DNA from: Bacteroidales bacterium
GTDB lineage: Bacteria > Bacteroidota > Bacteroidia > Bacteroidales > UBA1402
Reading direction: 5' to 3'
Assembly (NCBI GenBank): GCA_017380635.1
Contig: JAFODP010000016.1
Coordinates: 1 to 64,000, forward strand
Length of the DNA stretch: 64,000 bases
The translations under genes were made by a program, and so were the position numbers. Every line of letters starts with the position of its first letter. Within the stretch, counting starts at the first letter, position 1. Under the pieces are notes generated by a model. That model saw nothing but the letters and a program-made list of their open reading frames with translations. It did no database searches and was not told where the DNA came from. Positions 1 to 64,000 of this stretch are shown in pieces.

Positions 1-777
1 CTCAACATTGTAGCCAAACGTCCCGACGGCTATCACAACATAGAAACCATTTTTTATCCCATTGCCTGCCGCGATGTGCTGGAATGCGTTCCCGCTGATG
101 CTTACAGCCTGCAAGTGAGCGGTATAGCACTCGATAACAACAACCAAGACAATATTGTCAGCAAAGCCTATCGTTTGCTCGCGGCGGAATATCCAAGCTT
201 GCAGCCTTGCGCGTTTTATCTGCACAAAAACATTCCTTGCGGCGCCGGATTGGGCGGAGGTTCGGCCGATGCTGCTTTTGCCCTGAAATTGCTGAACGAC
301 AGTTGCCAATTGAATATTCCCATCGAAAAATTGGAAGCTTATGCAAGCCGAATCGGCGCCGATTGTCCTTTTTTTATTCGCAACAAAGCGGTTTTCGCCG
401 AAGGCATCGGAGATAGATTCAGCAGTATAAATCTTTCATTGAAAGGATATTACATTGTTCTTATAAAACCCGATATTCATGTTTCTACGGCCGAAGCCTA
501 TGGAGGCGTGAAGCCACTACAGCCGGAAACAAGCTTGAAAGAACTTATACAACTTCCCATCGAAAGATGGAAAGACTGTATTGTCAACGATTTTGAAGCC
601 GGCATTTTTGAGAAACATCCTGAAATAAAAGAGATTAAAGAAGAACTCTATCGCCAGGGAGCTATGTATGCATCCATGTCAGGCAGCGGTTCGTCTGTGT
701 ATGGTATTTTCTCGCAAGAAGTTCATTTACAAGAACTTTTCAAAGAACATTTCTATTGGGCCGATTTTTTGCAATGA
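1..777 (+). CDS. ispE: 4-diphosphocytidyl-2-C-methyl-D-erythritol kinase, 5'-truncated by window edge
   Basis: GHMP-family kinase that phosphorylates CDP-methylerythritol in the non-mevalonate (MEP) isoprenoid pathway in the cytoplasm. The frame is open from base 1, where it already reads LNIVAKRPDGYHNIE, the conserved segment just after the usual N-terminal KINL motif, so only about 10 to 15 residues are missing. The ATP-binding glycine-rich motif PCGAGLGGGSADAAF lies at about 232-276, and the C-terminal GHMP motif SMSGSGSSVYG is near the end. The GTG at 76 is an internal codon and not the start. The stop is followed by about 90 bp that hold the promoter of the next operon. Identification is firm. 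Confidence 0.95.
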   Translation, partial: LNIVAKRPDGYHNIETIFYPIACRDVLECVPADAYSLQVSGIALDNNNQDNIVSKAYRLLAAEYPSLQPCAFYLHKNIPCGAGLGGGSADAAFALKLLNDSCQLNIPIEKLEAYASRIGADCPFFIRNKAVFAEGIGDRFSSINLSLKGYYIVLIKPDIHVSTAEAYGGVKPLQPETSLKELIQLPIERWKDCIVNDFEAGIFEKHPEIKEIKEELYRQGAMYASMSGSGSSVYGIFSQEVHLQELFKEHFYWADFLQ

Positions 778-814
778 AACCATAATTATACAATCATTAT
801 ACAAAATTAATACC

Positions 815-822
815 TACCTTTG
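815..822 (+). promoter_or_regulatory. -7 promoter box of the vor operon
   Basis: TACCTTTG matches the Bacteroidota primary sigma -7 consensus TAnnTTTG. It lies 46 bp upstream of the ferredoxin ATG at 869, in an AT-rich gap after ispE. No clear -33 box was picked out. Confidence 0.65.
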
Positions 823-868
823 CAGCTCATTTTTTTAGCTAAAAACACAACGTTATCAATCTATAACT

Positions 869-1093
869 ATGGCAAAAATCAAAGGAGCCGTCGAAGTTGA
901 TGTCTTGCATTGCAAGGGTTGCGAACTCTGTGTACATGCCTGTCCTTCGAATGTGCTCGCACTTTCTAAAAATGTTAACGAAAAAGGTTACGCCTACGCC
1001 TATATGCAAAATCCTGAAGCCTGTATCGGCTGTGCCAGTTGTGCTTACATCTGTCCGGACGGTTGCATCAAGGTGTATAAAGTAAAATTGTAA
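869..1093 (+). CDS. 2-oxoacid:ferredoxin oxidoreductase, delta (ferredoxin) subunit
   Basis: Small 74-residue protein with two 4Fe-4S motifs: Cys15, 18, 21, 25 and Cys52, 55, 58, 62, both followed by proline as in bacterial ferredoxins. It would carry electrons from the TPP subunit to free ferredoxin in a KorD/VorD-type four-subunit 2-oxoacid oxidoreductase. It is first in an operon with the alpha, beta and gamma subunits (gap of 3 bp to the next gene). The substrate (2-oxoglutarate or branched-chain 2-oxoacids) cannot be decided from sequence alone. Confidence 0.92.
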   Translation: MAKIKGAVEVDVLHCKGCELCVHACPSNVLALSKNVNEKGYAYAYMQNPEACIGCASCAYICPDGCIKVYKVKL

Positions 1094-1096
1094 ACA

Positions 1097-2170
1097 ATGG
1101 AAGAAGTTCGTTTAATGAAGGGCAACGAAGCCCTTGCTCATGCAGCTATCCGTTGTGGTTGTGACGGTTATTTCGGATATCCCATCACACCGCAGTCGGA
1201 AATTATGGAAACACTGATGGCCGAAAAGCCTTGGGAAACAACCGGTATGGTTTGTTTGCAAGCCGAGAGCGAAGTGGCCTCTATCAATATGGTTTATGGT
1301 GGTGCTTCTTGTGGTAAGAAATCGATGACATCCTCTTCGAGTCCGGGTGTCAGTTTGATGCAGGAAGGCATTTCCTTTATGTGCGGTGCCGATCTTCCCG
1401 GTTTGATTGTCAATGTACAACGTGGCGGTCCTGGTTTGGGAACGATACAGCCCAGCCAGTCGGATTATTTCCAGGCCACCAAAGGCGGTGGTCATGGCGA
1501 TTATCATTTGTTGGTGCTGGCTCCCTACTCTGTTCAGGAAATGGCTGATTTTGTGGATCTTTCCTTCGAATTGTCGTTCAAATACCGCATCCCTGCCATG
1601 ATTCTTTCGGATGGTGTGATTGGTCAGATGATGGAACCCGTGGTATTGCCGCCATTCAAAGCCCGCTTTACCAACGAAGAAATTGCCAAAAATTGTCCTT
1701 GGGCGCTCACGGGCAAACCCGCGTCTCGTAAGCAAAACATTATCAGCTCTTTGGAACTCGATCCTGCTTTGATGGAAGATCATAATGTCCGTCGTCAGGA
1801 ACGTTATCGTTTGGTAGAAGCCACCGAGGCACGTTGCCAAGAATTCATGTGTGAAGATGCTGAATATCTGATTGTTGCTTTCGGTAGCGCAGCGCGTATC
1901 TGTCAAAAGTCGGTGGAATTGTTGCGTCAAGAAGGTATCAAGGCCGGATTGCTTCGTCCTATTACCCTTTGGCCTTTCCCCACGCAAGCCATCCAGCATT
2001 ACGCCAAGCAAGTAAAATCCATGCTTTGTGCCGAATTGAATGCCGGCCAGATGGTGCAGGATGTTCGTTTGGCCGTGAACGGACAAGTGCCTGTAGAACA
2101 TTTCGGTCGTATGGGTGGTATGGTGCCCACTCCCGAAGAAATTGTAGAAGCTCTTAAAAAACAAATGTAA
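1097..2170 (+). CDS. vorB: 2-oxoacid:ferredoxin oxidoreductase, alpha subunit (VorB/KorA-like)
   Basis: The 357-residue alpha subunit carries the pyrimidine-binding N-terminal domain (GYPITPQSEIMETL near residue 25) and the transketolase C-terminal-like domain II. Together with beta, gamma and delta subunits it oxidatively decarboxylates a 2-oxoacid to the acyl-CoA and reduces ferredoxin, a reaction typical of anaerobes. Length matches the separate-subunit VorB/KorA type; it is not a fused pyruvate enzyme. It starts 3 bp after the ferredoxin gene and is followed by a small membrane-protein gene before the beta subunit. The long open frame antisense to this gene is a shadow. Confidence 0.92.
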   Translation: MEEVRLMKGNEALAHAAIRCGCDGYFGYPITPQSEIMETLMAEKPWETTGMVCLQAESEVASINMVYGGASCGKKSMTSSSSPGVSLMQEGISFMCGADLPGLIVNVQRGGPGLGTIQPSQSDYFQATKGGGHGDYHLLVLAPYSVQEMADFVDLSFELSFKYRIPAMILSDGVIGQMMEPVVLPPFKARFTNEEIAKNCPWALTGKPASRKQNIISSLELDPALMEDHNVRRQERYRLVEATEARCQEFMCEDAEYLIVAFGSAARICQKSVELLRQEGIKAGLLRPITLWPFPTQAIQHYAKQVKSMLCAELNAGQMVQDVRLAVNGQVPVEHFGRMGGMVPTPEEIVEALKKQM

Positions 2171-2171
2171 T

Positions 2172-2342
2172 ATGGGTAGAAACGAGATTAAAGCGACATT
2201 GTCTATCGTCAGCCTGCTTGCCTTGGTCATTGCCTTGGTTTGTTATTTTTCTCATGAAGCAAAAATCGCCATTATTCTGTTGCTGGTAGGCGTTGTCTGC
2301 AAAGTGGCGGAATTGATTTTACGCTTTTCCCATAAAAGATAA
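2172..2342 (+). CDS. Small two-helix membrane protein inside the vor operon
   Basis: A 56-residue reading frame starts with ATG one base after the vorB stop and ends 6 bp before the beta-subunit ATG, so it fills the gap exactly. Translation shows a charged N-terminus (MGRNEIK), a hydrophobic stretch at residues 8-26, a short SHEAK turn, a second hydrophobic stretch at 32-50, and a basic end (RFSHKR). It is probably a hairpin inner-membrane protein. No known domain was recognised. Its conserved-looking position between alpha and beta subunits suggests a role tied to the oxidoreductase, possibly membrane attachment; this is inference only. Confidence 0.7.
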   Translation: MGRNEIKATLSIVSLLALVIALVCYFSHEAKIAIILLLVGVVCKVAELILRFSHKR

Positions 2343-2348
2343 GCAAAG

Positions 2349-3107
2349 ATGAACGAAAATATCATAGCTCCCGAAAATTTAGTCTACGAGAAGTCAAAAC
2401 TCTTGAAAGACAATGTGATGCACTATTGCCCCGGTTGTAACCACGGTACTGTGCATCGTATGATTGCTGAAGTAATCGAAGAAATGGGAATGGAACACGA
2501 TTGTATCGGCGTTTCACCGGTAGGTTGTGCCGTTTTCATTTACAAGTATATCGATGTCGATTTTGCAGAAGCCGCCCACGGACGCGCACCTGCCATCGCC
2601 ACCGCCATGAAACGATTGAATCCCGACAAATTGGTGTTTACCTACCAGGGTGATGGCGACTTGTCGGCTATCGGTGCTTGCGAAACCTTGCACGCCTGCA
2701 ATCGCGGCGAAAATATTGCCATTATCTTCGTGAACAACGCCATTTACGGTATGACGGGCGGTCAGATGTCTCCCAGTACTTTGGTGGGCATGAAAGCTTC
2801 CACCTGTCCTTATGGCCGCGACGTGGAATTGAATGGTTATCCTATGAAGATTTCCAACATTTTGGCCGAATTGGAAGGTACTTGCTATGTTACCCGCCAG
2901 AGCGTTCATTCGGCAGCAGCGGTACGCAAAGCCAAAAAGGCCATCCGCAAAGCTTTCGACAACTCCATGGCCAAAAAAGGTACCAGCGTAGTGGAAATCG
3001 TTGCCTCTTGCAACTCGGGTTGGAAAATGACACCCTACAACGCTAATAAGTGGTTGGAAGAAAACATGTTCCCCTTCTATCAGTTAGGAGATTTAAAAGA
3101 CAGATAA
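2349..3107 (+). CDS. 2-oxoacid:ferredoxin oxidoreductase, beta (TPP) subunit
   Basis: The 252-residue thiamine-pyrophosphate subunit. The conserved YCPGCNHG motif lies at residues 27-34. The TPP/Mg motif follows as GDGDLSAIG, with a downstream NNAIYGMTGGQMSPST segment, both diagnostic of KorB/VorA-type beta subunits. It carries out decarboxylation and forms the active dimer with the alpha subunit. The stop at 3105-3107 is 2 bp before the gamma-subunit ATG, indicating translational coupling. Confidence 0.93.
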   Translation: MNENIIAPENLVYEKSKLLKDNVMHYCPGCNHGTVHRMIAEVIEEMGMEHDCIGVSPVGCAVFIYKYIDVDFAEAAHGRAPAIATAMKRLNPDKLVFTYQGDGDLSAIGACETLHACNRGENIAIIFVNNAIYGMTGGQMSPSTLVGMKASTCPYGRDVELNGYPMKISNILAELEGTCYVTRQSVHSAAAVRKAKKAIRKAFDNSMAKKGTSVVEIVASCNSGWKMTPYNANKWLEENMFPFYQLGDLKDR

Positions 3108-3109
3108 TC

Positions 3110-3667
3110 ATGAAAGAAGAACTTATTATAGCAGGATTCGGCGGTCAAGGTGTATTGTCGATGGGAAAAATCCTCGCCTATTCTGCCCTGATGGAAAACA
3201 AAGAAGTCACCTGGATGCCTTCCTATGGTCCGGAACAACGCGGTGGCACGGCCAACGTAACTGTCATCGTGAGCGACCAGAGCATCAGTTCGCCCATTTT
3301 GAACGCTTTCGATACCGCCATCATTCTCAACCAACAATCGATGGATAAATTTGAAAGCAAAATCAAGCCCGGCGGCACGCTCATTTACGATCCTCATGGC
3401 ATCAGTCACAAACCTACGCGTCAGGATATCAATATTTACACCATCGATGCGGTAGATGCTGCGGCAGAAATGCAGAATGCCAAGGCTTTCAACATGATTT
3501 TGTTGGGCGGCTACCTGAAAATCAAGCCTATCGTTGCTTTGGAAAGCGTGCTCAAAGGCTTGCGCAAAACCTTGCCGACGCGTCACCACAACCTTATTCC
3601 CGTCAACGAACAAGCCTTACTTAAAGGGATGGAAATCGTGATGCATCAGGGATGCATGGAGGAATGA
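3110..3667 (+). CDS. 2-oxoacid:ferredoxin oxidoreductase, gamma subunit
   Basis: The gamma domain (185 residues) begins MKEELIIAGFGGQGVLSMGK, the glycine-rich signature of this family, which fixes the start at the ATG at 3110. An in-frame alternative start at 3050 lies inside the beta gene and is rejected. The segment MPSYGPEQRGGTANVTV is typical of the family. It completes the delta-alpha-(membrane protein)-beta-gamma operon. Its 3' end overlaps the end of the convergent sdaA gene by 22 bp. Confidence 0.92.
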   Translation: MKEELIIAGFGGQGVLSMGKILAYSALMENKEVTWMPSYGPEQRGGTANVTVIVSDQSISSPILNAFDTAIILNQQSMDKFESKIKPGGTLIYDPHGISHKPTRQDINIYTIDAVDAAAEMQNAKAFNMILLGGYLKIKPIVALESVLKGLRKTLPTRHHNLIPVNEQALLKGMEIVMHQGCMEE

Positions 3668-4878
3668 TCGTTTCCCCACATTTGTTTGTAATTTTGAGCA
3701 AGGCCTCCTTCGGAGGTTTCCTTATAGAGTGAAGGCAGGTCATGACCTGTCTTCTTCATTACCTCCACTACCTTATCGAATGACACGCGGTGCACACCGT
3801 CGGTGAACATGGCATAAGAGTTGGCATCCATGGCGCGAGCCACAGCATAGGCATTACGTTCGATACAGGGGATCTGTACAAGACCGCACACAGGATCGCA
3901 AGTGAGGCCTAGGTGGTGTTCGAGGCCCATTTCGGCAGCATATTCAATTTGTGTAGGCGTACCGCCAAAGAGTTGTGTAGCGGCAGCAGCAGCCATGGCG
4001 CAAGCAACACCCACTTCTCCTTGACATCCCACCTCTGCACCCGAAATGGAAGCATTGGTCTTGACAATATTACCAAAAAGCCCGGCCGTGGCCAAAGCGC
4101 GCAAAATACGTTGCTCAGAGAAGTTGCGCGACTTGTAGAGATGATATAGAACGGCAGGCAGCACTCCGCAGGAGCCACAAGTGGGAGCAGTAACAATTTT
4201 GCCACCGGCAGCGTTTTCTTCACTCACCGCAAGAGCATAGGCAAAAAGATGACCACGAGTACGCATTGATTGCTGGTAACCTTCGGCGCGAACGTAATAG
4301 AGCGCAGCCTTGCGGCTCAAACTGAGCGGACCGGGCAAGACGCCTTCTTGTTCAAGACCACGTTGTACAGCTTCCTTCATAACCGTCCAGACCTCACGCA
4401 AGTAGTCCCAAATTTCCGAACCTTCACATTCTTCCACGTACTCCCAATAACTCTTACCGGTAGTGATACACCACGAAAGAATCTCGGTGGCAGTGTTCAT
4501 TTTGTACACTTGCTTATGCTCAATAACTGCCTGACCTTCTTCGACGAGAGCACCACCTCCTACGCTATATACCGTCCATTCATCGATGCACACACTCGCA
4601 GCATCAAGGGCTCGGAACTTCATACCGTTGGGATGGAAAGGAAGAAAAGTCTTGGGTTCCCAAATGATCGTGGTACGACTTTCTCCTAACACGTCGAGGA
4701 TAGCGTGATCGGTCATGTGACCCTTACCGGTTGCAGCAAGGCTACCATAAAGGATAACTTCGAAACAAACGGCCTCTGTATTGCGTGCCAAAAACCGGGT
4801 AGCAGCATTGCGCGGCCCCATGGTGTGGCTGCTCGAAGGACCATGGCCTATGCGGTAGAGTTCTCTCAGTGAGTACAT
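3646..4878 (-). CDS. sdaA: L-serine ammonia-lyase, iron-sulfur dependent, single chain
   Basis: This enzyme deaminates L-serine to pyruvate and ammonia using a labile 4Fe-4S cluster. The N-terminal (beta) domain motif SSSHTMGP is at residues 15-22. The C-terminal (alpha) domain has the cysteine motifs PTCGSCGVLP and CDPVCGLVQIPC that supply cluster ligands. At 410 residues it is the one-polypeptide type with both domains. It is a separate transcription unit: a hairpin terminator lies between it and the upstream DUF3078 gene. Pyruvate from this enzyme could feed the ferredoxin oxidoreductases. Confidence 0.95.
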   Translation of the reverse strand: MYSLRELYRIGHGPSSSHTMGPRNAATRFLARNTEAVCFEVILYGSLAATGKGHMTDHAILDVLGESRTTIIWEPKTFLPFHPNGMKFRALDAASVCIDEWTVYSVGGGALVEEGQAVIEHKQVYKMNTATEILSWCITTGKSYWEYVEECEGSEIWDYLREVWTVMKEAVQRGLEQEGVLPGPLSLSRKAALYYVRAEGYQQSMRTRGHLFAYALAVSEENAAGGKIVTAPTCGSCGVLPAVLYHLYKSRNFSEQRILRALATAGLFGNIVKTNASISGAEVGCQGEVGVACAMAAAAATQLFGGTPTQIEYAAEMGLEHHLGLTCDPVCGLVQIPCIERNAYAVARAMDANSYAMFTDGVHRVSFDKVVEVMKKTGHDLPSLYKETSEGGLAQNYKQMWGNDHSSMHP

Positions 4879-4902
4879 AGCGTATTATTAAGCAATATTA
4901 AA

Positions 4903-4934
4903 AAACAAGTTGCATCAATTGATGCAACTTGTTT
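4903..4934 (-). terminator. Terminator after the DUF3078 gene
   Basis: A perfect 32-bp palindrome (arms AAACAAGTTGCATCAA and its complement) begins 10 bp after the DUF3078 stop. On the minus strand it runs directly into a T-rich stretch. It separates the DUF3078 gene from sdaA. Confidence 0.85.
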
Positions 4935-4944
4935 GAATCTAATC

Positions 4945-5823
4945 TTAGAACTTATAGCTCAAACCGACACCCAGGATTTCTTTAAACTGGATTCTGGCAC
5001 CATGTTTATCACCTGTAACAGGATCGATGTACTTGATATCGTCGTCGTACTTCATGGTTGATTGGAAAGTCATGGTCAGGAACTTAGAGAAATTGAAGCC
5101 CAAGAGAACATCCCAGTTGACGTCGATATTTCCGAAGCTTTCGTTATAAGCGGTAAAGAGGTCGACATTGCTCTTCAAAGTAATCTTGTTCTGGAAGAAT
5201 TGATAAGAGACATTAGCCTTGAAGGTAGAACCCAATTCGTAACGCAGCTTGGTGTTGACATCCAAACCATAAGTGCTTGAAAACAAAGTATCGTTCACAT
5301 AAGTAAGCTTGCCTGATACGGGAGAATAGTAAGCGCTGAAATTGGCATTGGGCTTATAGTCCAAACCGACTGAAAGCGTCAGATAAGCAGGCGTCATGAA
5401 CGCAGATACTTTCTTTTTATTTTCGGTGGCATAATCGTAACCATTGGCAAACTGGGTCTTAATGTCCAACAAAGCTGCATAATAGAACTTACCGGCCAAA
5501 GTACGACCATATTTAGAAGCCAAATGCAGGTTGTCGATATTCTTGCGCCATTCGCCTACAGAAGCCGTATTCATCATACCGAAGTTGGCATCCAAATCGT
5601 TGGTCCAAGAAGTCTGATCTTTCACATAATTGAGCGATGCGTTGAAATACACATTGCCACTCATCGAATTTTCACCCCCTGCCGACCAATTGGTAAACGA
5701 AGTCTGTGAGAAATTGACACCGGTCAAACCATTATGCGACCAGGCTTTCTTTTCTTCTTCCTGCGCCCATACTTGAGCAAAACTCATAGCCACGACGGCC
5801 ATCAGAACAGTCCATTTTTTCAT
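4945..5823 (-). CDS. DUF3078 outer-envelope protein
   Basis: The 292-residue protein has a signal peptide (MKKWTVLMAVVAMSFAQVWAQ) and a body rich in alternating aromatic strands, with the family segment FTNWSAGGENSMSG and a C-terminal GLSYKF that resembles an outer-membrane beta-barrel terminus. DUF3078 is a Bacteroidota family without a settled function. The ATG at 5823 was chosen over an upstream in-frame codon at 5853 because it gives the signal peptide and leaves room for the -7 box at 5851-5858. Confidence 0.85.
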   Translation of the reverse strand: MKKWTVLMAVVAMSFAQVWAQEEEKKAWSHNGLTGVNFSQTSFTNWSAGGENSMSGNVYFNASLNYVKDQTSWTNDLDANFGMMNTASVGEWRKNIDNLHLASKYGRTLAGKFYYAALLDIKTQFANGYDYATENKKKVSAFMTPAYLTLSVGLDYKPNANFSAYYSPVSGKLTYVNDTLFSSTYGLDVNTKLRYELGSTFKANVSYQFFQNKITLKSNVDLFTAYNESFGNIDVNWDVLLGFNFSKFLTMTFQSTMKYDDDIKYIDPVTGDKHGARIQFKEILGVGLSYKF

Positions 5824-5850
5824 AATCATCTCATTTAGTTTAGTTGACCG

Positions 5851-5858
5851 CAAAAGTA
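5851..5858 (-). promoter_or_regulatory. -7 promoter box of the DUF3078 gene
   Basis: TACTTTTG on the minus strand, 27 bp upstream of the ATG at 5823. It implies that the DUF3078 gene can be transcribed independently of the cobalamin-controlled DUF4465 gene upstream of it. Confidence 0.6.
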
Positions 5859-5878
5859 GTGAAAAAGATTGGTTTTCT

Positions 5879-6589
5879 TTATTCTTCGAAGATGATATTA
5901 TCTAGGCAGACGTAGGCGGGCGTGTTCATGCCCCAAATACCCATATCGCTCGAAGCAAAATCAAATGCAAGTTTGTTCACTTCTCCCAATGAAGTCAAAT
6001 CGATAACAGTCCATGTATTGGGCAAATATTGTTTTCCCTCGCGAAAATCGGCTAAGTAAATCTCTTTGGAGGTCGTTTCTATGCCCTGAGCATCGTAGCC
6101 ATGAATAATAAGCTTGAAATAATCGCCATCGACGAACTTCTTGGAAAAATCATCACCATTTTTCATCGAAAGATAAGGATAGGTAGCATTGCAGAAAGCC
6201 ATCGATTTGAAACGATGTTCCGAAGCATCCGTAAAGGCAATTTCGTAGATTTCCGCAGAACCTGACTCGCGGCGAAAAAAGAGGGCAAAATTATCGCCAC
6301 TGGCAGCCGCTCCGGCCGCCACACTGTATTGGTTGAGATAACCGGATGTTTCCGTATCGGTTTGATTACTAACAACGAAACCTTGCCACGAATCCCATTC
6401 GGCATTATAGGAATGACCGAAACGAAGCGGCAAAGTCTCTTTCTGATAAGCTTGCTGATGAAGATAACCTTGCGAAGGCAGTGTCAGTTCATCAAAATCG
6501 ATGGTTACATAATTTTTTTCTTCCTCTTGCGGACGGCAAGATGCAAGCAACATAGCAACAGCTGCCAAGATGACAAATTGTTTTTTCAT
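5879..6589 (-). CDS. DUF4465 lipoprotein under a cobalamin riboswitch
   Basis: The 236-residue protein starts MKKQFVILAAVAMLLASC with a lipobox (LLASC, lipidated Cys18), so it is a lipoprotein, probably surface exposed. The body matches DUF4465: ITIDFDEL-type start (here VTIDFDEL), WDSWQGFVVSN, and a C-terminal jelly-roll-like segment ending AYVCLDNIIFEE. The ATG at 6589 was chosen because it begins the signal peptide. The only obvious control signal upstream is a cobalamin riboswitch, so expression should respond to vitamin B12. A role in cobamide capture or in a B12-dependent process is inferred; no cobalamin-binding residue can be named. Confidence 0.85.
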   Translation of the reverse strand: MKKQFVILAAVAMLLASCRPQEEEKNYVTIDFDELTLPSQGYLHQQAYQKETLPLRFGHSYNAEWDSWQGFVVSNQTDTETSGYLNQYSVAAGAAASGDNFALFFRRESGSAEIYEIAFTDASEHRFKSMAFCNATYPYLSMKNGDDFSKKFVDGDYFKLIIHGYDAQGIETTSKEIYLADFREGKQYLPNTWTVIDLTSLGEVNKLAFDFASSDMGIWGMNTPAYVCLDNIIFEE

Positions 6590-6607
6590 TGTAAAAAAAC
6601 TTTTTTC

Positions 6608-6634
6608 TTCGAGCGAAAAATCCACGCACTCGAA
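6608..6634 (-). promoter_or_regulatory. Hairpin in the 5' UTR between riboswitch and start codon
   Basis: On the minus strand TTCGAGTG and CGCTCGAA can form an 8-bp stem (one G-U pair) ending about 20 nt before the DUF4465 ATG and followed by A- and T-rich sequence. It is a candidate expression-platform hairpin, either terminating or hiding the ribosome-binding site. No competing pairing with the aptamer was worked out. Confidence 0.35.
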
Positions 6635-6711
6635 AGAGATAAAACAAATGGGAAAAAGAAGAAAAATTGCACCATTATTTTTGCTCTTATTCCCGAAAGC
6701 ATTAACACAAT

Positions 6712-6895
6712 GAACTTGGCAGGTTTTCTGACTTGGTTCGATTTTGTCTTCCTTCCCATCTTTGCAGACAGTGGATTGTGTAGCAGAACTTTAACAAAAC
6801 CTGTAATGAACCTTACAGCAGCGGGCACTGTTCCGGATTCTCACCGGATTCCCTTTTACTTGGCTTCCGTCATGGAAAATCAAGTCACCAAATTC
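6712..6895 (-). promoter_or_regulatory. Cobalamin (B12) riboswitch aptamer
   Basis: Read on the minus strand, the sequence carries the ordered conserved blocks of the cobalamin aptamer: GGGAAT and CCGGTGAGAATCCGG (about 6838-6857), then CAGTGCCCGCTGCTGTAA (6813-6830), CCACTG and GGGAAGG in the middle, and the B12 box AGTCAGAAAACCTGCC at 6718-6733. This is a strong match by eye to the Rfam cobalamin family. It lies in the leader of the DUF4465 lipoprotein gene and would repress it when adenosylcobalamin is abundant. Outer boundaries are approximate. Confidence 0.92.
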
Positions 6896-6948
6896 GTCGG
6901 CGAAAGTAGTCAAATTATTTTATTACAGCAAGAATGATAAATAATCAT

Positions 6949-6956
6949 TACCTTTG
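6949..6956 (+). promoter_or_regulatory. -7 promoter box of trmD
   Basis: TACCTTTG on the plus strand, 22 bp before the trmD ATG at 6979. It is divergent from the riboswitch-controlled leader. Confidence 0.6.
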
Positions 6957-6978
6957 CGCCCGTAAAATTTAGAATTGT

Positions 6979-7668
6979 ATGCACATAGATATTATCACCG
7001 TTTTACCGGAAATTTTGCAAGGACCATTCGACTGTTCCATCATCAAAAGAGCCCAGAAACAAGGTTTGGCCGAAATTGAAATACATAATCTGCGCGACTA
7101 CTCTACCGATCTTAAACATCGTCGTGTGGACGACGCAGCTTTCGGCTTTTCGGCCGGCATGGTGATGCAAATCGAACCTATCGACCGCGCCATCACGCAT
7201 TTGAAGAGCTTGCGCCATTACGATGAAGTGATTTACACTTCGCCCGACGGAGAAACCTTCAACCAAGGCATGGCCAACAGTATGTCGATGTACGAGAATA
7301 TCATCATTCTTTGCGGACATTACAAAGGTATCGACCATCGCATACGTGAACATTTGATTACCAAAGAAATATCTATCGGCGATTATGTGCTTACCGGTGG
7401 AGAATTGGCTGCGGCTGTTATTACGGACAGCTTGGTGCGACTGATTCCCGGCGTGCTTCACGACGAACAGGCCGCCTTTTCCGATTGCTTTCAGGACGAT
7501 TTGTTGGCAGCGCCCATTTACACTCGCCCGGCCGATTACAAAGGATGGAAAGTGCCTGAAATCTTGCTCTCGGGTAACGAACGCAAAGTGCGCGAATGGG
7601 AATTGGAACAGGCGCTGGAACGCACGCGTCAGCTGAGACCCGATTTATTGGAAAAACGAAATATGTAA
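6979..7668 (+). CDS. trmD: tRNA (guanine-N1-)-methyltransferase
   Basis: A 229-residue SPOUT methyltransferase that methylates G37 of tRNAs with S-adenosylmethionine and prevents frameshifting. The start [11 protein letters not shown], the AdoMet-knot segment [14 protein letters not shown], and [15 protein letters not shown] are the classical TrmD signatures. Length is normal for the catalytic part. It stands alone here, not next to rpsP/rimM/rplS as in many bacteria. It is convergent with the AsmA-like gene across a 17-bp-stem hairpin. Confidence 0.96.
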
Positions 7669-7688
7669 AGATCTTGGCCGGAAGAAAT

Positions 7689-7725
7689 GGTTCGCCCCCG
7701 AAGTCTTCGACTTCGGGGGCGAACC
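7689..7725. terminator. Strong intergenic hairpin between trmD and the AsmA-like gene
   Basis: A perfect 17-bp inverted repeat (arm GGTTCGCCCCCGAAGTC, loop TTC) fills most of the 77-bp gap between two convergent genes. It would stop transcription from both sides, although neither side has a long T run. It shares a CGAAGTC motif with the hairpin at 48614. Confidence 0.6.
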
Positions 7726-7745
7726 GCATCTTACATCACCCAGTC

Positions 7746-10745
7746 TTACAAGTCCTTAATCAGACTTTCCTGAATGATTTTCCGTAAACTCAATTGCTGT
7801 TGTTCTAGCACGCGTCTTTCGGCCGGACGGAACTGGTCGGTATAGCGACACTGTACCGGTCTGATCTTCAAATCGTCAAAAGTACCGGAAACATCCACTC
7901 CCAGACGCAGCGGGCTCACCAACGAAGCATGGTAATTGAAACTCATATCCAAATTGTGTCGACCGGCCACGATGGCTTTATATTTATCGATAGACAATTG
8001 GATAGGATAAATATCCACTTCATTACGGAAAACCGTGATTTCAGCATTCAGCGTATCTATCACATTCTCTGTGTTTTTGTTGAATCGCAAGATCTTGGCA
8101 ATTTCGCTGAAGTTTTCGCCATCCAAAAGCACCAGATCCTGACCTTGAATTGAACAAGCACCGCGCAAAGTTGATTTCTTCAATTCATAACGAGCATTCA
8201 AATAAGTTTCGGCCGCAATATGGAATTCGGCACCACCACGGAAAGAACGCAACATAGGCAAGATTGAATCCACCTGAGGCACCATTTCCAGCAATTCGTC
8301 AATCTGGATATCCACCATGTGATAATCCAAACCAACATACAAATGATTGGGACGCGGCGAACGATACATGGCCGTGAGTTGCAGTTTGGCAGCATCACAA
8401 ACAAAACCGATTTCTTCCAAAATCATCACGCCATCGCGGATATAAAGATTACCACTCAGCTTAGTTGCCAATTGTTTACCCACCACCGCTTCTTTGATAT
8501 CGGTATGCAAAAGTACGTCAACACCTTTAGGAACGATGAAGGGATTCGGCTCAGCCTGCAAACTATCTTCTTCATTGACAAGCTCTTCCATTTCCACCTC
8601 TTCGATTTCCATTTCGGTAGAATCAACGCCCAGACCAGAAGTGAGTTCCATCAAACGGTTGACATCGGTATGATTGGAAACAAAATTCAACTCGGCCTTC
8701 AACAATGATTCGTCTTCCAGAAAAGCGATAATATTGCTCAAATGACCGTCCAAATGGAAATCGGAATTGCCCAAATTGACAGAGCTTTGCTGTATTTTCA
8801 AATTATCATCTGCGTACGAGAACTGAATATCAGCCACTTGAATTTCTTCCGGCAAAATCGAGGTGTTGACTGTAGCCGATTGTAGATACATACTCAACTG
8901 CGGATTGAAACGATGCAGGATATTTTCATGCAGACTATCTTGTTTCAAGCTGGCATCCAAAGTAATGGCTTGTGTTTGAATTTTATGCTCTGACACTTGC
9001 GCCAAAATCGATTGGTTAGAGAGCTTGACATCGACTTTCATCTTGTCGTATTGCTGACCTTGCAAATCGGCAGCGGCTTCCACATGAAAACCTTGTGCCT
9101 GCGCTTGTATCTGATCGGCCATCGCCATTTGAGCCTTACCGAAATTCATCGCCATTTGTGCTTTGATATGTTCCATATCGGCCAGAACATCAGATAGTTG
9201 AGCTTGGAAATCTAAGTCTTGGATATTCGCTTGAATCGTATCGGCCATGGCCACCTGCAAGAATTGAATATCATTCAGTTCCAAATAGATAGGCAAAGCT
9301 GCTTTCTGACGAAGATCCATATGCACTTTACCTTTAGACGATTGTGCTTGCAAATCGCCCATAGCAACTGCCAGGCCTTGATAAGCCACATCGGCATTCA
9401 GCTTGATTTTCTTCAGATTATTCAGATTTTCCAGGTCTTTCAGTTTCAGCGCCACATCGGCATTAGCCTGCACGCGACCATTTACATCTATGGAATCGGG
9501 CAAGAAATCTTGCCAAGCAGCCAAATCAGCGTTGACAGATGCTTTTGCATTCAACATCATATCGTTTGTCAACAAATGATTTACTTGAGCCGAAGCATGC
9601 ACACTGCTCTTGTTGGCACGCAACGACAAATGTTCCAGATGAGCCGAACTTTCACTCAATTCGTTCAGGTTGAGATGCGCACTGATATTAGCCTTGATAT
9701 CTTCAACCCTTGGCAAATCGGGATAAGAGAAAGAAGTATTATCCACTTGCAGCAGCACATCCACCAAGGGCATGCTTGTTTGGTTGTATGTTCCTTGTAC
9801 TTTGGCACTTAAGCCCAAAAGACCATCCACCTCTATTCCGTCCAACAAAGATTGATAGGCTTCGGGAACCAACTGCAGATAATGCGAAATAGGTTCTTGT
9901 GGACCACCCAATTGAATAGACAAATCGGTGAGAATATCCTGGTTGCTCGTATCGATGGCAACATTTCCATGAAGCAATAAAGCAATCTTTCCGAGCGCCA
10001 CGCTCAGATCTTGCGTGTGCAACTGCATCGCCGACAAATCAAGATCCAGAGGCAAAGAAAGCGCAATTGGCTGATGATCAAGCAAGAGCGTATCGTTCAT
10101 TGCAAAACTCAACGCCGGGCTGCCGCTATTCAGTTGACAGAACAAGCGATTGTCGCCATAAGCCAGTTTCGCAGCCAAATCTAAATCTGACAAAGATGCA
10201 AAAATAGCCGATTGGCAATCTTTATACTTGACATCCAAATCCTTGATTTCAATCTTATCCAAGGCCATTATTGAGAATGGCATAGAAAAGGCCGTGGTAT
10301 CCTGTTCTTCGTCAATAGTATCGCTGCTCAGCGCAAAAATATCGTAGTTAGCCTCCCCTTGTTCTGATACAAACACATTGGCACTCAGACGATGAAGCAA
10401 AACTTCTTTAACAATCAACTCTTTGTCCTTCAACAAACGTTTCACATCGACCGTTGCTTGCAGATTTCCGATGTACAACAAGGTGTCTTGCTTCGATTCA
10501 GCCAATTTGTCTTGAAGATAAACATCTTCTATCTGCAAACTAAACTGCGGAAATGTCTTGAAAAAACAGGGCTCGATACGACCGATATGATAATCACAAG
10601 TGATAAAATCGGCCGCTTTCTTATTCACAACATTTACCAGCAGATTGGAATTGAAGACCAAAATTACCGCCGTCGATACCGATATAATAAGAATCAATAA
10701 CAACGAAAGCAGACTGATAAGACTGATTTTCAGAACTTTTTTCAT
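7746..10745 (-). CDS. AsmA-like large periplasmic/envelope protein
   Basis: A protein of about 999 residues with an N-terminal membrane anchor (LKISLISLLSLLLILIISVS, about residues 4-25) followed by a long repetitive beta-rich body alternating hydrophobic and polar residues (repeated DLDL, VDVLL and HLS segments) and an acidic patch near residue 710. This is the architecture of AsmA/TamB-type proteins, which bridge membranes and are linked to lipid transport and outer-membrane assembly. The ATG at 10745 was preferred to the GTG two codons upstream. The specific subfamily and cargo are not known. It lies downstream of pyrK-pyrD and a small lipoprotein on the same strand. Confidence 0.75.
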   Translation of the reverse strand: MKKVLKISLISLLSLLLILIISVSTAVILVFNSNLLVNVVNKKAADFITCDYHIGRIEPCFFKTFPQFSLQIEDVYLQDKLAESKQDTLLYIGNLQATVDVKRLLKDKELIVKEVLLHRLSANVFVSEQGEANYDIFALSSDTIDEEQDTTAFSMPFSIMALDKIEIKDLDVKYKDCQSAIFASLSDLDLAAKLAYGDNRLFCQLNSGSPALSFAMNDTLLLDHQPIALSLPLDLDLSAMQLHTQDLSVALGKIALLLHGNVAIDTSNQDILTDLSIQLGGPQEPISHYLQLVPEAYQSLLDGIEVDGLLGLSAKVQGTYNQTSMPLVDVLLQVDNTSFSYPDLPRVEDIKANISAHLNLNELSESSAHLEHLSLRANKSSVHASAQVNHLLTNDMMLNAKASVNADLAAWQDFLPDSIDVNGRVQANADVALKLKDLENLNNLKKIKLNADVAYQGLAVAMGDLQAQSSKGKVHMDLRQKAALPIYLELNDIQFLQVAMADTIQANIQDLDFQAQLSDVLADMEHIKAQMAMNFGKAQMAMADQIQAQAQGFHVEAAADLQGQQYDKMKVDVKLSNQSILAQVSEHKIQTQAITLDASLKQDSLHENILHRFNPQLSMYLQSATVNTSILPEEIQVADIQFSYADDNLKIQQSSVNLGNSDFHLDGHLSNIIAFLEDESLLKAELNFVSNHTDVNRLMELTSGLGVDSTEMEIEEVEMEELVNEEDSLQAEPNPFIVPKGVDVLLHTDIKEAVVGKQLATKLSGNLYIRDGVMILEEIGFVCDAAKLQLTAMYRSPRPNHLYVGLDYHMVDIQIDELLEMVPQVDSILPMLRSFRGGAEFHIAAETYLNARYELKKSTLRGACSIQGQDLVLLDGENFSEIAKILRFNKNTENVIDTLNAEITVFRNEVDIYPIQLSIDKYKAIVAGRHNLDMSFNYHASLVSPLRLGVDVSGTFDDLKIRPVQCRYTDQFRPAERRVLEQQQLSLRKIIQESLIKDL

Positions 10746-10766
10746 GTGCACTCTGTGATAATTATA

Positions 10767-11135
10767 CTACTCTACTCGCGAGAAATAATAGCTATTGCCA
10801 AAACTATCTTCGTAAACCAAAGACGAAGAAGTCAATTCGGTAACAGTATACACTTTAGGAATACCACCACCGCTGATTTCTATGATATGAATCTGTGTCA
10901 AGGTCTTGACTTCCAATGTCCATGTAAATTCTTGGGCTTCGTCTTCAGAAATATCGTCAGAGGCATCCCAAGTGCAACCGGTCAGATCGGAACGATAACG
11001 CCAGAACTCGCCGGGCTTGTCGTCATTTTCCCAAACACCTACCATGTCGAATTGATCGTAAGCTACCGGTTCACAAGAAGTAGACAGCAACAAGATGGCA
11101 AGCATCGAGGCAAAAAGGCTAAATATCTTTTTCAT
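10767..11135 (-). CDS. Small lipoprotein, lipocalin-like
   Basis: The 122-residue protein has a lipoprotein signal (MKKIFSLFASMLAILLLSTSC, lipidated Cys21). The mature part reads VGVWENDDKPGEFWRY with a later TWTLEVKTLTQIHIIEI segment. This resembles small lipocalin-like beta-barrel lipoproteins of Bacteroidetes, where an opening GVW plus W/Y pattern is common. Function unknown. It sits between pyrD (gap 33 bp) and the AsmA-like gene (gap 21 bp), same strand. Confidence 0.7.
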   Translation of the reverse strand: MKKIFSLFASMLAILLLSTSCEPVAYDQFDMVGVWENDDKPGEFWRYRSDLTGCTWDASDDISEDEAQEFTWTLEVKTLTQIHIIEISGGGIPKVYTVTELTSSSLVYEDSFGNSYYFSRVE

Positions 11136-11168
11136 TGTTCAATAGATAAATGAATGATTTACAAATTG

Positions 11169-12083
11169 TTAATCGGTAATCAAAGCACCTGTAAGTTCAC
11201 TTACCGAAGCAAAACCATGACGTTCACAATAGTCTTCGATGCCGGCAGCCACTTTCTGACTGATGCTAGGATCGATAAAATTAGCCGTACCGATTTCGAT
11301 AGCAGAGGCTCCTGCCAACAAAAATTCAATGGCATCTTCGGCCGACGAAATACCGCCCAAACCAATAATGGGAATTTGCACAGCCTTAGACACTTGCCAT
11401 ACCATACGCAAAGCCACCGGCTTCACACAAGCACCCGACAATCCACCAGTGATTGTCGACAACTTCGGACGACGTTTTTCTGCATCGATGGCCATACCCA
11501 TCAAAGTATTGATCAAAGAAACAGAATCGGCGCCGGATGCTTCAGCCGCCTTGGCAATATCTGCAATGCTGGTAACATTAGGCGACAACTTCACCATCAG
11601 GTGTTTATGATAAACTTTGCGCACCGCTTCCACCACTTTCGAAATACCTTCCGTGGTAACGCCGAAAGCCATACCGCCCTGCTTCACATTGGGACATGAC
11701 ACATTCAATTCGATGGCCGGAATATTATCCAAAGATTGAATAACTTCTGCACAAGCCACATAATCTTCTATGGTTGAGCCTGATACGTTCACCAAAACAT
11801 TGGTATCCATATTCGCAATACGGGGATAAATATGCTCGGCAAAATAAGCAGCACCCTTGTTCTGTAAGCCCACGGCATTCAACATTCCGCTAGGTGTTTC
11901 TGCCATACGGGGATAAGGATTTCCTTCACGATGATGTATGGTAGTACCTTTTACTATAATACCACCGATTTTGGAAAAATCGACAAAATCGGCAAACTCT
12001 TCGCCATAACCAAATGTTCCGGAAGCTGTCAGCACCGGATTGCGCAGGCTCAGGCCTTTCAATTCTACCCTCGTATTTACCAT
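11169..12083 (-). CDS. pyrD: Dihydroorotate dehydrogenase B, catalytic subunit
   Basis: A class 1B FMN enzyme (304 residues) that oxidises dihydroorotate to orotate in pyrimidine synthesis, passing electrons through PyrK to NAD. The active-site base Cys130 lies in [14 protein letters not shown], the class 1 signature (class 2 has Ser). The N-terminal TASGTFGYG and the C-terminal [14 protein letters not shown] phosphate-binding segment are also seen. The start overlaps the end of pyrK by 7 bp, as expected for an obligate complex. Confidence 0.96.
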
Positions 12084-12844
12084 TTCAGTTGATTTAAATT
12101 AAACACCGGACCTTCTTGACACACACATTGATGACCTTCTTTGGTATCTTCCACGCAGCAAAGACAAGCGCCAAGGCCGCAAGCCATCGTATTTTCGAGC
12201 GACAATTCGCAGAAAACTTCATGTTCTTTGGCATAACGGGCCACCGCTTGCATCATGGGTTTAGGACCACAGCAATAAATGACATCGGGCGCTTCGGCCA
12301 GGACAGAATGTTGCGTCACAAAACCCTTTTCACCCAAACTGCCATCTTCGGTGGTAACATACACCTTGCCATAGTTTTCGTACAATGCCAATTGCGTCAA
12401 ATCGGAAGCTGTACGGGCGCCCAGCAAGAACTGAGGTTGGAAGCCTTTATCTTTCAACACTTTACCCAAATACAACAAAGGAGCAATGCCCACACCGCCG
12501 CCAATCAGCATCAGTTTGGCATCGGCTTTTTGGGGCATACTGAAAGGATTGCCCAATGGCAACATCACATTCACCAAGCTATCCACTGGCAAGGCGGCCA
12601 AAGTTTTAGTACCTTCACCCACCATCTGTACCAAGAGCCAAAGTTCCTGATTATCAATGTCTACATTATACACAGAAATAGGACGTCTCAGATAAGTCTT
12701 AGGAGAGCCGTCCACTCTTACTTGCACGAATTGTCCCGGGAAAATTTCGGGAAGTTTTTCTTCTTGCGCACGCAGTTTCAGCAATACGGAGCGTTGCCAC
12801 AATTGCTTGTCCACCAGGCGCAAATCCATTACTTTCTTAGCCAT
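12077..12844 (-). CDS. pyrK: Dihydroorotate dehydrogenase B, electron-transfer subunit
   Basis: The 255-residue FAD and 2Fe-2S subunit that links PyrD to NAD. FAD-binding RRPISVYN lies at residues 53-60 and the pyridine-nucleotide motif [10 protein letters not shown] at about 116-125. The cluster ligands Cys222, 227, 230 and 242 give the C-x4-C-x2-C-x11-C spacing characteristic of PyrK. It is the first gene of a minus-strand run pyrK-pyrD. Confidence 0.96.
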
Positions 12845-12881
12845 GATATCGCTATTTTCAAATCTAATTTTTCAAAACAGA

Positions 12882-12889
12882 CAAAAATA
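12882..12889 (-). promoter_or_regulatory. -7 promoter box of pyrK-pyrD
   Basis: TATTTTTG on the minus strand, 37 bp upstream of the pyrK ATG. Confidence 0.5.
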
Positions 12890-12940
12890 ACGATTATCCC
12901 TGAGAAATTCTAAAGAAAGTGAATAAATAATGGCCGTCTT

Positions 12941-13648
12941 TTATCGCTTAATTCTTTTCCTAATAAGAGAATATGCCTTCTGAAACAAAGCGGAATCGTC
13001 CATGGTGGCAAGCATTTCTTTGAATCGACAGATGGGCAAGCTGAAAGTCAGTTCATTTTCGGGAACCAACAACCTGGCAGAAGGATCCATCATACCGATA
13101 AAACAACGCCTGCCATGCTTACGATGCTCATTAACAGCAAACACCAGCATAGAAGCACATCCCGAAGCGAATGGCGCACAGACAGCATCGGGCGAGTTGT
13201 TGTCGAAGTAAGCCCAGGTGCACAAACCGGAAAGAATATCGGGGGTTGCAAAAAACAACAAAGCTTCGGCATCGTCCCAAGAATCCAGCGCATCGATACG
13301 GACAAGATTCAGATAGGGCTTGTCTGTCAGACAAATATCCATCGATTTGACATAGTCTTCCACCATAACTTTGCTTTGCTTGTAATGCTCCACTTCTGAA
13401 ACAAATACCGGCACTCTTTCAGGCATTTCGCTGAAACGGGCATAAAGACCGCCACCACCACAGATTACATTCTCGGCCGAAAGCGTCAAGGCTCCACCAT
13501 CACGAAGTTTGGAAATGCTCACTACCAGACATTTAGGCAGCGATTTTATTTCCGCCAATGGAGTATCACTATAGGCAATGGCTATCGGCAGCGGCGCAGC
13601 TTCACCAAAAGCTTCACGAAATTTCAGTATAAATTCTTGTACTGTCAT
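12941..13648 (-). CDS. DUF169 family protein
   Basis: A 235-residue protein recognised as DUF169 by its overall pattern: an N-terminal PIAIAYSD segment, CGGGGLYARF (about residues 63-72), a central FATPDILSGLCTWAYFD, CAPFASGCASM, and IGMMDPSARL near the C-terminus. The family is common in anaerobes and its biochemical role is unsettled; conserved Cys and Gly residues suggest a cofactor or metal site, but that is inference. It follows the methyltransferase gene on the same strand with a gap of 36 bp. Confidence 0.8.
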   Translation of the reverse strand: MTVQEFILKFREAFGEAAPLPIAIAYSDTPLAEIKSLPKCLVVSISKLRDGGALTLSAENVICGGGGLYARFSEMPERVPVFVSEVEHYKQSKVMVEDYVKSMDICLTDKPYLNLVRIDALDSWDDAEALLFFATPDILSGLCTWAYFDNNSPDAVCAPFASGCASMLVFAVNEHRKHGRRCFIGMMDPSARLLVPENELTFSLPICRFKEMLATMDDSALFQKAYSLIRKRIKR

Positions 13649-13684
13649 GGCAACATTTATGTATCATTCACCGAATTAAACGCG

Positions 13685-14356
13685 TTACCAAATGAAAGGA
13701 AACACGCGGTATTTTACCTTCTTTTTATAATCAGCATAACCATCCAAGCCCGATTCCAAGACTTTTTCTTCGTTTTTCATACGGATATTGATGAGCGGAA
13801 GATAGGCCAACATCAACACAAAAGAGAAAAGCGAACCAAGAATCAGCGGCATGGAAAGAAACATCAATATACTGGCCGCATACATCGGATGACGCACCAC
13901 TGCATAAAGTCCGCTATCTATAACTTTCTGATTATCTTGCACTTTGATGGTTCTTGACAAATAGGCATTCTCTCTTAATACCTCTGCATACAAAGCATAA
14001 GACAAGAGAAAAACAGCCGCTGACGCCCAAATAATCCACGAAGGTAAGAGTATCCACTGAAAACGCCAATTCAGGCCTGCCAAGACAAAAGCAAGTACAA
14101 AAAGTAAACCGCTCATCTTGACAACAAAGCGTTGTTCCTGTTCTTTTTCCTTGGCATCCAGGCGTTTTTGGAGCAATTCCGGACTTTTCAGCCACATGAT
14201 AATACCCGCCACCAACATGGGCACAAACAAAACTAGCATCAACAGCCAAGCCGGCCAAAAATGAAAGCTACCACAGGGGATAAACAGCAAACAGGCAAGA
14301 AGGATTACTCCGGCGAAAAACTTGAGCAAAGCCTGCATCAATAGACTTTTCTGCAT
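13685..14356 (-). CDS. ICMT/PEMT-like membrane methyltransferase
   Basis: A 223-residue integral membrane protein with several hydrophobic helices (about residues 8-45, 75-120, 155-185). The C-terminal half has the isoprenylcysteine carboxyl methyltransferase-like signature: SGLYAVVRHPMYAA, then an NEEKVLE segment (here KNEEKVLESGLDGYADYKKKVKYRVFPF). The RHPxY and EE motifs bind AdoMet in this superfamily. The substrate in bacteria is generally unknown. It starts 6 bp after the XRE regulator gene, so the two are probably co-transcribed. Confidence 0.8.
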   Translation of the reverse strand: MQKSLLMQALLKFFAGVILLACLLFIPCGSFHFWPAWLLMLVLFVPMLVAGIIMWLKSPELLQKRLDAKEKEQEQRFVVKMSGLLFVLAFVLAGLNWRFQWILLPSWIIWASAAVFLLSYALYAEVLRENAYLSRTIKVQDNQKVIDSGLYAVVRHPMYAASILMFLSMPLILGSLFSFVLMLAYLPLINIRMKNEEKVLESGLDGYADYKKKVKYRVFPFIW

Positions 14357-14362
14357 ATCACA

Positions 14363-14878
14363 TTAATTTTCTTTAGGCAAAATCTCTTCGAAAGTATTGT
14401 CTTGGTATACAATAATGATTTTTCTTATCGATTTTTTAGGCTTTTCTTGCATTATACTTTCTTGATTATCAATATTTTGAATAGGTCTCGAGGGACGCTT
14501 TCGGCCTTTTTCCTTGGCATTTCTATCCAAGACCGTAGATTGGTTCGGCTGCAAAGCATTCTCAGAGCCTTGAGCTGGGTTTGGAGATATGAACGAAGCA
14601 TCATGAAAAAGAGAAACCTCTGCATCGGCCGCATTTTCAATTTCTTCAGACGCAGACTCCGACGATTCCTCTCCAAAAAGATCACCATGTCCGGTCATCA
14701 GCCATGCAATATCCACTTCGGGATAGGCCGCAATAATTTTTTGTATCACATCGAAGCTGGGCTGGTTCTTTGCATTCAAAATATTGGACACAACCGAGCT
14801 ATTAATTTTAACTTTTTTTGAGAATTCGGTGGCATTCAGGCCATCCATCTCCATCAGTTCCCGTATACGATCTTTCAT
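14363..14878 (-). CDS. XRE-type helix-turn-helix regulator with a long low-complexity tail
   Basis: The protein (171 residues from the ATG at 14878) begins MKDRIRELMEMDGLNATEFS; the helix-turn-helix covers about residues 16-37 (ATEFSKKVKINSSVVSNIL) and is followed by IDIAWLMTGHG-type sequence (here VDIAWLMTGHGDLFG) common in Bacteroidetes regulators. Residues 70-150 are acidic then basic low-complexity sequence, probably disordered. The C-terminus (RKIIIVYQDNTFEEIL) looks like a short beta segment. The later start was chosen because a -7 box lies at 14912. It precedes the membrane methyltransferase by 6 bp. Confidence 0.8.
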   Translation of the reverse strand: MKDRIRELMEMDGLNATEFSKKVKINSSVVSNILNAKNQPSFDVIQKIIAAYPEVDIAWLMTGHGDLFGEESSESASEEIENAADAEVSLFHDASFISPNPAQGSENALQPNQSTVLDRNAKEKGRKRPSRPIQNIDNQESIMQEKPKKSIRKIIIVYQDNTFEEILPKEN

Positions 14879-14911
14879 AAAAACGACTGTATGTATGCAT
14901 TTAATTTTTGA

Positions 14912-14919
14912 CAAAAGTA
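14912..14919 (-). promoter_or_regulatory. -7 promoter box of the XRE regulator gene
   Basis: TACTTTTG on the minus strand, 33 bp upstream of the chosen ATG at 14878, with a TTTG tract slightly further upstream. Confidence 0.5.
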
Positions 14920-14935
14920 AACAATAGTTTTGCAA

Positions 14936-15890
14936 ACTCCTTGCGCTTTATAAAATATTTTTGATAGTTAAATTTTTGATTATTTTTGATTTTTAAATCT
15001 ACTTATTGAAATTACGTTTTCCAAATTCATATAATTAAAATTGAATTTTAGATTTCGTATTTAAATTATTGTTATAATTATGAGGTTTCGAACGTAATTA
15101 ATACGCTATTTATCAGTATATTATCGTATGCAATTTAAAGTTATACCTTATATATTTTACTTATTTTTAGTCTACTTATCTAAAAAAGCTCGTAAATAAG
15201 GTTTAACAATGAGTATTAGTACTTATTAATCAGAAAAATAAGCATTAAAATCTATAGTGTTTACTAGAAGCAGTATTTTCCTAGCTCTCCTATAATCATC
15301 TTGCTGCATTAAATTTATTGAATTTAAATTTTCTTGTTTATATTTCTTGATTCTATTATTTATATTTCACAATTATAAACACGGAAACGAATTACATTTA
15401 TAGAAATTTTTAGATTTATTCATTCGCATACTTATTCTATTTTTAGAGCGGTATAATAGAACTGTATACGCTTGCAATTTTCCATCCGATGCTACTATAT
15501 TATTTTGTTAAATTTATTAACACTTTTCGGTAGATTTTTAAACGCATCTCTCAACGCTCAATTTAATGTACATGGGCAGTAATGTCAAATATGCTAAAAT
15601 GCTTTCTATACAGAAAATAGACGATGCTTCGCATTTCTTCCGATCAAAACGGGCTTTCCTTGAAAAATTCCCCACTCAATGTTCAGAAATAAGAGAATAT
15701 CGCAATCTCAAGCACTCAAACTTGCGAAAAAAGACATCAAACAATCAGATTATTAACAAGTTATCGCAAAATAGAGATGTATCAACTACTTATTCTTATA
15801 GCGTAAAAACCTCAAATCGCCTTTATGACAAGCGTCAGAAGCAATTTTTCCTGTGCCATGAATAAAATGAACGGATGCAGAACCAACTTC
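14936..15890. other. Gene-poor, AT-rich intergenic block
   Basis: About 950 bp between the XRE gene and the tandem repeats without a convincing gene. The part at 14940-15550 is visibly far more AT-rich than any neighbouring gene and is full of stops in all frames. A 99-codon frame at 15566-15865 (plus) has a Ser/Lys/Asn-rich product with no recognisable domain and no clear ribosome-binding site; I do not call it. No consensus DnaA boxes, tRNA or transposase remnant were seen. Confidence 0.7.
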
Positions 15891-15895
15891 TCTAT

Positions 15896-16006
15896 CCGAT
15901 GCTTCTAACTAATATCTCTACCTATGCTTCTAACCAATGCCTCTAACTAATATCTCTAACCGATGCTTCTAACTAACTATTGTCTCTAACTAATGTCTCA
16001 AACTAA
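15896..16006. repeat. Degenerate tandem repeat, unit about 13 bp
   Basis: About eight imperfect copies of a unit resembling ATGYCTCTAACTA, with variants CTTCTAACTA, ATCTCTACCTA and TGTCTCAAACTA. Unit length varies between about 12 and 18 bp. It lies at the edge of the AT-rich block. Confidence 0.75.
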
Positions 16007-16030
16007 GAGTACTGAGGATAGCTGGGTTTT

Positions 16031-16072
16031 GAAACAGAAACAGAAACAGAAACTGAAACAGAAACAGAAAAG
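16031..16072. repeat. Hexanucleotide microsatellite (GAAACA)n
   Basis: Seven consecutive 6-bp units, mostly GAAACA, with one GAAACT and a terminal GAAAAG. Such tracts can change copy number by slippage. They do not lie inside a gene I can support. Confidence 0.85.
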
Positions 16073-16119
16073 GCTGAATGTAAAGAAAAGGAGAAACCGA
16101 AAACCGAAATCCAAGTGTC

Positions 16120-16156
16120 AAAAAAAAGCTGCGCCAACATCATCGGTTGACACAGC
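16120..16156 (-). terminator. Terminator of the KefB-type antiporter gene
   Basis: On the minus strand an 11-bp stem GCTGTGTCAAC / GTTGGCGCAGC (with G-U pairs, 7-nt loop) is followed at once by eight T residues, 75 bp after the stop. A second, longer-looped GCCCCAA/TTGGGGC pairing lies between it and the gene. Confidence 0.85.
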
Positions 16157-16230
16157 CCTATTCTTAATCTTGTACCAGCAGCCCCAATTTTCACACTCAG
16201 GTTGGGGCGCTAGACAAAGCCAAAGCACAT

Positions 16231-18576
16231 TTATCTCATGCCGTACACATTAATGGAAATCAATTTTGATACAAAGGATTCTTCACCCAACACCCAAACG
16301 ATATCGCCCGGCAAAATCTGGAAAGAAGAACTAGGATTGATATGCTGCTTTCCTTTTCGTTCCACTCCCAACACCAAACACTTCTGATTTCGACCTATCT
16401 GAGCCTCTTTCAGCGTTTTATTGGCAAGCAATGACTTATCAGACAAAGGGAAACCGGCGCAACACAAATGCAGATGATCTTTGCCGCTTTGCATTTCCAT
16501 TTGAGAAAAATGATGCAAGGTAAAGAGCGAATCTTGCACAAAACGGAAATCCCACACCGACTCATTAAGCAGTGTCATGGTCTTGTTCTTGCCGGCAAAA
16601 GTAAGAATATCGCCAGCCTTAATGACGTAGTCTCTACCGGGAATATTCACGCATTCGCCCTGGCGCTGCGCGCGAATCACGATAAGGTTGTGAGACGAAC
16701 GAAAATCGGCTTCTTCCAAACTCTTGTCTATCAAGAAAGAATTCTCGCCCACTTGCATGCTATAGGCATACAGAATACGATCGAGCCAAGAAGCATCACC
16801 CATATCGTTGCTATGGCGAACCCCCATATTTTCTTGAATTCGTTCATGATTTTCCTGCATCTGGCGCTCGTTAAGGTTGATGACAAATGCCGATTCCAAC
16901 TGCCAATAATGACGCATCAAGGTCTTAGATTTCAGAATGATAAAGATTAGCACTATAGCCATCGGCAGCACTATCCATCGCGAAAGCGCCAAAGCATGCA
17001 TCAAAACATACACCACCAAACCGCAAGCCAAAATCAATCGTAATGCCGTCAAAGCCAAGATAATGAATCGATTGTAGGCATTCATGGTCCAAAGGTTCAT
17101 CATGTGACCTGAGGTTTTGCGACGATTGCTCATCAACGACTTCAAGAATGGCGACATTACCAAGAGCGTAATCAAACTGCAAATAATACCCGCCCATGGT
17201 CCTTCCGGTATCTTGCTCAGCAAGAATGGTTCCAGGAATTTCAAAGACAAAAGAATGATTCCCAGATTGATAATGAGCATCAACAAAAGATTGACGGTAT
17301 ACTGTTTAAGTAATTGTACCCAATCGTAAAGCACCTTACTGCTTTTGGGAACAGAAGCATCCAAAGAACGACGCTTGAGCCAGGCTCTGAATTTTTCCGG
17401 CAGATGTTTTTCCAGGAAAAGGTAACAAGGTCCCGACAACTTTATCATATAAGGTGTCATGAACGTGGTTACCACAGAAACGGCAACCGCCACCGGATAA
17501 AGGAAAGACGAAGTAACTCCCAGACTCATCCCTAAACTGGCAATAATAAAGGCAAACTCACCAATCTGCGCCAAGCTGAAACCCGACTGCACCGACACTT
17601 TCAAAGATTGTCCGGAAAGCATCATACCGAAAGTTGAGGCCATCATCTTGAGTATCAGCACAACAAAAATCAGGATAATGATAGGCCACACATAATCCGC
17701 CAAAACTTTTATATCAACCATCATACCCACCGACACAAAGAAAACGGCGCCAAACAAGTCTTTCAAAGGTTTAATCAACTTTTCAATACGCACCGCCTCG
17801 ATGGTTTCTGCCAGGATAGATCCCATGATAAATGCCCCCAAAGCCGAAGAAAAACCAACCTTGACGGCCAATACCACCATACTCAGACAGAGACCCACAC
17901 TTACCACCAAAAGAGTTTCATCGTTAAGATGCTTACGAGTTTTCTGCAACAAGCTGGGAATCAGATAAACACCGGCAATAAACCACAAAGCCAAAAAGAA
18001 AATCAACTTAAAGACTGCCGTCAACATATCCCAACCGGAAAACTCGGCACTGACTGCCAAGGTAGAAAGCAAAACCATCATCACGATAGCCAACAAATCT
18101 TCTACTACCAAGGCTCCGAAAACCAACCCGGTAAACTTCTTGCGCTTGATATTCAAATCTTCGAAAGCTTTGATAATGATGGTAGTAGACGACATCGACA
18201 ACATCGCGCCGAGGAAAATACTATTCATGTGACCCCAGCCCAATAGCATACCGACGATATAACCGATTATCAATAGGGAAAAGACTTCGACGCAAGCGGT
18301 TATGATACCGGTTTTCCCTACCGCGATCAACTTTTTAAAACTGAATTCCAGCCCTAGCGCGAAAAGAAGAAAAAGCACACCGATATCGGCCCAAATTTGC
18401 ACATTGCTGGTATCCTGCACCGTCGGCAACATCGACATAAGCGGACCCACAATCATACCGGCTACAATATAGCCCAATACCACCGGTTGTTTCAAGTATT
18501 TAAAAATCAAGGTTGTAATACTGGCAACTATCAAAATCAAGGCCAGATCGGAAATAATTACAGGTAGATGTCCCAT
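16231..18576 (-). CDS. KefB/CPA2-type cation:proton antiporter with two TrkA-C domains
   Basis: A 781-residue protein. Residues 1-390 form the 12-helix Na+/H+ exchanger (CPA2) domain, opening with LALILIVASITTLIF and LGYIVAGMIVGP. A middle region (about 430-560) adds about four more hydrophobic helices. The C-terminal 200 residues hold two TrkA-C (RCK-C) type modules (FLIDKSLEEADFRSSHNLIV and LLANKTLKEAQIGRNQKCLV, each ending in a GDI strand). No nucleotide-binding RCK-N Rossmann motif is present, unlike classical KefB/KefC. Probably a K+ or Na+/H+ antiporter gated by a ligand of TrkA-C; the ion is not determined. It has its own promoter and terminator. Confidence 0.88.
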   Translation of the reverse strand: MGHLPVIISDLALILIVASITTLIFKYLKQPVVLGYIVAGMIVGPLMSMLPTVQDTSNVQIWADIGVLFLLFALGLEFSFKKLIAVGKTGIITACVEVFSLLIIGYIVGMLLGWGHMNSIFLGAMLSMSSTTIIIKAFEDLNIKRKKFTGLVFGALVVEDLLAIVMMVLLSTLAVSAEFSGWDMLTAVFKLIFFLALWFIAGVYLIPSLLQKTRKHLNDETLLVVSVGLCLSMVVLAVKVGFSSALGAFIMGSILAETIEAVRIEKLIKPLKDLFGAVFFVSVGMMVDIKVLADYVWPIIILIFVVLILKMMASTFGMMLSGQSLKVSVQSGFSLAQIGEFAFIIASLGMSLGVTSSFLYPVAVAVSVVTTFMTPYMIKLSGPCYLFLEKHLPEKFRAWLKRRSLDASVPKSSKVLYDWVQLLKQYTVNLLLMLIINLGIILLSLKFLEPFLLSKIPEGPWAGIICSLITLLVMSPFLKSLMSNRRKTSGHMMNLWTMNAYNRFIILALTALRLILACGLVVYVLMHALALSRWIVLPMAIVLIFIILKSKTLMRHYWQLESAFVINLNERQMQENHERIQENMGVRHSNDMGDASWLDRILYAYSMQVGENSFLIDKSLEEADFRSSHNLIVIRAQRQGECVNIPGRDYVIKAGDILTFAGKNKTMTLLNESVWDFRFVQDSLFTLHHFSQMEMQSGKDHLHLCCAGFPLSDKSLLANKTLKEAQIGRNQKCLVLGVERKGKQHINPSSSFQILPGDIVWVLGEESFVSKLISINVYGMR

Positions 18577-18606
18577 CTTAAAATCAATTTACATAAGGAT
18601 TTTATG

Positions 18607-18614
18607 CAAAGATA
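18607..18614 (-). promoter_or_regulatory. -7 promoter box of the KefB-type gene
   Basis: TATCTTTG on the minus strand, 30 bp upstream of the ATG at 18576. It is divergent from the box at 18638. Confidence 0.6.
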
Positions 18615-18637
18615 GTCCATTTTTTCATTATTTCGTT

Positions 18638-18645
18638 TAACTTTG
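18638..18645 (+). promoter_or_regulatory. -7 promoter box of yhcH-glgB
   Basis: TAACTTTG on the plus strand, 56 bp upstream of the ATG at 18702. It is back to back with the antiporter promoter. Confidence 0.6.
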
Positions 18646-18701
18646 CCTTAGACATTCATGTTGAAAAATCGTTATTGTATCACTTTAATAAACAAATTAT
18701 T

Positions 18702-19148
18702 ATGATTCTCGATCATTTGAACAACAGTCACCTTTACGAAGGTATGCATCCTCTTTTCAAAAAGGCTTTCGATTATCTCAAGAAACATGATTTGAGCCAA
18801 GTTGAACCCGGAAAACTCGAATTGGACGGTGACAAACTTTATCTGAACATCCAGAATCCCGATGGCAAAACTCCCGAAGCTGCCCGTTTGGAAGCTCATC
18901 GCAAATACATCGACATTCAAGTGCTTTTGAAGGGAAAAGAAGCTATGGGATGGAAACAATTGGCTGAATGCAAAGAAGTTACCACCGAGTACAACGAAGC
19001 TAAGGATGTTGAATTCTACGCTGGTTTGGGTTCTACTCAAGTGGAATTGCAAGAAGGCGAATTCTGCATTTTCTTCCCCGGTGATGCCCACGCTCCTTGC
19101 ATTGGCGATGGCAAAATCAAAAAAGTGATTGTAAAGGTTCTGATCTAA
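18702..19148 (+). CDS. YhcH/YjgK/YiaL family protein
   Basis: A 148-residue single-domain cupin-like protein of the YhcH/YjgK/YiaL (DUF386) family. Recognised by EAHRKYIDIQVLLKGKEAMGW and the C-terminal FCIFFPGDAHAPCIGDG with the metal-binding His typical of the fold. Family members act on or near sugar acids and sialic acid; the Bacteroidetes ones are often annotated as beta-galactosidase subunit beta without strong evidence. The ATG at 18702 begins MILDHL and matches the family start. It lies 12 bp before glgB and is probably co-transcribed, which suggests carbohydrate metabolism. Confidence 0.85.
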   Translation: MILDHLNNSHLYEGMHPLFKKAFDYLKKHDLSQVEPGKLELDGDKLYLNIQNPDGKTPEAARLEAHRKYIDIQVLLKGKEAMGWKQLAECKEVTTEYNEAKDVEFYAGLGSTQVELQEGEFCIFFPGDAHAPCIGDGKIKKVIVKVLI

Positions 19149-19160
19149 TAGAATTCCCTT

Positions 19161-21161
19161 ATGAAAACCTCCCTGAAACTCATCAAGAACGACCCTTGGC
19201 TAAAACCTTACGAAGCTGCTATTCAAGGTCGTTACGATTATGCTTGTTATAAAGAACAGCAAATCACACAAGGCAAAGCTCTTTCTGAATTTGCCAATGG
19301 TTATCTTTATTTCGGTCTGCACCGACTCGAACAGACTTGGGTTTTCAGGGAATGGGCGCCCCACGCCAGCCAGATTTATCTGGTTGGCGATTTCAATCAA
19401 TGGCAAAAAGATGAAGCTTACGCCCTGCGTCGCCTGGAAAACGGTGTTTGGGAAGGTATTTTCCCGGCCGAAGCCATGCAACACGGCCAATATTACAAGA
19501 TGTTGGTAATCTGGCCCGAGGGCGAAGGTCTTCGTCTGCCGGCTTGGGGAAGACGTTTCGTACAAGACGAAGCTACCAAGATTTTCAGTGCGCAAGTATG
19601 GCATCCGCAGCAGGAATACAAGTTTCAACACAAGGATTTCAAAGCAAAAACCAATCCTTTGCTTATTTACGAATGCCACATCGGTATGGCACAGGAAGAA
19701 GAAAAGGTTGGCTCTTACGAAGAATTCAGAACACAAATCCTGCCCAAGATTGCGGCCAACGGCTACAACGCCATCCAAATCATGGCCATTCAGGAACACC
19801 CCTACTATGGTTCGTTCGGTTACCATGTTTCCAATTTCTTTGCCGCCTCTTCTCGTTTCGGAACTCCCGAAGAATTGAAACATCTTATCGACGACGCGCA
19901 CGGATATGGCATTGCCGTTATTATGGATATTGTTCATTCTCACGCTGTTAAGAACACCGAAGAAGGTCTCGGCTTATTGGATGGCGATCCCGGACAATAT
20001 TTTCATATCGACCATCGCAGGGAACATCCGGCTTGGGACTCCTTGTGTTTCAATTACGAAAAGACAGAAGTGCTGCATTTCCTCTTGTCGAATTGCCAAT
20101 TCTGGATGCAGGAATATCACTTTGATGGATTCCGTTTCGATGGCGTTACCTCGATGTTGTACAAAAGTCATGGTTTGGGCGAATCTTTCAATGGTTACGG
20201 TGATTATTTCAATCTAAACCAAGATGGTGATGCCATTTGCTATTTAACCTTGGCCAACAAGCTTATCCACGAAGTGAATCCCAATGCCATCACCATTGCA
20301 GAAGAAGTGAGCGGTATGCCCGGATTGGCTGTCAAATTCAAAGACGGAGGTATCGGTTTCGATTACCGCATGGCTATGGGTATTCCCGACTATTGGATCA
20401 AGATCATCAAGGAAAGAAAAGACGAAGACTGGAAACCCGGCGACATCTGGTGGGAACTGACCAATCGTCGCGCCGATGAAAAGACTATCAGTTATGCCGA
20501 AAGTCACGACCAGGCCTTGGTTGGCGATAAAACCATCATTTTCAGACTTATAGATGCCGATATGTATTGGCACATGAATTGTGATGACGATCATTTTATG
20601 GTAAACAGAGGTATTGCCTTGCACAAAATGATACGCTTGCTCACCCTATCTACCATCAATGGCGGTTATCTCAATTTTATGGGCAACGAATTCGGACATC
20701 CTGAATGGATAGATTTCCCGCGCGAAGGTAACGGATGGTCGCACAAATATGCTCGTCGTCAGTGGAGCTTGGCCGATAATGGATTTTTGAAGTACAAATA
20801 TCTCTATGCTTTCGACAAAGCCATGATTCAGCTTATCAAAAAAGTGAGAGGATTTGCCAATAAAAAGCCCATTCAGCGCTGCGCCAACGATGGCGACCAA
20901 ATCTTAGCATTCGAACGCGGCAACCTGCTTTTCGTCTTCAATTTGCATCCACATCAATCATACGAAGGTTATGGCATCATGACGCAAGCCGGTAAATATC
21001 AATGCATTCTGAACAGCGATGCGCCCCAATTTGGCGGTTTTGGCCTTACCGACGACAAAGTGGAACACTTCACCCATAGCGATGAAAATTGCGAATTTGG
21101 TTTGGAATGGCTGAAGTTGTACATCCCCGCCCGCAGCGCCATGGTTTTCAAAAGATCATAG
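19161..21161 (+). CDS. glgB: 1,4-alpha-glucan branching enzyme, eukaryote-like type
   Basis: A 666-residue GH13 enzyme that makes alpha-1,6 branches in glycogen. The N-terminal CBM48 domain (WVFREWAPHASQIYLVGDFN) is at about residues 59-79. The catalytic barrel has YGSFGYHVSNFF, GFRFDGVTSML (nucleophile Asp), TIAEEVSG (general acid Glu) and YAESHDQAL (transition-state Asp). Several segments (LPKIAANGYNAIQIMAIQEH, VSNFFAASSRFGTPEEL, DIVHSHAVKN) follow the animal and plant GBE1 pattern more than the E. coli GlgB pattern. Followed by a terminator. Confidence 0.95.
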   Translation: MKTSLKLIKNDPWLKPYEAAIQGRYDYACYKEQQITQGKALSEFANGYLYFGLHRLEQTWVFREWAPHASQIYLVGDFNQWQKDEAYALRRLENGVWEGIFPAEAMQHGQYYKMLVIWPEGEGLRLPAWGRRFVQDEATKIFSAQVWHPQQEYKFQHKDFKAKTNPLLIYECHIGMAQEEEKVGSYEEFRTQILPKIAANGYNAIQIMAIQEHPYYGSFGYHVSNFFAASSRFGTPEELKHLIDDAHGYGIAVIMDIVHSHAVKNTEEGLGLLDGDPGQYFHIDHRREHPAWDSLCFNYEKTEVLHFLLSNCQFWMQEYHFDGFRFDGVTSMLYKSHGLGESFNGYGDYFNLNQDGDAICYLTLANKLIHEVNPNAITIAEEVSGMPGLAVKFKDGGIGFDYRMAMGIPDYWIKIIKERKDEDWKPGDIWWELTNRRADEKTISYAESHDQALVGDKTIIFRLIDADMYWHMNCDDDHFMVNRGIALHKMIRLLTLSTINGGYLNFMGNEFGHPEWIDFPREGNGWSHKYARRQWSLADNGFLKYKYLYAFDKAMIQLIKKVRGFANKKPIQRCANDGDQILAFERGNLLFVFNLHPHQSYEGYGIMTQAGKYQCILNSDAPQFGGFGLTDDKVEHFTHSDENCEFGLEWLKLYIPARSAMVFKRS

Positions 21162-21190
21162 TTAGGCAAGAAGCAGAAGCTTCATAGAAC

Positions 21191-21230
21191 AAAAACGCCC
21201 CAAGAACGATGATGTTTTTGGGGTGTTTCT
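21191..21230. terminator. Bidirectional terminator between glgB and holA
   Basis: A stem of about 14 bp (arm AACGCCCCAAGAAC and its near complement, with loop GATGAT) with A-rich 5' and T-rich 3' flanks sits between the two convergent genes and can serve both strands. Confidence 0.8.
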
Positions 21231-21233
21231 ATT

Positions 21234-22259
21234 TTATGCCAACAAGCGACACAACAATTCGCGCAACAATTCGCCATCGGCTAAGGCCGTCTGTCTAAAG
21301 CCTTTAGATTTGGCATCGTATTCGCGTATCAGCGTAATATTGTCCAAAATTTTTCGTACCGAATAAAACTTGGCGGCGGTTTCATAATCCTTCACAAAAA
21401 ACGCAGCCACGCCCATCGCTTTAGCTGCCGCCGATGTCGATTTATCTGCCAAATATTGATATATCAGCAATTTAGAAAAGAAATCGTACAAAACCACCGT
21501 CAACAATTGGATGGGATGTTCCTTGGGATTACGGGCATAATATTGCGCAATGCGATGTACCTTGTAAACATCCTTGCGCGTCAAGGCATTGACCAACTCG
21601 AAATTATTGAAATCTTTACTGATACCAATGTGATTCTCAATCACTTCGGGAGTGATATCCGAGCTTTTGCCTTGCAGAACGATGCTCAGTTTGTCCAATT
21701 CCGACGCCACTCTGCTCAAATCGGTTCCCAAGTAATCCACCAACATAGAACAAGCTTTCTGATCGATGCGGAAATGACGTGCTCTCACCTCTTGTTCTAT
21801 CCAGGCATGCATTTCGTAATCTCTCACAGCCTTCGACTCGAAAACCACTGCCGTTTGTTCCAATTGGGTAGCCAGTTTTCTGCGCTTATCCAACTTTTTA
21901 CCTTTGTAACAGATAATCAAAATGGTAGTCGGGGTTGGATGTTGGTAATAAACGGCCAAATCTTCTTCCAGATTTTTAATCAACTGCGCTTCTTTAATGG
22001 CAATCACCTGATAGGGCGACATCATCGGATACTGACGGGCTGCCGTAAAAATAGAAGCTGCTCCGCGTTCGAAATCCTTGCCATAATACACCATCTGATC
22101 GAACTCTTTCTGATCGTCGCTGAGAATATGCGACAAGAGGTAATCGCAGATCATATCGATATAATAAGGCTCCTCTCCCATCAGAAAATAGACGGGAGCA
22201 TACTGCGCTTGCTGCGCATCCTGAATAATGGATTGAACTGTATTTACTTTGCTTGCCAT
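21234..22259 (-). CDS. holA: DNA polymerase III, delta subunit
   Basis: The 341-residue clamp-loader delta subunit, which opens the beta clamp. It starts MASKVNTVQSIIQDAQQ with the early motif APVYFLMGEEPYYID, corresponding to the P-loop-like but degenerate AAA+ region of HolA. The middle has the family segment DYLGTDLSRVASELDKLSI, and the C-terminal collar is helical. The ATG at 22259 was chosen because the upstream extension to 22301 runs into the divergent promoter and has no family similarity. Confidence 0.93.
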   Translation of the reverse strand: MASKVNTVQSIIQDAQQAQYAPVYFLMGEEPYYIDMICDYLLSHILSDDQKEFDQMVYYGKDFERGAASIFTAARQYPMMSPYQVIAIKEAQLIKNLEEDLAVYYQHPTPTTILIICYKGKKLDKRRKLATQLEQTAVVFESKAVRDYEMHAWIEQEVRARHFRIDQKACSMLVDYLGTDLSRVASELDKLSIVLQGKSSDITPEVIENHIGISKDFNNFELVNALTRKDVYKVHRIAQYYARNPKEHPIQLLTVVLYDFFSKLLIYQYLADKSTSAAAKAMGVAAFFVKDYETAAKFYSVRKILDNITLIREYDAKSKGFRQTALADGELLRELLCRLLA

Positions 22260-22271
22260 AAGGAAAAATGC

Positions 22272-22279
22272 TACCTTTG
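22272..22279 (+). promoter_or_regulatory. -7 promoter box of the HsdR-N-like gene
   Basis: TACCTTTG on the plus strand, 23 bp before the ATG at 22303, immediately upstream of holA in the divergent direction. Confidence 0.6.
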
Positions 22280-22302
22280 CGGAGCAGAGACAAAAGTACA
22301 AA

Positions 22303-22752
22303 ATGTTTAGATTAAACCTACCCCCTTACGAATACAAAATCAGAGAGGTCGAGCAAAAAAAGCAGATTTTCGATCCTTTCAGAAGATGTTTTGTGGCACT
22401 CACACCCGAGGAATGGGTAAGGCAACATTTTTGCCACTTTCTATGTCAGGAAAAGCATTTTCCGGCGCAACGCATGGCCAACGAATACGCCATCAAACTG
22501 AATGGTCTTTCGCGCCGCTGTGACACGGTGGTATTCGACAAAAATCTACAAGTTTTGTGTATATGCGAATACAAAGCACCGCAAGTAAACATCACCCAAG
22601 AGGTTTTCCAACAGATACTGCGATACAATTGGGTTCTGAAAGCCAAATATCTGATTGTCAGCAACGGACTCAAACATTATGCTTGTCGCATCGATTACGA
22701 AAAGCAGCAAACAATTTTCCTGCAAGATATTCCTGACTTTTCAGAACTATAA
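22303..22752 (+). CDS. Stand-alone HsdR-N-type PD-(D/E)XK nuclease-like protein
   Basis: A 149-residue protein matching the N-terminal domain of type I restriction R subunits (HSDR_N_2 pattern). It shows the region preceding the nuclease core (VRQHFCHFLCQEKHFP), then LSRRCDTVVFDKNLQVLCICEYKAP, giving the Asp and the E-x-K of a PD-(D/E)XK site, and later QQILRYNWVLKAKYLIVSNG. It is not attached to a helicase or to hsdM/hsdS genes. Such solo proteins occur in many Bacteroidales next to holA; the role is unknown and could be DNA repair or cleavage. Followed by a strong terminator. Confidence 0.8.
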   Translation: MFRLNLPPYEYKIREVEQKKQIFDPFRRCFVALTPEEWVRQHFCHFLCQEKHFPAQRMANEYAIKLNGLSRRCDTVVFDKNLQVLCICEYKAPQVNITQEVFQQILRYNWVLKAKYLIVSNGLKHYACRIDYEKQQTIFLQDIPDFSEL

Positions 22753-22795
22753 AAAAAGAGGGCTCGTCATCACAACGAAGCCCTCTACTCTTTTT
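22751..22795. terminator. Bidirectional terminator
   Basis: A stem AGAGGGCT-CGT / ACG-A-AGCCCTCT (22757-22786, one bulged A) is flanked by seven A on the left and five T on the right. It terminates the nuclease-like gene on the plus strand and the small HTH gene on the minus strand. Confidence 0.85.
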
Positions 22796-22809
22796 ACAAA
22801 CAATTTGAA

Positions 22810-23064
22810 TTATTTGCTCTTTTCGATGATTTCCAAAGCCATATCCAAAATGGTTGTATCATCCAATTGAACAATACCACCTTCAGGACCCGGTTCTACG
22901 TGTACACCACAAGATTTTCCTTCGCCTTGGTAGTTGCGACCACCGAAATAGTTTCTAACTGTGTCAACTGAAATACCGAGTCTATCTGCAATTAATTGAG
23001 ATGACCCGGTGGGCAGACTGTCTTTGATTCGACGTAACTCGTTGAAAGTGATAGTTTTTGTCAT
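22810..23064 (-). CDS. Small helix-turn-helix DNA-binding protein
   Basis: An 84-residue protein with a predicted helix-turn-helix at residues 23-41 (LIADRLGISVDTVRNYFGG). The middle is glycine-rich (YQGEGKSCGVHVEPGPEGGI) and the C-terminus is helical. It is a conserved Bacteroidales small protein without a characterised role; I name it only as DNA-binding by the helix-turn-helix. It follows the PAP2 gene at the end of the bat cluster by 30 bp and may be read with it or separately. Confidence 0.75.
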   Translation of the reverse strand: MTKTITFNELRRIKDSLPTGSSQLIADRLGISVDTVRNYFGGRNYQGEGKSCGVHVEPGPEGGIVQLDDTTILDMALEIIEKSK

Positions 23065-23094
23065 GATTGTAATATTTACAGTTAATAGTTGTTG

Positions 23095-23787
23095 TTAGTA
23101 GATATAATAAGCAGCCATGGATAGACTGATTAAAATCGTTGCTAAGATAATCAATAAGATGCAAATATCCCGCTTTTTATACAAAGATTTCGTGTATTGA
23201 TAGCGATTAATATTATAAACTGCCGTTTCTCTGGAACTTATATAGATATAAAGTTGATAAAAAGCCCACGCAGACAGCATTCCGAACACAGCTCCGGCCA
23301 TCAAATCGCTAGGAAAATGCACTGCCAGATACAAACGGGAGAAGCTTACCAACAAAGCCCAGGCAAAAATACTGAGACTATAGACTTTATGCTTGAACAA
23401 CAAAGCCGTAAAACATGCAAAAGCAAAAACATTGGCAGCATGATTCGACAAAAATCCGTAGTTTCCGCCCCTATAGCCATTCACCGTTTCCAAATGCGGA
23501 ATCAAAAGCATATCGTGTGTCGGACGAGGACGACCTACCAAAGGCTTAATAATTTCGGCAGCCACCTGATCGACAAAAACGAACATCAGAATCAAACTGG
23601 CCATAATCCACAGCGATTCTATTTTCTTATTTCTGACAAGTACGACTATCAGCGCGATCGCGGCGGGCGCCCAAACTGCCGTTTCAGAAATCAACCAAAA
23701 AAAATGATCTCCGAACGAACTATGCCAAGTATTGACAGCGCTTACAACGGCCCTATCCCACGCAACTATGTTATCAATAAACTGCAT
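23095..23787 (-). CDS. PAP2-family membrane phosphatase (undecaprenyl-PP phosphatase-like)
   Basis: A 230-residue membrane protein with five or six hydrophobic helices. Lipid phosphatase motifs: C1 KPLVGRPRP at residues 81-89, C2 SNHA at 114-117, C3 Ser150, Arg151, His157 and Asp161 (S-R-x5-H-x3-D). The likely role is dephosphorylation of undecaprenyl diphosphate or another lipid phosphate at the inner membrane. It lies 1 bp after batE, so it appears to be the distal gene of the bat operon. Confidence 0.88.
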   Translation of the reverse strand: MQFIDNIVAWDRAVVSAVNTWHSSFGDHFFWLISETAVWAPAAIALIVVLVRNKKIESLWIMASLILMFVFVDQVAAEIIKPLVGRPRPTHDMLLIPHLETVNGYRGGNYGFLSNHAANVFAFACFTALLFKHKVYSLSIFAWALLVSFSRLYLAVHFPSDLMAGAVFGMLSAWAFYQLYIYISSRETAVYNINRYQYTKSLYKKRDICILLIILATILISLSMAAYYIY

Positions 23788-23788
23788 A

Positions 23789-24562
23789 TCAAATAATTTC
23801 TATACAAGATTCCGGCATCCAACCCACATTACCATCGGCCAATTCGATTTCCACCCAAGCTCCCAAACGGCTTTTGATACGAACTTTCGTTCCTTCGTGC
23901 AAAAGAAACAAATCGGTTCCGCTTTGGTCGGGAGAGCTTTTCACCGTCACCGTCGGCGCAAATACGATGGCCTTATCAGGATGTTGATACGCTTTGTACA
24001 AGGCTCCGGCATTGACGAGGCTAAAAATAGTAAATACCACCGAAATAATACCAAGTGAAAAAGAAAGTTTTTTAAGCAAACGTCGCTTAGTAAAGAAGTA
24101 CAGCGCCAAACAAAGCACGAAAATAGCAAAGCCAGCCAAGCTGATGGCGGCCCAAGCATTGGAACTGCAGCATCTTTGAATTTGTTTATACCAGCGAACA
24201 AAGAGAATTTCTCCCAAAGGCTGAATTTTATCCACCACATGAGCCTGACACAATTCCAAGTTGAATTGCAAATCGGGATCGCGAGGATTCAAGAGCATGG
24301 CTCTTTCATAATACAGTATGGCTTTAGGATAATTTGCGGCTTTGTAATAGGCATTTCCCAGATTGTAATACAATTGATACGACTGTCCTTGAGATGCCAA
24401 GACATCTTCGTAATAAGCAGCGGAAATATCATATTTACCTTCTGCATAGGCCTGAGCGGCACGCTGCAATAATGTATCGGCCGACAGTTGTTCCTGTGCA
24501 TTTATCCAAGTACAAGCAATCAAAGCAAGTACGAAACTTATGATGGTCTTTTTCATATTCAT
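23789..24562 (-). CDS. batE: BatE: TPR and SH3-like protein
   Basis: A 257-residue protein of the Bacteroides aerotolerance cluster. A signal peptide is followed by TPR units (about residues 30-110; YYNLGNAYYKAANYPKAILYYERAMLLNP), two hydrophobic segments (about 133-155 and 165-190), and a C-terminal bacterial SH3 domain (about 200-257, with a VTVKSSPD start and DGNVGWMPESC end). The start overlaps the batD stop by one base (TAATG). It would help assemble the Bat membrane complex in the periplasm. Confidence 0.9.
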   Translation of the reverse strand: MNMKKTIISFVLALIACTWINAQEQLSADTLLQRAAQAYAEGKYDISAAYYEDVLASQGQSYQLYYNLGNAYYKAANYPKAILYYERAMLLNPRDPDLQFNLELCQAHVVDKIQPLGEILFVRWYKQIQRCCSSNAWAAISLAGFAIFVLCLALYFFTKRRLLKKLSFSLGIISVVFTIFSLVNAGALYKAYQHPDKAIVFAPTVTVKSSPDQSGTDLFLLHEGTKVRIKSRLGAWVEIELADGNVGWMPESCIEII

Positions 24563-26406
24563 TATTTTTTAATGGTGCTTTCCATTTTATCCATCACATC
24601 GGTGGTCTTGGCATACAAATCGTCCATGGTTTGATTGGCCTGACCCGGTGCATATTGTTCAAATTCACAGATTTCCAGAATATCCATATAAGCCTTGCGG
24701 ACTTCTTCGCTCACCTGACAACGAGCCAGTTCAGCATCTACATTATCTTTAGACAATGCCGACAGCGGAATATTCAACTTATCGCTGGTATAGCCCCACA
24801 AAGCTTTCAGCACTTCTTCGTAGAAATGAGCGCGATCGTTCTGCTTCAGGTAGCCGGCAGCGCGTTTAAGACGCTTCACAGCCACTTTATTTGCCTTACG
24901 CGTACGTTGTCTTACCAAGTCGGCATTGGCTTTGATCTGCTTGCGATACAAGAGCAAAATCACCACAAACAGGCAGAAAGGCAAGATGAAAGCCCAAGGG
25001 AACCAAGCCGCGGCATAAATATATACCGGACTGGGTTTCAACGACAAATCGCCTGTTTTGATATAACGGATATCCTGTCCCAACACTCTTACATTTTCCT
25101 TAGCTGCTGTATAATTACCCGAAATCATAGCCGACTCTGCATTATCAGATCGGGCCACATCCAAATGATAGGCTTCGCTGCGCAGCGTTTTGTAAGATTT
25201 GCTTTCCAAGTCGAAATAAGAAACTTCCACCGCGGGAATATCAAATTGTCCGGCATAACGAGGAATCACCAGATATTCAATGGTTTTGCTTCCAGAAACG
25301 CCTTTTGTAGTTGTTTTGAACTGATTGTTCGCCTTAGGATCGTAAACGTCAAAATCGGCGGGAAATTTGATATCGGGCGTTTTCAACATCTTCATGTTAC
25401 CATTACCCTTCAGCGTCAAAGTCAGCGTGAGGGCTTCGTCGGCTTTCAAAGAAGTGGCAGAAATGGAAGAAGTCATGCTGAGACTGCCGGAGAATGGATG
25501 GAAGGAGGCCGGTTTACCAAAAGGAAAGGCTTCAACCTGTATGCTGATAGGATTGGACGTAAGTGTTTTGTTTACATCCTGATAGGTGTCGAAAAAGTCA
25601 TCGAAGATGCTGCGGGAACGACCGGCTTGGTTGCGAACTCTCACCACCACATCGAAAGAACCCGACTCGATGTTGAGCGTTCCTTGTTGCTGCGGGAAAA
25701 GCACATTCTGCTTTAAGACAACCGTGCGATAATTCAGCCCTTTATAATTTTCCATATCCCATTGAGCTTCGGCCGGAGCTTCAATTTCCTGTACCATAAA
25801 ACCTTTGTACTCAGGAAATTTCACGTTACTCAAACCAGCCACATCCAAACGAGTATAGAGTTTGTAGGTCAACACGATGGCTTCTTGTTCATAAACCTTG
25901 GTTTTAGAAGCTATTGCCCTGATAAAGAGGTTCTCAGATGACAATGCAGTCGACGAAGCCGATTGCGAAGACGCTGCGCCAGACGATTGTGATTGATTGT
26001 TCGCAGGATTATCCTGTGGCAAAACCGTAATACTAAGCGTATTGGAGCTTATTTTATCTTTTTTCAAAGTAGCGCTTGCAGCCGGAATGGTAAAGGTGCC
26101 TTCCTTTTTAGGAGCCAAGTAATAAGTATAACGACGTTCTACACTCGAAGTACGTTTTCCTTGAATGATTTGCGTAGAAGACGACACCGAAGTGGATGGC
26201 CCGAACAAAACCTCAAAATCCTCAAATTCCGGAGCACGGAAATCCTTGGGATCCATATTGGCAAACACATAACTCAACTGAAACTGCTGACCCATCACCA
26301 CTTTCGAAGGTGCTTCCGCTCTGAAGGACGCCTCTTGAGCCTTGAGCGACCAGGCCGACATTAGGAGCAAACAAAGCCCCATTATGCTAATTTTTCTATT
26401 CATCAT
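24562..26406 (-). CDS. batD: BatD
   Basis: A roughly 614-residue BatD protein. A signal peptide ends near SAWSLKAQ. The body consists of tandem beta-sandwich (BatD) domains, with the family motif QFQLSYVFANMDPKDFRAP near the N-terminus. A transmembrane helix follows at about residues 455-475 (YIYAAAWFPWAFILPFCLFVVILLL, shown in part) and then a basic helical cytoplasmic tail. BatD is thought to interact with the VWA proteins BatA and BatB. The start codon overlaps the batC stop (TAATG). Confidence 0.92.
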   Translation of the reverse strand: MMNRKISIMGLCLLLMSAWSLKAQEASFRAEAPSKVVMGQQFQLSYVFANMDPKDFRAPEFEDFEVLFGPSTSVSSSTQIIQGKRTSSVERRYTYYLAPKKEGTFTIPAASATLKKDKISSNTLSITVLPQDNPANNQSQSSGAASSQSASSTALSSENLFIRAIASKTKVYEQEAIVLTYKLYTRLDVAGLSNVKFPEYKGFMVQEIEAPAEAQWDMENYKGLNYRTVVLKQNVLFPQQQGTLNIESGSFDVVVRVRNQAGRSRSIFDDFFDTYQDVNKTLTSNPISIQVEAFPFGKPASFHPFSGSLSMTSSISATSLKADEALTLTLTLKGNGNMKMLKTPDIKFPADFDVYDPKANNQFKTTTKGVSGSKTIEYLVIPRYAGQFDIPAVEVSYFDLESKSYKTLRSEAYHLDVARSDNAESAMISGNYTAAKENVRVLGQDIRYIKTGDLSLKPSPVYIYAAAWFPWAFILPFCLFVVILLLYRKQIKANADLVRQRTRKANKVAVKRLKRAAGYLKQNDRAHFYEEVLKALWGYTSDKLNIPLSALSKDNVDAELARCQVSEEVRKAYMDILEICEFEQYAPGQANQTMDDLYAKTTDVMDKMESTIKK

Positions 26407-27125
26407 TACCAATCTTTATCTGTTTTTCTGCTCTGCGATTGTTGCATCTGCAGTTCTTTCACTTTTTCCTGTACTTCTTCTTCGTCTTGCATCAAAGCAT
26501 CCAGCAATTGTTGTGCCTGTTCCTTGCTAAGTTGTTCATGCGCATCCTCGGGCTGTTGTTGTTCCTGCTGTTGCTGATTTTGCTGTTGCTCTTGTTCTTG
26601 AGGCTGTTGTTGCTGCTCTTGTTGCTGTTCTTGCTCTTGCTGATCTTCCTGTTGTTCCTGCTCCTGATTTTGTTGTTGCTCTTGCTGCTGTTTGAGCAAA
26701 GCTTGCGCCAAAGCCAGGTTGTAACGGGTTTCATCATCAGAAGGACGTTTGATCAAAGATTGTTTGTAGGCCTCGATGGCATGCGCATAATCTTGAGCCT
26801 GCATCAACACATTGCCAATATTATGATAAGCATCTGCCTGACGTTCAGGATGTTCTTCGTCGGCAACCTGCTTTTGATATTGTTCCAAAGCTTCTTGGGC
26901 CTTCTGCTGACGATAAAGCGCATTTCCCAGATTCATGCTCGACTGAGGAGAATTGGGATTCACTTCCAGCGCCTTGCGATAGGCAATTTCTGCTTCGGTA
27001 TATTGCTCATTTTCATAAAGTTTATTTCCATCTCTAATCTGCTTGCGCTCCGCCTTCTGCGCCGAAAGCGTCAAGGAGAATAATAAAGCAAAAGCGAAGA
27101 CGATATATTTATTCATACACTTCAT
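26406..27125 (-). CDS. batC: BatC: TPR protein with Gln/Glu-rich tail
   Basis: A 239-residue protein with a signal peptide (ends near TLSAQ), three TPR units (about residues 30-140; NPNSPQSSMNLGNALYRQQK, AYHNIGNVLMQAQDYAHAI), and a tail at about 145-205 composed almost wholly of Gln and Glu, which is typical of BatC. The repetitive CAG/CAA-type coding sequence at 26550-26690 explains the unusual opposite-strand leucine-rich shadow frame. It starts 1 bp after the batB stop region. Confidence 0.9.
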   Translation of the reverse strand: MKCMNKYIVFAFALLFSLTLSAQKAERKQIRDGNKLYENEQYTEAEIAYRKALEVNPNSPQSSMNLGNALYRQQKAQEALEQYQKQVADEEHPERQADAYHNIGNVLMQAQDYAHAIEAYKQSLIKRPSDDETRYNLALAQALLKQQQEQQQNQEQEQQEDQQEQEQQQEQQQQPQEQEQQQNQQQQEQQQPEDAHEQLSKEQAQQLLDALMQDEEEVQEKVKELQMQQSQSRKTDKDW

Positions 27126-27126
27126 A

Positions 27127-28143
27127 TCAAAATAATTTGATGTTTTTCAACTTGTTGTTGCGGGCTTCCATGATAAACATATCTATCAGCAAAATAGCCA
27201 ACAAAACCCAAGCCAAGGACGGAAACTGATCGTCGTATTCGGTATATACCGTCGTTTCGATGTCGGCTTGATTCATCTTACCAAGTTCCTGCAACAAGAC
27301 TTTCAAAGCCGCATTGGAATTGTCGCTACGCACATAGATACCACCACCGGCCTGCGCAATCTGCTGACACATTTCTTCGTTCAACTTACTGATAACCACG
27401 TTACCATCCTTATCTTTATGAAAATCGTTCGGACGACCGCTGGGAATGGGCGCACCTTTGGGCAAACCCATACCGATAACATGCACGCGCACACCTTGTT
27501 CCAAACAAGCTTTAGCCTTGGCCAAAGCATCATCTTCGTGGTTTTCACCATCCGTAATGACGATAATCGCACGATCGGCATCGGTCTTGGCACCAAAAGA
27601 ACGCATCGCCAAATCCAGAGCTGTACCGATAGCCGTACCTTGCACGGGCACCAAGTCGGTAGAAATGGTATTCAGAAACATCTTGGCCGACACATAATCG
27701 GCAGTGATAGGCAATTGGGTAAAGGCGCCGCCGGCAAAAACAATCAGACCAATTTTATCATCAGAAAGTTCGTCTATCAGTTTTGATAAAGTCTGCTTAG
27801 ATTTTTCCATACGACTAGGCGCGATATCCTGGGCATTCATCGAACGAGAAACGTCCAAAGCAATCATCAGTTCACTACCCTGTCGTTTGATTTTTTCCAA
27901 CTTAGAACCAAACTGAGGACCGGCCAACATAAAGATACACAAGCTCAAAGCCATCAGTTGCAAAACGATATGCCAAACACGACGCGCCGGAGAAATCATC
28001 GGCATCAAAGAGGCCATCAACTGTGGATTGCCGTAGTGCTTCAGTTGTCTTTTCTGCACGGAATTACGATACAGATACAGAAGCAACAAAAGCGGTATCA
28101 ACAGCAGAAGATATAAATAATATGGTTGTTCAAATCTAAACAT
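27127..28143 (-). CDS. batB: BatB: VWA-domain membrane protein
   Basis: A 338-residue protein. N-terminal membrane helices (about residues 8-25 and 58-77) are followed by a von Willebrand A domain with the MIDAS motif D97-x-S99-x-S101 (IALDVSRSM), and a C-terminal helix (WVLLAILLIDMFIM). It is the second of the two paralogous VWA proteins of the operon and would bind metal-dependent partners in the periplasm. Identification rests on domain layout and gene order. Confidence 0.92.
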   Translation of the reverse strand: MFRFEQPYYLYLLLLIPLLLLLYLYRNSVQKRQLKHYGNPQLMASLMPMISPARRVWHIVLQLMALSLCIFMLAGPQFGSKLEKIKRQGSELMIALDVSRSMNAQDIAPSRMEKSKQTLSKLIDELSDDKIGLIVFAGGAFTQLPITADYVSAKMFLNTISTDLVPVQGTAIGTALDLAMRSFGAKTDADRAIIVITDGENHEDDALAKAKACLEQGVRVHVIGMGLPKGAPIPSGRPNDFHKDKDGNVVISKLNEEMCQQIAQAGGGIYVRSDNSNAALKVLLQELGKMNQADIETTVYTEYDDQFPSLAWVLLAILLIDMFIMEARNNKLKNIKLF

Positions 28144-28153
28144 AAGCTAGGAT

Positions 28154-29134
28154 TTAAGGCAAACTACGGATAATCTGACGAAGCATGATTTCTATCAACA
28201 AAAGCAGGAAAGCCGCCAGGGCAAAAGGACGAAACTCTTCTTGACGCTTGCTGTATTCTCTCACCTGCATTTTGGTCTTTTCCAATTGGTCGATTTCCTG
28301 ATAGATACCGGCCAAAGTGGCATTGTCGGTGGCACGGAAATATACACCGCCCGTAAGAGACGCAATCTGTTTCAAAGGTTCTTCGTCGATATTCACTTCA
28401 ACATTCTGATACACCACGCCATTGGCCGTCTGGAAAGGATAAGGTGCCTTGCCTTTTTTACCGACACCAATCGTATAAACCCTGATTCCAAATGTTTTAG
28501 CCAATTCTGCAGCTGTCAAGGGATCGATATCGCCACGGTTGTTGGTACCATCAGTCAGCAGAATAATCACTTTTGATTTGGCTTGGGAATCTTTCACACG
28601 ACTCACCGCATTGGCCAAACCCAGACCGATAGCTGTACCGTCTTCTATCATACCACATTGAATACTGCCGAAGAGATTCATCAAAACCGCATGATCGGTG
28701 GTAAGAGGACATTGGGTAAAGCTTTCGCCTGCAAACAAAACCAAGCCAATATTGTCGTTATGACGATCGGCCACAAAAGAACTGGCAATGCTTTTAGCAG
28801 CCTCCAAACGATTGGGTTTCAAGTCTTCCGCCAACATTGATGTAGAAATATCCAAAGCCACCACGATATCAATACCTTCGGTGGAAGTATTCTGCCAGGA
28901 ATCTACCGACTGCGGACGCGCCAAAACAACTACCACCAGCGAAAACACCAAACAACGCAATACAAAAGGCAAATGCTGGCATCTTTGTTTCCAGGTTTTA
29001 GGCATCTGCTTGAAGGCAAAGGTGTTGGACACCTGCAAACTAGCATATCGTTGTTTTCGCTTCAAAACATACCAAAGAATGGCCGGAATGAGCAAAAGCA
29101 ACAACAGAAAATAATATGGATGTGCAAAAGTCAT
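28154..29134 (-). CDS. batA: BatA: VWA-domain membrane protein
   Basis: A 326-residue protein with the same layout as BatB: membrane helices at about residues 8-25 and 58-72, a VWA domain with MIDAS D95-x-S97-x-S99 (VALDISTSM) and downstream TDGTNNRGD, and a C-terminal helix. Part of the aerotolerance (Bat) complex. It lies 10 bp before batB. Confidence 0.92.
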   Translation of the reverse strand: MTFAHPYYFLLLLLLIPAILWYVLKRKQRYASLQVSNTFAFKQMPKTWKQRCQHLPFVLRCLVFSLVVVVLARPQSVDSWQNTSTEGIDIVVALDISTSMLAEDLKPNRLEAAKSIASSFVADRHNDNIGLVLFAGESFTQCPLTTDHAVLMNLFGSIQCGMIEDGTAIGLGLANAVSRVKDSQAKSKVIILLTDGTNNRGDIDPLTAAELAKTFGIRVYTIGVGKKGKAPYPFQTANGVVYQNVEVNIDEEPLKQIASLTGGVYFRATDNATLAGIYQEIDQLEKTKMQVREYSKRQEEFRPFALAAFLLLLIEIMLRQIIRSLP

Positions 29135-29136
29135 GA

Positions 29137-30132
29137 CTACTGTTCGTTAAGGTTATTCATCACAGGTTCAGCAGTTTCGGCCGAGGCTGCGTTTTCAGGA
29201 TTCACGTCCGTGTTTTCAGCCTCCTGTTCGCAAGTGCTTTCCACAAATTCATAAGCCACACGGATACTGCGATTGTTTTCCTCCTGCAGCGGATTCATCT
29301 TGGCAAACTTCACGAAATCAGAAAGTTCCAACAAATCTTTCATCGATTGATAGAAGGCCGACGCTTCGGGTTGATTTTTCAACATGGAAAGAATCTCCCA
29401 AGTGGTCATTTCCATGGCAGAAAATCCGAAACGACGCGACATATACGCACGCAAAACATCCGTAAGTTGGGTATAGAATTCTTTGTAACGTCCTTGCAAC
29501 CAAAGCTTTTCTTCCTTTATTCTATCCAAATCGGACAAAGCTACGACATGAGGCGGCAGCAAGATTTCCGGTGCCACATAAGCCATTTCCGACTTGGGTT
29601 TACGGAAAGTATACACCAAAGCGATAATCAGCACTATCAATGCGATAGCACCATAAATCAGACTCGGCACTTGGGTATAATCGCTCAACACAAAAGGCGC
29701 TTTTTCTACCGGCTTGATGTCGAACATCTGCATGGAAGCGGTATCAACTTCGTAGGTATTCACCTTGAGTGTCAAATAATTACTTTCATAATCTTCGCCA
29801 TCTACCCTCACCTGTACGGGCGGAATAAAATAAACATCCGCATCGAAAGAGGTAAAAAGATACTGCACAGAAACGCGCTTGCGGCCATTATCGATATCTA
29901 CCGTATCGATAGGACTGCGTTGCAGAATAAACAAGCCGGAAACTATGGTATCTTGCAAATACACAGGCAAATCCACCTCTGCATCCATAGCGGCACAAAC
30001 TTCCAGATAACAACGGTTCTGATGGCCGATAAGCATACTGACAGAATCCAGACGCATATCCACCGTCACGCGGGCAGCCAAGAGTTCAAGACTCATCGAC
30101 AAAACAAGAAGCAATATACTTATTCGTTTCAT
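29137..30132 (-). CDS. BatD-like membrane protein between DUF58 and BatA genes
   Basis: A 331-residue protein. A signal peptide (MKRISILLLVLSMSLELLAA) is followed by a beta-rich periplasmic domain with an RVTVDMRLDSVSMLIGHQ start, like the opening of BatD domains. A single transmembrane helix lies at about residues 158-178 (SLIYGAIALIVLIIALVYTF), then a cytoplasmic helical part and an acidic tail. This position in Bacteroidetes bat operons is regularly occupied by such a protein; it lacks a settled name. It is coupled to batA (2-bp gap) and the DUF58 gene (6-bp gap). Confidence 0.8.
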   Translation of the reverse strand: MKRISILLLVLSMSLELLAARVTVDMRLDSVSMLIGHQNRCYLEVCAAMDAEVDLPVYLQDTIVSGLFILQRSPIDTVDIDNGRKRVSVQYLFTSFDADVYFIPPVQVRVDGEDYESNYLTLKVNTYEVDTASMQMFDIKPVEKAPFVLSDYTQVPSLIYGAIALIVLIIALVYTFRKPKSEMAYVAPEILLPPHVVALSDLDRIKEEKLWLQGRYKEFYTQLTDVLRAYMSRRFGFSAMEMTTWEILSMLKNQPEASAFYQSMKDLLELSDFVKFAKMNPLQEENNRSIRVAYEFVESTCEQEAENTDVNPENAASAETAEPVMNNLNEQ

Positions 30133-30138
30133 AAGTCT

Positions 30139-31008
30139 CTAATTTCTAAGGTTAAACAAAGCCATCAACGAACGAACATAATCTTCGTCGGTAGCAATGG
30201 ACACATAATCCACTTTCGACTTTTTGAAGACATCAGACAAATGTTCCTGATGATTGTGCCACCAGGCCGCATATTGCTGACGCAAGCGCTTCGAAGAAGC
30301 ATCCACCAAGATTTCCTCCTGGGTTTCAGCATCTTTCACGCGCAATAATCCCACATTGGGCAAAACGGCTTCTCGACGGTCGTAGACTTGCAGCGCCACC
30401 ACATCGTGTTTGCGGTTGGCGATGGTCAAATCGGTTTTAAAGTCTTTGATATCAAGAAAATCGGAGATAACGAAGGCCGTACAACGTTTTTTGATGGCAT
30501 TGGTCATATAGCGCAAAGCTTCCGAAACATCGGTGCCGTTGTGCATAGGCTGAAATCCCAACAACTCGCGGATCAGGTAAAGAATATGCTTTTTGCCTTT
30601 TTGCGGCGGGATAAATTTCTCGATGCGGTCGGAAAAGAAAATAAGGCCAATCTTGTCGTTGTTTTGGATAGCCGAGAAAGCCAAAGTCGCAGCAATTTCA
30701 GTCACCAAATCCTGTTTCAGACGCGTATCCGTACCGAATTGACGACTGGCAGACACGTCCACCAACAACATCACCGTCAGCTCACGTTCTTCTTCATAAA
30801 CCTTCACAAAAGGCGTGTTGAGACGAGCCGTCACATTCCAATCGATGTTACGGATATCATCTCCAAATTGATATTCACGCACTTCAGAAAAAGCCATACC
30901 GCGGCCCTTGAAAGCCGTATGATACTGACCGGCAAATATATTGCGCGACAAGCCCCTTGTCTTGATTTCAATCTGTCGAACCTTTTTCAACAAATCGGTG
31001 GTTTCCAT
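30139..31008 (-). CDS. DUF58-domain protein
   Basis: A 289-residue soluble protein with the DUF58 signature FSEVREYQFGDDIRNIDWNVTAR at about residues 40-62 (here given in part) and a VWA-like fold downstream (MLLVDVSASRQFG at about 80-92; its DxSxS motif matches a MIDAS). DUF58 proteins are regular partners of MoxR ATPases, and the moxR gene lies 12 bp upstream. It probably couples the ATPase to the membrane VWA proteins. Confidence 0.9.
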   Translation of the reverse strand: METTDLLKKVRQIEIKTRGLSRNIFAGQYHTAFKGRGMAFSEVREYQFGDDIRNIDWNVTARLNTPFVKVYEEERELTVMLLVDVSASRQFGTDTRLKQDLVTEIAATLAFSAIQNNDKIGLIFFSDRIEKFIPPQKGKKHILYLIRELLGFQPMHNGTDVSEALRYMTNAIKKRCTAFVISDFLDIKDFKTDLTIANRKHDVVALQVYDRREAVLPNVGLLRVKDAETQEEILVDASSKRLRQQYAAWWHNHQEHLSDVFKKSKVDYVSIATDEDYVRSLMALFNLRN

Positions 31009-31020
31009 ATACCGGGACGA

Positions 31021-32016
31021 TTAAGGAACTTGAACTGCGTTAAGGATTTCGCTGATAATTTCGTCACAAGTCATGTTGTTGGCTTCCGCTTCATAACTCA
31101 AACCGATACGATGACGCAGCACGTCATGTGCCACAGCACGAACATCTTCGGGAATCACATAGCCGCGATGCTTGATAAAAGCATAGGCACGGGCAGCCAA
31201 AGCCAAACTGATAGAAGCACGAGGCGATCCACCAAAAGAAATCATATCTTTCAAAGACGAAAGTCCATAATCCTGCGGATAGCGCGTAGCAAACACCAAA
31301 TCAACAATATAGCGTTCGATTTTTTCGTCCATATACACTTGACGAACCACTTTGCGAGCTTCCAGAATTTCTTCGGCAGACAACACCGGCTTGATTTCTT
31401 CGCGTTCGCCGGAAATATTCATACGCAGAATGCGTGCTTCTTCGTCTTTCTTGGGATAATCAATCAGCACCTTCATCATGAAACGGTCCATCTGAGCTTC
31501 GGGCAGCGGATAAGTACCTTCTTGTTCGATGGGGTTTTGGGTAGCCATCACCAAAAACGGCGCCTTCAAGGCAAAAGTAGCATCACCGATGGTTACCTGT
31601 CTTTCCTGCATAGCTTCCAGCAAAGCACTCTGCACTTTGGCCGGAGCACGGTTGATTTCGTCTGCCAAAACAAAGTTGGCAAAAACGGGACCCTTCTTCA
31701 CCGAAAACTCTTCTGTCTTCTGGCTGTAAATCATGGTTCCGATTACGTCAGCGGGCAAAAGGTCGGGAGTAAACTGAATACGGCTGTATTTTGCATCGAT
31801 AAGCGAAGCCAAAGTTTTGATTGCCATAGTTTTAGCCAAACCCGGAACACCTTCCAGCAAAATATGGCCATCAGACAATAGACCTATCAACAAAGACTCA
31901 ACCAAATGCTTCTGTCCCACGATGTTGCGATCCATGCCCAAGTTAATCATATCTACGAATGCGCTCTTTTTTTCGATGAGCGCATTAAGCTCTCTAATGT
32001 CTACTTGATTAGTCAT
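31021..32016 (-). CDS. MoxR-family AAA+ ATPase
   Basis: A 331-residue AAA+ ATPase of the MoxR type. Walker A GVPGLAKT is at residues 56-63, and Walker B VLADE has its acidic pair at Asp119-Glu120 (LADEINRAPAKVQ). Sensor 1 is ATQNP, followed by an arginine-finger region (EAQMDRFMMK). It is the first gene of the operon that continues with DUF58, BatD-like, BatA, B, C, D, E and PAP2. MoxR ATPases act as chaperones that load metals or remodel VWA partners. Confidence 0.93.
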   Translation of the reverse strand: MTNQVDIRELNALIEKKSAFVDMINLGMDRNIVGQKHLVESLLIGLLSDGHILLEGVPGLAKTMAIKTLASLIDAKYSRIQFTPDLLPADVIGTMIYSQKTEEFSVKKGPVFANFVLADEINRAPAKVQSALLEAMQERQVTIGDATFALKAPFLVMATQNPIEQEGTYPLPEAQMDRFMMKVLIDYPKKDEEARILRMNISGEREEIKPVLSAEEILEARKVVRQVYMDEKIERYIVDLVFATRYPQDYGLSSLKDMISFGGSPRASISLALAARAYAFIKHRGYVIPEDVRAVAHDVLRHRIGLSYEAEANNMTCDEIISEILNAVQVP

Positions 32017-32059
32017 TTTTATATAAATACGAGGTTAAATACTATTCTTAATGAAGTTG

Positions 32060-32067
32060 CAAAAATA
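32060..32067 (-). promoter_or_regulatory. -7 promoter box of the moxR-bat operon
   Basis: TATTTTTG on the minus strand, 43 bp upstream of the moxR ATG. It abuts the terminator of the gene upstream. Confidence 0.55.
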
Positions 32068-32100
32068 GAGAAATGAGCCACTATTTCATAGCTCATTCTC
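32068..32100 (-). terminator. Probable terminator after the HU-LysM gene
   Basis: On the minus strand GAGAATGAGC pairs with GCTCATTTCTC (one bulged base, 12-nt loop) and is followed by TATTTTTG. It lies 20 bp after the stop of the HU/LysM gene. Confidence 0.6.
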
Positions 32101-32120
32101 GTTAAAATTGCAGGATTGTT

Positions 32121-33134
32121 TTATTTGGCAAACTGCGCTTTGTACTTTTCTTCCAGGGCCTTAGCTCTTGCCATGCTTTCGGTGCTTTTGGCGTTGATGA
32201 GCGCAATGGGCAATTGGGGAATACGAATGCGTGTACCAGCTTTCACATCGTTAGGATTGGCAATTTTATCCTTGTTCGCTTCGAAAATGTACACCCAGAA
32301 CACTTTATCGCCATAATTTTCCAAAGCCAGCAAGGTAAGACGTTCACCTTTACCGAGTACCACTTCTTTCATAACAGGCCATGCTTCAGGATTCAATTCG
32401 GGCAAAGTTTGCTCAGCCTTAACTTCCTGCTCTTGCACTGCCGGCACTGTTGGTTCCTGCACCATTACTTGTTCACTGACAATCGTTTCCTTCAAAACTT
32501 CTTTCTTGTTTTCTTTCGAAAGCATCGCATAGATAATCAGTACGATGGCAACAAGACACAATACCAACAACCATGCATTCGATTTCTTTGAAGCTTGTTT
32601 GGGACTTTCCGGAGTTTCCTGAACTTCAAAAAGCGCTTTTTCTTCTTGTTTTTTCATTTGATTCACATTTAAGGGGTTATTGTTTATTTCAGCAGGATTC
32701 TCTTCTTCCGCGCCTGCTTGAGGCGCTTCAACAAGGGTTTCCTGAGGTTTTGCTTGAATTTTATCTACCGATGGTCTTATTATCTTTTCAGCCAGCGTTT
32801 TTTCAGGCTTGGAATCTTCATCCAGCACAACGGCTTGCAAATGAGACAAGGGCGCATTCACCAATTCCTTCAGATGCGCATCAGGTAAAAAGTTGAGTTT
32901 GCAATGAGCCTTAATCTCTACTCTCTTGCCGGTATTGACATCCACGCTTTCGCGAGCATCCACCTCTTGCAACTTAAATTGTCCGAATTGATTGATCTTA
33001 ACCTGCTGGTCTTGTTCTAAACCTTTTTCCACACAAAGGAAAAAGCTTCGCGTCAATAATTCAGCCTGTTTGGCATCATAACCCTTTTTCTGCAAACGGG
33101 TCACCAAATCGGAAAGCAAATATTTGTTATTCAT
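32121..33134 (-). CDS. Membrane-anchored HU-like protein with LysM-like domain
   Basis: A 337-residue protein of unusual layout. Residues 1-95 resemble an HU/IHF-type DNA-binding fold (YLLSDLVTRLQKKGY, KINQFGQFKLQEVDARESV, NTGKRVEI). Residues 100-185 are low-complexity and charged. A transmembrane helix lies at about 186-205. Residues 255-306 resemble LysM (GKGERLTLLALENYGDKVFW, IANPNDVKAGTRIRIP), and a helical tail follows. In topology, DNA-binding would be cytoplasmic and LysM would be in the periplasm at peptidoglycan. Similar proteins are annotated in Bacteroidales as HU-family or LysM proteins. The start overlaps the end of the HU gene by 8 bp. Confidence 0.82.
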   Translation of the reverse strand: MNNKYLLSDLVTRLQKKGYDAKQAELLTRSFFLCVEKGLEQDQQVKINQFGQFKLQEVDARESVDVNTGKRVEIKAHCKLNFLPDAHLKELVNAPLSHLQAVVLDEDSKPEKTLAEKIIRPSVDKIQAKPQETLVEAPQAGAEEENPAEINNNPLNVNQMKKQEEKALFEVQETPESPKQASKKSNAWLLVLCLVAIVLIIYAMLSKENKKEVLKETIVSEQVMVQEPTVPAVQEQEVKAEQTLPELNPEAWPVMKEVVLGKGERLTLLALENYGDKVFWVYIFEANKDKIANPNDVKAGTRIRIPQLPIALINAKSTESMARAKALEEKYKAQFAK

Positions 33135-33414
33135 ATTGACGTTCTTTAAATTTTGACTTAAGATTTGATCCCGGACGGAACACAGGCACCAATTTCGGCG
33201 GAATCATCACACGTTGTTTGGTTTGAGGATGAACGGACAATCGTTCGTCTTTTTTCTTTACCTCGAATGAACCAAAGCCCTGAACGCTGAGACTATCGCC
33301 ATTTGCTAGAATATCAACCATGGAAGCTATCAGATCCTGAGACATTTGCTGTACCAAATCAGCCTCCAGACCAGTTTCCTGAGAGATTGCTTTCAATAAA
33401 TCCTTATGCTTCAT
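33127..33414 (-). CDS. HU-family DNA-binding protein
   Basis: A 95-residue nucleoid protein. It shows the HU fold features: an N-terminal helix pair (MKHKDLLKAISQETG), the GFGSFEVKKKDERLSVHPQT segment (the GFGxF motif), and VPVFRPGSNLK before the C-terminal helix. It bends DNA as a homo- or heterodimer. It is co-transcribed with, and overlaps, the membrane HU/LysM gene, which suggests the two HU folds could form mixed dimers. Confidence 0.93.
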   Translation of the reverse strand: MKHKDLLKAISQETGLEADLVQQMSQDLIASMVDILANGDSLSVQGFGSFEVKKKDERLSVHPQTKQRVMIPPKLVPVFRPGSNLKSKFKERQYE

Positions 33415-33436
33415 TCCCCTGTTTGTTAAATTCGAG

Positions 33437-33444
33437 CAAACTTA
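33437..33444 (-). promoter_or_regulatory. -7 promoter box of the HU gene
   Basis: TAAGTTTG on the minus strand, 22 bp upstream of the HU ATG at 33414. Confidence 0.5.
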
Positions 33445-33469
33445 TGAAAAACCAATGAATTAGCCAAAC

Positions 33470-33502
33470 AAAAAACGACCCCTTCTCGATGAGAAGGAGC
33501 CG
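33470..33502 (-). terminator. Terminator left of the islet; probably the original ppdK terminator
   Basis: On the minus strand a 12-bp stem CGGCTCCTTCTC / GAGAAGGGGTCG (loop ATC, two G-T pairs) is followed by six T. It lies directly after the displaced copy of the ppdK 3' end, so before the insertion it most likely terminated ppdK. Confidence 0.8.
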
Positions 33503-33503
33503 T

Positions 33504-33556
33504 TTTCATATAGTTTAAGATAATTCTTATCTCAAAGCAGCCTGAGCAGCGGCCAA
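33504..33556 (-). repeat. 53-bp direct repeat, left copy (displaced ppdK 3' end; att-like)
   Basis: Matches 36515-36567 at 52 of 53 positions. On the minus strand it reads the last nine codons of PPDK (LAAAQAALR), the stop, and 23 bp beyond. The single mismatch falls in the 3-bp centre of an inverted repeat AGATAA-nnn-TTATCT (33518-33532). It is detached from any ppdK gene and marks the left end of the islet. Confidence 0.9.
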
Positions 33557-33764
33557 CAGGTGTTGATAATCAGCTACTTACAAAGTAATTATAGACTACT
33601 GGCGACACTTTTACGACACATTCTGCACGTTTTTACACGTTCATGGCAACGATAAACGTGTTTAATGGCTGATGATAGTCTTTTCTATGTCAACTTCATG
33701 TTTTCACTAAATTGGAATTTATTTGTTGATTTTATATATTCTCTACATCATATGCATCTACTAT
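33557..33764. other. Non-coding left end of the islet with short repeated motifs
   Basis: About 200 bp without a gene. At 33602-33660 the related short motifs GCGACAC, ACGACAC, TGCACG, ACACG and AAACGTG recur at spacings of about 10 to 13 bp, several after a T4-T5 run. They resemble arm-type recombinase sites near an att core, but no protein is left to bind them here. Confidence 0.4.
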
Positions 33765-34319
33765 CTATATTTTAGGATTTCCTTTATAATCCCATGGGTA
33801 TGCTGCATATCCCTTGTGTTCAGTCCATAGTTCTTTTGGAATGCAGTATCGGAAATATTGTTTTTCTGATATATTATAGCGTGTAGAAGCAACAGGCTCA
33901 ATCGCTTTTGCCCTTGGACAATATTCTAGCGTAGGAACAGCGCCCTTTTCCCCAAAAGCATCAAACTGAAATAGCAAGGCTCTGGTCTTTAGTGGACCAT
34001 TGCAAAATCTCCCGTTGCACTCGATGGAGCGGATGAGTATTCCTCCATATGACTTGTTATTACTCTTGAATGTAAGATCAACACCAAAGTCATGGTTGAA
34101 CCACTCTCCAGCCTCAGTCATACGCTCGTACGTTATACTCGCAGTGTCGGTTAAGTTATAATAAAACTCTATCTCGATCATGCGATATAACTTATCTCCC
34201 TTTCTGATGACAAAATTGTTAAGCAAATTCTCAGCAATGTCTTTGAAGATGCTTTCAATTTTAGAAGGATCTGTCTCCGTTAACACAAGACTATTTCTTA
34301 AACATTCCAATTCTGTCAT
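33765..34319 (-). CDS. Hypothetical protein in the ppdK islet
   Basis: A 184-residue protein that I do not recognise with confidence. It starts MTELECLRNSLVLTET and has the segments YRMIEIEFYYNL, ITYERMTEAGEWFNHDFGVD, YGGILIRSIE and a C-terminal YFRYCIPKELW. The pattern (a soluble mixed alpha/beta protein with conserved YxR, EIEFY, HDFGxD and GGILIRS) recalls small proteins described as base-excision or methylpurine-glycosylase-like, but this is only a resemblance by eye. It is 38 bp downstream of the broken LRR gene. Confidence 0.6.
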   Translation of the reverse strand: MTELECLRNSLVLTETDPSKIESIFKDIAENLLNNFVIRKGDKLYRMIEIEFYYNLTDTASITYERMTEAGEWFNHDFGVDLTFKSNNKSYGGILIRSIECNGRFCNGPLKTRALLFQFDAFGEKGAVPTLEYCPRAKAIEPVASTRYNISEKQYFRYCIPKELWTEHKGYAAYPWDYKGNPKI

Positions 34320-34357
34320 ATAGTTCTATATCAAATATTAAGCGCAAAATTTTTTAC

Positions 34358-34983
34358 TTATTGTATAGGTATAAGCTTACCAAATGCTTTCCAAAGAATA
34401 TCTTTCTTATATTTTTTGACTACAGGAACATGAACGGTAACTTGTTCCAGAGGGACATCATCAAAAGCCTGGTATATCTCTGGTGGTACTTCTGAATAAC
34501 AGAATATGTCCGTGAGACTCCGACAGTAATCAAAAGAACCGGCACCTATTTTAGTCACTCCTTCCGGAATAACGATTTCAATAAGTGATGAACAACCGGG
34601 GAATACACAGGGGGCTAATTGTGTCATTCCTTTTGGCAGCACGATTTTATTGAGACTCTTACAGAATGCAAAAGCCCCCTTCCCAATTGAAATGAGTCCT
34701 TCATTTAGGTTTATAGTCTTCAAACTTACACAGTTATAGAACACCTCTTCTCCTATCTCTGAAACAGTAGAAGGTATCGTTATGGATGAAAGTTGTTGAC
34801 ATAGAGAGAAATACGCCCGACTCAATACGAGCAACACTACTAGGAATAACAATCGATTTGAGCTTAACACAATTATAGAAGGCGCGGTAGCCTAAAGAGG
34901 AAAGCCCCTCAGGTAAGACTATATTCTCCAGTTCAATGCAATAAAAATCTTCATCATTTTGTACAAATTGTTTGTTTATATGA
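34358..34983 (-). pseudogene. BspA-like leucine-rich repeat protein, truncated and frameshifted
   Basis: The two adjoining minus-strand frames both encode LRR_5/BspA repeats. The upstream part, at about 34983-34812, reads LENIVLPEGLSSLGYRAFYN and KSIVIPSSVARIESGVF. The downstream part continues as SLCQQLSSITIPSTVSEIG and IVIPEGVTKIGAGSFDYCRS. The switch at about 34803-34811 looks like one extra T (or C) in GTATTTCTCTC. No start codon or signal peptide precedes the first repeat; the frame runs back into the fic stop codon (35028-35030). The 170-codon frame that begins at 34870 is thus only partly real. It is a decayed fragment of a secreted surface protein. Confidence 0.8.
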
Positions 34984-35027
34984 AAAATAATGTGTGCAGA
35001 TATATTCCGATTTATCTGTTTGTTGAA

Positions 35028-36323
35028 CTATTCTTTATTGCTTCCAACTACATACGAGCAGTATTTACTGAGCAAATTGGATAATGGCAAATCACCTTTC
35101 TGGTATCTGTCAGCATCAAGTTTTAGAATTCTTTCGCATATAGTTTTCTTACCTTTATACAACGCATTGAGATATGGAATGCCATTTTCCTCTGTGATGC
35201 TCACCTCGTTGAAGAACTGCGTCAAGTCCTCAGCATCATAGACGATGGTGTAACTGGGGCGTTTAGCTCCAGGAATGTCCTCTCTCAGGATGTTCTTGTC
35301 AACCAAATCCTGTATGTCACGTATGGCCGTGTCTTTCGAGCACTTTGCCAATGTTGCCCATGTCTTGGATGTTATCTTTGCCTCGTAGCCGTCAAGAAAG
35401 AGATTAAGCATTTGGGTCTGTCGCTCAGTCATTGGAACAGACGAAGCTTTCTGCCAGAAGAAACTCTTATTCAGGATTGTGGTCACGATGGTGTCTGCCT
35501 CGTCAAGTGCATCTACCAATTTCTGCATGTACCACACCAACCACTCCGTTATATCGCCATCGCCATGCTGCATCCGCTCCAGAATGTCATAGTAGTGATT
35601 CTTGTCCTTGTTAATCTGTGATGAGACATTGTAGAAACGGAAATCGCTCTTTTCTCCACGAGCAAGAAGCATGTCTGAAAGGATGCGGGCCAACCGCCCA
35701 TTACCGTCCTCGAAGGGATGTATGCTCACAAACCAGAAATGGGCAATGGCAGAACGGATGACGCTGCTTACAGGCTCCTCTCCATCAAACCAGGCAAGAA
35801 ACTTTTCCATCTCCTCTTCTACGCGGTCTGGCGAAGGAGCAATATAGTGAATCTTCTCACGTCCAAACATTCCGCTGACAATATGCTCCTCGTTTGTGCG
35901 GTACTGGCCAATTTCGATCTGACATCCTTCACTGTAGCCTGTTGGAAAGAAAGCTGCTTGCCAAGCACACAGCTTCTCTTTACTGAGGGTCATGTCATAG
36001 TGCTGAACCGCTTCAAGCATTACACCAACAACAGAATCGACATAGTGTGAAGGCGCAGTATCTTTCACGTTCTCAATACCAAGTTTTCGGGCAATGGAAG
36101 AACGAACCTGCTCAACGTTCAGTCGTATGCCTTCTATCTCCGAAGAATATACTACATCGTATGTCAGGATCTCTGCCATTGCACGCAGCTTGCTGTCAAA
36201 TCCCAACGAACTCAGCCTGCCGTAAAGCAAACCCTGCTTACGGAATACTTTTTCCTGAAGGAGTGACACCTCAGAAGCGTCCCAACGGAAGTCCGTCCAA
36301 TTGTCTCTTTCGTGTATATACAT
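35028..36323 (-). CDS. Fic-domain protein with DUF4172 and winged-helix region
   Basis: A 431-residue protein. Residues 5-80 match the DUF4172 Fic N-terminal domain. A candidate inhibitory-helix motif S60-xxx-E64-G65 follows the [S/T]xxxE[G/N] rule for class II Fic proteins. The active-site motif HPFEDGNGRLAR is at residues 202-213, intact for AMP transfer. Residues 298-350 form a winged-helix-like segment (LAKCSKDTAIRDIQDLV), and the C-terminus is helical. The enzyme would AMPylate or otherwise modify a target, held in check by the inhibitory glutamate. No separate antitoxin gene was found. It is the promoter-proximal gene of the islet. Confidence 0.92.
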   Translation of the reverse strand: MYIHERDNWTDFRWDASEVSLLQEKVFRKQGLLYGRLSSLGFDSKLRAMAEILTYDVVYSSEIEGIRLNVEQVRSSIARKLGIENVKDTAPSHYVDSVVGVMLEAVQHYDMTLSKEKLCAWQAAFFPTGYSEGCQIEIGQYRTNEEHIVSGMFGREKIHYIAPSPDRVEEEMEKFLAWFDGEEPVSSVIRSAIAHFWFVSIHPFEDGNGRLARILSDMLLARGEKSDFRFYNVSSQINKDKNHYYDILERMQHGDGDITEWLVWYMQKLVDALDEADTIVTTILNKSFFWQKASSVPMTERQTQMLNLFLDGYEAKITSKTWATLAKCSKDTAIRDIQDLVDKNILREDIPGAKRPSYTIVYDAEDLTQFFNEVSITEENGIPYLNALYKGKKTICERILKLDADRYQKGDLPLSNLLSKYCSYVVGSNKE

Positions 36324-36354
36324 AACGTATTCGTACTTTGTGCAACATAAAACA

Positions 36355-36380
36355 GCGACTAACGTCGCAAATTCTGCGAC
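36355..36380. promoter_or_regulatory. Palindromic operator-like site at the fic promoter
   Basis: Contains two overlapping inverted repeats: GCGAC-TAAC-GTCGC (36355-36368) and GTCGCA-AATTC-TGCGAC (36364-36380). The second touches the fic -7 box at 36380-36387. Further GCGAC/GTCG half-sites occur to the right at about 36438-36473. Its position downstream of and against the -7 box would block transcription if bound. Confidence 0.55.
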
Positions 36381-36387
36381 AAAGATA
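36380..36387 (-). promoter_or_regulatory. -7 promoter box of fic
   Basis: TATCTTTG on the minus strand, 56 bp upstream of the fic ATG at 36323. Confidence 0.55.
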
Positions 36388-36483
36388 CTAAATTAATGTC
36401 GAATAGCCGAACAAATCTGCAAATTACCACATATTATGCGACGTTTTTAGTCAATAATCGTCGGAAGCTTTCTTCCGAAGACT

Positions 36484-36513
36484 AAAAAAGGACCTGCCCA
36501 AACGGACAGGTCC
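36484..36513 (-). terminator. Terminator of ppdK (islet-side)
   Basis: On the minus strand GGACCTGTCC pairs with GGGCAGGTCC (one mismatch) and is followed by six T. It lies at the right edge of the islet, outside the 53-bp repeat, and differs from the terminator left of the islet, so the insertion seems to have supplied ppdK with a new terminator. Confidence 0.85.
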
Positions 36514-36514
36514 C

Positions 36515-36567
36515 TTTCATATAGTTTAAGATAATTTTTATCTCAAAGCAGCCTGAGCAGCGGCCAA
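36515..36567 (-). repeat. 53-bp direct repeat, right copy (native ppdK 3' end)
   Basis: Covers the last nine codons of ppdK, the stop and 23 bp downstream; matches 33504-33556 with one mismatch. It contains the inverted repeat AGATAA-TTT-TTATCT at 36529-36543, which spans the stop codon. Confidence 0.9.
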
Positions 36568-39258
36568 ACGTGCGATGGGCACGCGGAAAGGAGAACAACT
36601 TACGTAGTTCAAACCTACTCTGTGACAGAATTCTACAGAAGAAGGTTCACCACCATGTTCACCACAGATACCGCACTTCAAGTTAGGATTAACTGAGCGA
36701 CCATTCTGAGTAGCCATGTTAACCAACTGACCTACACCAACTTGATCCAATACTGCGAAGGGGTCGTTCTTCAAGATACCCTTTTCGAGATAGATGGGCA
36801 AGAATGAAGCAACGTCGTCGCGGCTGTAACCGAAGGTCATCTGAGTCAAGTCGTTGGTACCGAATGAGAAGAATTCAGCAGATTCAGCAATTTGGTTAGC
36901 GGTAAGAGCTGCGCGAGGAATTTCAATCATCGTACCTACCTTGTATTCGATGCTATCGTTGCGTTCAGCAAACAAAGCGTCGGCAGTAGCCTTGATAACA
37001 GCCTTCTGAGCGTTGAATTCCAACACATTACCAATCAGAGGAATCATGATTTCAGGATAGGTCTTGATACCTTCAGCCTTCAAATCCAAAGCAGCGCTCA
37101 AGATAGCACGAGTCTGCATTTCGGTGATTTCAGGATAGGTATTACCCAAACGACAACCACGGTGACCCAACATGGGGTTCTGTTCGATCAATGATTCAAC
37201 ACGTTCTTTAACTTCTGAAACGGTAACACCCATTACATCAGCCATTTCCTTCTGACCCTTTTCATCATGGGGAACGAATTCATGGAGTGGCGGATCCAAA
37301 AGACGAACGGTAACAGGCAGATCATGCATAGCCTTGAAAATACCGTAGAAGTCGTCACGTTGCAAGGGCAACAATTTCTTCAAAGCTTCACGACGACCTT
37401 CTTCGTCCTTAGCCAAAATCATTTGACGCATAGCAATGATCTTGTCGCCATCGAAGAACATGTGTTCGGTACGGGTCAAACCGATACCGGTAGCGCCGAA
37501 TTGACGAGCCACAGCAGCATCACGAGGAGTATCTGCATTGGTGCGTACTTTCAGACGAGCATATTTATCAGCCATGGCCATCAATTCACCGAAATCGCCA
37601 CTCAATTCAGGAGCTTGGGTTTCGATGCCACCAGCGTAAACAAAACCGGTAGAACCATCCAATGACAACCAATCGCCTTCTTTCAAAGTCAAACCATCAA
37701 CTGACAAGGTACGAGCCTTATAGTCGATAATAACGCTATTAGCAGCTGATACACAGCACTTACCCATACCACGAGCAACTACAGCAGCGTGAGAAGTCAT
37801 ACCACCGCGAGCAGTCATGATACCTTGTGCGCTCAACATACCCTTCAAGTCTTCGGGAGAGGTTTCGATACGAACCAAGATGGTCTTTTCGCCTCTTTCA
37901 GCCCAAGCTTCAGCATCTTCAGCGAAGAATACGATACGGCCGGTAGCAGCACCGGGAGAAGCGGGCAAACCTTTGGTGATAGGCTTAGCGGCAGACAAAG
38001 CAGCTTTCTTGAATACAGGGTGCAACAATTCGTCCAATTTTTCAGGCTCGATGCGCATCACAGCTTCCTGTTCGGTAAGCATACCCTGACGAACCATTTC
38101 CATAGCAATGCGAACCATAGCAGCACCGGTACGCTTACCGTTACGGGTCTGCAACATCCACAACTTGCCATCTTGAATGGTAAATTCGATATCCTGCATA
38201 TCTCTGTTATGGTTTTCCAAGTTTTCCTGAATGGTATTCAATTCTTGGAAAGCAGCAGGCATAGTTTCTTCCAAAGAAGGATATTTAGCTACACGTTCTT
38301 CTTCGCTGATACCTTGAGCAGCAGCCCAACGACGAGAACCTTCGATGGTGATCTGTTGAGGAGTACGGATACCGGCCACAACGTCTTCACCCTGAGCGTT
38401 AATCAAATATTCACCGTTGAAGATATCTTCACCGGTAGCAGCATCACGGGTAAAAGCAACACCGGTAGCAGAATTGTCACCCATGTTACCGAATACCATA
38501 GACTGTACGTTTACAGCGGTACCCCATTCAGCAGGAATCTTGTTAAGTTTACGATAAAGGATAGCGCGTTCGTTCATCCAGCTGTCAAATACAGCGCAGA
38601 TAGCACCCCACAATTGCTGCCAAGGATCGTCGGGGAAATCCAAACCGGTATTTTCCTTAACGGCGGCCTTGAACAAAGCAACCAATTCCTTCAAATCTTC
38701 GGTGGTCAATTCGGTATCCAAAGTAACACCACGTTGTTCTTTCATGTGGTGGATAATTACTTCGAAAGGATCTTCGTCTTCTTTCTTAACAGGCTTCATA
38801 CCCAACACTACGTCACCGTACATCTGTACGAAACGACGATATGAGTCCCATGCAAAACGAGGATTATTACTTCTCTTGGCAATCACTTCAACAGCCTGAT
38901 CGTTCATACCCAAGTTGAGGATGGTATCCATCATACCGGGCATAGAAGCACGGGCACCTGAACGAACAGAAACCAACAAGGGATTTTCGGCATCACCAAA
39001 CTTAGGACCATCAACAGCCAATTCGGTAGCCTTCATAGCAGCTTCCACTTCGGCCTTAATCATGGCAACAACAGCGTCCTTACCTACTTCGAAATATTCG
39101 GTACAAACGTCAGTCGTAATGGTGAAACCCGGAGGAACAGGCATTCCTAACAAATTCATCTCGGCCAAGTTAGCACCTTTACCACCGAGCAATTCTCGCA
39201 TGGTACCGTTACCGTCGGCCTTTTTGTTTCCAAACAGATAAACTCTCTTTTTGTTCAT
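36538..39258 (-). CDS. ppdK: Pyruvate, phosphate dikinase
   Basis: A 906-residue enzyme that interconverts pyruvate, ATP and Pi with PEP, AMP and PPi. The N-terminal ATP-grasp domain (starts RVYLFGNKKADGNG; LLGGKGANLAEM) is followed by the central phosphohistidine domain with GGMTSHAAVVARGMGKCC (His in TSHAA) and the C-terminal PEP/pyruvate barrel (TRTEHMFF; GTNDLTQMTFGYSRDD; CGICGEHGGEPSSVEF). Full length. In Bacteroidetes it serves glycolysis and gluconeogenesis with PPi. The gene end is the target of the islet insertion but the coding sequence is intact. Confidence 0.97.
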   Translation of the reverse strand: MNKKRVYLFGNKKADGNGTMRELLGGKGANLAEMNLLGMPVPPGFTITTDVCTEYFEVGKDAVVAMIKAEVEAAMKATELAVDGPKFGDAENPLLVSVRSGARASMPGMMDTILNLGMNDQAVEVIAKRSNNPRFAWDSYRRFVQMYGDVVLGMKPVKKEDEDPFEVIIHHMKEQRGVTLDTELTTEDLKELVALFKAAVKENTGLDFPDDPWQQLWGAICAVFDSWMNERAILYRKLNKIPAEWGTAVNVQSMVFGNMGDNSATGVAFTRDAATGEDIFNGEYLINAQGEDVVAGIRTPQQITIEGSRRWAAAQGISEEERVAKYPSLEETMPAAFQELNTIQENLENHNRDMQDIEFTIQDGKLWMLQTRNGKRTGAAMVRIAMEMVRQGMLTEQEAVMRIEPEKLDELLHPVFKKAALSAAKPITKGLPASPGAATGRIVFFAEDAEAWAERGEKTILVRIETSPEDLKGMLSAQGIMTARGGMTSHAAVVARGMGKCCVSAANSVIIDYKARTLSVDGLTLKEGDWLSLDGSTGFVYAGGIETQAPELSGDFGELMAMADKYARLKVRTNADTPRDAAVARQFGATGIGLTRTEHMFFDGDKIIAMRQMILAKDEEGRREALKKLLPLQRDDFYGIFKAMHDLPVTVRLLDPPLHEFVPHDEKGQKEMADVMGVTVSEVKERVESLIEQNPMLGHRGCRLGNTYPEITEMQTRAILSAALDLKAEGIKTYPEIMIPLIGNVLEFNAQKAVIKATADALFAERNDSIEYKVGTMIEIPRAALTANQIAESAEFFSFGTNDLTQMTFGYSRDDVASFLPIYLEKGILKNDPFAVLDQVGVGQLVNMATQNGRSVNPNLKCGICGEHGGEPSSVEFCHRVGLNYVSCSPFRVPIARLAAAQAALR

Positions 39259-39312
39259 ATTAAAAACGTTTTATGGTTTTGTATAAAAATTCATTTTCGT
39301 TTTAAACGGCTG

Positions 39313-39320
39313 CAAAAATA
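39313..39320 (-). promoter_or_regulatory. -7 promoter box of ppdK
   Basis: TATTTTTG on the minus strand, 54 bp upstream of the ppdK ATG. Confidence 0.5.
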
Positions 39321-39355
39321 AGCATTTCACACCTAAATTAAAAGGGTATTTTTAA

Positions 39356-40708
39356 CTAATTTTTAAAAATTAGATTTTTCGCCGGAGCCTCTGCAAAACA
39401 GCCATTCTCGTAAGCCAGGCTTCCATTGATAAACACCTGACAAACACGATGATGAAAAGTCCAGCCTTCGAACGGAGACCAAGCACATTTGCTCAGAACA
39501 TCCTGCTTTTGCAATACCCAGGCGGGACATTCTTCCACCAAGACCATATCGGCATAATAACCTTCGCGCAGATAACCACGATCTTGAATGCGATACAAAT
39601 CGGCCGGCGCATGACAGAATTTTTCCACAATCAGCGACTTGTCCAAAGCATTTTCACGCGACATTTCCAACAGCAGCAAAAGATTGAACTGCACACTGGG
39701 ACAACCGGAAACAGCCGTCAATGCATTGCCCTGTTTTTCAGATAATAAATGCGGCGCATGATCGCTGCCCAAAGTATCAATTCGTCCCGCTTTCAAGGCG
39801 TCCAAAACAGCTGCTTTGTCGGAAGCATGCTTAAGGGCCGGATTGCATTTGATACGCGAGCCGTAGCGAGCGTAATCTTCATCACAAAGCAAGAGATAAT
39901 GTGGACAGGTTTCTGCCGTTATTTTCTTATCTTTCAAATCTTTATCCTCAAACAAAGACAATTCTTTCTCGCTGGAAACATGCAAGACGTGCAAACGCGT
40001 TCCCCAACGACGAGCCATCGAAACAGCCAAGGAAGTAGACTGATAACAAGCTTCATCGTCACGGATCAAAGAATGATAAGCCACCGGCAAATCCTCGCCC
40101 ACTTCCTGTATATATTTAGCCTTATTGGCCTGTATGCGCGATTCCGATTCGCAATGCACCGCAATCAGCGTCGGAACTTCGGTAAACAAGCGCTGCAGAC
40201 TCTGCTCGTCATCCACCAGCATATTGCCGGTAGAAGAACCCATAAACAGCTTAACAGCAGGCACCTTCGTGTAATCGGCCGCCAAAAGCTCTTCCAAATT
40301 TTCATTGGTAGCGCCTATATAAAACGCATAGTTGGCCAAAGCATGAGAGGCCGCATAATCCATTTTATCTTGCCAGGCTTTCAGCGTAGTGGTTTGCGGC
40401 TGCGTATTGGGCATATCTATAAAGGAAGTCACACCGCCGGCAATAGCCGCCTTCGATTCGCTTGTCATATCGGCCTTATGCGTCAAACCGGGATCGCGAA
40501 AATGCACATGCGTGTCTATCAAACCGGGAATCAGATATTTACCACGCGCATCCACCAAGTTGTCCAAAGATTCCATCACAGACAAAGAAGGCGTATCGTC
40601 TCCTTTATAAATACGGACAATACGCTCTCCCTCAATCAGTACGGAACCTTGAAACATTTGTCCTTCATTGACAATACAGGCATCTTGTATCAAGGTAGTT
40701 TTCATCAT
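39356..40708 (-). CDS. pyrC: Dihydroorotase
   Basis: A 450-residue amidohydrolase that cyclises carbamoyl aspartate to dihydroorotate. The metal-binding motif DTHVHFRDPG holds His67 and His69. Also seen are a DMPNTQP substrate loop, and later His residues and the metal Asp in HVLHVSSEKE and LGSDHAPHL. Class I-type length. The start is the first of two adjacent ATG codons (40708 or 40705). It follows the glycosyltransferase gene by 9 bp, an association often seen in Bacteroidetes. With pyrK-pyrD it gives two consecutive steps of pyrimidine synthesis in the window. Confidence 0.93.
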   Translation of the reverse strand: MMKTTLIQDACIVNEGQMFQGSVLIEGERIVRIYKGDDTPSLSVMESLDNLVDARGKYLIPGLIDTHVHFRDPGLTHKADMTSESKAAIAGGVTSFIDMPNTQPQTTTLKAWQDKMDYAASHALANYAFYIGATNENLEELLAADYTKVPAVKLFMGSSTGNMLVDDEQSLQRLFTEVPTLIAVHCESESRIQANKAKYIQEVGEDLPVAYHSLIRDDEACYQSTSLAVSMARRWGTRLHVLHVSSEKELSLFEDKDLKDKKITAETCPHYLLLCDEDYARYGSRIKCNPALKHASDKAAVLDALKAGRIDTLGSDHAPHLLSEKQGNALTAVSGCPSVQFNLLLLLEMSRENALDKSLIVEKFCHAPADLYRIQDRGYLREGYYADMVLVEECPAWVLQKQDVLSKCAWSPFEGWTFHHRVCQVFINGSLAYENGCFAEAPAKNLIFKN

Positions 40709-40717
40709 AACAGAAGA

Positions 40718-41467
40718 TTATTTTTGAGATTTCTGCGGATATTTTCTAAAGAAACTGCTCCATTTCAGCTGGATAACACCGATTACCGCTTCGCTAAAAA
40801 TGCCACCACTCATCTTTGAGGTACCCAATTCTCTGTTGGTAAATACGATAGGTACTTCTTTCACCTTGAAACCACATTTGGTGGCGGTGAATTTCATTTC
40901 AATCTGGAAAGCATAACCTTTGAAACGAATCTTATCCAACTCGATGGTTTCCAACACTTCGCGACGATAGCACATAAATCCGGCCGTGGTATCGAAAATG
41001 CGCAGACCCGTCACCAGGCGCACATAAGCCGAAGCATAATACGACATCAACACACGACCAATGGGCCAATTGACCACATTCACCAAACGATTGATGTAAC
41101 GCGAACCGATGGCCGCATCGGCACCTTCTTCGCTGCAAGCCTTGTACAAACGCAAGAGATCTTTGGGATTGTGCGAAAAGTCGGCATCCATTTCGAAGAT
41201 ATAATCGTATTTATGTTCGATAGCCCATTTGAAACCGCAAATATAAGCGGTGCCCAAACCCAATTTACCGGAACGTTCGATGATATGCAGCTCTTCGCTG
41301 AATTCCTGCTGCAAAGATTTGACGATATCGGCCGTACCATCGGGCGAACCATCATCCACAATCAGGATATGGAAAGCCTGAGGCAAAGTGAACACGGCTC
41401 TGATAATGGCTTCTATATTTTCCTTCTCATTATAAGTAGGAATAATGACTACAGCATCTGACTTCAT
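40718..41467 (-). CDS. Polyprenol monophosphomannose synthase-like GT2 glycosyltransferase
   Basis: A 249-residue GT-A family 2 enzyme. It starts MKSDAVVIIPTYNEKENIEA; DDGSPDGTADIV and EMDADFSHNP (DxD-type metal motif) lie in the N-terminal half. The sequence lacks the C-terminal membrane helices of the longer DPM-fused forms and resembles DPM1. It transfers a sugar, probably mannose, from a GDP- or UDP-sugar to a polyprenyl phosphate for glycan or protein glycosylation. The ATG at 41467 was chosen over the frame opening at 41569 because the conserved start and the -7 box at 41513 agree. Confidence 0.9.
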   Translation of the reverse strand: MKSDAVVIIPTYNEKENIEAIIRAVFTLPQAFHILIVDDGSPDGTADIVKSLQQEFSEELHIIERSGKLGLGTAYICGFKWAIEHKYDYIFEMDADFSHNPKDLLRLYKACSEEGADAAIGSRYINRLVNVVNWPIGRVLMSYYASAYVRLVTGLRIFDTTAGFMCYRREVLETIELDKIRFKGYAFQIEMKFTATKCGFKVKEVPIVFTNRELGTSKMSGGIFSEAVIGVIQLKWSSFFRKYPQKSQK

Positions 41468-41512
41468 AATATGATGAGAATAGTTTAATGAGTAACTTAT
41501 TTTAAAAACGAC

Positions 41513-41520
41513 CAAAGGTA
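41513..41520 (-). promoter_or_regulatory. -7 promoter box of the GT2-pyrC unit
   Basis: TACCTTTG on the minus strand, 45 bp upstream of the ATG at 41467. Confidence 0.6.
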
Positions 41521-41542
41521 GGCAATTCTGCAATTTTTTCCG

Positions 41543-41550
41543 TACTTTCG
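41543..41550 (+). promoter_or_regulatory. Possible -7 box of mfd
   Basis: TACTTTCG on the plus strand differs at one position from TAnnTTTG and lies 22 bp before the TTG start of mfd. Confidence 0.35.
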
Positions 41551-41572
41551 CGCGATTTTTTTTTAGCATATT

Positions 41573-44500
41573 TTGAAATTAGTCGATTTACTTCCTTTCT
41601 ACGACAAAAGCGCCGAGTTGAGCGCAGTCGTTTCGAGCTTGAAGCAAGACCATCGCGCAGAGCATCTTTTGTTGAAGAATCTGTCGGGATCGTCTCGCGC
41701 TTTGGTGTTGGCCGCCTTGTTCAAGCGCATCCAACGTTCTATGGTGTTGGTACACGATGATGCCGACCAAGCCGCTTATCTTTACCACGATTTGGTACAT
41801 TTCTTTGGTAAGGAACAAGTATTGATGTTGCCGGCCAGTTTCAAAAAATCAATTAAATACGGACAAGACGATGCAGGCAACAATATCCTTCGTACCGTCG
41901 TACTGAGCGCATTGCAAAATCAGGAGAAAAAAATCATCGTAGCCTATCCGGAATCTTTTCTGGAGAAGGTTTTGCCGCGCGAAGAACTGCAGAAACAGAC
42001 GCTCTGCCTGCATAAAGGAGAAAAAGTTGACACCGATTTCATTATCCATCTTTTACAGGATTTCGGCTTCCAGCAAAGCGATTATGTCTACGAACCCGGC
42101 CAATTTGCCCTGCGCGGTAGCTTGATTGATGTGTATTCATGGAGCAACGAGCTTCCCTACCGTATCGACTTTTTCGGCGACGAAATAGAAAGCATTCGCA
42201 GCTTCGAGGTTGAAACACAGCTCTCCAAGGAAATGTTCGAAGAAATACGCATCATTCCTGAAAACAAGCAAGATATGACCAAAGCGGTGCCTGTTTGGAA
42301 TTATTTTTCAGCAGACAGCCTGATTGGATTTTTCGATTATCAATATTGCTTGCATCGCATGGATCAATGTTTCCAGGAGGCGCAGGCCGAAAACGAAAAC
42401 CGACTGATTGTTTCCGGTCAGGAATTAGGCCAAAGTCTGCAAGATTTTCAAGTGATGGAATTCGGGCAACAAGGTCATTTCGACCAGCAAAGCACCATCG
42501 ATTTTCATTGCGCCGCACAAGATGCTTTCGGCAAGAATTTCGAGCTGGCCGTTCAAAAATTGGATGAATACCAAAGCAAAGATTATCGCATTTTCATCCT
42601 GAGCAACAATAATAAGCAGATAGAACGCATCCGAAGCATCTTCAAAGAAAGAAGCGAAAAGCTTCATTTCCAAGCCATTGAGGAAACATTGCACGAAGGC
42701 TTCATCGACCACAAACAGCAGCTACTTTGCTACACCGACCATCAGTTGTTCAACCGTTTCCATAAATACAGTCTGCGTAGCGATCGCGCCAGACAAGGAA
42801 AAATGGCATTGACACTGAAAGAGTTGATGGAATTTCAATTTGGCGATTATGTCGTTCACATGGACCATGGCGTGGGAAGATTCGGAGGCTTGTTCAAAAC
42901 CACCATCAACGGCAAGCCGCAGGAAGTGCTCAAAATCATGTACAAAGACAACGATGTGGTTTTGGTAAGCATTCACAACCTGAACCGTGTTTCGAAATAC
43001 CGCGGCAAAGAAGGCGAAGAACCCACCATCCATAAATTGAGCAGCGGTGTTTGGGAACGCATCAAAGAACGTAGCAAAAAGAAAATCAAGGATATTGCCC
43101 GCGATCTGATTAAATTGTATGCCGCCCGTTTGAAAGAAAGCGGCTTCAGTTACAGTCCGGATAGTTATTTACAGGAAGCGCTCGAAGCCTCTTTCATGTA
43201 CGAAGACACGCCCGATCAAAGCAAAGCCACTGCCGACATCAAACGTGATATGGAAAGCGCTAAACCCATGGACCGTCTGATTTGCGGTGATGTAGGCTTC
43301 GGCAAGACGGAACTTGCTGTGCGTGCGGCATTTAAAGCCGTGGCCGATGGCAAGCAAGTAGCTGTTCTGGTACCCACTACCGTCCTGGCCTTGCAACATT
43401 ATCACACCTTCCGCGACCGCTTGGCCGATTTACCTTGCTCGGTCGATTACCTGAGCCGTACCCGCAGCAGCAGCGACAGCAAAAAGATTTTAGCTTCCTT
43501 GAAAGAAGGCAGACCGGATATTTTGATCGGCACCCACAAATTGATAGGCAAAGAAGTAAAATTCAAAGACTTAGGACTGCTTATCATCGACGAAGAACAG
43601 AAGTTTGGCGTCAGCGTCAAGGAAAAGCTCAGACAACTGAAAACCCAAGTCGACACCTTGACATTGAGCGCCACGCCCATTCCGCGCACCTTGCAATTTT
43701 CCTTGATGGGCGCTCGCGACTTATCGATACTTTCTACGCCGCCGGCCAACCGTTATCCCATTCAGACCGAGATACATTGCCTCGATAAAGACATCCTGCG
43801 CGACGCCATCCGTTTCGAGATGGAACGCAACGGACAGATATTCTTCGTCAGCAACCGCATCAGCGATCTAAAAGATTTACAAGCACTTATCAAAGACATC
43901 GTTCCGGAAGCGCGCAGCGTTATTGCCCACGGCCAGATGCCCGGCGAAGAAATGGAAAAGATCATCATCGACTTTATCAACTTCGAATACGACATTCTGA
44001 TAGCCACAAGCATCGTGGAAAACGGCATTGACATTCCCAACGCAAACACGATATTCATCAACAATGCCCACAAATTCGGACTCAGCGATTTGCACCAACT
44101 TCGCGGCCGCGTGGGACGCTGCAACAAAAAAGCTTTCTGTTACCTTTTGGCTCCGCCTCCTCAAAGTCTTAATGCCGATGCCAAACGTCGTTTGCAAGCT
44201 ATTGAAAGTTTCGCCGAGCTGGGCAGCGGACTCAACATCGCCATGCAAGATTTGGATATTCGTGGCGCCGGCAATCTTTTGGGCGCCGAACAGAGCGGAT
44301 TCATTGCCGACCTGGGTTTTGAAACCTATCAGCGCATCCTGAAGGAGGCCATGCACGAACTCAAGAGCAACGAATTTGCCGAACTTTATCGCGACGAAGC
44401 CCAGGAACGCGCCGACAGCCAACAAAGCTATGTCAGTGATTGTCAATTGGAATCGGATCTTTCTTTGTATTTCGACGAAAGCTATATTCCCGGTTCGTCC

Positions 44501-44899
44501 GAACGTATGACACTCTATCGCGAAATGGACGCCTTGGAAAGCGAAGCCGCCATCAAGAGCTTCGAAAAGAAACTGATCGACCGTTTCGGCCCGATGCCAC
44601 AGGAAGCTCAGGATTTGCTGAATTTCATGCGTATCAGGCTCATTGCCAAAGAACTAGGCATCGAAAAGCTCTTGTTGAAAAATGCTCAGATGATTGCTTA
44701 TTTCGTAGCCAACCAGCAATCGTCCTACTATCAGTCGGCTGCCTTCGACGGTGTTTTGCGCTATGCCACCGAACATTTCCGTCAATGCAAACTCAGAGAG
44801 TCGGCCGGCAAGCGTTCCATGACCATCGTCAAGGTGGAAAACCTGCAAACGGCAGAAAATATCTTATTGCAAATGAAGCACTTAGGACAAGCAAACTAA
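41573..44899 (+). CDS. mfd: Transcription-repair coupling factor
   Basis: A 1108-residue SF2 translocase that removes RNA polymerase stalled at DNA damage and recruits UvrA. N-terminal UvrB-like domains (SRALVLAALFKRI; DYVYEPGQFALRGSLIDVYS), the RNA polymerase interaction domain (FGDYVVHMDHGVGRFGGL), helicase Walker A GDVGFGKTELA, DEEQ box IIDEEQKFG, and the C-terminal TRCF domain (LPQEAQDLL-type, here MPQEAQDLL) are all present in order. The only in-frame initiator near the conserved N-terminus is TTG at 41573; an in-frame stop lies nine bases upstream, so a rare start is needed. Confidence 0.95.
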   Translation: MKLVDLLPFYDKSAELSAVVSSLKQDHRAEHLLLKNLSGSSRALVLAALFKRIQRSMVLVHDDADQAAYLYHDLVHFFGKEQVLMLPASFKKSIKYGQDDAGNNILRTVVLSALQNQEKKIIVAYPESFLEKVLPREELQKQTLCLHKGEKVDTDFIIHLLQDFGFQQSDYVYEPGQFALRGSLIDVYSWSNELPYRIDFFGDEIESIRSFEVETQLSKEMFEEIRIIPENKQDMTKAVPVWNYFSADSLIGFFDYQYCLHRMDQCFQEAQAENENRLIVSGQELGQSLQDFQVMEFGQQGHFDQQSTIDFHCAAQDAFGKNFELAVQKLDEYQSKDYRIFILSNNNKQIERIRSIFKERSEKLHFQAIEETLHEGFIDHKQQLLCYTDHQLFNRFHKYSLRSDRARQGKMALTLKELMEFQFGDYVVHMDHGVGRFGGLFKTTINGKPQEVLKIMYKDNDVVLVSIHNLNRVSKYRGKEGEEPTIHKLSSGVWERIKERSKKKIKDIARDLIKLYAARLKESGFSYSPDSYLQEALEASFMYEDTPDQSKATADIKRDMESAKPMDRLICGDVGFGKTELAVRAAFKAVADGKQVAVLVPTTVLALQHYHTFRDRLADLPCSVDYLSRTRSSSDSKKILASLKEGRPDILIGTHKLIGKEVKFKDLGLLIIDEEQKFGVSVKEKLRQLKTQVDTLTLSATPIPRTLQFSLMGARDLSILSTPPANRYPIQTEIHCLDKDILRDAIRFEMERNGQIFFVSNRISDLKDLQALIKDIVPEARSVIAHGQMPGEEMEKIIIDFINFEYDILIATSIVENGIDIPNANTIFINNAHKFGLSDLHQLRGRVGRCNKKAFCYLLAPPPQSLNADAKRRLQAIESFAELGSGLNIAMQDLDIRGAGNLLGAEQSGFIADLGFETYQRILKEAMHELKSNEFAELYRDEAQERADSQQSYVSDCQLESDLSLYFDESYIPGSSERMTLYREMDALESEAAIKSFEKKLIDRFGPMPQEAQDLLNFMRIRLIAKELGIEKLLLKNAQMIAYFVANQQSSYYQSAAFDGVLRYATEHFRQCKLRESAGKRSMTIVKVENLQTAENILLQMKHLGQAN

Positions 44900-44947
44900 A
44901 TGCAAACTTATTTTGTGACAATTGGCTGTTATTTGCAATAAATTGCT

Positions 44948-44955
44948 TAATTTTG
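44948..44955 (+). promoter_or_regulatory. -7 promoter box of thrS
   Basis: TAATTTTG on the plus strand, 36 bp upstream of the thrS ATG, with TTGG and TTTG tracts further upstream in the mfd-thrS gap. Confidence 0.55.
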
Positions 44956-44991
44956 CGCCTCTTAAAAAGCTTTTTATAAAAATATATAGCA

Positions 44992-46935
44992 ATGACTATC
45001 AACATTACTTTTCCCGATGGTTCCGTTCGCTCGTATGAAAAAGGAACCACTGCTTATCAAGTAGCCGAAAGTATCAGTCCTCGTTTGGCCCAATCTGTAT
45101 TGGCTGCCAGCATCAACGATGAAACCCGCGACCTTAATCTTCCTATCGAAGAAGACTGTCGTCTGAATCTTCTCAAATGGGAGGACGCCGAAGCCAAGCA
45201 TGCTTTCTGGCACACTTCTTCTCACTTGATGGCCGAAGCCTTGCAAGCGCTTTTCCCCGGTATTCAGTTCGGTATCGGTCCTGCCATCGAAAATGGTTTT
45301 TATTATGATGTAGATCCCGGTACCGCTGTTATCAAGGATAGCGATTTTCCTGCCATCGAAGCCAAAGTGGCTGAATTATTGGCCAAGAAATCGAAAATGA
45401 TTCGTCAGGATATCAGCAAACAAGATGCTTTGGATTATTTCGGCAAAAGAGGCGAAAGCTACAAAGTTGAACTGATTCAGGATCTGGAAGACGGTACCAT
45501 CACTACTTATACCCAAGGCGATTTCACCGACCTTTGCCGCGGCCCGCACCTTATCGATACTTCTGCCATCAAGGCATTCAAGGTATTGTCTATTGCCGGA
45601 GCTTATTGGAGAGGCGACGAAACCCGCAAACAAATGACCCGTATCTACGCCATTTCTTTCCCCAAAAAATCGATGTTGGACGAATATCTGGCTTTGCTCG
45701 AAGAAGCCAAGAAACGCGACCACCGCAAGATTGGTAAAGAAATGGAACTTTTCATGTTTACCGAAATGGTAGGTAAAGGTTTGCCCATGTGGTTGCCCAA
45801 AGGTACCGCTTTGCGTCTGCGCCTGGAAGATTTCTTGAAACGCATCCAGAAACATTATGGTTACGAACAAGTTATCACGCCTCATATCGGTAACAAGAAT
45901 CTTTATGTTACTTCTGGTCACTGGGATCATTATGGCAAGGACAGCTTCCAACCCATCACCACGCCCGAAGAAGGCGAAATGTACCTGCTCAAGCCGATGA
46001 ACTGCCCTCACCATTGTATGATTTACAAATGGCAACCTCGTTCTTATAAGGATCTGCCTCTCCGTCTGGCCGAATTCGGTACCGTTTATCGTTACGAACA
46101 AAGCGGCGAATTGCACGGACTTACCCGCGTTCGCAGCTTTACGCAGGACGATGCTCATATCTTCTGCCGTCAAGACCAGGTGAAGGACGAATTCATCCGC
46201 GTGATGGAAATCATCGAAATCATTTTCAAGGCACTCAACTTCGAAAACTTCGAAGCTCAGATTTCGTTGAGAGATCCCAAGAACACCACTAAATATGTAG
46301 GTAGCGACGAAGTGTGGGAAATGGCCGAAAAAGCCATTATCGAAGCTTGCGAAGAAAAAGGCTTGCCCGCTGTGGTAGAATATGGTGAAGCTGCTTTCTA
46401 CGGTCCCAAACTCGACTTCATGGTAAAAGATGCGTTGGGTCGCCGTTGGCAATTGGGTACCATCCAGGTAGACTACAACTTGCCCGAACGTTTCCAATTG
46501 GAATATGTAGGCAGCGACAACCAAAAATATCGTCCCGTAATGATTCACCGCGCTCCTTTCGGTTCAATGGAACGTTTCATTGCCGTGCTTATCGAACACA
46601 CTGCCGGAAAATTCCCGCTTTGGCTCACGCCCGATCAGGTGGTTGTAATGCCTATCAGCGAAAAGTACAACGACTACGCCAAGGAAGTTGCCAAGACCTT
46701 GAACAAGCAGGATATCCGTACTTTCGTGGACGATCGCAACGAAAAAATCGGCAAGAAAATCCGCGATAACGAATTGAAGCGCATCCCCTATCTGCTCATT
46801 GTTGGTGAAAAAGAAATGGAAAATAATGAAGTTTCTGTAAGAAAACAGGGCGGAATTGATTTAGGAACGAAAAAAATTACTACTTTTGCGGCCGATTTGC
46901 TTGAAGAAGTAGACAAAATGATGAACGTTATATAA
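44992..46935 (+). CDS. thrS: Threonyl-tRNA synthetase
   Basis: A 647-residue class II synthetase. The N-terminal TGS domain ([16 protein letters not shown]) is followed by an editing domain ([11 protein letters not shown] with the HxxxH-type pair; TDLCRGPHL with Cys and His), the catalytic core (motif 2 [20 protein letters not shown]; zinc ligand Cys in PMNCPHHC), and the C-terminal anticodon-binding domain ([14 protein letters not shown]). It heads the conserved thrS-infC-rpmI-rplT string. Confidence 0.97.
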
Positions 46936-46979
46936 TAAAAACAACTGATAATTAACAATTTAACGCGCAAAAACAATTA

Positions 46980-47567
46980 ATGAAGAACGACGATTTGAAG
47001 TTTCAATACCGGATTAATCATGCAATCCGTGAGAAAGAAGTTCGATTGGTAGGAGATAATGTAGAGCAAGGTGTGTACAGCATCGCTCAGGCTTTGCAAA
47101 TTGCCGAAGAACAAGAACTCGATTTGGTGGAGATTTCTCCCAATGCCAAGCCTACCGTTTGCCGAGTGATTGATTATCAAAAGTTTTTATATCAACAACG
47201 TAAACGTCAGAAGGATCAGAAGGCAAAATCAAACAAGATAGTTGTCAAGGAAATTCGTTTCGGACCACAAACCGACGACCACGACTACAACTTCAAGTTG
47301 AAACATGCCATCGAATTCCTTAAGGAAGGTGCCAAAGTAAAAGCTTATGTATTCTTCCGTGGACGTGCTATCATGTTCAAAAGTCAAGGAGAAGTTTTGT
47401 TGCTTCGCTTTGCCAACGACTTGGAAGCTTACGGTAAGGTGGAAAGCATGCCCGTTTTGGAAGGCAAGCGCATGATTGTCATGATTGCTCCTCTTTCAAA
47501 GAAGAATGGCGAAGCTCAGAAAGCCCAGCAAAAAAAGGCTGAAGCCGAAAGCGAAAAGCAAGCTTAA
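46980..47567 (+). CDS. infC: Translation initiation factor IF-3
   Basis: A 195-residue IF-3 that binds the 30S subunit and checks start-codon pairing. The N-terminal domain ([16 protein letters not shown]) is joined by a lysine-rich linker ([13 protein letters not shown]) to the C-terminal domain ([20 protein letters not shown]). A charged alanine/lysine-rich tail follows. It starts with ATG here, not with the AUU or other rare codon known in enterobacteria, so the autoregulation based on a rare start does not apply. Confidence 0.96.
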
Positions 47568-47637
47568 TTTGAAGTAATCCGTGCGAACGGCTTATGATAC
47601 ATTTTTTAACAATTAAATTAATTTAAAAGTAAACATC

Positions 47638-47835
47638 ATGCCAAAGATGAAAACTAACTCCGGTTCAAAAAAGAGGTTTGCCCTTACCGGAACAGGTAAA
47701 ATCAAAAGAAAACATGCTTTTAAAAGTCACATTCTGACTAAAAAGACAGTTAAACAAAAACGTAACCTTTGCCACAGCGCTTTGGTTGACAAGTCTAATG
47801 TTGAATCAGTACGTTGTTTGTTGGCTTTGAAATAA
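47638..47835 (+). CDS. rpmI: 50S ribosomal protein L35
   Basis: A 65-residue basic protein that begins [31 protein letters not shown], split here as the family start [14 protein letters not shown] and the HAFKSHIL motif. It has the normal length for L35 and lies between infC and rplT as in most bacteria. Confidence 0.96.
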
Positions 47836-47930
47836 GCTGTTTCTGAATGAATTACTTTATTATTTAACCGAATGCATAGCCACCAAGTTCAAGTACAGAT
47901 TGACGCTATCATTCAAAAAAATTAATTAAA

Positions 47931-48281
47931 ATGCCTAGATCAGTAAATCACGTTGCTTCAAGAGCAAAAAGAAAGAAAATCCTTTCGTTAACCAAAGGTT
48001 ATTTTGGTTCAAGAAAAAATGTTTGGACCGTTGCTAAAAATACCTGGGAAAAAGGTTTGACCTACGCTTATCGCGACCGCAAGAACAAAAAACGCGAATT
48101 CCGCGCATTGTGGATTCAGCGTATCAATGCTGCCGCTCGTTTGGAAGGCTTTTCATACAGCCGCTTGATGGGTGCTTTGCACAAAGCTGGTATCGAAATC
48201 AACCGTAAGGTGTTGGCCGACTTGGCAATGAACGAACCCCAAGCATTCAAAGCTATCGTTGAAAAGGCTAAGAACGCTTAA
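47931..48281 (+). CDS. rplT: 50S ribosomal protein L20
   Basis: A 116-residue assembly protein of the 50S subunit, with the basic N-terminal extension ([20 protein letters not shown]) and the globular domain ([20 protein letters not shown]). The 95-bp gap from rpmI is longer than elsewhere in this string and could hold an L20 control site, but I could not identify a known leader. Followed by a strong terminator. Confidence 0.96.
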
Positions 48282-48303
48282 GCATCTAGCTTGTTAAAAA
48301 AGA

Positions 48304-48343
48304 AAAAAACTACTGAAAAAGTCATTTTTCAGTAGTTTTTTTT
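48304..48343 (+). terminator. Terminator of the thrS-infC-rpmI-rplT operon
   Basis: A 12-bp perfect stem (ACTACTGAAAAA, loop GTCA) at 48309-48336 is followed by eight T, 27 bp after the rplT stop. Confidence 0.92.
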
Positions 48344-48460
48344 GTCTCCCTCTATTGCAATTCGTCTATCACAATAGTACTTTTGTATCAAAGTCGTGCT
48401 GTTTATATTTTGGGAAACTCATCAAATTAATCTAAACACCGAGACAAGCTTGGCTTTCCA

Positions 48461-48592
48461 ATGGCGGGCTACAACCTTTCAGGTTGCTGTAGTGGCACAG
48501 TAGATTACAAAGGAATTCCGGCACTCAAATCCTGTTACTCGGAGTTTTCGCAAATCACTCAGCACGACTTATTTTTTTTTGCAATGTGGTAA
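48461..48592 (+). CDS. Questionable 43-codon small ORF
   Basis: An ATG frame with Cys residues near the start (MAGYNLSGCCSG) that ends in a poly-Phe stretch from a T9 run. It lies in the 413-bp gap between rplT and the DUF2807 gene. No ribosome-binding site or family is evident, and the DNA at 48470-48494 can form a hairpin, so it could equally be a relic of a repeat. Reported because the gap otherwise holds only the two hairpins. Confidence 0.15.
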   Translation: MAGYNLSGCCSGTVDYKGIPALKSCYSEFSQITQHDLFFFAMW

Positions 48593-48613
48593 GATTGCCA
48601 GCCTTTGTAAAGA

Positions 48614-48660
48614 AGAGTCGCCTCGCGCGGGACGAAGTCCCAGCGCGAGGCGACTCTTTT
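48614..48660 (-). terminator. 20-bp-stem GC-rich hairpin downstream of the DUF2807 gene
   Basis: Arms AGAGTCGCCTCGCGC and its exact complement, extended by GGGAC-GAA-GTCCC with one bulged A, give about 20 paired bases. It lies 35 bp after the DUF2807 stop (minus strand). The right-hand side also has TTTT, so it can act on both strands. Confidence 0.65.
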
Positions 48661-48694
48661 CATTAGCACGAGCGCTCAGGCCCGCGTATTGTCA

Positions 48695-49366
48695 TTATCG
48701 TACACTACCCGCTCCTCGAATAGACGAACTTACCTTATCGGCACGCAAGTCTGAAATGTCTACATGACCGGCGCCATTCACTTTAACATCGATGGTTTTG
48801 GTACGACCTTCCAAGTCGCAATCGCCGGCGCCATTAATCTGAACTTCAATATCATCGCAAACCAAACCCGACAATTCAGCATCGGCAGCGCCGTTCACCA
48901 TGATAGTAAGCTTAGACACACGCAAGGCATCGATATCCACATCGCAAGAACCATTCACCTGCAAATAAAAAGCTTCATCGGCATTGATACCTCGAGAGGC
49001 TTCAAAATCGGCAGCTCCGTTCACTTTTACCGCATTCAGTTTCTTACTAGAAGCATACACTTCGATGGAACGTAAATTTCTAAGAACACTCGCCTTTTCA
49101 GGCTTGAGGATCAGCACTCCGTCTTTTACTTCTACGCTGATTTGCGAAAACACATCTGAATTACGAGCCGCTATCTTCAACTGAGAAGAAAAAGTGGCCG
49201 GCACATAATTGATATCACAAGGAAAATTTACTTCAATAGCGTCAAATTCAGACACTTCAAAAGTTCGGCTTATCATACGACGATCATCGTCATCGGCCAT
49301 CAAAGGCAACACAAAAACAGATGTCATCAACAGCATCAAGATGCTACACATACGAATGTTTTTCAT
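48695..49366 (-). CDS. DUF2807 (head-GIN) secreted protein
   Basis: A 223-residue protein with a signal peptide (ends near VLPLMAD) and a right-handed beta-helix-like body with repeated VNGAAD, VNGSCD, INGAGDCDLEG and VNGAGHVDI segments, the hallmark of DUF2807 'putative auto-transporter adhesin, head GIN' proteins. The function in Bacteroidetes is unknown; an envelope or surface location is likely from the signal peptide. It stands alone after lysA with a 65-bp gap on the same strand. Confidence 0.88.
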   Translation of the reverse strand: MKNIRMCSILMLLMTSVFVLPLMADDDDRRMISRTFEVSEFDAIEVNFPCDINYVPATFSSQLKIAARNSDVFSQISVEVKDGVLILKPEKASVLRNLRSIEVYASSKKLNAVKVNGAADFEASRGINADEAFYLQVNGSCDVDIDALRVSKLTIMVNGAADAELSGLVCDDIEVQINGAGDCDLEGRTKTIDVKVNGAGHVDISDLRADKVSSSIRGAGSVR

Positions 49367-49431
49367 AACAATTACATTTTAAAATAAATAGGCACTATTG
49401 CCGTATGTTGAGCATAGCCGGCATCAAGCCA

Positions 49432-50610
49432 CTACGCTTGGTTATATCCTTGCAGATCGTCCGAGAAATAAGCCGCCGGATTAGGACGACAATTATAATT
49501 GGACGACATAATTTCTCCGTAAGCGCCCGCCGAACGAATGGCCACCAAATCTCCCCTTTTCAGTAAAGGCAATTCCACTTCCTTGCCAAAACAATCGGAT
49601 GATTCACATATAGGTCCAACTACATCATATTTCTGAAAATCAGCATTATTTGCAGTTGAAATATGCTCTATTTTGTGATAAGCCTGATACAAAGCCGGAC
49701 GTATCAATTCCGTCATGCCGGCATCGAGAATGGCAAAATGCTTTTCGGAAGAATCCTTCACATAAAGAACGCGAGCAATCAGACTACCACACTGTCCTAC
49801 CACCGAACGACCCGGTTCGACATGCAGTGTCTGTTCGGGGCGCAATTTAAGCATTCTTCGCAATGTTGCAAAATAATCGGCAAAATCGGGAATAGCCGCC
49901 TCGTCGGGATGATGATAATCAATGCCCAAACCACCACCTAAATTGACGTGTTCCGGTATCCAATGCATGCGCAGCAAACGTTCCTGAATATCATTGACAC
50001 GAGCCGCCAAACCGGCGAAATTGTTCATTTCGGTAATTTGCGAACCAATATGGAAATGGATACCCACCAAATCGATATGAGCCATCGCCTGAGCCGCTTC
50101 CACAATGCTTTCCAAATCGGAAAGATTGATACCGAATTTATTTTCTTTCGAACCCGTACGGATATAATGATGTGTATCGGCCTGAACATCAGGATTGATG
50201 CGCAAAGCCACGCGCGCTTTCTTCGACTTTTGAGCCGCCAATTCGTTGATAATTTCCAATTCGGGCAAAGACTCCACATTGAAACAGAAAATATCGTGTT
50301 CCAAAGCCAGATTAATTTCCCAATCGGCCTTACCCACGCCGGCAAACACAATTTTATCGGCCGAAAAACCACATTGTATCGCAGCCCTGATTTCGCCTCC
50401 ACTCACGCAATCGGCACCAAAACCAGCCATTTGCACATGCGAAAGAATACGCGGATTGGCATTGGCTTTCACGGCATAATGCACATGAACACGATGTTTG
50501 CGAGCTTCGTTTTTCAAGACATCCAAACTTTGGCGAAGCAAATCCAGATCGTAATAATAGAAAGGCGTACGAAGATGTTCGAAAGCCTTCAACGGGAATT
50601 GCGTTGCCAT
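49432..50610 (-). CDS. lysA: Diaminopimelate decarboxylase
   Basis: A 392-residue PLP fold-III enzyme that makes L-lysine from meso-diaminopimelate. The PLP lysine is Lys48 in HYAVKANANP; GGGLGIDYH and VEPGRSVVGQ are the glycine-rich PLP-phosphate and substrate motifs; CESSDCFGKE supplies the active-site Cys. The start overlaps the lysC stop by one base, so the last two steps of this run are coupled. It is the last gene of the his-fts-lys run. Confidence 0.95.
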   Translation of the reverse strand: MATQFPLKAFEHLRTPFYYYDLDLLRQSLDVLKNEARKHRVHVHYAVKANANPRILSHVQMAGFGADCVSGGEIRAAIQCGFSADKIVFAGVGKADWEINLALEHDIFCFNVESLPELEIINELAAQKSKKARVALRINPDVQADTHHYIRTGSKENKFGINLSDLESIVEAAQAMAHIDLVGIHFHIGSQITEMNNFAGLAARVNDIQERLLRMHWIPEHVNLGGGLGIDYHHPDEAAIPDFADYFATLRRMLKLRPEQTLHVEPGRSVVGQCGSLIARVLYVKDSSEKHFAILDAGMTELIRPALYQAYHKIEHISTANNADFQKYDVVGPICESSDCFGKEVELPLLKRGDLVAIRSAGAYGEIMSSNYNCRPNPAAYFSDDLQGYNQA

Positions 50611-51929
50611 TATGCCTGATTGAAAAGATGAGTACTCAAAGCCTGGAGCGTACGTTGTTTATCTTCTGCCTTCACCAGCAAGGAAATATTGTAATTGCTG
50701 CCGCCATAAGAAATCATACGCACCGGAATATCCTTCACAGCATCCACCACGCGCGATTCGAAACCGACATTTTCCCAATCCAAATCGCCAACCACGCAGA
50801 TGATTACCATATCTTTATCGACACTCACCGTACCGATTTTCTTGAGTTCGTCCAGAATTTCGTTCAGATGTTTGTCGTTGTCGATGGTCATGGAAACGCC
50901 CACTTCTGAGGTACAAATCATATCGACCGGAGTCTGATAACTTTCGAAAATTTCGAATACACGACGCAAGAAACCATAGGCCAACAACATTCTGCCCGAT
51001 TTAATCTTGATAGCAGTAATGTTTTCCTTGGCAGCCACCGCTTTAATCTTGTGCATTTCGGTTTTGTTGGAAATGAGCGTGCCATGAGCTTCTGGTTGCA
51101 TGGTGTTGAGCAAACGCACCGGAATCTTGGCCAACTTAGCAGGAAGAATACAAGTGGGATGCAAGATTTTAGCACCAAAATAGGCCAACTCGGCAGCTTC
51201 GTCGAAACTAAGGAAAGACACAGGCGAAGTTTTATCCACCACACGAGGATCGTTGTTGTGCATACCATCGATATCGGTCCAGATTTGAATTTCATCGGCA
51301 GCCACAGCAGCACCAATCAAAGAAGCCGAATAGTCGCTGCCACCACGGGTAAGATTATCTACTTCGCCATAAGCATTCAAACAGATAAAACCTTGGGTAA
51401 CATACATATCGGCATCGGCATTCGCTTCGAGCAAAGCCGTCAGATGTTCGCGCAGATATTGCGTTTCGGGCTCGGCATTCTTGTTGATGCGCATGAAATC
51501 GAGCGCGGGCAAAAGCACCGACTTGATGCCACGTTCATTCAGATAGAGATTGAACAACATGGTCGAAAGCAATTCTCCTTGAGCCACCAAAGCCTTTTCT
51601 TCGAAAAGCGTAAAAAGTTTTTTAGTAAAGCTGCGGATATATTCGAAATGCGCTTTCAGATTTTCTATCGCTTGCGAGCTATATTCCTTGCTTTCGTACA
51701 ATTCATCCACTGTGCGGAAATATTTCAATTCCAGGTTGTTGATAAGCTCGTTGGCAGTATCGGGATTTTTCTTGTACAGATAAGCCGCAATCTCCAACAA
51801 AGCATTGGTAGTGCCCGACATAGCCGAGAGCACCACTATTTTCTTTTCACCATTGTTAATGATGTTGTAAACCTGTTTCATTCTAGAGGCAGAACCCACA
51901 GAGGTTCCACCGAATTTTAGCACTTTCAT
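50610..51929 (-). CDS. lysC: Aspartate kinase
   Basis: A 439-residue monofunctional aspartokinase, first step of the aspartate-family pathway. It starts MKVLKFGGTSVGSASRM, the amino-acid-kinase signature; TRGGSDYSASLIGAA and DIDGMHNNDPRVV are in the catalytic domain; the C-terminal third holds two ACT domains (about 300-439) for feedback control. It is coupled to lysA downstream and lies 12 bp after ftsE. Confidence 0.95.
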   Translation of the reverse strand: MKVLKFGGTSVGSASRMKQVYNIINNGEKKIVVLSAMSGTTNALLEIAAYLYKKNPDTANELINNLELKYFRTVDELYESKEYSSQAIENLKAHFEYIRSFTKKLFTLFEEKALVAQGELLSTMLFNLYLNERGIKSVLLPALDFMRINKNAEPETQYLREHLTALLEANADADMYVTQGFICLNAYGEVDNLTRGGSDYSASLIGAAVAADEIQIWTDIDGMHNNDPRVVDKTSPVSFLSFDEAAELAYFGAKILHPTCILPAKLAKIPVRLLNTMQPEAHGTLISNKTEMHKIKAVAAKENITAIKIKSGRMLLAYGFLRRVFEIFESYQTPVDMICTSEVGVSMTIDNDKHLNEILDELKKIGTVSVDKDMVIICVVGDLDWENVGFESRVVDAVKDIPVRMISYGGSNYNISLLVKAEDKQRTLQALSTHLFNQA

Positions 51930-51941
51930 CTTCGTAAATTA

Positions 51942-52631
51942 TTACTTTTCAATAAGTTTAGCATTCTCACAACAAAAAACCCTACCGGGGAATGTTTCCA
52001 AGAAACTCAAGTTGTGCGTGGTCATCACCACCGTTGTGCCGGCGTCTTTGATTTCATGCAGCAATTGCACAATTTCGTTGCTGGTTTCCACGTCCAAATT
52101 GCCTGTAGGTTCATCAGCCAAAATCAGCGCAGGACGATTGAGCAAAGCGCGGGCAATCACCATACGTTGCTGTTCGCCACCGGAAAGTTCATGAGGCATT
52201 TTGTAACCCTTGTTGGGCATACCCACCTGACGCAGCACTTCGTTGATGCGGGCTTCCATCTCATCCTTGTTTTTCCAGCCGGTCGCTTTCAACACGAAAC
52301 TCAAGTTATCGTGGATACTGCGGTCGGTCAGCAATTTAAAATCTTGGAAAACAATGCCCAGCTCGCGACGCAAAGCCAACATCTTACGGCTTTTCAAATG
52401 CAGCAAATCGTAGTCGAAAACACGGGCCTGCGCATCTTTCCATTCCATATCTTTCAGACGCAAAGGCACTTCGGCATACATAGTCTTGAGCAAGGTACTC
52501 TTTCCTGAGCCCACCTTACCGATGAGATACACAAATTCCGCCTTGGAAATCTCGAAAGAGACATCCTTCAGCACAATGAAATCGTCCAGACAAATATCGA
52601 CATGCTGGTAACTGATGAGTTTTTCTTCCAT
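51942..52631 (-). CDS. ftsE: FtsE-type ABC transporter ATPase
   Basis: A 229-residue ATP-binding protein. Walker A GKVGSGKST is at residues 38-46, ABC signature LSGGEQQR at 149-156, Walker B LILADEP at 169-175, and the switch His in TTHN. FtsE pairs with the membrane protein FtsX to control peptidoglycan hydrolases at division. No ftsX gene is adjacent. It sits between hisIE (1-bp overlap) and lysC in an amino-acid operon, so its level may track biosynthetic transcription. Confidence 0.85.
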   Translation of the reverse strand: MEEKLISYQHVDICLDDFIVLKDVSFEISKAEFVYLIGKVGSGKSTLLKTMYAEVPLRLKDMEWKDAQARVFDYDLLHLKSRKMLALRRELGIVFQDFKLLTDRSIHDNLSFVLKATGWKNKDEMEARINEVLRQVGMPNKGYKMPHELSGGEQQRMVIARALLNRPALILADEPTGNLDVETSNEIVQLLHEIKDAGTTVVMTTHNLSFLETFPGRVFCCENAKLIEK

Positions 52632-53230
52632 TATTTATGTCGTTTTTTCAATTCTTTTCCCAAATCTTCCAAACGATAACCTTTGGACGTAAGCAAGACG
52701 ATAAGGTGATAAATCATATCGGAAGCTTCGTACAAAAAGCGTTCGTCGTTACAACTGATGGCTTCGATAACGGTTTCCACGGCTTCTTCGCCCACCTTCT
52801 GTGCCATACGATTCACACCAGACTTGAACAAAGAAGTGGTGTAAGAACCTTCGGGCATTTCCTGGTAACGACGATCGATGAAATCTTGCAGATAACGCAG
52901 AAATTCGAAATCGCCCATGCGATTGTCTTCGTTGAAACAAGTATCTGCACCGGTATGACAAACCGGACCTACAGGATTAGCCTTGATCAGGAGTGTATCG
53001 TTATCGCAATCTACCAAAATATCTTCCACATGAAGGAAATTGCCGCTGCTTTCGCCCTTGGTCCAAAGACGATTCTTGGTTCTGGAAAAGAAGGTCACCT
53101 TGCCACTACGACGCGTTTCGGCCAAGGCATCTTCGTTCATAAAACCCAACATCAGGACTTTCTGCGTTTTAGCGTCCTGAACAATAGCCGGCACCAAGCC
53201 GTTCATCTTCTGAAAATCAATATTTTCCAT
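52631..53230 (-). CDS. hisI: Bifunctional phosphoribosyl-AMP cyclohydrolase / phosphoribosyl-ATP pyrophosphatase
   Basis: A 199-residue fusion of HisI (residues 1-105; the GESSGN, DCDNDTLL and CHTGADTC motifs hold the Mg and Zn ligands) and HisE (about 110-199; EEAVETVIEA and ASDMIYHLIVLL are the MazG-like metal sites). It carries out steps 2 and 3 of histidine synthesis. It is the fourth gene of the his part of the run and overlaps ftsE by one base. Confidence 0.95.
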   Translation of the reverse strand: MENIDFQKMNGLVPAIVQDAKTQKVLMLGFMNEDALAETRRSGKVTFFSRTKNRLWTKGESSGNFLHVEDILVDCDNDTLLIKANPVGPVCHTGADTCFNEDNRMGDFEFLRYLQDFIDRRYQEMPEGSYTTSLFKSGVNRMAQKVGEEAVETVIEAISCNDERFLYEASDMIYHLIVLLTSKGYRLEDLGKELKKRHK

Positions 53231-53245
53231 CTTATATCAACTTGA

Positions 53246-54001
53246 TTATCTTACTATTACATTTTCTTTTTTCAAATACTGCTTCAAATCGGAAATCTTG
53301 ATATCTCCGAAATGAAAAACGCTGGCCGCTAAAGCCGCATCGGCACGACCAAGACTGAAAGCATCACGAAAATGCGACATCTTGCCGGCTCCGCCCGAAG
53401 CAATCAGCGGAATATTCAAGTGTTCGGACAACATGGCCAAAGCTTCGTTGGCAAAACCATGCTGCACGCCGTCGTGGTCCATGCTGGTGAAGAGAATTTC
53501 TCCCGCGCCGCGATCTTGCACTTCCAATGCCCAAGGCAAAAGTTCTTTTTCGGTAGGAATACGACCTCCGTTCACATAACAGAGCCATCGGCCGTCGGGC
53601 TGACGTTTGGCATCGATGGCCACCACGCACATCTGCGAACCGAAATGCTTGGCAATCTCGTTCACCAACTGCGGATGACGTATCGCCGCCGAATTGATGG
53701 AGGCCTTATCGGCTCCCGCCTGCAACAAGCGATCGATGTCGTGAATATCGTTGATACCGCCGCCCACCGTAAAGGGAATGCTCACGCGCTCGGCCACCCG
53801 TTTCACCAAATCGGTAAAAGTTTTGCGACCTTCGTGCGAAGCGGTAATATCCAGATACACCAATTCATCCGCACCTTCCATGCTGTAAAATTCGCCCATT
53901 TCCACCGGATCACCGGCCACGCGAAGGTTCTCAAAATTGACACCTTTCACGGTTTGACCATTCTTGACATCCAGACAGGGTATGATTCTTTTCGCCAACA
54001 T
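53246..54001 (-). CDS. hisF: Imidazole glycerol phosphate synthase, HisF subunit
   Basis: A 251-residue TIM barrel that receives ammonia from HisH and closes the imidazole ring. Catalytic Asp11 ([11 protein letters not shown]) and Asp130 (VVAIDAKRQ) are both present, as are the GGGIND phosphate loop and the C-terminal GGAGKMSHF. It is 4 bp after hisA and 15 bp before hisIE. Confidence 0.96.
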
Positions 54002-54005
54002 ACAT

Positions 54006-54725
54006 TCAACTATTAAATGCCGACAATTCCGACATACTGATACGACCTTCGTAAATAGCTTTGCCGAATATCACCGCCGGCAAACCGGCTTCTTGCAAAC
54101 GGTACAAATCGTCCAAAGAGCTGACGCCACCGCTGGCAATCAGATACAAATCGGGAAACTGCTTCAGCATACGTCGATACAAATCCAATGAAGGGCCGGC
54201 CAACATACCATCGTAAGCGATATCCGTACAAATGGTCTTGCGAACGCCTTTCTTCTGATAATCGGCCAAAAAAGTCCAAATGTCGATAGAGGTACATTCT
54301 TGCCAAGCGTTCACTGCGATTTTTTCGTCCTTCACATCAGAACCCAAGATAATGCGCTCACCGCCATACACTTGCAACCAATGTTCAAATATCTCCGGAC
54401 GCTTCACGGCAATGCTTCCGCCGGTAATCATTGCAGCACCGCTTTCGAAAGCTATGCGCAAATCTTCGTCCGACTTGAGTCCGCCGCCAAAATCTATCTG
54501 TAAAGATGTGTGTGTTGCCACTTGTTCCAAAACCTTGTAATTGACGATATGTTGCGCCTTGGCGCCATCCAAATCGACCAGATGCAGACGCGTAATACCC
54601 ACATCTTCAAAAGCTTTAGCCACCTCGAGCGGATTTTCGTTATACACCTTGGTTTGCGCGTAATCGCCTTGCGAAAGACGAACACACTTACCACCAATAA
54701 TATCTATCGCAGGAATCAGTTCCAT
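54006..54725 (-). CDS. hisA: ProFAR isomerase
   Basis: A 239-residue TIM barrel that opens the ribose of ProFAR. Asp8 ([15 protein letters not shown]) and Asp130 (ILGSDVKDE) are in the catalytic positions, and the [11 protein letters not shown] phosphate loop is present. It directly follows hisH with no gap. Confidence 0.96.
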
Positions 54726-55316
54726 TTACAAATTCAAAAAATTGTTCAGAATACGCGCACCCACCTCGCTGCTTTTTTCGGGATGAAACTGCACGGCATA
54801 AAAATTATCACGATGCAAAGCAGCGCTATAAGGCAAAAGATATTCGGTACGCGCTATGGTATGCCGACAAAGCTCAGCATAATAGCTATGTACATAATAC
54901 ACATATTCTTCGGGATTGACACCTTCGAACAAAGGCGTTTGCATCTGGCTGACGGTATTCCAGCCCATTTGGGGAATCTTGTCGTTCTTTTGCTGCGCCT
55001 GAAAACGTTTTACCTCCGTATCGAAAATGCCCAGACAATCGACATTACCTTCCTCGCTGTGACGGCACATCAACTGCATGCCGATGCAAATACCGAGTAC
55101 AGGTTGTTTCAGGTTTACAATCAACTCATCCAAGCGATGTTCACGCAAATAGGCCATGGTGGTAGAAGCCTCTCCCACTCCGGGAAAAATCACCTTGTCG
55201 GCGGCTTGCAACAGCGCTTTGTCATCCGTAATGACAGGCGTCACTCCCAGACGACGCAAAGCGTTCTCTACCGAGATGACATTGCCTGCATTGTATTTGA
55301 TAATAGCCACTTCCAT
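54726..55316 (-). CDS. hisH: Imidazole glycerol phosphate synthase, HisH subunit
   Basis: A 196-residue class I glutamine amidotransferase, partner of HisF. The nucleophile Cys77 lies in VLGICIGMQLM, and the His/Glu of the triad in AVQFHPEKSSEVG. It is the first gene of the his-ftsE-lys run and has a promoter box 28 bp upstream. Confidence 0.96.
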   Translation of the reverse strand: MEVAIIKYNAGNVISVENALRRLGVTPVITDDKALLQAADKVIFPGVGEASTTMAYLREHRLDELIVNLKQPVLGICIGMQLMCRHSEEGNVDCLGIFDTEVKRFQAQQKNDKIPQMGWNTVSQMQTPLFEGVNPEEYVYYVHSYYAELCRHTIARTEYLLPYSAALHRDNFYAVQFHPEKSSEVGARILNNFLNL

Positions 55317-55344
55317 TTTACTTCATTCTATGAAATGAAAGCGA

Positions 55345-55352
55345 CAAAAATA
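55345..55352 (-). promoter_or_regulatory. -7 promoter box of the hisH-A-F-I-ftsE-lysC-lysA run
   Basis: TATTTTTG on the minus strand, 28 bp upstream of the hisH ATG at 55316. The seven following genes have gaps of at most 15 bp, so one transcript is likely. Confidence 0.55.
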
Positions 55353-55367
55353 CAACAATCGACAGAG

Positions 55368-56828
55368 TTATTCAAGGGCTTCCTGCGGGTTTTTTATCGG
55401 CTCTTTCAAACTAAGACCCATTTCGGCAGCTTTTTCAAGCAGAAAGTCGTAGGCAGGCTGAAATTCATTGGGAATAATACCATCCAGAATGGCATCCTTG
55501 ATGGCCATTTTCAAATCGCCCACCTCGCGGCAAGGCTCCATGCCAAAGGCCTTCATAATCATATCTCCGCTGATGGGAGGCTGCATGTTACGGATACGGT
55601 CGCGCTCTTCCAAGTCGCGCATTTTTTCACTCACCAAACGGAAATTTTCCAGGAATCGACGCACTTTTTCCGTATTGCGAGAGGTAATATCAGCGCGGCA
55701 AAGCATCATCAAGGCTTCGATATCGTCGCCGGCATCGAAAAGCAGACGACGCACGGCCGAATCGGTGACGCAATCTTCCACCAAAGCAATGGGTCGCATG
55801 TGCAAACCCACCATCTTTTGCACGAACTTCATTCTATCGTCCAAAGGCAGCTTCATACGGCGGAAAATACGGGGAATCATCTTTTCGCCCACGTAGTTAT
55901 GGTTGTGGAAAGTCCATCCCAGACGTTCGTCGTAACGCTTGCACAGCGGCTTGGCGATATCGTGGAAAAGCGCCGCCCAACGCAAATACAAATCGTCGCT
56001 TTGTGCCGCCACATTGTCCAAAACCTGCAAAGTGTGCTGAAAATTATCCTTGTGTCCGCGACCGTCCTTGCTTTCTACGCCTTTCAGAGCAGCCAACTCC
56101 GGAATAATCAGCGGCAAAAGTCCCGCATCGTCCATCAGTTGAAAACCGCGGGAAGGTTGCGCAGCCATCATCATCTTGTTGAGTTCTTCGGCAATTCGTT
56201 CGCCCGACACGATGGAAATGCGTTCTCGATTGGCATAAATAGCATTGAACGTGATAGGATGAATATTGAATTGCAAGGTGGTAGCAAAACGAATGGCGCG
56301 CATCATGCGCAAAGGATCGTCGCTAAAAGTGATATTCGGCTCGGCCGGAGTACGGAGAATTTTTCGTTGAATGTCGCCCAAACCATCGAAAGGATCGATA
56401 AGTTCGCCATAATCGGCTTTGTTCAGACTGATGGCCAAGGCATTGACAGTGAAATCGCGACGAATCTGATCGTCCTGCATACTGCCGTCTTCTACGATAG
56501 GTTTGCGCGAACCGCGTTGGTAAGATTCCTTGCGGGCGCCAACAAATTCCAGTTCCAACTGACGATACTTTACCTGAGCCGTCCCGAAATTACGAAACAC
56601 CGATAGATGCGCATGTTTACCCAACAATTCTGCCACGCGCTGGGCCAATTCTATCCCTTTACCGACGGTAACGATATCAATGTCTTTGGAAGCTCTGCCG
56701 AGAAAAATATCACGAACAAAACCTCCTACCACACAAGCTCTTACGCCAAGTTCTTCTGCAGCTTGTGTGACCACCGAAAAACCGGCTCCTACCAAATATT
56801 CACGTAAATTCACAATTATTCCATTCAA
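55368..56828 (-). CDS. CCA-adding/poly(A)-polymerase-type tRNA nucleotidyltransferase with HD domain
   Basis: A 486-residue class II nucleotidyltransferase. GGFVRD at residues 35-40 and the metal Asp pair Asp49/Asp51 (SKDIDIV) begin the head domain; RRDFTVNALAI and the neck follow; an HD domain (FHDIAKP, near residue 280) completes it, as in Bacteroidetes CCA enzymes. The start is uncertain: the ATG at 56828 lies only a few bases from the -7 box at 56837, and the GTG at 56813 would give the family-like start VNLREYL. Confidence 0.9.
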   Translation of the reverse strand: MNGIIVNLREYLVGAGFSVVTQAAEELGVRACVVGGFVRDIFLGRASKDIDIVTVGKGIELAQRVAELLGKHAHLSVFRNFGTAQVKYRQLELEFVGARKESYQRGSRKPIVEDGSMQDDQIRRDFTVNALAISLNKADYGELIDPFDGLGDIQRKILRTPAEPNITFSDDPLRMMRAIRFATTLQFNIHPITFNAIYANRERISIVSGERIAEELNKMMMAAQPSRGFQLMDDAGLLPLIIPELAALKGVESKDGRGHKDNFQHTLQVLDNVAAQSDDLYLRWAALFHDIAKPLCKRYDERLGWTFHNHNYVGEKMIPRIFRRMKLPLDDRMKFVQKMVGLHMRPIALVEDCVTDSAVRRLLFDAGDDIEALMMLCRADITSRNTEKVRRFLENFRLVSEKMRDLEERDRIRNMQPPISGDMIMKAFGMEPCREVGDLKMAIKDAILDGIIPNEFQPAYDFLLEKAAEMGLSLKEPIKNPQEALE

Positions 56829-56836
56829 TTAGGATA

Positions 56837-56844
56837 CAAAGGTA
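56837..56844 (-). promoter_or_regulatory. -7 promoter box of the CCA-type gene
   Basis: TACCTTTG on the minus strand, 8 bp upstream of the ATG at 56828 and 23 bp upstream of the GTG at 56813. The second distance fits a normal leader, so the box favours the GTG start. Confidence 0.5.
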
Positions 56845-56866
56845 ATGTTTTTTGCCGAAAGCGCTA

Positions 56867-56874
56867 TATCTTTG
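56867..56874 (+). promoter_or_regulatory. -7 promoter box of the 290-residue lipoprotein gene
   Basis: TATCTTTG on the plus strand, 25 bp upstream of the ATG at 56900. It is divergent from the box at 56837. Confidence 0.5.
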
Positions 56875-56899
56875 TCGCCGCTAAAAAACAAAAGAATTC

Positions 56900-57772
56900 A
56901 TGCTGCATCGCTTTCACATATTGTTCCTTTCCTTTCTCTGTCCAATGCTTGCCATCGGAATGTCTGCTTGTAAGAAGCAAGACAAAAGCGAGCTACTGAT
57001 TAATCAAGCCAAAGAAGCGGCTGCCAAGCAAGAATTCCAGAAAGCCAAACTACTGATAGACAGCATCCGCATTCTCTATCCCGACGATTATCACAAAATC
57101 CAGAAAGGACGACATGCTTTGTACGAAGTGGAATTGGGCGAACAAAAACGCAACCGTTATTATTGCGACAGCGTGCTGAAAATCCGTCAGGCCGATTTTC
57201 CCCAAAAACAGAAAAACTTCACCTATCAACAGAATACAGCTATCGAGAGCGTCGGATACTACGTTCACAACGAACATGTTTTCCATGGCAACAACACCCA
57301 ACGTTGCTACTTACAATTCAAAACCGACAATGAAGGCCGCTATTTCCTGACCAGTTATTACTGCAACACTTATCCCATCGAACATAGCAAAATTCGCTTG
57401 GTAGCGCCGGACGGCAGTTATTGCGAAAGCCTCGAAGTGCCCAACGACGGCGCATTGAATTATCGTTTCCGCGATGACAATCTCTATTACGAAATCGTTT
57501 GCTTCAACCAGAAAAAACTGAATAAGTTGATGGAATTCGCCCATTTGCACAAAGATGACAATCTGAAAGTGCTGCTGGTAGGCAAACGCAAGCATCAATA
57601 TCCTTTACGCAACAAAGACCTGCAAATCATGCTGGACGGCATGGAACTTTCTTTTGTTTTGTCCGACATTCATCGTTTGCTCGAAGAAAGCCGTCTTTCT
57701 CAGGCTAAAATTCAATACCTCAAGCAAAGAATCGAACAAGTAGATTCCACCACCAAAAAATTATCTCGATAA
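56900..57772 (+). CDS. Hypothetical lipoprotein with helical ends
   Basis: A 290-residue protein with a lipoprotein-type N-terminus (hydrophobic residues 5-20, then IGMSAC, Cys24). Residues 30-60 are helical and repeat-like (AKEAAAKQEFQKAKLLIDSI, a single TPR-like pair). The middle (100-230) is beta-rich with RCYLQFKTDNEGRYFLTSYY and IRLVAPDGSY. The C-terminal 40 residues are a predicted coiled coil. The same kind of protein is frequent in Bacteroidales as a hypothetical protein; I know no function. Its last 12 bases overlap the sprA stop on the opposite strand. Confidence 0.75.
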   Translation: MLHRFHILFLSFLCPMLAIGMSACKKQDKSELLINQAKEAAAKQEFQKAKLLIDSIRILYPDDYHKIQKGRHALYEVELGEQKRNRYYCDSVLKIRQADFPQKQKNFTYQQNTAIESVGYYVHNEHVFHGNNTQRCYLQFKTDNEGRYFLTSYYCNTYPIEHSKIRLVAPDGSYCESLEVPNDGALNYRFRDDNLYYEIVCFNQKKLNKLMEFAHLHKDDNLKVLLVGKRKHQYPLRNKDLQIMLDGMELSFVLSDIHRLLEESRLSQAKIQYLKQRIEQVDSTTKKLSR

Positions 57773-60700
57773 GGTAAAGCGCAGGCTCACGCCGAAATTC
57801 TGCGTGGTAACAGGATAAGACGATACCAAAGGAATGCTCGATTCCAAATCGTAGAAAATCTTGAAGTTCAAATTCTTACTGATGACGTAATCGCCCATGA
57901 TTTCCATGGTGCAGGTCTTGTTGCCCGAAGTGGCTTGGGTATATTGTTCCTCAATTTTACGCAAGAGAGCCGTTGAGTTCTTAAGCGAGAAATCGGCGGT
58001 GATAGAAAAATCGTTCTTCACTTTGGAATCGGCCAGAATGCCCCAAGGATGGAAATCTACCATTTTGTAGCTGGCTCCCAGCACATACTGCTGACGTCCG
58101 CTTTCCACCAATTGTCCACCGGTAACACTCAGATTCAAGGTGCGTCCGGTCTGCACTTCGGCCTTGAGCGTCATACCATTTTTCAGAGTTGCCTTGGCAC
58201 CAATAAGCGGCGAGAAGCTTTCGGTGATGGAAACGCCCGCGATATCGAATTGTGCCGAAGGAATAGGATTTCCGCTCAATACATCCTGTACAAAACCCAA
58301 ATCGCCTTGTCCGGCACTTACGAAAGTATTGTAAGATCCGAAAGAAGACACATTGTAACTACAATTGTAGGCATGATTCAAACTGAAACTCTTGAAATGC
58401 GCTTTAAAGGCCGGCAATTTGGATAAACCATCGTAGGTAAGGCTCCAGTTGGGCATCAAAGACAAAAGCGTGGGGAAAATATCCAAGGCTGAATGATGCG
58501 CCGACTTTCCGGTATAAGCCGCCAGGAAAGCAGGCACCAGTACATCGGCAGAATTCTTGTTGACACCGCCATTGGAAGCATCGTAAGCCTGGCCTGCATA
58601 GTCGCTGCCACGGAGGAAACCTTGGTCGGGATATTGCAACTGACGGTATTGCGATTCCAAACGAGCCGCAATAATCTCTCTGTTGGCCACAAATTCATCG
58701 AAGGCCTTGGAAGCGTATGATTTTTTCGCATTGATAGGCGCCAAAGCGGTACGCAATGCCACCGTCGACATAGAGAAACTTCCCGCACGCGTCTGCGGAC
58801 GGCCATCAATCATATACTGCACCTGACGGTTGTCGTTTTCGTTGCGCTGTGCCGACAAATCAATTTTCAGACCAGGAATCGGCTGCACAGACGACTTAAT
58901 TTTCAAGCTCTTGGTTTTGGTCATCACCGCCGGGCTCACCACCGAATCGGACATTACCAACCAGTTTTTCTGAATGGATGAGTTCAAGAATTCATCGGCA
59001 TCATACAAGCCGCTGGCAAAATGCCAACCCGGCGCATGCTGGTAATTTTCTGTACCAAAGAACAGACCGCTTTCCGGCTTAAATCCGGGCAAGTTAAAAT
59101 TGTCGTTTTCCTGATAAGTCACTTGGATATTACGCACCGACATCAACAAACGAGAGGTCAATTGCAAAGCCTTGTACCAGTTTTCTTCTTCGAGACTCGG
59201 CTTGGGCGTCACCACGATTTTTACTTCAAGTGAGTCTTTAGATTTGATACGTAAAGTATTTTCGTCCAACACTTTATACTTTACATCCACTTCTTTTCCC
59301 TTGGCATCCACAAAATGAACCTCTACCCGCTTGTTCTTCAGGTTGTGCTTAAATTCAGTCTGGGTATCGGGCAAAAGCGTCAACTTGCTTTCTTTGTTCT
59401 TGGCCTTCTTTTTCTTGGAAGCGAAGGTTTCCGGTTTCTTAGACTGGCTGCTACGGGCATTGGAAGCAAACTTGCGGTTCACCGCTTTCAGATAGTCCGA
59501 TTTATTGTAGAGCGTTTCCAAGTTCAAAGAAGGATTGAAAGAGATACTGCGTTGATTGGCAATAACATTACCCATATCCACATCGGCAATCATAGCCGAA
59601 CGATCCCATTTATAATTGCTTGAATATTGGAAACTGGCTGTCACGAAATCGAGCACCGGAATATTCTTGAAAGGAATTTGCCAAGTGTACTTCATATTCT
59701 GCTGATAAGCCATAGGCGTACCGAGAGCCATCAGCGAAGTCATCACCGTATCTTTCCAGTTTTGGTATTCCGTGGGATAAAGTTCCTTGTTTACCGGCGT
59801 ATTGAGGGTTTCTTCCACGCGGGCGCTGTTGTTCGTGGTGAAATTGAATTTCATGTTACGCGTCAGGTTCCAATTGAGATTGAAATCGGTGTTCCACATA
59901 AAATTCTTGCTAAAGGTGAGCGGAATCATATTGGCCACGTCCGAAGCAAGCGAACTCAAATCGCGGTTCTGCAACTCATAATAATAACGGTTCAGATTCG
60001 TGCTGAAAGCCACCGAGTTGGGAATATAGGTAAGCGAGAAATCCTTGATGGTCTTGAGCCAGGGCGATTTAAGCCACTCAGCCTTGGATTTGGCAAAGGG
60101 TTCGAAAGCTTTCACAGGCGAACTGTAACCATAACTCATACCGGCCTGATAATTACGCGTGATTTCGTATTCGGTGGTAGCATCTCTTTCGAAGCTTTCG
60201 TTGAAACTGTAATTGAAGCTGAAGTTGGCCGGATCGATAGGCAGCGGCGTTTTGCTCTTCACATTGAGTTTCACGTTGTTAAGACTGAAACTGCGATAAT
60301 CTTTCAGCGTCTGGCTATAATTCTTGATAGAATCTCTCTGGGCCTTATCCTCTGCCTGCGCCAACACTTCCGACAACAACAAATCTTCGTTCAAAGGATC
60401 GTATTTGGGCGTATTCACCTGCTTAGAAATCGAATAATACAAGGGCAAGTTCAAAAGATTTTCCTTCGGCACCAAACGCCCCAGATTGAAACTCATAGCC
60501 AGATTCACGGCAGCATAATTATCCATACGACGTTCCGACACGCGCTGTTCGATACCGCCGAAACCATCGCTCTCGTAGCGACCCGAGAAATTGATATTTC
60601 CCAAATCGGACAAAGCCAATTGCGCCGTACTTTGAGCCGCCCAGCCACCATCGTCGTTAAAGCCTTTCAAACGCATTTCATTGGCCCAGATTTCCACCGA

Positions 60701-63700
60701 ACGTACCGTCGTACCATTGTTGCGCACCCCAATCATCAAAGTACGAACATCCGAGATGCTGGGATTACCCTTGATACTGACTTTATGATTTTCGTTTTCA
60801 GGATCGTACTCGCTGTAAATCTGGGTATAATTGTTGCGCTGCTTGAGGTTGCGCTGCTGCTTGATATAGGTGAACAGCTGCAAAGGCACATCCAGGAAGT
60901 TTTCTTCGGGCCAGATGCTGTATTCATTGTTCACAAAATGCGGCGACAAGCGCAAAGGAATTTCGTATTCGTAGTAGTTGTTCTGATAATCGCTACCCAT
61001 ACGCACAAACAACGTCATTTCATAATCGACAGGCGGTTGCGGATCGTCCATCATGCTTTCGCCGTGAACAAACATCTGCAAACGATCGTATTGACGGAAA
61101 TCGAGTGAAGTATTTTTGTAGACCGCGCGCGCATCGCCAGGCGACAGATTCCTGATTTTCAATGCCAAAGATTGTTCGTTTTCTTCGTATACGCCCGGCT
61201 GGCTGGGATCGCCTTCGCGTTCCACTCCCGGAGGCAATATATAATGTATCGGCTCGCGCGACGAGTTTTCTTCCAAATCGACGGTAGAGACTTCCATCGT
61301 GGCATTGCTTTCGGGCAAAATTGTGGTAAAGAGATCTTTATCGTATGCACGCCAATCGCCGCGCACCAAATCGAGCGTAGCCATACGCAACACCACGCTG
61401 TCCTGAAAACCAGTCAGATACATACGGATGAATCGGATGCTGTTGAATCCATTGATGTTGCCTACTCTTTTTTCGTATTCGCTGATGGGAATCTTAAACT
61501 GATACCAGGAAATGGTCTCGGTCTTGCCATTTTTCAGCTTCACTTGCGAGACGCGCTTGTCGTTGATAAAGTTCTTGCCCACTTCCATATCTTCGTGACG
61601 CAAAGACACGCGATATTGATAATAGCGTTCGTTTTCGCTCAAGGTAAAATCTTCGTTGATATCCTCGATATCGGGCAAAGTGCTGGCCGCCGTTTCGTAA
61701 GATTCGTCGGTATCCACACGTGCTTGCGAGTTGCCGTGAGGGCCGTTGAAATATTTGTAACGATCGATGATTGGCAGTTTGCGTCTATCGTAATCGGTGC
61801 CGCGGTAATGATGATAATTATCGCCCGAAGGGTCGTTCAACGGCGAGAAAGGATTGTCCAGCATTTCAGACTTGGTGATGCCATCCAAACGATTGGAAAC
61901 AGCCTGCACATAATCGGCAAAATAAGCAGCTTCTTCGTCGTCATTCAAGCCATCCAAACCAACATCCTGAATACGGCGAACACCTTCGGTATTGTCGAAA
62001 GCATAAACATTGACATTCTTGGTGGAAATCTTTCCCCATTTCGTGTAACCGATTACCATGCTGTCGCCATCGACGGGCAAACCATTTTCAAAACTCTTCT
62101 TACCGTCTTTGAGCACATCTTCCGAAATATCGCCCAGGTTGAAATACAGATCACCGCCTTGATGCAGACCCGTGCTGTCGTACACAAAAGGATCCATCAA
62201 CCAAAACTCGATGTATTCCACATTGTTCGATTCGAAGTTAGTCAGATTCGACTCGACTTTGCGCATCATACCTCCCCAACGTTTTTCCGGATGAGACAGA
62301 CTTCCGTCGCTATTCATGCCGTTCACGTCGTAATTGTAAGGACCTCGCTGCTTGGGATAGAACACCACGTTCATGATGTTCAACAAACCCGTTTGGTTGT
62401 ACTGCAAATCTTTGTCGGGATAAATTTCTTTCTGATTCACCGCACGCACATAATGGTTGGAGAGCTGTTCTTCGTCCGAACGGATATGGTCGGGCGTTTG
62501 CGATCGGCTTTGCGTAAAGATCTGATCTACATAATACCACGACAACAAAGAACGGTTCTGGCCATAGCGCAAATCGTTGGAATAAGCGGCTTCGGGAAAT
62601 TTTCCGCTCGGATCGTAAGGCGTGGATGCCAAATGCCATTGCGTGACATCTTTCAATGAAATCGACTTCTTGGCAGCCTCAAAATCGTCTACGTAAACGG
62701 TATTGTCAATCTGTTTGTTGGAACCGGGCACCAATTGCGCAAATTCAGCCCGCATGGTCAGTTTGGAAGGCTGTGTCACATTTACCAGTGGCAACATATC
62801 CAAAACATTGGTCAAAGCCTGCGACTCGAAATCGAAAGCCGTATGCAAACCCCAGAGCGTATTGTTGAGCGGCTCGGTATTCATATCCACCTTGTTCGTG
62901 AGCGGACGTTCCGAAAGATGCATCAAGGTTCCTCCCAATACAAAATGGTCGCTGAAAGCATATTCCATCGCCAAGCCGGTGAAGGTCTTGCGCACCATGC
63001 TGTACACGCCTTGGTCTTCGCAAGTAGCTTGGATATTGGCTCCCGACGAGAGAATATCGTTATTGGTAATGGTAACGGTTCCCGAAATATAATCGACGAT
63101 GTAGTCTACATTCTCTGTCAACAGACGACCGCCGGCAGTCACGCGCACCGAACCTCTGGCCACATTCATGGCGCCCAAAGAGATTTCAGCGGCATTAGCT
63201 GCGCGATATTCCCCTTCCAGACGGAATTTATTCTTTTCGGTAAGTTGCTGCACCACCGTCAAGGTAGAATCGTAGAGTTCCTGGAAAACATAACGTTCTG
63301 CCAAGGCATCATCGGCCATTTGTGTACGCAGATAGCTGCCGAAAGGTTCCACCACCGGAAAAATAATACGACCATGCGAACTTTGCGCCGTATAGCCTTC
63401 CACATAATCGAAAAGGCCATCGGGATAAGCCTCATTCTGGCTATTCAAACGGTCGAGACGGAACACGCGCAAAAGAATCTGATTCTTCAAACGGCCTTCG
63501 CTAAGATAATTCAGCGTCGTTCCCACGGTATCGTTCTGATACGTAATATTCAGACGGAAATCTTCCTTAGGCATATTATAAGTACCTAAAGCATAGATAT
63601 TTTTCATCATCAAATCCCAAGTGGGAGAAGCCGGTTCCAGATTGGTTCCCTTCAAGAGCTTCACAAACAAGGCTTGCGGCGATTCCACGCCATCGGTAGA

Positions 63701-64000
63701 GAATTCACCCACCTGATACACCTTGCCGTTCTTGGTATATTCAAAGGCCACCGCCAACACTTCGTCGGGATTCAAAGCCTGATTCAAACTGATGTAACCC
63801 AATGATTTATTAAGGCTATATTCGCTGGGCAACAACAGGCGGGCACTTTCCAGACGCTCGTAATCTTCGCCGATTTGCATACCATAATCTTCCAGCGGCG
63901 AGAGAACAGCCGTAGCCTCCCCTATCTGACGTGCAGCCGCATACTGGGCAAGCATTTCCGCATACAGACTATTGGCCTGATTCGAAGGATAAGGCTGTGA
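57761..64000 (-). CDS. sprA: SprA/Sov, type IX secretion outer-membrane translocon, N-terminus outside window
   Basis: The frame is open to the window edge (over 2070 residues, of about 2400-2500 in the family), so a few hundred N-terminal residues are missing. SprA (Sov in Porphyromonas) is the giant 36-strand barrel of the T9SS that exports proteins with a C-terminal signal. Recognised by size, the repeated cell-surface SprA domains (for example TFTGLAMEYAFSDHFVLGGT and the DAVNRKFASN-type lysine-rich insert near residue 1500) and the C-terminal strand FGVSLRFTLSR. It shows that the host has a type IX system; no cargo gene was found in the window. Confidence 0.93.
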   Translation of the reverse strand, partial: SQPYPSNQANSLYAEMLAQYAAARQIGEATAVLSPLEDYGMQIGEDYERLESARLLLPSEYSLNKSLGYISLNQALNPDEVLAVAFEYTKNGKVYQVGEFSTDGVESPQALFVKLLKGTNLEPASPTWDLMMKNIYALGTYNMPKEDFRLNITYQNDTVGTTLNYLSEGRLKNQILLRVFRLDRLNSQNEAYPDGLFDYVEGYTAQSSHGRIIFPVVEPFGSYLRTQMADDALAERYVFQELYDSTLTVVQQLTEKNKFRLEGEYRAANAAEISLGAMNVARGSVRVTAGGRLLTENVDYIVDYISGTVTITNNDILSSGANIQATCEDQGVYSMVRKTFTGLAMEYAFSDHFVLGGTLMHLSERPLTNKVDMNTEPLNNTLWGLHTAFDFESQALTNVLDMLPLVNVTQPSKLTMRAEFAQLVPGSNKQIDNTVYVDDFEAAKKSISLKDVTQWHLASTPYDPSGKFPEAAYSNDLRYGQNRSLLSWYYVDQIFTQSRSQTPDHIRSDEEQLSNHYVRAVNQKEIYPDKDLQYNQTGLLNIMNVVFYPKQRGPYNYDVNGMNSDGSLSHPEKRWGGMMRKVESNLTNFESNNVEYIEFWLMDPFVYDSTGLHQGGDLYFNLGDISEDVLKDGKKSFENGLPVDGDSMVIGYTKWGKISTKNVNVYAFDNTEGVRRIQDVGLDGLNDDEEAAYFADYVQAVSNRLDGITKSEMLDNPFSPLNDPSGDNYHHYRGTDYDRRKLPIIDRYKYFNGPHGNSQARVDTDESYETAASTLPDIEDINEDFTLSENERYYQYRVSLRHEDMEVGKNFINDKRVSQVKLKNGKTETISWYQFKIPISEYEKRVGNINGFNSIRFIRMYLTGFQDSVVLRMATLDLVRGDWRAYDKDLFTTILPESNATMEVSTVDLEENSSREPIHYILPPGVEREGDPSQPGVYEENEQSLALKIRNLSPGDARAVYKNTSLDFRQYDRLQMFVHGESMMDDPQPPVDYEMTLFVRMGSDYQNNYYEYEIPLRLSPHFVNNEYSIWPEENFLDVPLQLFTYIKQQRNLKQRNNYTQIYSEYDPENENHKVSIKGNPSISDVRTLMIGVRNNGTTVRSVEIWANEMRLKGFNDDGGWAAQSTAQLALSDLGNINFSGRYESDGFGGIEQRVSERRMDNYAAVNLAMSFNLGRLVPKENLLNLPLYYSISKQVNTPKYDPLNEDLLLSEVLAQAEDKAQRDSIKNYSQTLKDYRSFSLNNVKLNVKSKTPLPIDPANFSFNYSFNESFERDATTEYEITRNYQAGMSYGYSSPVKAFEPFAKSKAEWLKSPWLKTIKDFSLTYIPNSVAFSTNLNRYYYELQNRDLSSLASDVANMIPLTFSKNFMWNTDFNLNWNLTRNMKFNFTTNNSARVEETLNTPVNKELYPTEYQNWKDTVMTSLMALGTPMAYQQNMKYTWQIPFKNIPVLDFVTASFQYSSNYKWDRSAMIADVDMGNVIANQRSISFNPSLNLETLYNKSDYLKAVNRKFASNARSSQSKKPETFASKKKKAKNKESKLTLLPDTQTEFKHNLKNKRVEVHFVDAKGKEVDVKYKVLDENTLRIKSKDSLEVKIVVTPKPSLEEENWYKALQLTSRLLMSVRNIQVTYQENDNFNLPGFKPESGLFFGTENYQHAPGWHFASGLYDADEFLNSSIQKNWLVMSDSVVSPAVMTKTKSLKIKSSVQPIPGLKIDLSAQRNENDNRQVQYMIDGRPQTRAGSFSMSTVALRTALAPINAKKSYASKAFDEFVANREIIAARLESQYRQLQYPDQGFLRGSDYAGQAYDASNGGVNKNSADVLVPAFLAAYTGKSAHHSALDIFPTLLSLMPNWSLTYDGLSKLPAFKAHFKSFSLNHAYNCSYNVSSFGSYNTFVSAGQGDLGFVQDVLSGNPIPSAQFDIAGVSITESFSPLIGAKATLKNGMTLKAEVQTGRTLNLSVTGGQLVESGRQQYVLGASYKMVDFHPWGILADSKVKNDFSITADFSLKNSTALLRKIEEQYTQATSGNKTCTMEIMGDYVISKNLNFKIFYDLESSIPLVSSYPVTTQNFGVSLRFTLSR

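What the first reader, a model, noticed from the sequence alone, without database searches (positions are those of the whole stretch)
5879..6895. Cobalamin riboswitch controlling a DUF4465 lipoprotein
All conserved blocks of the cobalamin aptamer, including the B12 box, precede a lone lipoprotein gene, with no BtuB, BtuFCD or cobamide biosynthesis gene next to it. DUF4465 has no settled function. Regulation by B12 and a probable surface location make it a candidate cobamide-capture or cobamide-linked surface protein, in the spirit of the accessory lipoproteins known in Bacteroides B12 uptake loci.
Basis: partly seen in the sequence, partly recalled or inferred. Interest (0 to 1): 0.6.

Follow-up and report, generated by a model that had tools for sequence, protein, structure and literature searches.

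The report
Riboswitch-controlled vitamin B12 capture lipoprotein
A gut-type Bacteroidales bacterium has a vitamin-B12-sensing RNA switch in front of a single gene for a surface protein of the DUF4465 family, a family recently shown to bind B12 tightly; the gene is therefore a very likely B12-capture protein, ordinary in kind, though it stands alone and away from the B12 transporter genes.

Summary
Rfam's cobalamin riboswitch matches window 6907-6701 on the minus strand (99.5 bits, cut-off 31.5). It lies 130 nt before a 236-aa lipoprotein gene (6589-5879, minus strand) that is PF14717/DUF4465 (E 2e-55). No btuB, btuG or btuC match is on the contig.

The guess of cobamide capture is now strongly supported, but DUF4465 is no longer of unknown function. 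Papers of 2025-26 show that BtuJ1, BtuJ2 and six other members bind B12, with crystal structures. The window protein keeps all six BtuJ1 ligand residues examined, and its predicted fold matches BtuJ1 best.

The riboswitch-DUF4465 pair is conserved: 11 of 11 DUF4465 genes in its taxonomic family have the switch. In same-genus genomes it heads a DUF4465-btuG-PKD-btuB-btuF-btuC operon. Among 43 named loci with at least 5 kb visible on both sides, 38 have the switch, and 19 of those are solo. In its own genome this is the only cobalamin riboswitch found; btuB-btuG, btuF-btuC and methylmalonyl-CoA mutase lie elsewhere.

Verdict: a new member of a known kind. The modest new point is the conserved solo arrangement, with the capture protein under B12 control while the btuB-btuG pair shows no riboswitch.

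The parts
6901..6908 (-). Bacteroidota-type -7 promoter box (TACTTTCG, one mismatch to TAnnTTTG) just upstream of the aptamer; position inferred
   Evidence: All 11 family members have a TAnnTTTG-like box 26-55 nt upstream of the GGGAA core; the window's has one mismatch
6701..6907 (-). Cobalamin riboswitch aptamer (RF00174)
   Evidence: cmscan 99.5 bits, E 1.2e-23, full length; only copy found in the genome
6718..6734 (-). B12 box AAGTCAGAAAACCTGCC
   Evidence: Sequence; near-invariant in 17 family riboswitches
6590..6700 (-). Leader between aptamer and start codon (expression platform, mechanism unresolved); a GCTTTCGGGA...AGC hairpin follows the aptamer in most context-A relatives
   Evidence: the start-codon sequestration seen in the window's own fold is not conserved
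5879..6589 (-). DUF4465 (BtuJ-type) lipoprotein gene, 236 aa
   Evidence: PF14717 E 2.1e-55; PDB relatives 9HMU, 9FCT/9QPM (BtuJ1), 9I2L (BtuJ2), 4JQR, 4E9K
6536..6589 (-). Lipoprotein signal peptide MKKQFVILAAVAMLLAS-Cys18, followed by RPQEEEK (acidic, LES-like)
   Evidence: Sequence; a lipobox Cys is present in all 11 family members and invariant in alignment A2; LES rule from PMC5080379
5894..6400 (-). DUF4465 domain (residues 64-232)
5912..5929 (-). HI-loop motif MNTPAY (residues 221-226) containing the B12-binding Asn222, Thr223 and Tyr226
   Evidence: Aligned to BtuJ1 MNTPSY, N241/T242/Y245 (PMC12751083)

Best explanation
A monocistronic, B12-repressed gene for a BtuJ-type cobamide-capture lipoprotein. 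When intracellular cobamide is low, the riboswitch lets the gene be expressed. The lipoprotein goes to the outer membrane (probably outside, possibly on vesicles), binds cobamides in a tyrosine-rich pocket at one end of a beta-jellyroll, and supplies them to BtuG/BtuB encoded elsewhere in the genome, and then to BtuF/BtuC, for use by methylmalonyl-CoA mutase. When cobamide is plentiful the aptamer binds it and shuts the gene off. Shown here: riboswitch, domain, conserved ligand residues, predicted fold, conservation of the pairing, presence of uptake genes elsewhere. Inferred from relatives: B12 binding, repression by B12, surface or vesicle location, hand-over to BtuG/BtuB.
For: Riboswitch 99.5 bits. 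DUF4465 E 2e-55. Six of six BtuJ1 ligand residues examined identical at 35% overall identity. AF2 model (mean pLDDT 79) matches BtuJ1 9QPM/9FCT first (E about 3e-13 to 6e-13, TM 0.69-0.71), then 9HMU, 4JQR and BtuJ2. The riboswitch directly precedes all 11 DUF4465 genes in the family's 13 genomes. It heads DUF4465-btuG-PKD-btuB-btuF-btuC operons in same-genus genomes. In 80 named loci, 64 have a riboswitch upstream on the same strand. The genome has btuB-btuG, btuF-btuC, a PduO-type adenosyltransferase and methylmalonyl-CoA mutase but no CbiC, so it looks like a cobamide scavenger. Published: eight DUF4465 proteins bind B12 (PMC13398666); BtuJ1 Kd about 0.15-0.85 nM, riboswitch operons repressed by B12, BtuJ enriched in vesicles and able to deliver B12 from them (PMC12751083).
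Against: No assay on this protein or this RNA. Not in a btu operon, so hand-over to BtuB is inferred. The acidic run after Cys18 starts at +5, later than the best-studied export signals, so surface exposure is likely, not proved. The expression platform could not be resolved. The model rests on only 11 sequences, and its full-length rmsd to BtuJ1 is large (about 6.5 A).
Confidence: 0.87

Rival explanations
1. The protein is B12-regulated but has drifted to another ligand or role (for example a glycan- or corrinoid-precursor-binding jellyroll), so it does not capture cobamides.
For: Jellyroll folds often bind sugars; weak structural matches to carbohydrate-binding modules appear far down the list. 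No neighbouring btu gene.
Against: All six BtuJ1 cobalamin-contact residues examined are kept, the HI-loop MNTPAY is almost identical to that of BtuJ1, and eight divergent family members all bind B12 (PMC13398666).
Confidence: 0.05
2. A B12-loaded vesicle or shared-pool device: the protein mainly works on outer-membrane vesicles released from the cell, as described for BtuJ1/BtuJ2, rather than as a partner of the cell's own BtuB complex.
For: BtuJ-bearing vesicles were the only ones able to deliver B12 in B. theta (PMC12751083). The solo transcription unit apart from btuB-btuG fits a function not stoichiometrically tied to BtuB.
Against: No vesicle evidence in this lineage. Related DUF4465 genes are often the first gene of btuB operons, which fits a cell-bound role too. 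The two roles are not exclusive.
Confidence: 0.3
3. The solo arrangement is a decayed remnant: an ancestral btu operon moved away and left riboswitch and DUF4465 behind with little function.
For: Same-genus genomes carry the full operon headed by DUF4465; those proteins are only 26-27% identical to this one.
Against: The solo unit beside trmD, the dihydroorotate dehydrogenase gene and/or the kor genes is kept in three genera with intact reading frames, lipobox and promoter box, and ligand residues are conserved; solo units are common in other Bacteroidales.
Confidence: 0.05

Closest known systems
BtuJ1 (BT_1491) and BtuJ2 (BT_1957) of Bacteroides thetaiotaomicron, DUF4465/IPR027828
   Same: Same Pfam domain, lipoprotein, control by a cobalamin riboswitch, same ligand residues (W78, Y97, Y146, N241, T242, Y245 of BtuJ1), best structural match
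   Different: 35% identity to BtuJ1; encoded alone beside trmD instead of in a btu operon; B12 binding of this copy untested
D5EK51 (Coraliomargarita akajimensis) and other DUF4465 proteins shown to bind B12 (PMC13398666)
   Same: Same domain and a similar HI-loop motif; best sequence match in the PDB by E-value (9HMU)
   Different: Other phyla; different N-terminal strands and loops
BtuG (DUF5074 propeller) and BtuH accessory lipoproteins of Bacteroides btu loci
   Same: B12-capture lipoproteins encoded in cobalamin-riboswitch loci of Bacteroidota
   Different: Unrelated folds; normally in btuB loci
Cobalamin riboswitch RF00174
   Same: Full-length match including the B12 box
   Different: Controls a lone accessory gene rather than btuB, btuFCD or cob genes

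Membership tests
Cobalamin riboswitch (RF00174) | Covariance-model score above the curated threshold over the whole aptamer | tested here: met
   99.5 bits against 31.5, positions 1-189
Cobalamin riboswitch (RF00174) | B12 box and conserved core blocks | tested here: met
   AAGTCAGAAAACCTGCC and CCCGCTGCTGT, CCACTG, GGGAAGG
Cobalamin riboswitch (RF00174) | Ligand-dependent repression of the downstream gene | not testable with these tools
   Shown for B. theta btu operons (PMC12751083), not for this leader; expression platform unresolved
DUF4465 / BtuJ-type B12-binding proteins | PF14717 domain above cut-off | tested here: met
   188 bits against 25, profile 2-176 of 176
DUF4465 / BtuJ-type B12-binding proteins | Conserved B12-contact residues (HI-loop N-T-x-x-Tyr, DE-loop Tyr, AB-loop Tyr, Trp78 of BtuJ1) | tested here: met
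   N222, T223, Y226, Y137, Y84, W65
DUF4465 / BtuJ-type B12-binding proteins | Augmented beta-jellyroll fold | tested here: met
   Predicted model only: mean pLDDT 79, TM about 0.7 to 9FCT/9QPM
DUF4465 / BtuJ-type B12-binding proteins | Lipoprotein or other export signal | tested here: met
   Lipobox LASC, Cys18 invariant in 11 relatives; no signal-peptide program was run
DUF4465 / BtuJ-type B12-binding proteins | High-affinity B12 binding | not testable with these tools
   Established for eight relatives (PMC13398666, PMC12751083)
btu operon accessory gene | Encoded in a locus with btuB/btuG/btuFCD | tested here: not met
   No btuB, btuG or btuC match on this contig; btuB-btuG on C21, btuF-btuC on C49; met in same-genus genomes
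Surface-exposed lipoprotein (LES rule) | Polar/charged residue then acidic residues at +2 to +6 after Cys | tested here: inconclusive
   C-RPQEEEK: the acidic run starts at +5; most relatives have acidic residues at +2 to +5 (PMC5080379)

The most novel reading that the evidence does not exclude
In this lineage B12 control has been moved from the transporter to the capture protein: the only cobalamin riboswitch in the genome governs a free-standing BtuJ-type lipoprotein, while btuB-btuG sit in another operon without a riboswitch. That would make regulated capture, possibly on released vesicles, the adjustable step of B12 acquisition.
Probability: 0.35. Interest if true: 0.45.

Novelty: new member of a known kind. 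Interest (0 to 1): 0.3.

Why it matters
It extends the recently defined DUF4465/BtuJ family to a conserved, free-standing, riboswitch-controlled unit in a largely uncultured Bacteroidales family. It also gives a simple rule for annotating B12-capture genes: a cobalamin riboswitch directly before a DUF4465 gene, with or without btuB nearby. A genome in which only the capture protein appears to be under B12 control is a clean test bed for whether BtuJ proteins act with the cell's own BtuB or as detached scavengers.

Tried and rejected
Start-codon sequestration as the switch mechanism: the window's own fold pairs UUCAUUGU, just after the aptamer, with ACAAUGAA over the start codon, but none of ten relatives keeps it (best complement 4-6 nt); rejected. 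Intrinsic terminator: no convincing stem plus T-run between aptamer and ATG on the minus strand. DUF3078 as an operon partner: it follows DUF4465 in the window and in G007 but is divergent in G001 and G003 and has its own TACTTTTG promoter box in the window; rejected. A hidden riboswitch before the genome's btuB-btuG: a permissive Rfam search of the 18 kb around it found none. The first alignment of riboswitches mixed strands and was redone. A literature search for solo riboswitch-DUF4465 units found no description in the held library.

Full report
What is there. On the minus strand of the window a full cobalamin riboswitch (6907-6701; RF00174, 99.5 bits, E 1.2e-23) precedes a 236-aa lipoprotein gene (6589-5879) of the PF14717/DUF4465 family (E 2.1e-55). 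The B12 box ends about 130 nt before the ATG. A Bacteroidota-type -7 box (TACTTTCG) lies just upstream of the aptamer, and a matching TAnnTTTG-like box stands in the corresponding place in all ten relatives. The divergent neighbour is trmD. The next gene on the same strand is a DUF3078 protein, followed by an L-serine dehydratase. DUF3078 has its own promoter-like box and is not co-directional in G001 and G003, so the DUF4465 gene looks monocistronic (inference).

What the protein is. DUF4465 is no longer of unknown function. BtuJ1 and BtuJ2 of B. thetaiotaomicron were shown to bind cobalamin in crystal structures 9FCT and 9I2L, to be encoded in riboswitch-controlled operons repressed by B12, and to be needed for B12 delivery by extracellular vesicles (PMC12751083). 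Six further divergent members bind B12 too, so binding is a common function of the family (PMC13398666). The window protein is 35% identical to BtuJ1 over the aligned 175 residues and has the same residue at each of six BtuJ1 contact positions examined: W65, Y84, Y137, N222, T223 and Y226 for W78, Y97, Y146, N241, T242 and Y245. An AlphaFold2 model from 11 sequences (mean pLDDT 78.7) matches the two BtuJ1 entries best (E 3e-13 to 6e-13, TM about 0.7), then the other solved DUF4465 proteins. A profile search agrees.

How general the pairing is. The held part of its taxonomic family has 13 genomes in three genera. Eleven have exactly one DUF4465 gene, and every one of the eleven has a cobalamin riboswitch directly upstream on the same strand. 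In eight of them the pair stands alone beside trmD, with the dihydroorotate dehydrogenase gene and/or the kor genes next to it in most. In G005 and G006, and as far as the short contig shows G008, it opens an operon DUF4465 - DUF5074 (BtuG) - PKD protein - TonB receptor (BtuB) - periplasmic binding protein (BtuF) - FecCD permease (BtuC). A collection-wide search gave 80 named loci, mostly Bacteroidales, some Saprospiraceae, Desulfobacterales, Planctomycetes and others. A riboswitch model built from 17 family sequences finds a switch upstream on the same strand in 64 of them. Among 43 loci with at least 5 kb on both sides, 19 are solo riboswitch-DUF4465 units, 15 are riboswitch-DUF4465 next to btu genes, 4 have a gene between switch and DUF4465, and 5 have no switch. 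The sample was picked by a DNA pattern over the HI-loop motif and is biased to relatives of this protein, so these are not unbiased frequencies. PMC13398666 reports co-location with TonB barrels for 40% of its main cluster, which agrees with many members standing apart from btuB.

The host genome. It has 2.34 Mb in 54 contigs, 96.9% complete. It holds one DUF4465 gene and one detectable cobalamin riboswitch. A btuB-btuG pair lies on contig C21, overlapping the end of the gene before it in what looks like a four-gene operon; a permissive Rfam search around it finds no riboswitch. G007 has the same layout. A second BtuB-like receptor starts 165 bases from the end of C21, so its leader is unseen. 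A btuF-btuC pair lies on C49. CbiC is absent, a PduO-type adenosyltransferase is present, and methylmalonyl-CoA mutase is the only B12-binding-domain protein found. The bacterium is therefore probably a cobamide scavenger that uses B12 at least for methylmalonyl-CoA mutase.

How it most likely works. At low cobamide the gene is on; the lipoprotein is exported (lipobox; acidic residues after Cys18 resemble the Bacteroidota export signal of PMC5080379, though shifted) and binds cobamides outside the cell; BtuG/BtuB take them over; when the cell is replete the aptamer represses the gene. Binding, repression, location and hand-over are inferred from relatives. The switching mechanism itself is unresolved: a start-codon-sequestering helix in the window is not conserved, and no clear terminator was found.

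Verdict. The novelty it hoped for (a function for DUF4465) has since been published. What remains modestly new is the conserved solo, riboswitch-controlled arrangement and the apparent restriction of B12 control to the capture protein in this genome.

Noticed in passing
L184:7119-13070 (Roseimaritima sediminicola); L174:5694-8912 (Rhodopirellula sp.): Planctomycete proteins with three DUF4465 domains plus a dockerin (1984 aa) and with two DUF4465 domains; a cobalamin-riboswitch-like hit lies upstream on the same strand in both loci, with another open reading frame in between. Possible multivalent B12-binding proteins.
   Followed up: partly
L171:7257-8894, L142:7536-10364, L177:6765-9227: Bacteroidales DUF4465 proteins ending in a Por secretion (type IX) tail, one with two DUF4465 domains, each upstream of btuB-btuG and behind a cobalamin riboswitch.
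   Followed up: partly
L130, L132, L148: In Muribaculum sp. An289 and Candidatus Merdivivens the DUF4465 match lies between tRNA genes with no cobalamin riboswitch, suggesting a mobile or differently regulated copy.
   Followed up: no
window 48392-48575 (+): Bacteroidales-1 RNA (RF01693, suggested 6S RNA), 130 bits.
   Followed up: no
G000 contig C50:143547-143906: A stand-alone protein of about 250 aa resembling the MetH reactivation domain, also in several relatives; no MetH B12-binding domain was found in G000, so methionine synthase may be split, lost or in an assembly gap.
   Followed up: no
L091:8496-15010 (G000 contig C21) and L094:1629-8269 (G007): btuB-btuG placed at the end of an apparent four-gene operon behind an approximately 850-aa protein with a signal-like N-terminus and a 294-aa protein, with no riboswitch, in two same-genus genomes.
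   Followed up: partly
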